Shown: positions 1 to 29,768 of the stretch, piece after piece
Position numbering within the stretch: the first letter of the stretch is position 1
Layout: each line of letters begins with the position of its first letter
Virus record (IMG/VR): IMGVR_UViG_3300032116_000972
Span: 1 to 29,768 of that record
Length of the DNA stretch: 29,768 nt
Strand: one strand, 5' to 3'
DNA from: a virus
Translations under genes and position numbers: made by a program
Notes under the pieces: model-generated
Told to the model about the DNA's origin: nothing
Databases searched by the model: none
Seen by the model: only the letters and a program-made list of their open reading frames with translations

Positions 1-1
1 T

Positions 2-58
2 GTACAATACCAGCCGCAACAGTGGCAATTCTTTTACAAGTTGAACGAACTGATTTAA
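2..58 (+). CDS. 3' end of an upstream gene (partial)
   Basis: The reading frame starting at base 2 is open from the window edge and ends at TAA 56-58, thirteen bases before the next ATG; the tail it encodes is rich in Gln and aromatic residues (QWQFFYKLNELI). A competing frame from base 1 stays open to TGA 106-108 but would overlap the next gene by 38 bases. I prefer the first because the spacing fits the compact layout, but the choice is uncertain and no function can be given. Confidence 0.3.
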   Translation, partial: VQYQPQQWQFFYKLNELI

Positions 59-70
59 TACGATTAATCG

Positions 71-334
71 ATGGACAAATTAAAGAAAGAGGCGCTAACA
101 TACGCTGAAGACCTCGGCGACCTTAACGAGTTTATCGGGCATTCTTATAAAAACGTTGCCTCTTACATACTTTCGTGCGGGTTTGAATACCTCGAATGTA
201 ATTTTAAGTACCGCAAGGTGTTTAACGATTACGATAACAACCGTTGTATTTTAATCGACCTTTTCGACGATATGACCAGCGATAAGGGGCGCGTTGAATT
301 TATGATAGTATGCAACAATATTTATAAGCGATGA
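71..334 (+). CDS. hypothetical protein, 87 aa
   Basis: Small soluble protein, acidic overall, with no membrane segment or recognised domain. The ATG at 71 follows the end of the previous frame. The stop overlaps the start of the VRR-NUC gene in an ATGA arrangement at 331-334, which supports co-translation with it. Two cysteines (positions 36 and 43) and the aromatic stretch around them (GFEYLECNFKYRKVF) are the most distinctive part. Its position in the early region before a nuclease and helicase suggests a DNA-metabolism accessory role, but that is context only. Confidence 0.7.
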   Translation: MDKLKKEALTYAEDLGDLNEFIGHSYKNVASYILSCGFEYLECNFKYRKVFNDYDNNRCILIDLFDDMTSDKGRVEFMIVCNNIYKR

Positions 335-720
335 AACGCCCACCACGCGAAAGCGATATATACACAGCCATCGCCAAGTATATGCAATACAAACACCCTG
401 AAATACTGTTTCGTTTCGATTTCAGCGCGGGTACAAAAATGAGCGTAGGGCAAGCAAGGGTACACAAATCGATGAACCCGCACCGAGGTTACCCCGACTT
501 ATTTATCGCCGCCCCGCGTGGTAAATTTTGCGGTTTGTTTATCGAAATCAAAAAGGGCGATTTTAAGCCGTTTAAACGCGATGGAACGCTAAAACAAGAC
601 GAACACCTTGCAGAACAATTTGAAGTCCTTACCCGGCTTAAAAACGTGGGTTTCGAGGCATTGTTCTGCTCGGGGTTAGATGAATGCCTAAACACAATTG
701 AAAACTATTTGAATCAATAA
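331..720 (+). CDS. VRR-NUC-type PD-(D/E)xK endonuclease
   Basis: A 129-aa protein with the small phage VRR-NUC architecture. GYPDLFI at residues 53-59 supplies the metal-binding Asp (D56) and IEIKKG at 71-76 supplies the E-x-K pair (E72, K74). The C-terminal part resembles the helix and strand that close the fold in this family. Family members are nucleases of the restriction-enzyme fold, some acting on branched DNA; in phages they usually sit with replication or recombination genes, as here upstream of the DnaB-type helicase. A role in resolving replication or recombination intermediates is inference. It overlaps the preceding gene by 4 bases and ends one base before the lipoprotein ATG. Confidence 0.85.
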   Translation: MKRPPRESDIYTAIAKYMQYKHPEILFRFDFSAGTKMSVGQARVHKSMNPHRGYPDLFIAAPRGKFCGLFIEIKKGDFKPFKRDGTLKQDEHLAEQFEVLTRLKNVGFEALFCSGLDECLNTIENYLNQ

Positions 721-721
721 T

Positions 722-979
722 ATGAAAACACTTTACACTTTTTGCGCTTCGGCGCTATTGTTTACCAGTTGCGAGCGTTGTTTTGAATGTCGCATAATGC
801 AAAGTGCAACTAATAAATACGGGCAAATGCAACCACAACCGCCAGTAATTACCGAGCAATGTGGTTTAACACGGCGCGAAATAAAAAAGTATGTTGAGGA
901 AACAACAAGTACAATAACCGTTATAATTTCTGGAAAAGAGTATATAACACAAACAACGGTGTTTTGTAAAGAGCAGTAA
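722..979 (+). CDS. small putative lipoprotein, 85 aa
   Basis: The N-terminus reads as a short signal peptide with a lipobox: Lys at position 2, a hydrophobic core (ASALLF), then TSC with the lipidation candidate Cys17. A second Cys cluster follows at once (CERCFEC). The mature part holds a Cys-terminated segment (ITEQCGLTRREIKKY) and a final Cys, a layout I associate with small Bacteroidota lipoproteins. It would be an envelope protein made early in infection, so superinfection exclusion or another moron function is a reasonable guess, but nothing in the sequence proves it. The stop lies inside the promoter of the next gene. Confidence 0.65.
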   Translation: MKTLYTFCASALLFTSCERCFECRIMQSATNKYGQMQPQPPVITEQCGLTRREIKKYVEETTSTITVIISGKEYITQTTVFCKEQ

Positions 980-993
980 ATTTTGTAAATTTG
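963..993 (+). promoter_or_regulatory. Bacteroidota-type promoter for the DUF6291/helicase operon
   Basis: TTTG at 963-966, a 19-base spacer, and TAAATTTG at 986-993 match the -33/-7 consensus exactly (TTTG, N19, TAnnTTTG). The expected start point, a few bases after 993, coincides with the first base-paired segment of the structured leader (from 997). The 14-mer ATTTTGTAAATTTG (980-993) recurs exactly at 16571-16584. Confidence 0.7.
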
Positions 994-996
994 AAA

Positions 997-1099
997 CGTT
1001 TAGAGGTGGAATCCTAAACGAAACGAAATTAACTTATCGCCCTTTGGGTTTACGAGGCAAGGTGTATCCGAGCCGATTCCACCGTAAATTTCAAAGGGC
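997..1099 (+). promoter_or_regulatory. structured 5' leader with interleaved helices (candidate cis-regulatory RNA)
   Basis: Three perfect complementary pairs lie between the promoter and the start codon: CGTTTAG 997-1003 with CTAAACG 1014-1020; GGTGGAATC 1005-1013 with GATTCCACC 1075-1083 (9 bp); GCCCTTTG 1039-1046 with CAAAGGGC 1092-1099 (8 bp). The last two interleave, forming a pseudoknot topology. The first hairpin holds GGTGGAATC in its 10-base loop, so it probably competes with the 9-bp helix. The 8-bp helix hides an AAAGGG stretch 11-18 bases before the ATG at 1110. Translational control of the next gene is inference; I recognise no known riboswitch. Confidence 0.55.
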
Positions 1100-1109
1100 T
1101 TTCTTTATT

Positions 1110-1742
1110 ATGAAAGATTCAATGGTAATTTACCGCTCGTTTTATGAAGCCTTAAACGGCTTACCTGAGCAAAACCGTTTAGAGGTTTGGGCGGCAATAT
1201 GTGAACTCGGTTTTAATGGAGTTGAGGTTGAGTTAATCGGATTAAGTAAAACGATTTTTATGCTTATAAAGCCACAAATCGAAGCAAATAACCGTAAGGC
1301 AATAGCAGGTAAAAACAACGGTTATTTAGGCGCTGAACATGGTAAAAAGGGAGGGCGACCACGAAGCGAAAAACCCCCAACGAAACCCACTAAAAACCCC
1401 CAACAAAACCCTCAAGAAACCCACAAAGAACCCACTAATGTAAATGTAAATGCTAATGTAAATGAGAATGATAATGTAAATGCTAATGCTAATTTTAAAA
1501 AGTGGGGCAAAGACGATTTGATTAAATCAATGACACAATACGCTGAACGCTACCCTAAAAATATGCTGAACGAGTTTTTTAACTATTGGGCAGAACCTTT
1601 AGCAAATGGTAAACTAAGACTAACGGCTCAAGATGCTTGGGATACTGGGCGAAGGTTAGTAACATGGAGCAAACGCGATAAAGAAAACAAACCACAAAAC
1701 GCCGTAGTAACACGCGCCTCGATGGGGGTTAAGATGCAGTAA
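1110..1742 (+). CDS. DUF6291-type putative replication organiser
   Basis: A 210-aa protein. The N-terminal ~85 residues (MVIYRSFYEALNGLPEQNRL onward) resemble the DUF6291 domain common in Bacteroidota phages, followed by a KKGGRP turn, a Pro/Thr/Gln-rich linker, an Asn/Val/Ala repeat, and a C-terminal domain with aromatic-rich helices. A variable linker between two small domains, directly upstream of a helicase gene, is typical of phage replisome organisers or helicase loaders; that role is inference. I chose ATG 1110 rather than TTG 1044 because the longer form would be encoded by the structured leader and starts poorly. The linker DNA carries phased repeats described separately. Confidence 0.65.
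   Translation: MKDSMVIYRSFYEALNGLPEQNRLEVWAAICELGFNGVEVELIGLSKTIFMLIKPQIEANNRKAIAGKNNGYLGAEHGKKGGRPRSEKPPTKPTKNPQQNPQETHKEPTNVNVNANVNENDNVNANANFKKWGKDDLIKSMTQYAERYPKNMLNEFFNYWAEPLANGKLRLTAQDAWDTGRRLVTWSKRDKENKPQNAVVTRASMGVKMQ
1371..1488 (+). repeat. AAACCC iteron-like array followed by AATG hexamer repeats (candidate origin)
   Basis: AAACCC occurs at 1371, 1383, 1394, 1406 and 1417, with GAACCC at 1428. The C-tracts begin at 1374, 1386, 1397, 1409, 1420 and 1431, so spacings are 12, 11, 12, 11 and 11 bases. These are not codon multiples, so amino-acid repetition alone does not explain them. Next comes an AT-rich array with AATG every 6 bases at 1437, 1443, 1449, 1455, 1461, 1467, 1473, 1479 and 1485. 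Iterons beside an AT-rich stretch inside an initiator gene recall phage origins such as lambda's in gene O; the origin function is inferred. Confidence 0.5.
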
Positions 1743-1773
1743 GAAAAATATTTTTAAAATAATTTAGAAAAAG

Positions 1774-1804
1774 TTTGCAGAATCAAAATATAGTTGTATG
1801 TTTG
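1774..1804 (+). promoter_or_regulatory. promoter of AT-rich mini-gene cassette 1
   Basis: TTTG 1774-1777, 19-base spacer, TATGTTTG 1797-1804. The motif TTTGCAGAATCAAAA covers the -33 box (1774-1788) and nearly repeats as TTTGCTGAATCAAAC just after the -7 box (1801-1815), where a repressor could bind. The leader ends in TTAAACACTTACAC (1818-1831) directly before ATG 1833. The control region is close to identical in layout to that at 21683-21742. Confidence 0.7.
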
Positions 1805-1832
1805 CTGAATCAAACTCTTAAACACTTACACC

Positions 1833-2045
1833 ATGAACTTTCAAATCACAATCCAAAACGCTGAACGAAACAAGAAAGCAATTATTAATAGAACGCTGCT
1901 ATCTGATGGTTATAATTATTACATAACAATTTACACCTACTCAAATAGTTCTAATTTTTGGTTTATAAATGAAAACATAAAACAAACCGAAACAATCTTA
2001 AGCAAAAACAAAGCAATAGAAATTGCTGAAAAAATAATAGGATAA
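1833..2045 (+). CDS. hypothetical protein, 70 aa (mini-gene cassette 1)
   Basis: AT-rich small gene encoding a protein rich in Asn, Ile and Tyr with no recognised domain. Alternating hydrophobic residues in the first half (FQITIQ, YYITIYTY) suggest a beta-sheet, and the C-terminus is a likely helix. It has its own consensus promoter and is followed by a GC-rich hairpin, so it can be transcribed apart from the surrounding replication operon, as morons are. Base composition is clearly more AT-rich than the helicase gene downstream. The partner cassette with the same control region is at 21743-21967, but the two proteins do not look related. Confidence 0.6.
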   Translation: MNFQITIQNAERNKKAIINRTLLSDGYNYYITIYTYSNSSNFWFINENIKQTETILSKNKAIEIAEKIIG

Positions 2046-2055
2046 TGATAACAAC

Positions 2056-2081
2056 GGGCGGCTAACCACCGCCCAAATTTT
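2056..2081 (+). terminator. hairpin after mini-gene cassette 1 (weak terminator)
   Basis: GGGCGG 2056-2061 pairs with CCGCCC 2069-2074 across a 7-base loop, followed by AAATTTT rather than a pure T-run. It may terminate partially or insulate the cassette from the helicase gene that starts at 2087. Confidence 0.5.
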
Positions 2082-2086
2082 ACAAA

Positions 2087-3487
2087 ATGAAACCCCTACC
2101 AAAAATCGAACAGGCTTTAATTTTCATAATGCTGCACGAACCCGATGCAGCGCGTGAAATAGTGCCGCAGCTATCTGAGCATCACTTTACGGACGAACTC
2201 GCGTTAAAATGCTTTAAAACGATTAAATCGATACAAGCAGATAACAAGCAACCGACGCTCCTTACACTCGGTAGCTATGCACTAAGCACAAAAGCAATCG
2301 ACCCGCGCGACCTTGCGAGCGTTTCGGGGTGGGGTAACGACCTATCGTACACCGAACCCGTTAACCAGTATATCGCGATTCTAAAGGACGAACACATTAA
2401 ACGTTCAATTACGACGATATTAACAGAGGAAACGTTAGGAATCAATAACAACAAAGGCGGCGTAAATACAGCCGTCGAAATCGTTAAGCGCCTCAACTCG
2501 TTAATAGAGGATGGTAGCCCTATCGATAACATCATAACAACAATTCAACTCGCAGACGAAGAACGGCAGGCATACTACCGCCGAGCTGCGATGTATCAAA
2601 ATGGGCAAACGAGCGGGTTAAGTACGGGTATCGCTTCCGTTAACAGGTTTACGGGCGGCTTTCACCCCGAACTAATAATCTTAGCGGGTCGCCCGTCGAT
2701 GGGTAAAACAGCCTTAGCGCTTTACCACGCTTGCAACTTTAACGAACCGGGTATTTACTTTAACCTTGAAATGAATAACAGCCAACTATGCCAGCGCCTA
2801 ATATTGCAGCATAGTAACGAACAAGTAAACGCCGCACGGCTTCGCGATGGTAACCTAAACCAACCCGAGCTACATACCTTCGAGCAGTCAATCGGTCAAA
2901 TCGAAAAGCTACCAATTTTAATCTACGATAAGCCGCGATGCGGGGTACATGAAGCAATACGCATAATGCGACGCGAAGCGCGTAAAGGGCGTTGCAAGTG
3001 GGCAATAATCGACTACCTGCAATTAATGACGATAGAAGGGTTTAAAGGCGGTAACCGTGAAATGGAAGTGGCAGAGATTAGCCGAACGTTAAAAGCCGCG
3101 CAAAAGGAACTAAACATACCGATTATAGCCCTTGCCCAGTTAAGTAGGCAAGTTGAACAGCGAAGCGATAAACGCCCTATCCTATCCGACCTACGCGAAA
3201 GCGGCTCAATCGAACAGGATGCCGACACGGTAATATTTATTTACCGCCCGAAGTATTACGGCATTGATGAGGTCGACGGTGAGCAAACCGATAAACACGT
3301 TTTCTACTTATTCGAAAAGCATAGACAAGGCGCGACGGGTGAGGTACGTTTTCAGCATAACAACACGATTACAGCCTTTAGCGATTTGGGCGGCAATACT
3401 GGCAGCTCGTTTTTACCGATGCCCGAAACCGAGAAAGTAATTAGCGCAATAGCGCCGAATAACGAATTTGATAAAGAACCATTTTGA
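2087..3487 (+). CDS. dnaB: DnaB-type replicative DNA helicase
   Basis: A 466-aa protein of normal length for DnaB. The N-terminal helical domain (about residues 1-100, starting KIEQALIFIMLHEPDAA) is followed by a linker and a RecA-like motor. The Walker A motif is GRPSMGKT at 201-208, the Walker B strand is WAIIDYLQLM with D309, the conserved Gln is in ALAQLSRQVEQR near 351, and the DLRESGSIEQDADTVIFIYR block is intact. It unwinds DNA at the phage fork and would recruit host primase. It follows the DUF6291 gene and the mini-gene cassette. The ATG at 2087 gives the conserved N-terminal domain. Confidence 0.95.
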   Translation: MKPLPKIEQALIFIMLHEPDAAREIVPQLSEHHFTDELALKCFKTIKSIQADNKQPTLLTLGSYALSTKAIDPRDLASVSGWGNDLSYTEPVNQYIAILKDEHIKRSITTILTEETLGINNNKGGVNTAVEIVKRLNSLIEDGSPIDNIITTIQLADEERQAYYRRAAMYQNGQTSGLSTGIASVNRFTGGFHPELIILAGRPSMGKTALALYHACNFNEPGIYFNLEMNNSQLCQRLILQHSNEQVNAARLRDGNLNQPELHTFEQSIGQIEKLPILIYDKPRCGVHEAIRIMRREARKGRCKWAIIDYLQLMTIEGFKGGNREMEVAEISRTLKAAQKELNIPIIALAQLSRQVEQRSDKRPILSDLRESGSIEQDADTVIFIYRPKYYGIDEVDGEQTDKHVFYLFEKHRQGATGEVRFQHNNTITAFSDLGGNTGSSFLPMPETEKVISAIAPNNEFDKEPF

Positions 3488-3720
3488 CAACCGAGGAACG
3501 CATAATCGATTACATGACTAACCACGAACCCGAGCAAAGCGAGTTTAAAGACGGCGCGGTATATTACACCGACACCATTAAAACGCATCGCAGCTATGCA
3601 GCACAATTAATGAACGCACCGCGTACCTCAATAGCCTACCGAATGTATTTAACCCGTTGCCTCGATTGGTTGAAGCTACTTAAAAAACACGGCGTAAATT
3701 TGCAAAACGTAATCAAATAA
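3484..3720 (+). CDS. hypothetical protein, 78 aa
   Basis: Overlaps the helicase stop (TTG at 3484, TGA at 3485-3487). The start could be this TTG or ATG 3514, which would give 68 residues. The C-terminal half is basic and probably helical (LTRCLDWLKLLKKHGVNLQN). No domain recognised. Tight coupling to the helicase gene suggests a replication accessory protein, which is context only. Its 3' end contains the -33-like TTTG of the next gene's promoter. Confidence 0.6.
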   Translation: MTTEERIIDYMTNHEPEQSEFKDGAVYYTDTIKTHRSYAAQLMNAPRTSIAYRMYLTRCLDWLKLLKKHGVNLQNVIK

Positions 3721-3732
3721 TACTTATATTTG
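3699..3732 (+). promoter_or_regulatory. candidate promoter, possibly leaderless, for the 69-aa gene
   Basis: TATATTTG at 3725-3732 is a full TAnnTTTG match, with TTTG at 3699-3702 upstream after a slightly long 22-base spacer. Only four bases separate the -7 box from ATG 3737, so an RNA started here would have almost no leader. Confidence 0.45.
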
Positions 3733-3736
3733 TGGC

Positions 3737-3946
3737 ATGAAGTCCGAAGCAAAGGCAAAAGATAATCGAGGCGGTCGCCGTGAAGGTGCTGGTAGGTTGC
3801 CCAAATATGGCGAACCAACCGCTACTCTGTGCTTTCGAGTACCGCAAACGAGCCGCGAAAAAATTACAGCGATGGTACGCGATTACCTCGAAACGCTAAA
3901 ACTCGAATACAAAGCAAATAAGCGCGAGCCTGAGTATGGATGCTAA
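3737..3946 (+). CDS. small basic protein with GGRREGAGR motif, 69 aa
   Basis: The N-terminus carries GGRREGAGRLPKYGEPT (residues about 12-28), a Gly/Arg motif widespread in small phage proteins and thought to contact nucleic acid. It is followed by a beta strand (TLCFRVPQTS) and a helix (REKITAMVRDYLETLKLEY), compatible with a ribbon-helix-helix fold. A DNA-binding regulator or accessory protein is therefore likely. It starts from its own promoter-like site and overlaps the next gene by 11 bases. Confidence 0.65.
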   Translation: MKSEAKAKDNRGGRREGAGRLPKYGEPTATLCFRVPQTSREKITAMVRDYLETLKLEYKANKREPEYGC

Positions 3947-4175
3947 AACAGAACAAACGGCAGTAGATTGGTTGGTTTATCAGTTGCAAAAGCACCACAT
4001 AAACATCGACATTAAAAATACGGTTGCATTTGAACAAGCTAAAGCAATAGAGAAACAACAATTAAAAAAGGCTTATTTTTTTGGTTGGAAAACGCGAGAG
4101 CGCAAGCCCCCTAATACTTGTGCAAGGTTTGACGATTATTCAGAAAGGTATTTAAAAGATATTTACGGGATATGA
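3936..4175 (+). CDS. hypothetical phage protein, 79 aa
   Basis: The pattern TAVDWLVYQLQ near the N-terminus, a middle helix AFEQAKAIEKQQLKKAYFFG and a short C-terminal tail resembles a small helical protein often seen in Bacteroidota phages; its function is unknown to me. It overlaps the preceding gene by 11 bases and its stop shares an ATGA with the next gene (4172-4175), so it belongs to the same operon. Confidence 0.65.
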   Translation: MDAKTEQTAVDWLVYQLQKHHINIDIKNTVAFEQAKAIEKQQLKKAYFFGWKTRERKPPNTCARFDDYSERYLKDIYGI

Positions 4176-4552
4176 GCAACCTCTTAACCATACCTTGCGC
4201 GATTGAATCGGTAGCCACGCGCCGCGATAAAACGATTAAAGTAACAATCGGAACGCAAGAACTAACGCCCGAACAAACGAGCGCCCTATTTAATCAGTGG
4301 ATGGGCGGGGTTGGTGTTATGGCGTTTAAGGGCGAACAGTTCAATTATAACGACGAACAGCTTTTAAATAACCTTAAACTCGATGCCGCCGAACTTGGAA
4401 GTAAAACACCGAGCCAGCGTTTACGTTCGACGCTTTATGTGCTATTTGAACACGCGCCCGAAGGTCATAAGGATTTTAACGGCTTTTATGCTGCAATGAT
4501 GGAGCGATTTATCGAAATGGTAAAAAAACGAATCGATACTTATAATTTGTAA
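4172..4552 (+). CDS. hypothetical phage protein, 126 aa
   Basis: Probable alpha/beta protein. Residues 1-35 form strands (AIESVATRRDKTIKVTIGTQ), followed by a motif TPEQTSALFNQWMGGVGVMAF, then helices. KTPSQRLRSTLYVLFEH and the final EMVKKRIDTYNL look like packed helices. Proteins of this type are common in early operons of Bacteroidota phages, but I cannot assign a function. It overlaps the upstream gene by 4 bases, and its stop lies at a promoter-like sequence that serves the next small gene. Confidence 0.65.
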   Translation: MSNLLTIPCAIESVATRRDKTIKVTIGTQELTPEQTSALFNQWMGGVGVMAFKGEQFNYNDEQLLNNLKLDAAELGSKTPSQRLRSTLYVLFEHAPEGHKDFNGFYAAMMERFIEMVKKRIDTYNL

Positions 4553-4557
4553 ATTTG
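4544..4557 (+). promoter_or_regulatory. promoter-like element before the 47-aa gene
   Basis: AATTTGTAAATTTG differs by one base from the 14-mer at 980-993 and 16571-16584; TAAATTTG (4550-4557) is a full -7 match lying four bases before ATG 4562. No good -33 TTTG is present at the right distance, so it may be weak. Confidence 0.35.
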
Positions 4558-4561
4558 TAAT

Positions 4562-4705
4562 ATGCCACTATTTCAAGGCGACTCGCCACAGATTATACAA
4601 ATGAATATTCGCAAGTTAGTAGAGGAAGGGTATTCAAACGAGCAAGCCGTAGCCATAGCATACGCCGAGGCTGAAAAGTACCGCAAAGCACGAAACAGAA
4701 AATGA
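4562..4705 (+). CDS. small helical phage protein, 47 aa
   Basis: Complete ORF starting MPLFQGDSPQIIQMNIRKLV and ending in an Ala/Glu/Lys-rich helix. The pattern MPL.G...Q.I..NI..L...G....QAVAIA...A is that of a small protein widespread in tailed phages, so this is very likely a real gene; its function is unknown. Its stop TGA overlaps the ATG of the GP88-like gene (ATGA at 4702-4705). Confidence 0.75.
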   Translation: MPLFQGDSPQIIQMNIRKLVEEGYSNEQAVAIAYAEAEKYRKARNRK

Positions 4706-5373
4706 ATTTACTAACTCAAAATAGCGACTTAAAAAAGTCAGGCATATACGGCTGGACTTTGCCAGCTCATTGGGTTACGTTAAGCGATGGAAGCAAGTTT
4801 AATACTTGCCCAAATGCCGGGGCTTGCGCTGCGTTCTGCTATGCAAAAAACGGAACGTATAAATTCAAAAACGTTTTGAAAGCGCATACAGATAAATTAG
4901 AACTTGTACTAAACGATTTAGAAGGGTTCAAAACATTAATGAACGCTGAGCTATCTAAAACTAAATATAAAAACAAGTATATAAGGATACACGACGCTGG
5001 CGATTTTTTTAGTAAAGAATATGCGAAAGCATGGATTGAAATAGCAAAACAAAACCAAAGCGTCAACTTTTATTCGTATACTAAAGAGGTTTCATTATTT
5101 AAACAAGAACTTTCGGATTCAATACCAACAAACCTTATATTGATATATTCATTTGGTGGTAAACAGGACAACTTAATAGATAAGGAAAACGATAGGCATA
5201 GCGATGTATTTCCAAATTACGATGAAATGATAGCATTAGGCTATAATGATATTGAACCCGACGACAAACTTGCAGCAATACACGCGAATAAAAAAGTAGG
5301 TTTGTATAGAAATAATATTGCTCATTTCATAAAAAAAATGGGAAACAAAAAATTTAGCGATTATCAAAAATGA
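4702..5373 (+). CDS. GP88-like cysteine-motif protein
   Basis: A 223-aa protein resembling the family named after mycobacteriophage gene product 88. The diagnostic part is CPNAGACAAFCYA, with C36, C42 and C46 (C-x5-C-x3-C), followed by a basic helix (residues 50-75), a strand with IRIHDAGDFFSKEYAKAW near 100, and SVNFYSYTKE near 125. The three-cysteine motif could hold a metal or iron-sulfur cluster, but no activity is known to me for the family. The gene is AT-rich compared with its neighbours, suggesting separate acquisition, and overlaps both neighbours by 4 bases. Confidence 0.75.
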   Translation: MNLLTQNSDLKKSGIYGWTLPAHWVTLSDGSKFNTCPNAGACAAFCYAKNGTYKFKNVLKAHTDKLELVLNDLEGFKTLMNAELSKTKYKNKYIRIHDAGDFFSKEYAKAWIEIAKQNQSVNFYSYTKEVSLFKQELSDSIPTNLILIYSFGGKQDNLIDKENDRHSDVFPNYDEMIALGYNDIEPDDKLAAIHANKKVGLYRNNIAHFIKKMGNKKFSDYQK

Positions 5374-5672
5374 AGGTATCGTATGACGTTGACGGCGTAC
5401 TCGATACGCCAAAGGGCTTTGAAGCAGCCAAACGCGCAATAAGTCGCGGCGACGATGTTTATATCATTACCGCCCGAAACGAACGCTTTAGCGCCGAGGT
5501 GTACGAACTTGCAAAAGAATTAGGCGTACCGCGTTTACGTGTTTATTTTACGAACGGCGCTGACAAATGGCAAACGGTTAAACGTCTGCGTATTGAACGC
5601 CACTACGATAACAATACCGAGCAACTCGATAAGATACGCGAAAACACTAACGCACAAACTGAAAAGGTATGA
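5370..5672 (+). CDS. HAD-like phosphatase, small form, 100 aa
   Basis: The N-terminus SYDVDGVLDTP gives the D-x-D of HAD motif I (D6, D8), YIITARN gives motif II (T34), and DKWQTVKRLRIERHYDNN provides a Lys (K66) and a late acidic motif (D80). The cap domain is minimal. Small HAD proteins of this sort in phages are suspected 5'-nucleotidases or polynucleotide phosphatases; the substrate cannot be read here. It overlaps the GP88-like gene by 4 bases and the ParB-like gene by 4 bases, so the three form one translational block. Confidence 0.75.
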   Translation: MKVSYDVDGVLDTPKGFEAAKRAISRGDDVYIITARNERFSAEVYELAKELGVPRLRVYFTNGADKWQTVKRLRIERHYDNNTEQLDKIRENTNAQTEKV

Positions 5673-6181
5673 ACGTAAAGACCGTTAAAATATCCGAGGT
5701 TAAGCAAAACCCGAACAACCCGCGAACGATACGCGACGATAAATTCGAGCGGCTTGTTACCTCGATTAAAGCGTTCCCCGAAATGCTTAACATACGCCCT
5801 ATCGTAGTTAATAACGATATGGTAGTTTTAGGCGGTAATATGCGCTTGAAAGCGTGCCGCGAGGCTGGGCTTAAACAAGTGCCTATAATCGTTGCAGGAG
5901 AACTAACCGAAGAGCAACAGCGTGAATTTATAATCAAAGACAACGTAAGCGGCGGCGAGTGGGATTGGAGCGCATTAACGAGCGAATGGGATACTGAGCA
6001 GCTCGAAGAGTGGGGCTTGGATATACCTAAATTTGATACAAACGATGAAATAGAGGATTTATCAGAAACAATTAAGGAACTTTTCAGAATAGAGTTAATC
6101 TGTAAAGATGAGGAACACCAAGAAAACACATATAATAAATTGATTGAACAAGGATACGAATGCCGACTTTTGACATTATAA
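5669..6181 (+). CDS. ParB/sulfiredoxin-fold protein
   Basis: A 170-aa protein. Residues 1-95 form a ParB-N-like domain: NPNNPRTIRDDKFERLV near 14-30, IRPIVVNNDMVVLGGNMRLKACREAG near 43-67, and LTEEQQREFIIKDNV near 78-95, followed by WDWSALTSEWD and EEWGLDIP. This is the type found in phages near methylase and terminase genes, where it is thought to bind DNA or act as a nuclease. From about codon 117 onward the DNA becomes much more AT-rich, in line with the ABC/GNAT genes that follow, so the C-terminus may have come with them. The end overlaps the ABC gene by 22 bases. Confidence 0.8.
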   Translation: MNVKTVKISEVKQNPNNPRTIRDDKFERLVTSIKAFPEMLNIRPIVVNNDMVVLGGNMRLKACREAGLKQVPIIVAGELTEEQQREFIIKDNVSGGEWDWSALTSEWDTEQLEEWGLDIPKFDTNDEIEDLSETIKELFRIELICKDEEHQENTYNKLIEQGYECRLLTL

Positions 6182-6777
6182 AACAAGTTAAACCGAAAAA
6201 AACATTTCGGGTCGCTTCAATTTTAGGCAAATTTGATTTACAATCAGAAAATATAATTGAGCGATTTGAAGGTAATATTGATTTGCCTGATAAATGGCAA
6301 ATAGGTTTAATAGTCGGCAAAAGCGGAACAGGCAAAACAACGATAGCAAAACAACTTTTTCCAAATAGCTATATTACAGCGTATGAATATAAAAACGAAA
6401 CTGTATTAGACGATATGCCGAAATCTTGCAGCGTTGAGGAGATTACATCCGCATTTAATTCCGTAGGATTTAGCAGTCCACCAAGCTGGTTAAAGCCGTA
6501 TTCAGTTTTAAGCAACGGACAAAAGATGCGCGTTGACCTCGCAAGAGCAATTTTAGAAAACGAAAAGCTATTTGTTTTTGATGAATTTACTAGCGTAGTG
6601 GATAGAAACGTTGCTCAAATTGGTTCGTTCGCAATGCAAAAAGCTATAAGAAAAACAGATAAACAGTTCATAGCCGTTACCTGTCATCTTGATGTAAAAG
6701 ATTGGCTATTGCCCGATTGGATATTTGATACAGATACGATGACCTTTCAAAATTTTGAAGGGCAAAAAAAAAAATAG
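6160..6777 (+). CDS. ABC-type ATPase domain (first half of an ABC-GNAT protein)
   Basis: A 205-aa ABC ATPase without membrane segments. Walker A is GKSGTGKT (53-60), the signature is LSNGQ (117-121), Walker B is LFVFDEF (137-143, with E142), the D-loop is SVVD and the switch His is H176 in AVTCHLDV. All catalytic motifs are present. The soluble form, next to ParB and GNAT genes, argues for a DNA- or protein-directed machine rather than a transporter. The ORF ends inside an A11 run (6764-6774) and the GNAT domain continues in the +1 frame. I recall one-piece ABC-GNAT proteins with this order, so this looks like a split or slippage-joined member. Confidence 0.85.
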   Translation: MPTFDIIKQVKPKKTFRVASILGKFDLQSENIIERFEGNIDLPDKWQIGLIVGKSGTGKTTIAKQLFPNSYITAYEYKNETVLDDMPKSCSVEEITSAFNSVGFSSPPSWLKPYSVLSNGQKMRVDLARAILENEKLFVFDEFTSVVDRNVAQIGSFAMQKAIRKTDKQFIAVTCHLDVKDWLLPDWIFDTDTMTFQNFEGQKKK

Positions 6778-7231
6778 ACCAGCCATACGATTTGAAATAT
6801 TCCAAACATCGGATAAAACAATATGGAAAATGTTTGCTAAACATCACTATTTAAGTCATACGCATAATAATGCTGCAAATGTATTTGTGGCTACTGTAAA
6901 TGATGAAATAGCAGGTTTCATAAGTATATTACACTTTCCACACCCTAAAGCAAAAAACATAAAAAGAGTTCACAGATTAGTTATATTGCCTGATTATCAA
7001 GGTATTGGAATAGGAATTAAACTATTAAATCATGTAGGAAGTATATATAAAAAACAAAAAGATAGATATACAATAGCGACTTCCTCGCCAAGTTTAGTAT
7101 ACGCATTAAAAAAAAGCAATGAATGGGCGTGTATAAGATTTGGAAGAACTAAAGAAACTGGTAAGACTTCAAAACAATTAAAAGGAACTACCTCAAAAGA
7201 GCGAATAACCGTTTCGTTTGAAATGATATAA
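6755..7231 (+). CDS. GNAT acetyltransferase domain (second half of an ABC-GNAT protein)
   Basis: Residues 9-35 (RPAIRFEIF to HHYLSH) form a conserved entry segment. The acetyl-CoA-binding motif is VILPDYQGIGIGIKL (76-90), where Q-G-I-G-I-G matches the GNAT motif A. The core is intact, but there is no good start: the ORF opens at TTG 6755 in the end of the ABC gene, and the first ATG lies beyond the conserved beginning. Translation as a C-terminal fusion after one-base slippage on A11 is the simplest reading. HHY-x-S motifs occur in Mom-type base-modifying acyltransferases as I recall, so DNA modification is a possible but unproven role. Confidence 0.75.
   Translation: MKGKKKNRPAIRFEIFQTSDKTIWKMFAKHHYLSHTHNNAANVFVATVNDEIAGFISILHFPHPKAKNIKRVHRLVILPDYQGIGIGIKLLNHVGSIYKKQKDRYTIATSSPSLVYALKKSNEWACIRFGRTKETGKTSKQLKGTTSKERITVSFEMI
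6764..6774 (+). other. A11 homopolymer at the ABC/GNAT junction
   Basis: Eleven consecutive A residues precede TAG 6775-6777. Loss of one A (or gain of two) joins the ABC frame to the GNAT frame without an intervening stop, giving a protein of about 360 residues. This may be a transcriptional slippage site, a real mutation, or a sequencing error. Confidence 0.75.
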
Positions 7232-7252
7232 ACAACGTAAATACAACGAACC

Positions 7253-7570
7253 ATGCCAAGTAAAGGAAAAGGCAAGATAGAGCCACGATGGAAAAAGGGA
7301 GAAAGCGGAAACCCGAACGGAAGACCGCGTAAACTACCCGAACTTCATGTATTACTTGCAGATGTACTAGGCGAAGAAAAGGACGGTATAACAGCCGGCG
7401 AAGCTATTTTAAAAGCATTAAGAGCGAAAGCATCGAAAGGCGATGTAAGAGCGGCAGAGGTACTTTTAGACCGCGCTTATGGCAAGCCGAAGCAAAGTAT
7501 AGATAATAACATCACTACAACCGAGCCGCTCGTTATTGTGCGAACCGAACCGAGTAAGCCGAATGAATGA
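7253..7570 (+). CDS. DUF5681 protein, putative terminase small subunit
   Basis: A 105-aa protein starting with a basic segment and the DUF5681 hallmark WKKGESGNPNGRPRKLP (about residues 13-29), followed by helices (EAILKALRAKASKGDVRAAE) and YGKPKQS. DUF5681 proteins commonly lie directly before large terminase genes in phages, as here with a 4-base overlap (7567-7570), which supports a DNA-recognition role in packaging. The function remains inferred. The intergenic gap before it (7232-7252) shows no clear promoter. Confidence 0.75.
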   Translation: MPSKGKGKIEPRWKKGESGNPNGRPRKLPELHVLLADVLGEEKDGITAGEAILKALRAKASKGDVRAAEVLLDRAYGKPKQSIDNNITTTEPLVIVRTEPSKPNE

Positions 7571-8844
7571 AGTTTACATTAACCGAAACACAAACGACCG
7601 CGTACGATTACGCCGTAGAAGGTAGTAAACGCGTTATTGTTTTCGGGGGCGCGATACGTGGCGGTAAAACATATTGGCTATTATTAACCCTAACCTCTTT
7701 GTGTTTAACGTACCCGCGTTCGAGGTGGGCGGTTATTCGTAAAAGCCTACCCGACTTAAAGCGTACCACGTTTCCGAGCTTCGCCTCGATAATGATGGAC
7801 GGGGTAAGTAACTACGTTAAGAACTGGAATAGGGAAACGAACGTTATAACATTCACAAACGGTTCGGAGCTTATCTTTATGGCTGAATCATTCGACGATG
7901 ATAAAGACCTTAACCGCTTTAGGGGTTTAGAGATTAACGGCGCGGGCTTGGACGAAGTAAACGAACTGCAAGAGGTAACATTCTACAAAGTTCAGGAACG
8001 TATCGGAAGTTGGAACAAAGCACACGGCAAGCCGCCCATCGTTTGCCTTGCAACGTGCAACCCCGCACAAAACTGGGTTAAGTCGATTATATACAATCGT
8101 TACCGGGAAAACACCCTACCCGAACGGTGGGCGTACATACCGAGCCGCATAACAGATAACCCACACATCGCACCCGAATACCTCGAAGCGTTAAAAGAAT
8201 TACCGCCTATTCAATACGCTCGATTTGTTGAGGGCGACTGGGATGTATTAGACGACGTTGCTAACCCGTTCCTATACGCGTGGGATGACGATAAGCACAT
8301 CGATGATAGCGCTAACCATAACCCGCACCTACCGACGTTTATAAGCGTAGATTTCAATATTAACCCGCTTTGCGCTTTAGTAATTCAAAACGTTGGCAGC
8401 GCGGCTCGGGTATTGGACGAAATAAAGATTGAGCGCGGCTCGATAGATGCGTTCTGCGATGCGGTCGATGCTTTAAACATACCGACGGGACTTATACGAA
8501 TAACGGGCGACGCTATGGGCAAAGGCGGTACGATACAGGAACGCGATAACTCGAGCGCATACATTCAGATTAAACGCCGCCTCAAGTTAGCCGACAATCA
8601 AATAATAATACCAGCGAACCCGCGCCACGTTAACAGCCGTATCGATTGCAACACGGCGTTAAAGAAACTCGATATAAAGGTAAACTCAAAGAAATGTAAG
8701 GGTTTTGTATTTGATGCAAAGCAGGTACAATGCAATGCAGAGGGGCAAATCATAAAGAGCAATCGTAAAAACCTAACCGAACGCGCCGATTATTTAGATT
8801 GTTTTCGTTACTTTGTAAACGCAATTTTAAAACGATACCTATGA
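7567..8844 (+). CDS. terL: terminase large subunit
   Basis: A 425-aa packaging motor and nuclease. The ATPase half shows Walker A GGAIRGGKT (27-35), Walker B in INGAGLDEVNE with D129/E130, and the coupling motif LATCNPA (161-167). The nuclease half shows FISVDFN with D262, RITGDAMGKG with D315, and a C-terminal acidic site in ADYLDCFRYF with D411, giving the RNase H-like triad. Length is normal for the family. It packages DNA through the portal, but here the portal gene lies 10 kb downstream with the entire tail module in between. Confidence 0.95.
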   Translation: MKFTLTETQTTAYDYAVEGSKRVIVFGGAIRGGKTYWLLLTLTSLCLTYPRSRWAVIRKSLPDLKRTTFPSFASIMMDGVSNYVKNWNRETNVITFTNGSELIFMAESFDDDKDLNRFRGLEINGAGLDEVNELQEVTFYKVQERIGSWNKAHGKPPIVCLATCNPAQNWVKSIIYNRYRENTLPERWAYIPSRITDNPHIAPEYLEALKELPPIQYARFVEGDWDVLDDVANPFLYAWDDDKHIDDSANHNPHLPTFISVDFNINPLCALVIQNVGSAARVLDEIKIERGSIDAFCDAVDALNIPTGLIRITGDAMGKGGTIQERDNSSAYIQIKRRLKLADNQIIIPANPRHVNSRIDCNTALKKLDIKVNSKKCKGFVFDAKQVQCNAEGQIIKSNRKNLTERADYLDCFRYFVNAILKRYL

Positions 8845-9194
8845 GCGTTTGTACACCTTGTTTCGATTCAGGCATTCAGGTAGCCTATTGCAACGGCGGT
8901 ATTCAATTCGGGTATGTAGAACCCGAAACCGAGTTTGTAGTGGTATTAAAGCACAATGCTACTAACCGCGTTCAAACGTTTAGCGTTACGTCTGATGTCG
9001 ATGGGCTGTTAACTATAAACAATGCAAAGATAGATAACGGGCAGGGCTACACTATTAAGCTCGGTTCATGTGGTGAGTTTACAATATGCGAAACGGCTTA
9101 CGATTGTATTAGCTTTAGCGTGGCGAATATTGAAACCGATGCTGAAGAGTTGCCAGTAATTAACTTAATGGAATGTATCGAATGCGCAGGATAG
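8841..9194 (+). CDS. hypothetical virion-region protein, 117 aa
   Basis: ATG 8841 overlaps the terminase stop as ATGA, the start mode used throughout this genome; a longer frame from 8799 has no good start. The protein is beta-rich and contains paired cysteines near both ends (CTPC, and MECIECAG at the terminus). The middle resembles an Ig-like or carbohydrate-binding beta-sandwich (VEPETEFVVVLKHN, GQGYTIKLGSCGEFTICE). It may be a minor virion or tail component; no family recognised. Confidence 0.65.
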   Translation: MSVCTPCFDSGIQVAYCNGGIQFGYVEPETEFVVVLKHNATNRVQTFSVTSDVDGLLTINNAKIDNGQGYTIKLGSCGEFTICETAYDCISFSVANIETDAEELPVINLMECIECAG

Positions 9195-9391
9195 GTACAA
9201 TTATTCGCGGTTGGTGGTTTTGGATAACTGCTAACAAAGAGGCAAACGAACTAAGCGAAACGCGAACGCCTATTTGTAACGTTTGCCAGCATAAAAACAA
9301 AGCATTAAACCTTTGTACGGCGTGCGGTTGTTTCCTACCCGCTAAAACGCGGGTTAAAGATGCTGAATGCCCGCACGATTATTGGAGTTAG
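9173..9391 (+). CDS. zinc-ribbon protein, 72 aa
   Basis: Basic N-terminal segment with aromatic residues (IIRGWWFWI), then CNVCQHKN with C35/C38, and LNLCTACGCFLPAKTRVKDA with C48, C51 and C53, plus C66. This four-or-more-Cys ribbon ending in CGCFLPAKTR resembles small phage zinc proteins encoded in morphogenesis regions. It probably binds Zn2+; the partner is unknown. It overlaps the preceding gene by 22 bases. Confidence 0.7.
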   Translation: MYRMRRIGTIIRGWWFWITANKEANELSETRTPICNVCQHKNKALNLCTACGCFLPAKTRVKDAECPHDYWS

Positions 9392-9393
9392 AT

Positions 9394-9657
9394 ATGACTG
9401 GGTTCATCCTCTGCAAAGCGTTCCTGACCGAATCGCTCGACACCGAGGATGACACCCTGCGCGAATTAAGCGAGCGCGATATTGGGTTTGTTGAGGTACT
9501 GATAAACGTTAATGATATAAGCCACGTGTTCAGCGGCGAAAATGATGATTGCATAATCCAGCTACGTAGTGGCAGTTTAATAAAAGTAAATAATGACATT
9601 GACCACATCATTCAGCAAATTAGGCGGGCGACTGCGATTAATTTTTTCGCGCAATAA
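9394..9657 (+). CDS. small beta protein, 87 aa, tail region
   Basis: Start ATG 9394, two bases after the previous stop, is preferred over ATG 9367, which lies inside the zinc-ribbon gene. The second half, INVNDISHVFSGENDDCIIQ followed by LRSGSLIKVNNDIDHIIQQI, has the strand-strand-helix pattern of small FlbD-like proteins common in phages (a value, an asparagine-rich turn, a polar strand, a final helix). Function unknown. It overlaps the next gene by 65 bases. Confidence 0.65.
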   Translation: MTGFILCKAFLTESLDTEDDTLRELSERDIGFVEVLINVNDISHVFSGENDDCIIQLRSGSLIKVNNDIDHIIQQIRRATAINFFAQ

Positions 9658-10255
9658 ACAAAACGCCGAGCTTCCCAAATACAATTTAGTTCAGCTATTC
9701 ACTAAGGACGGGCACACCTATTACCGATTCCCAAAAGAAACAGCATTACCTCTCGAACGCTTTGCAATGAGCATGAGTTTACTCGAGCGTTTAAGTAGTG
9801 GGCTTTCAGGTAGCGAAATGGAAGCGATATTAACCGAAATGGAAAAGGCTTTAGGCGCTGGGCTAACGAACCCACGCAATGCGGCGTTAGTTGCTACCTA
9901 CATTCACGTAATACGCGAAAGGCAAAACACGGTAATACACCGCGACCTATTGTTAAACATTGCTGCGACGTGGGTAGTGCGTTCGGACGAAAACCCTGCA
10001 ATCATTAACCCCGACGTACACCAAGCTAAATTAAAAGTATTTGAGGCGATGGCAGAGGAGGGGTCGCACGATTTTTTTACAGGTTTGGATATAGAGCCGC
10101 TGAAACCCTTACTACGTATGTCGCCCGACGAATTAACGACATTATGGGAGTACAACCGAGTTCAGCTCCAAAAGCTACACGAAACGTTAGCGGCGTTGAG
10201 TTCTCACCGGGACGACGGGCAAAGCAAGCGCAAGATAAATTCAGGGAACAAGTGA
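9593..10255 (+). CDS. probable tail assembly chaperone (G-like), 220 aa
   Basis: Soluble helical protein directly upstream of a 37-aa partner and the tape-measure gene, the usual place for tail assembly chaperones. It contains LPLERFAMSMSLLERLSSGL near residue 55 and helices through LRMSPDELTTLWEYNRVQLQ near the end. The stop TGA (10253-10255) overlaps an ATG (10255-10257) in TGATG, a classic termination-reinitiation arrangement. The family is not recognised by sequence, so the role rests on position. I found no X-XXY-YYZ slippery heptamer in the overlap, so frameshifting is less likely than reinitiation. Confidence 0.5.
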   Translation: MTLTTSFSKLGGRLRLIFSRNKQNAELPKYNLVQLFTKDGHTYYRFPKETALPLERFAMSMSLLERLSSGLSGSEMEAILTEMEKALGAGLTNPRNAALVATYIHVIRERQNTVIHRDLLLNIAATWVVRSDENPAIINPDVHQAKLKVFEAMAEEGSHDFFTGLDIEPLKPLLRMSPDELTTLWEYNRVQLQKLHETLAALSSHRDDGQSKRKINSGNK

Positions 10256-10368
10256 TGCACATCGCGGGCGGTAACGTTCTCGAGTTTAAAGAATTGATGC
10301 AGTCCGATATTGACGTTTTTTTGATTAAATTTGGGGTGTTCTATAAGCAACACCACAAAGATGGCTGA
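10255..10368 (+). CDS. small partner of the tail chaperone, 37 aa
   Basis: Short ORF beginning MHIAGGNVLEFKELMQSDID, started within TGATG at the stop of the preceding gene and ending 8 bases inside the tape-measure gene. This frame is open upstream to ATG 10144, so a longer form overlapping the chaperone is formally possible. Its position corresponds to the T part of phage tail chaperone pairs, which help assemble the tail tube around the tape measure. Confidence 0.45.
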   Translation: MHIAGGNVLEFKELMQSDIDVFLIKFGVFYKQHHKDG

Positions 10369-12865
10369 AGTTCTAATTAAGTATAAAGCCGACGCGGGCG
10401 ACCTCGAAGCTACTGTTAACAAGATTAACGAAGTAAATAACGAGGCTGTTAAGTCGGCGCAAAAGGCTTCGGATAAGATTGCTACTGAATATAAAGACGC
10501 TGCCAAAAGCGCCGCCGCCGCGTTTAGTGGTGGCGAAGTAAAGAAAGCAATCGAAGGTAACACAACCGCCCTCGAACGGCTAACCAAAAGCGGCAAATCG
10601 TTAACGGGTCAGTTGCGCGGGTTAAAAGCTGAGTTAACTTTACTTGAGCAGCAAGGCAAAGATAACACCGCCGAGTTTAACCAGTTGTTAATCGCAGCCT
10701 CACGGCTCGAAGACCAAATAGGCGACACCCGCGCAAGGGTTCGAATCCTTGCATCCGATACATTCAAGTTCGATGCAGCGGTACAAGCTACGCAAGGACT
10801 GGCAGCGGGGTTTGAAGTGGCGCAAGGTGCGGCGGCTTTGTTCGGTTCTGAGAGTGAGGATTTACAAAAGGCAATCTTAAAGGTTCAGGGCGCTATCGCG
10901 GTCGCTAACGGCGTTCAGCAAATCGCAAACTTACTACTTGAGGAAAGCGCAATTAAGACGGCTGTATTAACCGCAAAGCAAGCAATCTATACTACGGTAG
11001 TCGGAACGTCTACGGGCGCGTTAAAAGCGTTTAGAATAGCGTTAGCGGCTACGGGTGTCGGTTTGTTGGTGTTAGGTTTAGTTGCTTTGGTCGAAAACTT
11101 TGATAAGGTTAAAGCCGCTCTCGAAAATTCGATACCGGGCTTTAAGACCGTAAGCAATGCAATCGGTAACGTGGTCGATACGATTAAAGAGTGGGTAGGC
11201 GCTTCGGACGATGCCGAACGCGCTGGGGCTGCATTTGAAAACGCATCTAAGCGCCAAGCCGACGCGACGAAATCAATAGTTGACGGGTACAATAGACGCA
11301 TCGAAGTTGAAAAGGCGGCGGGGCGAAATACTACACAGCTCGAGATTGAACGCGAAAAGGCGGTTATCGCAGCAAACCAAAAGATACTAAAAGACTTTCA
11401 GGCAAAGCAATCAAAAATACTCGACCTCGATAAAGAGGAGCGCGATAAGCTACTTGAAACGCAAAAGGAAGCATCGGACGCGGTGCAAGAGGCATCGAAT
11501 AATATTTTAGTTATTCGAGCAACCGCCGCAAAGGAGGCAGCCGATAAGCAAAAAGAGGAATCAAAGAAAGCCGCTGAAGCTGAAAAGAAATCAGCCGAAG
11601 AGGTTACGAAAGCCCGTGAGCAATTAGCCAAATTAGAGCAAGATGCCTTCGCTAATTCGGTAGACCAACGCGAAAAGATATTAAGCGAAAGTAATACCAA
11701 GATTGCCGAACTTGAGCAGGCGTTTATCGATAGTAAATTCGCGAAGGGTAGCGAAGAGGAAACTAAACTACAAAACGCCATACAAGCGATTAAACAAGAT
11801 GCCACTAAACAAATAGCAGATATAGACCAAAAGGCTTTAGAAGATAAGGTAGCTAAAGAAAAGGAAGCAGCCGAAAAGATTGCCGAAGAGCAAAGAGCCG
11901 CCGCCGAATCGTCTATAAATACTCAAATAAGTTTAGTTAAACGATTAGAGATTGAGCAGGGTAGTTCACTTGAGCGCCGTATTCAATTAATCAATTTAGA
12001 AGCCGACCAGCGTAAGTTAGCCGCGACCAATAGTATTAAGGATGAACAGGAGCGGGCGAATGAAATTTTACTTATTGAAGCCGAAACGCAAAAAGCGATT
12101 CAGGACGAACGTAAACAATCAGCCGATAAACAACTCGAGCAACTGGCAGAAATAGCGCAAGCGACCGCCGATTTATTCGGTAGTATAATTGAGCTGCAAG
12201 GCATACAATCGCAAAAAAGAATCGAGGAAATTAACGCGGCATCCGAAGCCGAACAATTAGCTATTGAAAAAAGTACATTAAGCGAAGCCGATAAGCAACG
12301 TAAGCTCGAAGCATTGCAATTAAGGACGGCACAAAAGGTCGCAGCCGAAAAGCGCAAGCAAGCGGTCGCAGAAAAGGCGGCGGCTATATTCGAAGCAACG
12401 ATAGGCACAGCCGTAGCGGTTGCGAAAGCTCCCGACCCTGTGCAAAAGGCTATTGCCCTCGCCGCTGGTTTGGCTCAAATTGCTATTATCGCAGCGACAC
12501 CCATACCAAAGTTTAAACGAGGAGGTATGGTAGGCGGTAAAAGCCATGAGGCGGGCGGTACGTTAATCGAAGCCGAGCGCGGTGAGTTTGTGGTTAACCG
12601 CAATGCAGTAAGCCGCCACCGTAGCGAATTGGATGCTTTAAACACCTCAAGCGCGGCGTTTAAACGTTTAATCGATGAACGTTACGTCCGCCCTGCATTA
12701 AATTACTATATGGGCAAAAAGGAGCGCCCTATTAACGTCAATGCTTCGCTAAATAGTAAATCTATGGAGCGAGAAATAAAAGGTATGAGGCGCGACCTAA
12801 AGCGCAATAAAACGATAGTTAATTTTAACGGCAACGATTCGCGGTATTCATGGCATCTGAATTAA
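10361..12865 (+). CDS. tail tape measure protein
   Basis: An 834-aa protein from ATG 10361, chosen over TTG 10331 because it directly precedes the conserved start MAEVLIKYKADAGDLEATV. It has long coiled coils, a hydrophobic segment near residues 225-247 (ATGVGLLVLGLVALVENF), a second one near 697-717, and the C-terminal pattern FKRGGMVGGKSHEAGGTLIE then RGEFVVNRNAV that is typical of Bacteroidota phage tape measures. At about 0.15 nm per residue the tail would be near 125 nm. Ala/Glu/Lys-rich heptads cover residues 360-660. It follows chaperone candidates and overlaps the next tail gene by 16 bases. Confidence 0.9.
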   Translation: MAEVLIKYKADAGDLEATVNKINEVNNEAVKSAQKASDKIATEYKDAAKSAAAAFSGGEVKKAIEGNTTALERLTKSGKSLTGQLRGLKAELTLLEQQGKDNTAEFNQLLIAASRLEDQIGDTRARVRILASDTFKFDAAVQATQGLAAGFEVAQGAAALFGSESEDLQKAILKVQGAIAVANGVQQIANLLLEESAIKTAVLTAKQAIYTTVVGTSTGALKAFRIALAATGVGLLVLGLVALVENFDKVKAALENSIPGFKTVSNAIGNVVDTIKEWVGASDDAERAGAAFENASKRQADATKSIVDGYNRRIEVEKAAGRNTTQLEIEREKAVIAANQKILKDFQAKQSKILDLDKEERDKLLETQKEASDAVQEASNNILVIRATAAKEAADKQKEESKKAAEAEKKSAEEVTKAREQLAKLEQDAFANSVDQREKILSESNTKIAELEQAFIDSKFAKGSEEETKLQNAIQAIKQDATKQIADIDQKALEDKVAKEKEAAEKIAEEQRAAAESSINTQISLVKRLEIEQGSSLERRIQLINLEADQRKLAATNSIKDEQERANEILLIEAETQKAIQDERKQSADKQLEQLAEIAQATADLFGSIIELQGIQSQKRIEEINAASEAEQLAIEKSTLSEADKQRKLEALQLRTAQKVAAEKRKQAVAEKAAAIFEATIGTAVAVAKAPDPVQKAIALAAGLAQIAIIAATPIPKFKRGGMVGGKSHEAGGTLIEAERGEFVVNRNAVSRHRSELDALNTSSAAFKRLIDERYVRPALNYYMGKKERPINVNASLNSKSMEREIKGMRRDLKRNKTIVNFNGNDSRYSWHLN

Positions 12866-14925
12866 AGTTTTTAATCGACGGCATCGACCGAGGGCAACCG
12901 CTAAACCCCGAGGACTTTGGTATTAATATTAACGAGGACGATACGATAGGGGCGCGGGTTGTTTCATTCGATAACGAATTGATATTCGGTGGCGATGTGT
13001 TCGGCTATCTTTACAATAAGTTAGCAACCTCGGGTTATTGTGAGTTAGTGCGCGTATCGGTTCAATACATTTGTTCGAGTGGCGTTTGGGAGCGTTTAGT
13101 CGATGGGTATATAATCGTTACTGAATGTAATTTTGTGCTCGATAGATGCCAAGTTAAAACAAAGCTATACGATGAAACATTTAGCACGAAGATAAACAAC
13201 AATAAGTCTATACCATTTTCGCTTCGCCTCACTACATCAAAGAACGGCACACCGATAACGCCACCGACCGCCGTACCTCTTTACGTTTTTAATCCGGGCG
13301 TAATTATTTACCCTAACCCCGCATACGCTTACACGGTTTACGATACGTTCGCGCATTTGGTAAATTGTATGAGCGACGGGTTAGTAGATTTCGATTCGAA
13401 TTTCTTTGCTGCCAGTTATCCGCAAACCGATGTAGCGTTTTACACTAACGGGCAATCGATACGACTAAAAAGCAATGTCGAAATACTTGCGACCTTTGAG
13501 CAGTTGTATTTAGCGATGCGCTCAAAACTTAACCTCGGTATGGGTTTTGAAAAGCAAGCCAACGGTCGCCCGTTGTTACGCATCGAACAGGCTTCATACT
13601 TTCAGCAAATCGGCGCGTCGGCTAACCTATTCGACCAGTCCGATATTGAAATGCAATTCGATACACGGCGTTTATATCAGGCGACCGATTTCGGTAACGA
13701 ATTATATTTAGAGGTCGGGCAATGTGATAACGGCGATACGCTGTGCGAATTTACGCAAACGCCGTTTAGGGGCTTTAGGGCTGAAACATTCGGGTTCGTT
13801 GGTGAGTGCAATACAAGCAATATATTAAACCTTAAAACAAGCGAAATAATATTTGATACTAACCTAATTCAGGATATAGTAGTATTCAATAATACGGGTT
13901 ACGAAACAAACGGGGTAATCATTCAGTCGAACTGGACGGGAAGCATAGCACCTAACACGGCGACGGCTAACGGGTACGACCCTTACGGTGTAGGCAATAC
14001 TATTTATAACAGCCCGTACCGTAACGAGGTTGTTTCGGCAAATTGGTTAAGCGGTTACCCGAACTCGTTAGAATCATTCTTTGAGGGGTTCAATCCTGCA
14101 AATGCTTCGGGTGTATTGCGATTTGACAGCTCAACAGCGAATCAAATCGTTAACCAGTTTAGCGTAGTTAATGCCCCAACACAAAACACCTTATCGGGCT
14201 TGCTATCGCATTATTTTATTTGGCTCAACCCTGTAGTTAATCCCAGTAACTTTACGCAGCCCGTACCGGGTACGTATGAGTATTACATCGTTTCGAACCC
14301 CGGTATTTATACCGTTAATGCGGGCGTTGTTTTAGATGAATACTTAGACCCCTTAACGTTTGCGCCCGTAGGTAATGCTATGGGTAGGCAAGTAAAATTA
14401 ATGATTAAACGATTTGACGCGGCTTTGAATTTGTTAGAAACTCGGTTTATAACTGGTAGCGATTTTGCCGCCGCAACGGGTCAACCTGCGTGGTATGAAA
14501 TAAACAACGAAGTATTTATTTGCGAGGCTGGTAATTTAATTGCAATCGATATAGGTATATCGGCAACAAATACAACACCATACCCCGACGTTATACAACG
14601 TTTCTTACGATTTGGTAGCAACTTTCAAAACACTACCCTGCTTTCTGCGTTTTCTTATTTCTCCGTTATCGGTCAACCCTTCACACCGCAAACGCTCGAA
14701 CCCGTAGACATTAACGACGTGCAAGCGTATGTATATAAGTTTAAACGCCCATTAAGCATGGCAGAGATAAACGCGATAACAAGCGAAACCTCAAAGCCTA
14801 TTTTACTCGGGCGTAAAGACGATTCGTTAGCCGTTGCGCCGACGTACATTAAAAACCTACAAATAGAATCAGTAATGCGCAAGGGCGCACAATTCGAACT
14901 ACGTTCAAACAAACTTTTACCATGA
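12850..14925 (+). CDS. large tail protein, probable distal tail/baseplate component
   Basis: A 691-aa beta-rich protein right after the tape measure, where distal tail or baseplate hub proteins lie in siphoviruses. The first 120 residues (LKFLIDGIDRGQPLNPEDFG and CNFVLDRCQVKTKLYDETFS) form a compact domain seen in Bacteroidota phage tails; the rest is long beta structure with Pro/Asn-rich turns. I recognise no enzyme motif. It overlaps the tape measure by 16 bases and the next gene by 4, so it is part of the tail operon. Confidence 0.7.
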   Translation: MASELKFLIDGIDRGQPLNPEDFGININEDDTIGARVVSFDNELIFGGDVFGYLYNKLATSGYCELVRVSVQYICSSGVWERLVDGYIIVTECNFVLDRCQVKTKLYDETFSTKINNNKSIPFSLRLTTSKNGTPITPPTAVPLYVFNPGVIIYPNPAYAYTVYDTFAHLVNCMSDGLVDFDSNFFAASYPQTDVAFYTNGQSIRLKSNVEILATFEQLYLAMRSKLNLGMGFEKQANGRPLLRIEQASYFQQIGASANLFDQSDIEMQFDTRRLYQATDFGNELYLEVGQCDNGDTLCEFTQTPFRGFRAETFGFVGECNTSNILNLKTSEIIFDTNLIQDIVVFNNTGYETNGVIIQSNWTGSIAPNTATANGYDPYGVGNTIYNSPYRNEVVSANWLSGYPNSLESFFEGFNPANASGVLRFDSSTANQIVNQFSVVNAPTQNTLSGLLSHYFIWLNPVVNPSNFTQPVPGTYEYYIVSNPGIYTVNAGVVLDEYLDPLTFAPVGNAMGRQVKLMIKRFDAALNLLETRFITGSDFAAATGQPAWYEINNEVFICEAGNLIAIDIGISATNTTPYPDVIQRFLRFGSNFQNTTLLSAFSYFSVIGQPFTPQTLEPVDINDVQAYVYKFKRPLSMAEINAITSETSKPILLGRKDDSLAVAPTYIKNLQIESVMRKGAQFELRSNKLLP

Positions 14926-16571
14926 GTTACACATCGATACCAAACCAACCTGTTTTATTTAATACCATATTGCCTGAAGCGTGCGAAGGTTGTAACAATC
15001 AATTTGCGCAGTTAGCAGACTTTAACGACCAACTATTTTGGCAGCTCGAAACGGGCGTATGCGGCGAACTAAAATTTGTTAGCGATGTACTTTCGGGCGA
15101 TTGGACGCAGTCGGGTAGCGAAATAACCGCAACGGGTAATACGGGCGGTTACATACAAGGCTATGAGCGTTACGACGTGGTGTTAAACTATAAGGTAACG
15201 GTAACGATTGAAACCTATAACAGCGGTACGTTAGTAGTTGGTATTTTCCCGAGCGGCTCGTTTCTTTATTTAAACGCACCGGGTACACATACGATTTACC
15301 TCAACACGCCCGATACAACCTCGGCGGGCTTGCTATTTTACTTTAATGGTTTAGCGGGTGATGAGTTCGACGGCGTGTTTATAGTTAATAGCGTCGAGCC
15401 TGTACCTACGGGCGCTTTATTTGCGGGCTTAGTAGATGCCGAAACGCTTTCAATAATTGAAAGGCTCGACCCTGTGCTAACTGTTAAAGACCAATATTTA
15501 ACGGCGGGTATCGACCTTTCGGATTATACAATCGATTCGGGTTGCTATCGTTTAGCGATTGCCGATTATTGTACGAATACTTGCGGGCAATATTTTATTT
15601 ATAATCCTTTCTTTAACGGCGACCCTTTATGTATTGATTGCCCGCCTATCGGCTGGACATCGACACCCGTAACGGGCGCGGACGATTGGGTAGTTGGTGG
15701 GGGTGAGGCAACAATCGAGCTTACTGCGTTAGGTAACCAAACCGAGCTAATTAGCATAACTGAATTATGCGAGGATAAAGATTATTACGTTGAGATAGTT
15801 GTAAGTTCCATAACAAATGCACGTTTACGATTACAGGTAGACGGCATTACATACGCCACAATAAGCGCCGTAGGTACATACACCTACACCATTACAAACA
15901 CCTCAACAGGGTTCGTTAGTTTATTAGGTTCGCAGTTTGGCGCTTCGCTTAACGGAGTGATAGCCGTTGAAAAAATAACCGTGCGAGCCGATAAAAATTG
16001 GGCGGCTTATGATAAGTACAGCGAGGTTATTCAAATAGGCGATTACTCGGACGATTGCAGGTTCTTTAAGATTGAAGGTTGCAACGGCGAGAATCAATTT
16101 GGATTAGCGTTTTATGGTACCTCGTTTTTGCCCGGTATTCGATTAGAGGGGCGACGCTTTCAACCGCAATACGATACCGACACCGATTTATTTAGATATG
16201 CTTCGGGGCGTTGGTCTGCAAGTTTTGTAGACCGCAAAAAAAAACTAAGCTACTATTTCGGGCGGTTGCCTGAATACGTTTTAGATTTCCTTTCGATTGT
16301 TTTCTATTTCGATAATTGCTACATAAACGGCGATACGGTATTTCCAGCCGATAACGAATTTCCTACTATCGAATACGATAACGCCGACGATTTAGGAGCG
16401 TTAACAATCGACCTTTATAACAAGCGCGATAAGGTGCGTAAGACGGTTTGTGTTGGCGTGGATGCCGATTGCCTACCTTCGATATTAGATAACAACGCAG
16501 AGCCGTTTATTTTAACGCAGGATAGCGAACGAATAACTACTCAAGATTTGATTAACTTATATCAAGAATAA
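14922..16571 (+). CDS. tail protein with two beta-sandwich modules, 549 aa
   Basis: The N-terminus has CEGCNNQFAQL (residues about 19-29). Two similar segments follow: GDWTQSGSEITATGNTGGYI near residue 68 and DDWVVGGGEATIELTALGNQ near 255, each leading into carbohydrate-binding-like beta-sandwich sequence. The C-terminal third (LDFLSIVFYFDNCYINGDTV) resembles a tail-tip domain. It may bind host surface glycans at the tail tip. Paired cysteines (CEGC, CIDC) could form disulfides or bind metal. The function is inferred from position and fold type. Confidence 0.65.
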   Translation: MSYTSIPNQPVLFNTILPEACEGCNNQFAQLADFNDQLFWQLETGVCGELKFVSDVLSGDWTQSGSEITATGNTGGYIQGYERYDVVLNYKVTVTIETYNSGTLVVGIFPSGSFLYLNAPGTHTIYLNTPDTTSAGLLFYFNGLAGDEFDGVFIVNSVEPVPTGALFAGLVDAETLSIIERLDPVLTVKDQYLTAGIDLSDYTIDSGCYRLAIADYCTNTCGQYFIYNPFFNGDPLCIDCPPIGWTSTPVTGADDWVVGGGEATIELTALGNQTELISITELCEDKDYYVEIVVSSITNARLRLQVDGITYATISAVGTYTYTITNTSTGFVSLLGSQFGASLNGVIAVEKITVRADKNWAAYDKYSEVIQIGDYSDDCRFFKIEGCNGENQFGLAFYGTSFLPGIRLEGRRFQPQYDTDTDLFRYASGRWSASFVDRKKKLSYYFGRLPEYVLDFLSIVFYFDNCYINGDTVFPADNEFPTIEYDNADDLGALTIDLYNKRDKVRKTVCVGVDADCLPSILDNNAEPFILTQDSERITTQDLINLYQE

Positions 16572-16584
16572 TTTTGTAAATTTG
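16547..16584 (+). promoter_or_regulatory. promoter before the probable tail tube gene
   Basis: TTTG 16547-16550 and TAATTTTG 16569-16576 fit the consensus with an 18-base spacer; an overlapping second -7 match TAAATTTG lies at 16577-16584. The 14-mer ATTTTGTAAATTTG (16571-16584) is identical to that of the promoter at 980-993. It would give the next gene transcription independent of the tail operon. Confidence 0.5.
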
Positions 16585-16609
16585 GGGAACATTTGAGCAA
16601 TCCTTTTTT

Positions 16610-16659
16610 AGGTGTCAACCTTTCGACCTATCGAACCGAAGGTAAAACAATAAACACCT
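16610..16659 (+). promoter_or_regulatory. nested hairpin leader of the probable tail tube gene
   Basis: AGGTGT 16610-16615 pairs with ACACCT 16654-16659; inside it ACCTT 16618-16622 pairs with AAGGT 16639-16643; inside that TCGA 16623-16626 pairs with TCGA 16631-16634 around a CCTA tetraloop. It ends eight bases before ATG 16668. It may stabilise the mRNA of a highly expressed virion gene or tune translation. Confidence 0.5.
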
Positions 16660-16667
16660 TTTAAATT

Positions 16668-17207
16668 ATGGGATGCGTTTCCTATTGCGATTCGTCGTTA
16701 CTCGAACATAATTTGGTGGACTGCAACGAGTATAAGCTCGGCGGTGTTTCTGCGATTATCGTAGGCGCTTGTAATGTAACCGTAGCCGACCCGTCGGACG
16801 CGGTAGAAATTGCTGCGCTATTAGCGAGCGGCGAAGCCCGTATTATCGAAGACATACGATTTGCATTACCAGCAGGTTCGCCCGTAACGGTAGATAGCCC
16901 GATTGGATGTGGTACACCTATCCGCATTAATGAAGACCGTACCGCCACGTTATACGATGCAAATGTAACCGACGAAAATAACCTTTTTTGGAACGACGTT
17001 AATAACCGTCGCGTTGGTTGGATTATGGCGTATATGTGCGACAGCGGTAAGATTATTTTTATCGACCCGCCCGTAGGGATTACAACGAGCGCTAACTTTA
17101 TTTTGCCCGAGCAGAATAACGAATTACAGCGCTACGAGGTAACCTTTTCATGGCGCGATAAAGATATCCCAACTCAGTACAATGCACCAGCGGGAATCTT
17201 TAGCTAA
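16668..17207 (+). CDS. probable major tail (tube) protein, 179 aa
   Basis: Compact beta-rich protein with a Cys-containing N-terminus (MGCVSYCDSS), ALPAGSPVTVDSPIGCGTPI near residues 67-86, ATLYDANVTDENNLFWNDVN near 92-111, and a C-terminal strand set (NNELQRYEVTFSWRDKD). This general pattern fits tail tube subunits of Bacteroidota siphoviruses as I recall them. Its own promoter and structured leader fit an abundant virion protein. It lies after the tape measure, unlike most siphoviruses, so the call is moderate. It overlaps the glycosyltransferase gene by 26 bases. Confidence 0.5.
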   Translation: MGCVSYCDSSLLEHNLVDCNEYKLGGVSAIIVGACNVTVADPSDAVEIAALLASGEARIIEDIRFALPAGSPVTVDSPIGCGTPIRINEDRTATLYDANVTDENNLFWNDVNNRRVGWIMAYMCDSGKIIFIDPPVGITTSANFILPEQNNELQRYEVTFSWRDKDIPTQYNAPAGIFS

Positions 17208-18150
17208 TTTGACTAACGAACAAAAGCACGCCTCGAATAATATCGGGGTTGTGCTTTTTGCGTTTGGTAAACCGCATTACTATGGCGCGGCTTATAACTT
17301 AGCGTTTAGTATTAAGCGATTCAATAGCGGGCTTAAAATTGCCCTTTACGTAGATGATAGAAGTAAGTGCTATGGGTACGCTCACGGGCTTGCGGATTTC
17401 GTCGATTCAATTAATGAGATTAAACCTGAACACCTAACAACGGGCGGTAAGTTAGACCCCGGTAAGTTAAAGGTTAATTTATACGATTACTTACCTTTTG
17501 ACCATAATATTTACCTCGATGTCGATGCCGTAGCGCTCAAGGATTTAGAGCCTATGGTTAACGAATTGATTAACGCGGGTAAAGATTACATAAGCCATAC
17601 CGTTGGCTATCATACCATACAGCAAGGGCGTGCAATACCTTCTATGCAATGGGCGTGGGCTGACGATATATGGCAGCATTTTGGCTTAAGCGATACGGCG
17701 GTTTTACCAGCCATCAATAGCTCAATTCAATACATTCGTAAAGGAATTGAAGCCGAAAAGATTTACATAATAGCTAAAGACTATTACGAAAACAAACAGC
17801 TACCAGTTCAAAAGCTACGAATGAAATGGGGCGGCGGGCAACCCGATGAGCTTTATATGAACGTTGCGTTAGCTAAATTAGGTTTAGACCCTGCGATTAT
17901 TTCAGTAGGTCAAACCGACGGAAGCGAAAACGGATATATTCACTTCGCGATGCAGCGCCGCTTAACCTTTGAACAAATAACCGAGCGATTCTATTTGCAA
18001 TCATATTACGGCGGGCAAGGTTTTACCCCGTTGTTTTATGTGGAATGGCTCGATAGACTTTTGAAAAAATGGTTTGCTGAAGCGGGTAAACAGCACATAC
18101 ATTTTATAAACCGAATAACCTCGAACAAATATGCCGGGAACAAAAAGTAA
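17182..18150 (+). CDS. GT-A-type glycosyltransferase
   Basis: A 322-aa protein with a nucleotide-sugar-binding N-terminus (VVLFAFGKPHYYGAAYNLAF), and YLDVDAVAL near residues 111-119 providing the D-x-D (D113, D115) that holds a metal and the sugar nucleotide. GGGQPDELYMNVALAKLG near 215-232 is the acceptor-side acidic region. No signal peptide. It sits between tail and head structural genes with a methyltransferase, so it may glycosylate a virion protein, or alter host surface polysaccharide; the substrate cannot be read. The start at 17182 overlaps the tail tube gene. Confidence 0.75.
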   Translation: MHQRESLANLTNEQKHASNNIGVVLFAFGKPHYYGAAYNLAFSIKRFNSGLKIALYVDDRSKCYGYAHGLADFVDSINEIKPEHLTTGGKLDPGKLKVNLYDYLPFDHNIYLDVDAVALKDLEPMVNELINAGKDYISHTVGYHTIQQGRAIPSMQWAWADDIWQHFGLSDTAVLPAINSSIQYIRKGIEAEKIYIIAKDYYENKQLPVQKLRMKWGGGQPDELYMNVALAKLGLDPAIISVGQTDGSENGYIHFAMQRRLTFEQITERFYLQSYYGGQGFTPLFYVEWLDRLLKKWFAEAGKQHIHFINRITSNKYAGNKK

Positions 18151-18760
18151 AAAGGTAGTTGAGACAAAAGCCGAAACACCTGTAAAAGCTAAAAAAGAAA
18201 AGGCGGTTAAAACCGAATACGTTTACGCACTTGAGCCGCTACCCGAAAAGATTTTACCGCCAACGGAATTTAGCTCCGAATCTGAAGTAGGTGTTTTTAT
18301 TGGGCAACTTATAAAGATGTCAAAATATAGAACCGCCCTCGAGATTGGAGTATTTAAAGGAGAATCATCGATTAAAATTATTGAAGCCTTACCGAATGGC
18401 GGGCAATATGTAGGAATCGACATAGGCGATTATAGAGATGCTGAAGCCGAAAAGGTAATGCAGCAAGGCGGCAAATCAATTGAGTTTATTATAAACGATT
18501 CATTAAGTGAATTGCCAAAGCTACCGAAAGCGCATTTCGATTTAATTTTTGTTGATGGTAATCATACATGGGATTATATTTTAAAGGAGTTTAAAATAGT
18601 CGAAAATTTGCTAGCCCGTGGCGGTGTAATCGTTTATCATGATAGTATTAAAATTGATGACGTTGCACAGCTTGTTAAATACGCCCAACAGTTTAAATAC
18701 AAAGCCGTAACATTAAATACGCCTGATGGACACGGTTTGTCAATAATTCAAAAGTATTAA
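18131..18760 (+). CDS. class I SAM-dependent methyltransferase (Methyltransf_24 type)
   Basis: A 209-aa protein. The first 30 residues are rich in Lys and Ala, then ALEIGVFKGESSIKI (69-83) is the SAM-binding loop, GQYVGIDIGDYRD the second strand, FDLIFVDGNHTWDYI (136-150) with the VDGNH motif, and GGVIVYHD (164-171). The VDGNH/HD pattern is typical of methyltransferases acting on sugars and small molecules. Together with the upstream glycosyltransferase, which it overlaps by 20 bases, it suggests addition and methyl-capping of a sugar. The lysine-rich leader is an unusual extra. Confidence 0.8.
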   Translation: MPGTKSKKVVETKAETPVKAKKEKAVKTEYVYALEPLPEKILPPTEFSSESEVGVFIGQLIKMSKYRTALEIGVFKGESSIKIIEALPNGGQYVGIDIGDYRDAEAEKVMQQGGKSIEFIINDSLSELPKLPKAHFDLIFVDGNHTWDYILKEFKIVENLLARGGVIVYHDSIKIDDVAQLVKYAQQFKYKAVTLNTPDGHGLSIIQKY

Positions 18761-18762
18761 CT

Positions 18763-18840
18763 ATGAAACCAACTTTTTGCCGTTCTAAATCGTGCGGTTC
18801 GCACGTAATTGTTAACCCTACAACTAAAGCAGTCGCATAA
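18763..18840 (+). CDS. very small ORF, 25 aa
   Basis: ATG 18763 lies two bases after the methyltransferase stop, and the TAA (18838-18840) overlaps the portal ATG in TAATG. The peptide MKPTFCRSKSCGSHVIVNPT plus five residues has two cysteines. The perfect fit in the gap supports a real or translational-coupling ORF, but it is too short to assign. Confidence 0.4.
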   Translation: MKPTFCRSKSCGSHVIVNPTTKAVA

Positions 18841-20750
18841 TGGCACTATCTACCGAGGAAATAAACAAGGTCGTTAATCGCTTTGCTGTTAAGTTTAAAG
18901 GCTGGGCGGAGGCTCAAAGGTCATCGCCGCTTAACCCTATCACTAAGCAACGCACAGGTGTAAGTCAGTACCCTGAATACTGGGACGGGTATAACTACGC
19001 GGCGAAGATGTACGATTCTATTTTACCGCATACGCGCCCCGACGTTTACCCCGAGCATTTGTTAAGCGTACGCGCCCCGAATCAAACCGACGTACAAGCG
19101 CAATACATTAAGGCGAATTATAAGCCTACGACGTTAAGCGTATTCGAAGATTTTAAATCTACGGTAAGCCGTGCGTTCGCAGACCAAAATTGGAGTATTA
19201 AATATTTTCCTGAAGCGGACGAAAGGTTTGGCGACGATACTTTTCAAAGGTTCGTTAACGAGGAAATAGAAAAGTTTGGAAGCGTAGAGGCGTTCGTTAA
19301 AACGATGCTGCCAACGTTAAAACTGGTAGACCCGAACGGCATTATTGCAATCGAACCCGAGGACGTAGAAACGGTTGTCAGCGACGAGGACGATAGCGAA
19401 GTAATTAGCAACGACCTATTAAAACCGATGCCGCATTATTATTCGTGTAAGTCGATTGTAGGGCAAAAGTTCGGCGAATACTATCTTGTTATTACCGACG
19501 ATTATAGCAGCGTTAAGAACGGCTCTAAAATGGAGAAAAGCGGTATCGTGCTGGAGCTATACGATAATATGAACATTTGGAAGATTTACCAAACTGGTAA
19601 AAAATCCGAAATGGAATTTAGCGAACCTGTGCTTTACTTTGCTCATAACCTAGGGTACGTTCCCTGCCATAAGTTACAAGGTATGCCGCAATTGATTAAC
19701 GGCGAAATATGTTTTCAGTCGCCGTTTATTACCGCCGTTCCTTTTCTCGACCAAGTGGTACTCGATGAAAGCTATTTACAAATAAGCAAAGCAACGAGCG
19801 CGTTCCCTTTTATGGTGGCGTTGGGTGAGGTTTGCGACTTTCACGACCGCGAAGGTAATAAATGCGTAGACGGTCAAATATTCGACCCTATTAACGGCGG
19901 GTATCGTACTTGCCCTTCATGTAGCGGCGGCGGTTTGAAATCGCGTTTTAGCCCTACGGGTATGCTATTGATTAAGCCTAAGACCTCGGTAAGCGAGGGC
20001 GATAGCGGTATAAGTGGTGAATACTTAAAATTCGTTTCGCCGCCTATGGACACGCTTAATTTTTTGCGTGTGGAAATAGATGCACAAATGAAAAAAGCGC
20101 GTTCTATTTTACATTTACCGAGTAGCGATAGTTCGGTAGGCGTTGGCGAAGGTGTAACGGCTACGGGTAGCCTAAATAAGATGCGTAGTTTGTACGCGTT
20201 TTTAAAGCCTATTTCAGACCAGTTATTTAGCCTATATGAGTTTATACTTGTAACGACTGGTAAGATGCGTTACGGCGACTTATTCGGGGGCGTTACGTTG
20301 GTTTATCCTACGACCTTCGACATAAGTACACCAAGCGATTATTTAGCTGTAATAGGCGAAGGCATCGCGGCGGGCGTACCGCCTTCGGTTACGTTTAGCA
20401 ACGTTTACAATTATATTAAAGCTATTCACTACACCGACGAGGAAACGAGCGCGATATACGATTTAATTATTCACTCAGATGAATTGTTGTTAATGAGTAG
20501 CGCGGATATTGCTGCAAGGGTGGCGAATGGAACGGTTGAAAAGTGGCAAGACGTGTTACACTTTAGCGCCCCGCAGTTAGTAATGGAGTTAATTCGTAAC
20601 TACATACCAACCGAAGATGCTCCAAAGTTTACCGACCTACCATTACAGGAGCAGGTCGTAGCCTTGCGTAACATTGCAGCCGAAAAGGTGCGCGTACAAT
20701 TAGACCCTATACAACAAGCGCAACGCGACTTATTAAATGGCATCGCTTGA
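18840..20750 (+). CDS. portal protein with internal zinc-finger-like insertion
   Basis: A 636-aa protein directly before a MuF-like head protein. Portal features are the N-terminal region with PEYWDGYNYAAKMYDSILPH, the large middle domain, a long helical region near 400-430 (DTLNFLRVEIDAQMKKARSI), and SVGVGEGVTATGSLNKMRSL. Between residues 332 and 361 a Cys cluster (C332, C342, C358, C361 in TCPSCSGGG) looks like a zinc ribbon. The portal forms the ring through which DNA enters and to which the neck attaches. It overlaps the MuF-like gene by 14 bases. Confidence 0.8.
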   Translation: MALSTEEINKVVNRFAVKFKGWAEAQRSSPLNPITKQRTGVSQYPEYWDGYNYAAKMYDSILPHTRPDVYPEHLLSVRAPNQTDVQAQYIKANYKPTTLSVFEDFKSTVSRAFADQNWSIKYFPEADERFGDDTFQRFVNEEIEKFGSVEAFVKTMLPTLKLVDPNGIIAIEPEDVETVVSDEDDSEVISNDLLKPMPHYYSCKSIVGQKFGEYYLVITDDYSSVKNGSKMEKSGIVLELYDNMNIWKIYQTGKKSEMEFSEPVLYFAHNLGYVPCHKLQGMPQLINGEICFQSPFITAVPFLDQVVLDESYLQISKATSAFPFMVALGEVCDFHDREGNKCVDGQIFDPINGGYRTCPSCSGGGLKSRFSPTGMLLIKPKTSVSEGDSGISGEYLKFVSPPMDTLNFLRVEIDAQMKKARSILHLPSSDSSVGVGEGVTATGSLNKMRSLYAFLKPISDQLFSLYEFILVTTGKMRYGDLFGGVTLVYPTTFDISTPSDYLAVIGEGIAAGVPPSVTFSNVYNYIKAIHYTDEETSAIYDLIIHSDELLLMSSADIAARVANGTVEKWQDVLHFSAPQLVMELIRNYIPTEDAPKFTDLPLQEQVVALRNIAAEKVRVQLDPIQQAQRDLLNGIA

Positions 20751-21648
20751 CGAACTGATAAAAAAGAAAATTCGGTTATTTGAACAGATACCGAAGGACA
20801 TGGCTACGAGTGCCGAACGCGCCCAGCTCGATGCGTGGCGTACCGTCGAGCCGTTGCTTCGCGATATGGACGTAGATAGTACCGGGAACATTATTCAGAG
20901 CGATGCAAATATTAACCGAATCGGATTAATAGCCGACGAACTAAATAAGGTTTTAGCGGGCGGCGAATACAAAGAGGCGGTGAGTAAATTCCTTTCGCAA
21001 ATCGAAGCGGGTGTAAATCTATCTACCGAAATAGCACAAAAGTTCGAGGCGGGGTTTGAGCCTACCGAAGCACAGCGGCGATTAGTTCAAATAAGTAAAC
21101 AGAACGCGATAAATAGTTTTTTTGGTAGTGGATTAAGGGAACGCGTAACACAACCTTTTTTAGAGCAGCTAACCGCTAACATCGCATCTCGCGCCCCGTT
21201 ACGTGAAGCCGTTAAGGCTTTAAGCGCTACGATAATAGGCGATAGTAAACTCGACGGTAATTTACTCGGACACATTAAAACAACCGCCACCACAGCGCAA
21301 GCCGTCGCAGACCGTAGCTTTTCGGCGGCTGTTAATGAAGAAATCGGTATACAATGGTTTCAATATTTAGGTGGTGAAATACCTACGACGCGCCCGTTTT
21401 GCGAACATAGGCAGGGTGAAATATTCCACCGAAAAGAAATAGAGGCATGGGGGCGGGGTCAAAATAGCGCGGATATAAACGACATTAAGAATGGTACATG
21501 GGCGGGGCGAATCGATGGAACGGATAGTAGAACGATTTTTACATTCGTGGGCGGTTGGAATTGCCGCCATGATTTAGTACCCGTGCCAGCGTCAAAAGTT
21601 CCCGAAACCGTTAAAGCACGCGCAAGAGCGGAGGGGTATATCGATTAG
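20737..21648 (+). CDS. MuF-like minor head protein
   Basis: A 303-aa protein. The N-terminal two-thirds are helical. The C-terminal domain has TTRPFCEHRQGEIFHRKEIE (residues about 217-236) and GGWNCRHDLVPV (272-283), which are the Cys/His motifs of the phage Mu gpF-type head morphogenesis family (C222, H224, C276, H278). Such proteins sit at the portal and may be ejected with DNA. It overlaps the portal gene by 14 bases. After it, an AT-rich gap with a promoter begins cassette 2. Confidence 0.85.
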   Translation: MASLDELIKKKIRLFEQIPKDMATSAERAQLDAWRTVEPLLRDMDVDSTGNIIQSDANINRIGLIADELNKVLAGGEYKEAVSKFLSQIEAGVNLSTEIAQKFEAGFEPTEAQRRLVQISKQNAINSFFGSGLRERVTQPFLEQLTANIASRAPLREAVKALSATIIGDSKLDGNLLGHIKTTATTAQAVADRSFSAAVNEEIGIQWFQYLGGEIPTTRPFCEHRQGEIFHRKEIEAWGRGQNSADINDIKNGTWAGRIDGTDSRTIFTFVGGWNCRHDLVPVPASKVPETVKARARAEGYID

Positions 21649-21682
21649 GTAAAAAAATATTTTCACTTTTTTACTGAAATAG

Positions 21683-21713
21683 TTTGCAGATTCAAAAAGT
21701 GTTTCTATATTTG
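21683..21713 (+). promoter_or_regulatory. promoter of AT-rich mini-gene cassette 2
   Basis: TTTG 21683-21686, 19-base spacer, TATATTTG 21706-21713: a full consensus match. AGTTTGCAGATTCAAAA (21681-21697) differs by one base from 1772-1788, and TTAAACACTTACAC (21727-21740) equals 1818-1831. Both cassettes therefore share one control design. Confidence 0.75.
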
Positions 21714-21742
21714 TGCTGTTAAACAATTAAACACTTACACAC

Positions 21743-21967
21743 ATGAACCCTTACACAGCAAAAATCGAAACCTTAATCTCAACTTGGAACTCAATTAACT
21801 CAGTACAAGAATGGAGAAATTGGGCTAACTTAGTTCGCGAAACAAAGTTTGGCACTTACGGAACTATTAGCATTTTCGAAGTAATTGAAAAAACAGAATT
21901 TAAATTTTCTTCGAACTGGATAAAAGAAACTTTTTTAGACGAAGTTAACCAAGCCTTCAAAGATTAA
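21743..21967 (+). CDS. hypothetical protein, 74 aa (mini-gene cassette 2)
   Basis: AT-rich gene between the MuF-like gene and the scaffold region. The protein is acidic, rich in Trp, Asn and Glu (STWNSINSVQEWRNWANLV), probably helical, with no recognised domain. It has its own promoter and a strong terminator, and interrupts an otherwise GC-richer head operon, the hallmark of a moron. Expression independent of the late operon is likely, since its promoter matches the host-type consensus. Its control region matches that of the 70-aa gene at 1833. Confidence 0.65.
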   Translation: MNPYTAKIETLISTWNSINSVQEWRNWANLVRETKFGTYGTISIFEVIEKTEFKFSSNWIKETFLDEVNQAFKD

Positions 21968-21988
21968 CATTAATCCAAACAATACTCG

Positions 21989-22013
21989 AGCCGCCCTAAC
22001 AAGCGGCTTTTTT
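21989..22013 (+). terminator. intrinsic terminator of mini-gene cassette 2
   Basis: AGCCGC 21989-21994 pairs with GCGGCT 22003-22008 over an 8-base loop, followed by TTTTTTG. The end of the T-run supplies the TTTG of the next promoter. Confidence 0.85.
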
Positions 22014-22041
22014 GTTTTGCAATTTCAATTAACTATCTTTG
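22011..22041 (+). promoter_or_regulatory. promoter fused to the terminator, before the 66-aa gene
   Basis: TTTG 22011-22014, 19-base spacer, TATCTTTG 22034-22041. ATG 22048 begins six bases after the -7 box, so the transcript would be leaderless or nearly so. It restarts transcription of the head operon after the cassette terminator. Confidence 0.65.
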
Positions 22042-22047
22042 TGCTGC

Positions 22048-22248
22048 ATGAAGTATTTACTATTATCGGACGGCAAAATTATTAAGGCATCTGATGTAGT
22101 CGCCTCGAACCTATTAGCACGGGGCGCTCGTGAATTGAAACTAAAACAAATTGAAACCCCTATAATTTATGGCAATGAAACCCGAGGAGGCGTTAGAACT
22201 GGTGAAGTTTCTAAACCTCGACGAAGCCGAAAACCTCGAAACAGCTAA
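22048..22248 (+). CDS. hypothetical protein, 66 aa
   Basis: Start ATG 22048, just downstream of a promoter. The protein begins MKYLLLSDGKIIKASDVVAS and ends in a very basic tail (KPRRSRKPRNS). No family recognised. The last 80 bases overlap the scaffold-like gene in another frame, which is long for this genome; the overlap encodes the basic tail, so the tail may be partly a by-product. Position suggests a head accessory protein. Confidence 0.5.
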   Translation: MKYLLLSDGKIIKASDVVASNLLARGARELKLKQIETPIIYGNETRGGVRTGEVSKPRRSRKPRNS

Positions 22249-22993
22249 AGAGAAATTCCAACAAAATTGGATAGACCAAAAAGAACACGCCGCAACGCTG
22301 GGTAAACTTAACGGCTCAATTGCTAACGTCGTTAAACGCGCCTTCGAACCGTTTGGCGTTACTCTAACCGAAGACGATTTTAAAGAACAAAAGAGCTTAG
22401 ACGTAATCCGCAACGCAGCCGAACGTGCAAAGACTGAATACGAAAAGCAACGCGATGAATGGGAGAAAAAAGCAACGGGTAACGGCGCAGCCGAGCTTGT
22501 CGCTGAGTGGGAAAAGAAACACAAACAACTTGAGCGTAAATACACCGAAGTTGAGCAAGCAAGGCAAGAAGCGTTAACGCAATTCGAAAGCTACAAAACG
22601 CAAGCCGCAGAGGAACAAAAAGCGATTAAGGTAAGCAGCGTATTCGAGCGCGAACTTAGTTCTTTGAAGTTAGACCCTACCGTAAACGAGTATACGATTA
22701 AAGGCTTTAAATCTGCGATTAACGAAAAGTTTGTTATCGATTTAGAGGACGATGGAAGCGCAATAGTTAAAGACCGTAAGACGGGCGAACGCTTAAAATC
22801 GAAAGACAAAGCGGGCGCGTTCTTAGGTGTTAACGATGTATTGATAGCCGAAGCAACGGCGGCGGGTATCATTCAAAAGAACCCGCACGCGGGCAAGCCT
22901 ATGAGCCGAGCAGGTCAACCGTTAATCCCTGCAATCGAAACGCAAGCCGATAAACGTGTTAAAGGCGTTAACCCTCGTTTCTTTGTGAAATGA
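22169..22993 (+). CDS. probable capsid scaffolding protein, 274 aa
   Basis: Highly charged, helix-rich protein (long Glu/Lys/Ala coiled coil about residues 80-155: KTEYEKQRDEWEKK, WEKKHKQLERKYTEVEQARQ) with a compact C-terminal part ending KGVNPRFFVK. Such acidic coiled-coil proteins of 200-300 residues between portal and major capsid genes are normally scaffolds that guide capsid assembly and are removed later. No protease signature is visible, so removal would be by another route. It overlaps the 53-aa gene by 4 bases. Confidence 0.7.
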   Translation: MAMKPEEALELVKFLNLDEAENLETAKEKFQQNWIDQKEHAATLGKLNGSIANVVKRAFEPFGVTLTEDDFKEQKSLDVIRNAAERAKTEYEKQRDEWEKKATGNGAAELVAEWEKKHKQLERKYTEVEQARQEALTQFESYKTQAAEEQKAIKVSSVFERELSSLKLDPTVNEYTIKGFKSAINEKFVIDLEDDGSAIVKDRKTGERLKSKDKAGAFLGVNDVLIAEATAAGIIQKNPHAGKPMSRAGQPLIPAIETQADKRVKGVNPRFFVK

Positions 22994-23151
22994 CATTATA
23001 CCAAGCATACGTAATTTTGAAGCATCACGCCGAATGGCGGCAAGGCGAACATTCAGAAATGGTGAAACCTGAAAAATTAACTCAGGCGCTTAACGTAATC
23101 CTTAATGATTTACAAACCAAGCTAACAAAAGAAAGCTATGCCGCAGTATGA
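22990..23151 (+). CDS. small conserved phage protein, 53 aa
   Basis: ATG 22990 overlaps the scaffold stop (ATGA) and TGA is at 23149-23151. The pattern VILKHHAEWRQGEHSEMVKP followed by KLTQALNVILNDLQ resembles a small phage protein family with HN-WRRG and a QA.D..I motif. Function unknown. It overlaps the next gene by 14 bases. Confidence 0.7.
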   Translation: MTLYQAYVILKHHAEWRQGEHSEMVKPEKLTQALNVILNDLQTKLTKESYAAV

Positions 23152-23410
23152 GGGTTATAACGTTACCGCTTCGGAGCGCGAAGGCAAAAAGTACAAAGCC
23201 GTAGACGATGAAGGTAACGAGATTCATTTTGGCGCTTCGGGCTATCGGATTAAGCCCGGCACGGATGCAGGTAATTCTTACTGCGCTCGTAGTGCTGGCA
23301 TCCCTTCGCCGAAAGGTTCGGCTAATTGGTGGGCGCGTCAGTTATGGAGCTGTGAAGGGCGACGTTCGGTAAGCGATAAACCTTTTTTTGGTAAAATCGA
23401 TTTACCGTAG
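23138..23410 (+). CDS. conserved small protein, 90 aa (DUF5754-like)
   Basis: A 90-aa protein with KYKAVDDEGNEIHFGASGYR near residues 19-38, NSYCARSAGIPSPKGSANWW near 46-65, and ARQLWSCEGRRS near 66-77. This K-Y-A-V-G..I-FG pattern followed by Y-RS-GI and WWAR-LWSC is found in small proteins near phage head genes, and I associate it with DUF5754; function unknown. It precedes a bidirectional terminator and the GIY-YIG island, closing this part of the head operon. Confidence 0.6.
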   Translation: MPQYEGYNVTASEREGKKYKAVDDEGNEIHFGASGYRIKPGTDAGNSYCARSAGIPSPKGSANWWARQLWSCEGRRSVSDKPFFGKIDLP

Positions 23411-23464
23411 TATATTTCGGCTCGTTCTTTATTCGTTCATACCAATAGTTAGTTTAGGCAATTG

Positions 23465-23499
23465 AAAACGCGTCCAGTAATCGGGGCGCGTTTTTTTTT
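23465..23499 (+). terminator. strong, probably bidirectional terminator
   Basis: AAAACGCG 23465-23472 pairs with CGCGTTTT 23487-23494, with T9 at 23491-23499 on the plus strand and AAAA (TTTT on the minus strand) on the other side. It lies between the plus-strand 90-aa gene and the convergent GIY-YIG gene and can stop both. Confidence 0.85.
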
Positions 23500-23839
23500 A
23501 TCGGTATTTATCGCGGCTCATTTTACGAGCGCCTCCGCCTATCTTTTTATTTGGGTGTAAACGTTTATACTCACAAACCTTATAATTTTCAAATACGCAA
23601 GCCAACCCCAACTCTATTGTATGCGTTGGCATAGTTTCAATTATTTTAATCGGTTTATTTTCCTCTGTAAATTTAGCAGCATAGCCGCCTATATGTTGTT
23701 TAAAACGCTTATTTATATCAATAGCTACACCAACATAAATAGAATTGTTTTCGAATTCTAAAACGTAAACAAAGTATTGTTTTTTTGTTCGATAGCTTGT
23801 TGGCTCAGTATAGCCCTTTACATTATTGTAAACTGCCAA
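23498..23839 (-). CDS. GIY-YIG nuclease domain protein (probable homing endonuclease)
   Basis: The only clear gene on the minus strand, 113 aa. YFVYVLEFENNSIYVGVAID (residues about 22-41) gives the two GIY-YIG strands (VYVL and IYVG), DINKRFKQHIGG gives the catalytic Arg (R45), and IELGLACVFEN carries the conserved Glu region. The only in-frame start is TTG 23839. An ATG nine codons further upstream is one A short of frame, in an A9 run (minus strand). It is AT-rich and lies in a head operon transcribed the other way, so it is probably a mobile element. Upstream on the same strand is a large structured region. Confidence 0.8.
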   Translation of the reverse strand: MAVYNNVKGYTEPTSYRTKKQYFVYVLEFENNSIYVGVAIDINKRFKQHIGGYAAKFTEENKPIKIIETMPTHTIELGLACVFENYKVCEYKRLHPNKKIGGGARKMSRDKYR

Positions 23840-23912
23840 CTTTGTTTTTTTTGTTTTCTTTTTTTTTGAGCCATCAGTATTATAATATTACAATAAACTT
23901 ATAGTAGTTTAT

Positions 23913-24016
23913 GTATAGCTTTTTGGTGAATCCTGAGAAACTGTGAAAGCATGATTAGCCCAAAGCGGTTTTAAATCGCTTTACGCTTTCACAATTTCGT
24001 TCGTATAGCTTTTCGG
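23913..24016. repeat. direct repeat flanking a hairpin
   Basis: GTATAGCTTTTTGG (23913-23926) and GTATAGCTTTTCGG (24003-24016) differ at one base, lie exactly 90 bp apart, and bracket the 52-bp hairpin at 23942-23993. Both are followed seven to nine bases later by ATCC. They may mark a duplicated RNA module or an insertion event. Confidence 0.6.
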
Positions 24017-24201
24017 AGCCATCCTTCGAACGCTGTGCCTAACAGGTCGCCGTGCCTTATTAGGTTGGAGTCTATTTTACGAGCCATTCGGTAGCCCGAT
24101 TAGTAGTGCGGCTCACTCCTTTGCATCACCGCTGTGCTGGTACTAATGCCCACTGTAACACTTTTTACAAGTTCGCAGCCGTAGTTTATCCCGACCGAAC
24201 T
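23913..24201 (-). ncRNA. large structured region upstream of the GIY-YIG gene
   Basis: There is no convincing gene in this ~290 bp stretch, but at least five stem-loops (plus-strand coordinates). TGTGAAAGC 23942-23950 with GCTTTCACA 23985-23993, enclosing AAAGCG 23962-23967 with CGCTTT 23977-23982. CGTTCG 23998-24003 with CGAACG 24027-24032. GGAGT 24067-24071 with ACTCC 24115-24119, continuing as GAGCC 24081-24085 with GGCTC 24110-24114 and TCGG 24088-24091 with CCGA 24096-24099. GCAT and ACC 24123-24130 with GGT and ATGC 24139-24149. AGTTCG 24170-24175 with CGAACT 24196-24201. The strand is not certain; minus is chosen because it precedes the nuclease ORF, as RNAs do in HEARO-type elements. 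Confidence 0.45.
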
Positions 24202-24221
24202 AAATTTTATTTTTAGGGAAT

Positions 24222-24257
24222 AAAAAAACCCCGAAGATACTTGCAGTTATCTCGGGG
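24222..24257 (-). terminator. intrinsic terminator on the minus strand
   Basis: CCCCGA 24229-24234 pairs with TCGGGG 24252-24257, and GATA 24236-24239 pairs with TATC 24248-24251, with a bulged base and an 8-base loop. Read on the minus strand it is followed by T7 (A7 at 24222-24228 on the plus strand). On the plus strand no T-run follows, so it is directional. Confidence 0.8.
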
Positions 24258-24319
24258 ACTAATTTGAACGGTTAGGTTCTAATTTTTTGCCTTTACGAAA
24301 CAGCTGCAAGAATGTTTCG
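24222..24319 (-). ncRNA. candidate small RNA with complementary hairpin loops, about 95 nt
   Basis: A consensus minus-strand promoter (24353 to 24324) and an intrinsic terminator bound this segment, which has no ORF of note. The 5' hairpin pairs the minus-strand forms of 24313-24319 and 24296-24302 (CGAAACA/TGTTTCG, 7 bp) around a 10-base loop containing CTTGCAG. The terminator loop contains CTGCAAG, its exact complement (plus-strand 24240-24246 versus 24304-24310). The loops can therefore kiss over 7 bp, in cis or between two molecules. It could be a free small RNA or a leader with an attenuator for the structured region and GIY-YIG gene downstream. Confidence 0.55.
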
Positions 24320-24323
24320 AGAG

Positions 24324-24353
24324 CAAATATAAAACGACTTTTTTAAATACAAA
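24324..24353 (-). promoter_or_regulatory. minus-strand promoter of the small RNA
   Basis: On the minus strand TTTG (24353-24350), an 18-base spacer and TATATTTG (24331-24324) match the Bacteroidota consensus. The start would fall near 24317-24320, exactly where the first hairpin begins. It points away from the capsid gene. Confidence 0.65.
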
Positions 24354-24455
24354 AACATTTCGTAAATTTACAGCGCTCAAATGACAAATTATTTTTAGGC
24401 TTGAATCTTTGCCGCCTATTAAGTGCAAAGACAAATTCTAAAACCTAAAAACAAA

Positions 24456-25502
24456 ATGTCAATTTCTCGCATTTTATCCGAATGCCCGAACGTGCAAATG
24501 AGCCTTTCGGAGCTTTTCATCGAAGTAGGTCAGCGCGAACAGCTACCTTTTCTCGAGTTTCTTAATTCACCTGAAAACGTAAAATTAATTCGTCAAGAAG
24601 TAGCGCCCGGTCGCGGTAAGCTAAAGACGGTTGAGGCTCGTTGGATTCAGCGCCTACCCGAAACGGAAGTTGAAGAGGGCGGAGATATCCTTACGTGTAC
24701 TTCGACTAACACTTACGGCGATTCGACCACTACCTACACGCTTGAAACAACCGACACGTACATAGCTTCACAGTTGATTAACGCTGCTGATATTGCTCGC
24801 CATTGTCAGGAAAACAGCCGTTACGTATTGGAAAGTGTTATGCGTTTAATGGATGTAATAGACCGTAAGGTAGCAAGCGCCGCCGCAACGCAAGCCGTTT
24901 CGTCAATCGGTGCGTGGGGTACTGAAGTTTCAGGATACTACACAGTATCGGGCGACTGTTTACGCGTTGCAACCCGTCAAACGGGCGGTCAAGCATTGAA
25001 CGAATTTGCTTTGGCTGACATACTGCAAGCTACACGCATGGCTAACTACCCGGGCGCGCCTGTGGTATTTGGTGGTGCTGAGATGCAGCGTTATGCTAAC
25101 GCTGTGCAAGCAGGTTGCTGCACGCAATTCGGTATCGACCTTTTGGCTATTAGCCAACAAAACGGTTTCGGCTTTGCTTACGATGCACGTTTAGCAGCGG
25201 CTCAAGGTTCACAGCTAAAGAACTTAGCTACGACTGCGGGCGCGATGCAATGGTTATCGTTCAATATGGCAGAATGGAACGCGGGTATTACACCAGTAGC
25301 GGGTAGCAATTACAGCAAAACAATTGCTTTCACCCCTGCGGGCTTACCTGTTGACCTAACCATGAAGGACGATTGCGGTAACTTATCCATCGTTTTAACG
25401 CATACTGGTAAACTCGTAACATTGCCAACCGATATTTACGAGGCTGGCGATAAATACGCAGGCGTTAACTATGTTAACTGCATTGAAATCGTAAACCCGT
25501 AA
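24456..25502 (+). CDS. major capsid protein
   Basis: A 348-aa protein from ATG 24456, chosen because the ORF upstream to 24423 has no good start and the A-rich sequence before ATG suits Bacteroidota translation. Order after portal, MuF and scaffold genes, length, and mixed alpha/beta composition fit an HK97-fold capsid subunit; typical pieces are the N-terminal arm up to residue 60, a long helix near 115-145 (NSRYVLESVMRLMDVIDRKV), and a domain with GAPVVFGGAEMQRYANAVQA. No catalytic motif. The stop is preceded by a perfect slippery heptamer, and a -1 extension of 27 codons follows. The leader 24412-24455 shows only a weak -7-like AATCTTTG. Confidence 0.75.
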   Translation: MSISRILSECPNVQMSLSELFIEVGQREQLPFLEFLNSPENVKLIRQEVAPGRGKLKTVEARWIQRLPETEVEEGGDILTCTSTNTYGDSTTTYTLETTDTYIASQLINAADIARHCQENSRYVLESVMRLMDVIDRKVASAAATQAVSSIGAWGTEVSGYYTVSGDCLRVATRQTGGQALNEFALADILQATRMANYPGAPVVFGGAEMQRYANAVQAGCCTQFGIDLLAISQQNGFGFAYDARLAAAQGSQLKNLATTAGAMQWLSFNMAEWNAGITPVAGSNYSKTIAFTPAGLPVDLTMKDDCGNLSIVLTHTGKLVTLPTDIYEAGDKYAGVNYVNCIEIVNP

Positions 25503-25582
25503 AAGCGTCGGTAGGTTTATTATCGCAAGCCGATGAAGACTTATTGACGCAAACTGGGTTAGATAATTTAGTAACCGAATAG
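25493..25582 (+). other. candidate programmed -1 frameshift and capsid C-terminal extension
   Basis: A_AAC_CCG (25493-25499, X-XXY-YYZ in the capsid frame) directly precedes the capsid stop TAA 25500-25502. After a 5-base spacer, GCGTC 25505-25509 pairs with GACGC 25546-25550, with GG 25510-25511 and CC 25530-25531 as a possible inner addition. The -1 frame then runs VKASVGLLSQADEDLLTQTG plus seven residues to TAG 25580-25582, with no start codon of its own near its beginning, and ends one base before a terminator. Frameshifting would give a 375-aa minor capsid form; T7 gp10A/B is a precedent. Confidence 0.55.
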
Positions 25583-25610
25583 GAGGGGTTTTATAACCCC
25601 TCTTTTTTTT
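25583..25610 (+). terminator. strong intrinsic terminator after the capsid gene
   Basis: GAGGGGTT 25583-25590 pairs perfectly with AACCCCTC 25595-25602 around the tetraloop TTAT, followed by T8 (25603-25610). It ends the capsid transcript; its last T begins the next promoter's -7 box. Confidence 0.92.
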
Positions 25611-25617
25611 ATCTTTG
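25610..25617 (+). promoter_or_regulatory. -7-like promoter element before the next structural gene
   Basis: TATCTTTG matches TAnnTTTG and lies five bases before ATG 25623; TATCTTTGTGCT is identical to 22034-22045. No good TTTG is found at the -33 distance, so strength is uncertain. Transcription starting here would be nearly leaderless. Confidence 0.45.
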
Positions 25618-25622
25618 TGCTT

Positions 25623-26651
25623 ATGTGCTACGAATCACTTTTAGGCTTACGCGATTGCAACCTCGCAGAACCTACGACGGGCTTATATATCGACGAACTC
25701 GGTATAAATAACACCTTTTTAGGGCAATTAATTACCGACCAGTATTTAAACGGCGTTCAATTATTTGAGGATAAACGGGCTTTCGCTTGGAAAAAATTAA
25801 GCAGCGACATTCTTACGCGCCTTAGTCCAATGATGAAAGCCGACACGATTATCGAATCGAAACGGGTGGGGCAAGTCGTAACCGATTACAGCAACGTTCA
25901 AACGGCGTTAGGGGCGGGTAATTACGGCGGCATACGTGTTAAGATAAGCCCGAACACGTTAAGCTATTTAAACCTATTTATAAGCGATTTAACGCTCGCA
26001 ATTGATTCGAGTAATACAAACGTACCGATACTTGTTTTCGATATGACTACATTGCAGTTAATCGATACAATAACGTACACGGCTGGCGGCATCGAGTATT
26101 ATATCGGTAAGGAGTTCGCAGCAAAGCGCCGAAAATTAGATTTGGCTTTTGTTTATGAATCGACTATGAACACGGTTAAATTTATCCCGAAAAAAGGTAG
26201 TTGCTACGATTGCGGCGGTTCGGTACGCGAGGCGCATATTTGCCCGTTCGTAGATGCAATAGGTATTAACCTAACAACCGACGGCGTAAGCGTATTAAGT
26301 AGTTCGAATAACAAGTATACAACGGGTATGAGTTTAAATTACTCGGTTAGCTGCGACCGCCGCGGGTGGTTATGTTCAATCGGTAATCAAATGAGTTTAG
26401 CTTTAGCCTACGCCACAGCCGTAGAAATATATAACTACGCGTTAACGGTAAGCCCTAACCAACGGGCGAACACTTCGGTAATCGTAAACAAGGGCGCAAA
26501 GGATTTAGGCGGCATAACAAACGCCCGCGACATTGCAGCCGAACAATACAATACCGAATTAACGGCGATGCTTCAAAATATGCGATTACCTGACGATAAC
26601 CATTGCTTCGATTGCCGTAAAAACATTAAATACGTAACGGCGCTGCCATGA
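25623..26651 (+). CDS. structural protein, 342 aa, head-neck region
   Basis: Start ATG 25623 directly after the promoter-like element; the longer GTG form at 25617 would lie inside that element. The N-terminus is MCYESLLGLRDCNLAEPTTG. The middle has CYDCGGSVREAHICPFVDAI (near 195-214), a paired-Cys motif with a third Cys, and the C-terminus CFDCRKNIKYVTALP has another pair. Helices near 235-275 are likely. I recognise proteins like this only as uncharacterised Bacteroidota phage structural proteins. Position between capsid and a probable neck protein suggests a connector or decoration role. Confidence 0.6.
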   Translation: MCYESLLGLRDCNLAEPTTGLYIDELGINNTFLGQLITDQYLNGVQLFEDKRAFAWKKLSSDILTRLSPMMKADTIIESKRVGQVVTDYSNVQTALGAGNYGGIRVKISPNTLSYLNLFISDLTLAIDSSNTNVPILVFDMTTLQLIDTITYTAGGIEYYIGKEFAAKRRKLDLAFVYESTMNTVKFIPKKGSCYDCGGSVREAHICPFVDAIGINLTTDGVSVLSSSNNKYTTGMSLNYSVSCDRRGWLCSIGNQMSLALAYATAVEIYNYALTVSPNQRANTSVIVNKGAKDLGGITNARDIAAEQYNTELTAMLQNMRLPDDNHCFDCRKNIKYVTALP

Positions 26652-27154
26652 CACCCGAAGAGGCGAAAAAACGAACCGACGCGCTATATAACGACTGGCT
26701 AAGTAATTTTGAGCCGTTATATTTAGCCGCTATCGAATTACGCCGAATCATGTACAATAGAATATTCGAAACCTCGGGCGGTAACCTAAACACGGCGGGG
26801 CAAAAAATACCATTACCCGCAAGGCGTGGCGGCGATTACGAAACACCTTATTCACCCGGCTACACAGTTAGAAAACAGCGCCGACCAATACCGCTCGAGT
26901 TTACGGGCTTTTTGCGGCGTAACTTTTTAACCGAACCAATACTCGAACAAGGGTTAACCGCCGCGTTAATGTTAGACGACCGCGAATATTTAAAGGCGCA
27001 AGGCTTACAATTCGGCAAAGAGGTCAACCCCGTTTACGATTCCTTTCGTGGATATGGTATAATTTTTCAGCCTACCGAAGAAGAAGAAATAGAGTTTTTG
27101 AGATACCATGAAGAATTAATAGTTGAGCAAATCAATAAACAATTGGGAGCATGA
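26648..27154 (+). CDS. probable neck/tail-completion protein, 168 aa
   Basis: Starts ATGA-overlapped with the preceding gene. N-terminal helices (LYNDWLSNFEPLYLAAIELR), then RIFETSGGNLNTAGQKIPLP, a basic segment (TVRKQRRP) and IPLEFTGFLRRNF, followed by a C-terminal helix. The pattern resembles phage virion-morphogenesis and HK97 gp10-like proteins that complete the head-tail joint. The evidence is position plus this general pattern. Its stop overlaps the next gene by 4 bases. Confidence 0.55.
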   Translation: MTPEEAKKRTDALYNDWLSNFEPLYLAAIELRRIMYNRIFETSGGNLNTAGQKIPLPARRGGDYETPYSPGYTVRKQRRPIPLEFTGFLRRNFLTEPILEQGLTAALMLDDREYLKAQGLQFGKEVNPVYDSFRGYGIIFQPTEEEEIEFLRYHEELIVEQINKQLGA

Positions 27155-29538
27155 TTTTAAAAAGCATTATCGACCGCTTAAACCAACGCGTAGAGGTTAG
27201 TAATATATTCGACCGCATATATGGTTTATGTGAGCTTACAGGCGATAAGGGGTGGATTTACTACATAGGCGACGGGCAAGCAATACCCGTAACGGATTAC
27301 GATTCTAAACAGGGTACGCTATTTTGGGCGAAGCGCGGTAAGGTAAACATATCGAAAATCGATAGCCTACGGGTTAGCGGTTGCAAGCAAATGTATTCGA
27401 CGAAATTTAACCTTTCGGCGTATGCAATAGTTCGCAAATCGCACCTACCATGCGACGGCGAAGATGCGGGCGACTGGGTAGCCTCTCGGGTTTATAAGTT
27501 AGTAAGCGGGCGCGATTATGGATTTAAAGACGTAATAGACGTTGTTAGCTACGAAGTAATCCCGAACGGCTACACGGTGGGCGATAAAACGTTACCGCCT
27601 AATTTCGAATTTGCCACGGTTGTAATCGATTTAGAAGTTGAAATAGTTAGCGGCTCAGAGGATACGTGTTACGATATTTGCAACACGGGCGACATACCAT
27701 TACCGCCCGACTTTTTACCGTGTACGCCTTGCTTAACCGAGGTTTCGGTTGACGGGGTTACGATTACTGGAAATGGTACACCTAGCGACCCGTTAGTAGC
27801 CGTAGGCGGTGGGGGCGGTGGCGGTACGTTGTTAGCGTTGCCTTTCACAACCGACCATTTAAGCTCTACGGGCAATCAGTATTTAATCGGTAACGTCGTT
27901 TGGTATAATGGTAACGTATATCGATGTATCGCTAATAACGATTCAATACTACCAACAAACGCGACTTATTGGACTAACCTCGGAGCAGGCTTTCCGCTTG
28001 TAGAACAGCCCTCAAACTGGAACGCAACGAGCGGAAATAATCAAATATTAAACAAGCCAACAATACCCGTTACGATTGTTGAAGACGTAACAGCAAGCGC
28101 GCCGTTAAGCTCCAGCGGTGGGGCTACACCCGATATAAGTATAACGCAGGCTACAACGGTAAGCGACGGTTATTTAAGCGCAACCGACTTTAATACATTC
28201 GACGGTAAACAAGATGCGTTAACAGCGGGCACGGGTATCGACTTAACGGGTAACATTGTAACCAACACCGCACCAGACCAAATCGTAAGCATCATAGGCG
28301 GCACGGATATAACCGTAAGCGGTACATATCCGAGCTTCACGATTGACAGCACCGCCGCAACGGGTATGCAAGGCGGTCAGGCAACGGGGACTGATACCTA
28401 CGCGGTAACTATTGCAGGGGTAACAGCATACAACCTCAACGATGCATACGCGATAGGATTCACTAACGCGAACACAGGCGCATCAACGCTAAACATAAAC
28501 GGACTTGGTGCGGTTAACATTGCAAAGAATAACACCGTGCCAATCATAGGCGGCGACATTGCAGCGAACCAGCAATTCGTTGCAATATATGACGGGACGA
28601 ACTTCCAAATACTTGGCGTTGCACCGAATCAAATGTTCGCCTACATCACAAATGCGGACAGCGTAACGATTAACCGAGGGCAGCCTGTCTATGCCTTTGG
28701 CGCAACTGGAGACCGCATGACGGTGAAGCTCGCGAATAACACTACCGAGGCGACAAGCTCCAAAACGGTAGGGCTTGTATTCAGTAGTTCGATTGCACCA
28801 AATCAAAAGGGCTACATCATAACGCAGGGCGTGGTCGATGGTATCAACACTGGGATGTTTACCGCAGGCGATACGCTTTATGTAGGAAATACCGCAGGCT
28901 CACTCACCAACACGCTACCATTAGCGCCAAATCACTTAACACGTATCGGGATTGTTGAGCGTGCGAATGCAGGCAATGGTCAGATATATGTGTTTGTGCA
29001 AAACGGCTTCCAGCTTGACGAGCTTAGCGATGTTGACATCACAACCGTTACGCCCGTTAACAATGACCTTTTGGTCTACACTACTGGGGTAAATAACCTT
29101 TGGAAGAATCGAAGTTTGGGCAATGTGTTAGGCGGCACGACCTCGCAGTATGTTCGAGGGAATGGCACGCTTGCGGCTTTGCCTTTCGAGCTTGTGGTTG
29201 CTGCATCGGATGAAACCACGGCACTCACAACGGGAACGGCAAAGATTACTTTCAGGATGCCTCGCGCTGTTACCCTTATAGCAGTTCGGGCATCGCTAAC
29301 CACAGCGCAAGCATCGGGCAGTATCTTTACGGTGGACATTAACGAGGGCGGTGTAAGCATATTAAGCACTAAACTAACCATTGATAACACCGAAAAGACA
29401 AGTACAACGGCAGCCACGCCTCCAGTAATTAGCGACACGGCTCTTGCCGATGATGCAGAGATGACAATCGACATCGACCAAATCGGCAACGGCACGGCAA
29501 CGGGATTAAAGGTGGCATTAATCGGTACTTACGCATGA
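27151..29538 (+). CDS. modular fibre-like virion protein, probable receptor-binding
   Basis: A 795-aa protein in modules. About 1-180: a compact virion-attachment domain (LCELTGDKGWIYYIGDGQAI). About 195-226: CTPC and a glycine run. About 244-283: a CBM5/12-like patch (VVWYNGNVYRCIANND, then YWTNLG). About 305-480: low-complexity beta repeats (GYLSATDFNTFDGKQD). About 490-640: a tail-fibre module with RGQPVYAFGATGDRMTVKLA. About 650-690: FQLDELSDVDI and the LGGTTSQYVRGNGTLAALP linker. About 690-795: a C-terminal module (VTLIAVRASLTTAQASGSIF) common in unrelated phages. It probably binds the host surface. Codon use shifts in the distal half, suggesting module exchange. Confidence 0.75.
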   Translation: MILKSIIDRLNQRVEVSNIFDRIYGLCELTGDKGWIYYIGDGQAIPVTDYDSKQGTLFWAKRGKVNISKIDSLRVSGCKQMYSTKFNLSAYAIVRKSHLPCDGEDAGDWVASRVYKLVSGRDYGFKDVIDVVSYEVIPNGYTVGDKTLPPNFEFATVVIDLEVEIVSGSEDTCYDICNTGDIPLPPDFLPCTPCLTEVSVDGVTITGNGTPSDPLVAVGGGGGGGTLLALPFTTDHLSSTGNQYLIGNVVWYNGNVYRCIANNDSILPTNATYWTNLGAGFPLVEQPSNWNATSGNNQILNKPTIPVTIVEDVTASAPLSSSGGATPDISITQATTVSDGYLSATDFNTFDGKQDALTAGTGIDLTGNIVTNTAPDQIVSIIGGTDITVSGTYPSFTIDSTAATGMQGGQATGTDTYAVTIAGVTAYNLNDAYAIGFTNANTGASTLNINGLGAVNIAKNNTVPIIGGDIAANQQFVAIYDGTNFQILGVAPNQMFAYITNADSVTINRGQPVYAFGATGDRMTVKLANNTTEATSSKTVGLVFSSSIAPNQKGYIITQGVVDGINTGMFTAGDTLYVGNTAGSLTNTLPLAPNHLTRIGIVERANAGNGQIYVFVQNGFQLDELSDVDITTVTPVNNDLLVYTTGVNNLWKNRSLGNVLGGTTSQYVRGNGTLAALPFELVVAASDETTALTTGTAKITFRMPRAVTLIAVRASLTTAQASGSIFTVDINEGGVSILSTKLTIDNTEKTSTTAATPPVISDTALADDAEMTIDIDQIGNGTATGLKVALIGTYA

Positions 29539-29768
29539 GTTTTATAATTAATCCTTACGTTTATGCTGCGGCTGTTGACCCTGACTGCGCTGCGTTTTTG
29601 ACTGCTACTGGCATAACTAACCCGACCATATCGGGCGCAGTCTGCACGTTGGTAACATCGCTCAAGTCTGCGAATCTTTGGACTAAGTTCAATGCGATAT
29701 ATCCATTCGTTGGCGGTACTGCATCAACCCACTCATTTAATTTGCGAAACACTACTCAGTATCAAATT
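29535..29768 (+). CDS. virion-associated protein, 5' part only
   Basis: ATG 29535 overlaps the fibre gene's stop (ATGA) and the frame stays open to the window edge, 78 codons. The beginning, MSFIINPYVYAAAVDPDCAA, and the segment FLTATGITNPTISGAVCTLV resemble the start of beta-rich appendage proteins of Bacteroidota phages, and LWTKFNAIYPFVGGTASTHS suggests a lectin- or jelly-roll-type domain. It is probably another tail appendage or host-binding protein; the rest lies outside the window. Confidence 0.75.
   Translation, partial: MSFIINPYVYAAAVDPDCAAFLTATGITNPTISGAVCTLVTSLKSANLWTKFNAIYPFVGGTASTHSFNLRNTTQYQI

Follow-up and report, generated by a model that had tools for sequence, protein, structure and literature searches.

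Genes and features at the locus

The stretch of DNA analysed here (29,768 nucleotides, referred to as the window) belongs to a phage that encodes DnaB, a portal protein and a T4-type large terminase (Terminase_6N). The element under study, referred to as the module, is encoded on the minus strand and comprises a promoter, three hairpins (H1, H2 and H3) and a U-tract (Table 1). It is flanked by a putative capsid gene on one side and, beyond a structured RNA, by an ORF with a GIY-YIG domain on the other; the 'capsid' label was taken over from the original prediction, and PHROGs and Pfam gave that protein no name. The coordinates that the original prediction had assigned to the promoter, to H1 and to the terminator, and the two 7-nt loop blocks that it had named, were found correct on re-checking; H2, a competing extended fold, a structured RNA downstream and the hypervariability of the module were missing from it.

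Table 1. Features of the module and of the adjoining downstream region in the window
Feature	Position	Strand	Basis
Promoter, Bacteroidota-type, TTG-N18-TATATTTG	24324-24352	-	strict-motif scan
Hairpin H1, 7-bp stem CGAAACA/TGTTTCG	24296-24319	-	fold and alignment; predicted RNA 5' end
Loop-1 block CTTGCAG	24304-24310	-	fully complementary to loop 3, with covariation among relatives
Hairpin H2	24261-24284	-	local folds of relatives, by eye
Terminator hairpin H3	24229-24257	-	stem covaries
Loop-3 block CTGCAAG	24240-24246	-	exact complement of loop 1
U7 tract, intrinsic terminator	24222-24228	-	sequence; kept in 10/10 distinct sequences
Structured RNA B1	23880-24221, 3' end approximate	-	compensatory changes relative to L061/L062
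GIY-YIG domain ORF, 3' of B1	23498-23839	-	PF01541, E 5.3e-9

On the minus strand of the window the module promoter is the sole strict match to TTG-N17-23-TAnnTTTG, where TAnnTTTG is the Bacteroidota promoter consensus (PMC9723704). Counted from the first base of H1, the TAnnTTTG (-7) box of the module occupies -12 to -5, which equals the box-to-+1 spacing reported for Flavobacterium psychrophilum (PMC9723704). Because of this position of the box, the first base of H1 is the predicted +1, and the module RNA is predicted to be approximately 98 nt long with its 5' end exactly at H1. The promoter position was kept in 9 of the 12 other relatives scanned, variant boxes being present in L010, L016 and L092, and the predicted +1 as well as the U7 tract were conserved across the relatives carrying the module. 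A generic scan of the window for sigma-70 promoters and terminators, which is uninformative for such organisms, listed neither the promoter nor the terminator of the module.

Occurrence in related phages

A search with the capsid protein yielded 80 viral loci, a subset of which has the module at the same place, and pattern scans added L092 and L108. About 15 viral contigs beyond the window were found to have the module ahead of their capsid gene, and one more has a copy truncated at the contig end. When 50 whole viral records were searched with a covariance model, the module was detected in 10, once in each, and nothing appeared elsewhere at a convincing score; the other 40 records, many of them of 34-38 kb, are relatives without the module. 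Some relatives without it carry other sequence at the site. We regard the carriers as a group of uncultivated Bacteroidota-type phages.

Further viral pattern scans and a model search added no family members, returning beyond the known copies unrelated or low-scoring sequence; a match in an Elizabethkingia phage was rejected because the similarity was limited to the promoter. A terminator-pattern scan of bacterial genomes gave 10 matching stretches, and the module was absent from the three that were read. No relative of the capsid protein was found in the isolate phage collection. At the gathering thresholds of Rfam 15 the module, in the window and in relatives, matched no family, and the permissive matches overlapping it were weak and far below threshold. 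We consider the module a new RNA family: its kind (a terminator-linked leader with alternative pairing and kissing loops) is known, the combination is new.

Other observations were made on the capsid side of the site. In the module-less relatives L004, L005, L007, L012, L014, L023, L025, L063 and L072 another putative RNA was seen at the same site upstream of the capsid gene, with the pairings GAGGGGG...CCCCCCTC and TGCAAGG...CCTTGCA; those tested had no Rfam match above threshold. The 5' leader of the capsid mRNA (window ~24375-24455, plus strand) was predicted to fold, in relatives too, and is a possible leader element. Many capsid leaders have in common an outer stem resembling ATGTAGT...ACTACAT and a GTAGGC, which by eye could form a pseudoknot with a GCCTnnTAA loop. 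A weak match to DUF2815 RNA was obtained at the capsid leader (27.1 bits, gathering 41.2), not in L016. On the strand of the capsid gene, L055, L061, L062, L016 and L092 have a strict Bacteroidota promoter at about -23 to -52 of H1, where it overlaps the module promoter; the corresponding box of the window is imperfect (TAAATTTA). Because the promoters overlap, the divergent capsid and module transcripts may exclude each other.

Complementarity of the two loops

The 10 distinct module sequences contain 8 loop alleles (CTTGCAG, CTTGCGG, CTTGCGC, CGGGCGG, CGAGCGG, GTGCAG, GTGCCG and GTGCCT), and in each sequence the loop-1 block of 6-7 nt and its counterpart in loop 3 are perfect reverse complements. 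Aligned in a hand-made register, 4 of the 7 loop pairs had changed on both sides, none was broken, and the central GC was invariant. When loops were re-paired among the alleles, swapped loops lost the full match and the native pairing sum was reached in 0 of 100,000 re-pairings, a figure that is not a strict probability because the sequences are related and the sample is non-random. Among 20,000 dinucleotide shuffles of the segment, 6 produced a pair of hairpins whose loops are complementary over a 7-nt block, and one more site of this kind is present elsewhere in the window. Since the native pairing is complete across relatives and was unmatched by the re-pairings, the complementarity can no longer be attributed to chance. 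Moreover, because the complementary loops change together between relatives, the pairing of loop 1 with loop 3 is clearly under selection. The original prediction had proposed a small RNA with complementary loops and had staked it on conservation of the loop pairing in relatives: pairing was complete in all 10 distinct sequences, and the strong loop-loop covariation, together with the conserved promoter and terminator, supports the proposal at the sequence level. A search of the cognate genomes for trans-targets of the loop block found none, match counts ranging from below to a few-fold the crude equal-base expectation.

H1 approximates an inverted copy of H3, and such repeats can homogenise, so the possibility was considered that the complementarity is a DNA-level feature: an inverted repeat, a site of recombination or protein binding, or what template switching between quasi-palindromes has left behind. 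However, the complementarity is confined to the loops, the stems differ and compensate within H3, and both the promoter and the U-tract are conserved and keep their register with the hairpins. We regard an explanation at the DNA level as highly improbable.

Complementary loops that vary are also found in a phage RNA of known type, the phi29 pRNA. Here, too, the loops of a phage RNA vary yet are always complementary, and a putative capsid gene adjoins, as might be expected of a packaging RNA with interlocking loops encoded beside that gene. Against such a role, the module is not universal in the group (40 of the 50 relatives are without it), the T4-type large terminase (Terminase_6N) represents a different packaging motor, and there was no Rfam match at gathering threshold, nor any pRNA family among the permissive matches. 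A phi29-type pRNA was set aside on these grounds, and we give hardly any credence to a packaging role.

Covariation of the stems and an alternative fold

The stem of H3 covaries independently of the loops (5 pairs changed on both sides, 96% of cells paired), and that of H1 is nearly invariant, hence without a covariation signal either way. H2, which is weak in the window phage, varies in sequence yet still folds in several relatives, where the local folds, inspected by eye, were stronger and of different sequence. In all three types of H3 upper stem the pairing blocks coincide with the loop limits of the intact hairpins, and for this reason kissing of the hairpins is favoured.

The agreement between blocks and loop limits in the three H3 types would also suit a purely structural kiss, which would stabilise the released RNA by tucking in both ends, or would stabilise its 3' end, and would involve no switch; the 5' end of the RNA lies in a hairpin and its 3' end is the terminator. 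A structural role alone would, however, favour neither rapid diversification of the loops nor a constant link to the RNA downstream (see below), and it seems to us quite improbable.

Nested folding preferred one long hairpin in all 10 sequences, formed by pairing of H1 with H3 via the loop blocks and more stable than the local fold. In this extended fold the 5' half of H3 is taken up by the 3' half of H1, and formation of the terminator would be prevented. In all 10 cases the extended fold replaced H1 as the predicted minimum-energy fold when loop 3 had emerged and before the 3' arm of the terminator was complete. When the native preference for the extended over the local fold was compared with that of sequences having a randomised, still paired H3 upper stem, the fraction of random stems that were as good was 0.00-0.07 for 7 sequences and 0.13-0.17 for 3. 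The inner antiterminator helix alone was no better than random H3 upper stems; the result of the test was carried by the outer helix, of which just 4 bp are kept in the window phage. Most nucleotides beside the loop blocks stay unpaired when the extended folds are predicted, therefore kissing of intact hairpins fits better than a selected long duplex. Kissing and strand exchange are both live alternatives; the folding energies used contain no kissing term.

Divergence of the module

The module diverges much faster than its flanks. Identities upstream of, within and downstream of the module were 94%, 59% and 98% between L108 and L010, 100%, 66% and 83% between L016 and L092, and 99%, 84% and 100% between the window phage and L006. 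The identity of the loops was altered, via recombination or diversifying selection, while their complementarity was kept, and changing loops with kept complementarity would be the pattern expected of a self-recognition or specificity element.

Divergence far in excess of the flanks, with loops that diversify fast yet remain exact complements, is also what speaks for a stand-alone trans-acting sRNA, whose terminator would be merely its end and whose loops would serve self-recognition by forming homodimers or rings (H1 with H3 of the next molecule). In a variant of this explanation the RNA would pair with that of a co-infecting relative, as in incompatibility or RNA-based immunity. Furthermore, H2 of L010 leaves few unpaired bases between H1 and H3, which, to judge from the lengths, would strain an intramolecular kiss. 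A trans-acting sRNA would, on the other hand, leave unexplained the constant promoterless RNA behind the module, and the single-copy module is restricted to 10 of the 50 relatives searched. Taken jointly, the stand-alone sRNA and its variant appear somewhat unlikely.

RNAs and ORFs behind the terminator

The U-tract is directly followed by a structured RNA (B), which is B1 in the window, L006, L011, L061 and L062, and B2 in the remaining module carriers. Compensatory changes are seen in B1 and B2 alike, and for both the minus strand gives the better fold (-85.0 versus -74.2 on the other strand for the B1 region). No strict Bacteroidota promoter was found on the minus strand in the interval between the module and B, and all B1 and B2 homologues found have the module directly upstream; L109, a seventh match to the B1 pattern, proved to be an unrelated chance match. 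Because the identical modules of L061 and L055 precede different B RNAs, module and B are separable. On the 3' side, B1 is followed by the GIY-YIG ORF, or by another ORF in L062; behind B2 there is either a small basic ORF or no ORF.

Several further observations concern B1 and the ORFs behind it. The 5' hairpin of B1 (window 24216-24161, minus strand) carries GUCGGGAUAAACUACGGC, which matches the consensus of HOLDH RNA (RF02997); against that model B1 scored 22.6 bits (gathering 319.4) and covered model positions 7-61 of 391 only. The hairpin also resembles Betaproteobacteria-1 RNA (RF02932, 26.0 bits), and the three perhaps have a sub-domain in common. Relative to L006, the GIY-YIG frame of the window seems shifted near its start (~23860-23830, minus strand), at an A-run that is 1 base shorter. 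In L062 a different ORF of 187 aa (~1362-1925, minus strand) follows B1 in place of the GIY-YIG gene; its opening codons agree with those of the GIY-YIG version in L061, which suggests that the coding part was exchanged behind a fixed RNA. By eye, the 187-aa product resembles Mom/GNAT-like proteins.

Discussion

The interpretation that we favour, tentatively and at a probability just short of even, is a leader or sRNA in which the loop-loop pairing sets the balance between termination, giving the 98-nt RNA, and read-through into B. Transcription would start at the first base of H1. If H3 forms, a three-hairpin RNA of about 98 nt would be released; if it fails, the polymerase would continue into B1 (B2 in relatives), and in some phages also into the next ORF. 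Loop 1 could pair with loop 3 from the moment the latter emerges from the polymerase, when the terminator still lacks its 3' half. This pairing could remain a loop-loop kiss of two intact hairpins, or it could be the toehold for strand exchange to the extended fold, in which case the terminator would be blocked. The constant linkage of the promoterless B to the module and the switch to the extended fold in all ten sequences argue for a leader with conditional termination, and hence for the modulation of termination that the original prediction had suggested; what argues against it is that H3 with its U7 by itself looks like a strong terminator and that module and B are separable. Dimers or antisense control, which the original prediction had also suggested, may occur as well. 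The loop pairing is strongly supported, and what we infer is a regulatory role, the read-through and its control by the loops, and an action in cis or in trans.

Given the allele specificity of the loops, a released copy could act on nascent RNAs of its own allele while sparing those of other phages. The module could in that case be an RNA switch between self and non-self, in which the released RNA kisses nascent leaders of the same allele and sets termination before B, to the effect of exclusion or copy control; we consider this unlikely.

Like a trp-type attenuator (1:2, 2:3, 3:4), the module has a promoter, a leader, an intrinsic terminator before a downstream unit and, in the predicted folds, mutually exclusive helices, and what its sequence provides in this respect is a promoter, then an intrinsic terminator, ahead of B. 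Unlike the trp-type attenuators it has no leader ORF or known ligand, its downstream unit is itself a structured RNA, and its 2:3-type pairing is centred on hairpin loops and allele-specific. In ColE1, RNAI and RNAII are antisense transcripts of one DNA segment, their loops of about 7 nt pair fully, and paired mutations of the loops change specificity. The size of the paired loops and the change of specificity are alike in the module, whereas both of its loops are in one minus-strand transcript; on the opposite strand, strict promoters were detected upstream of the module in some relatives, but none across it. A ColE1-type pair of antisense transcripts was thus rejected.

The immunity RNAs of P4 (CI RNA) and P1 (c4 RNA) are short phage RNAs proposed to act on premature termination of their own transcript. 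The likeness lies in a short phage RNA for which an action of this kind is proposed; no sign of lysogeny or of trans action was seen here. A further phage RNA, IsrK of the Salmonella prophage Gifsy-1, is an sRNA made by termination; its promoter also yields a read-through isoform, the RNA has alternative folds, and it acts on the translation of orf45 (PMC4825925). IsrK provides a precedent for both features, the longer isoform and the alternative folding, in a phage sRNA; its likeness to the module is one of description, no orf45-like mRNA being known here.

The site of the module is a capsid-adjacent hotspot at which phages swap structured RNAs of unknown function. To our knowledge, no RNA family described so far has a 5' hairpin kissing the loop of an intrinsic terminator, with the pairing selected and allele-specific. 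Should termination be under the control of the loops, the module would be a switch that needs no ligand and can be programmed by sequence, and nature would supply eight matched alleles of it.
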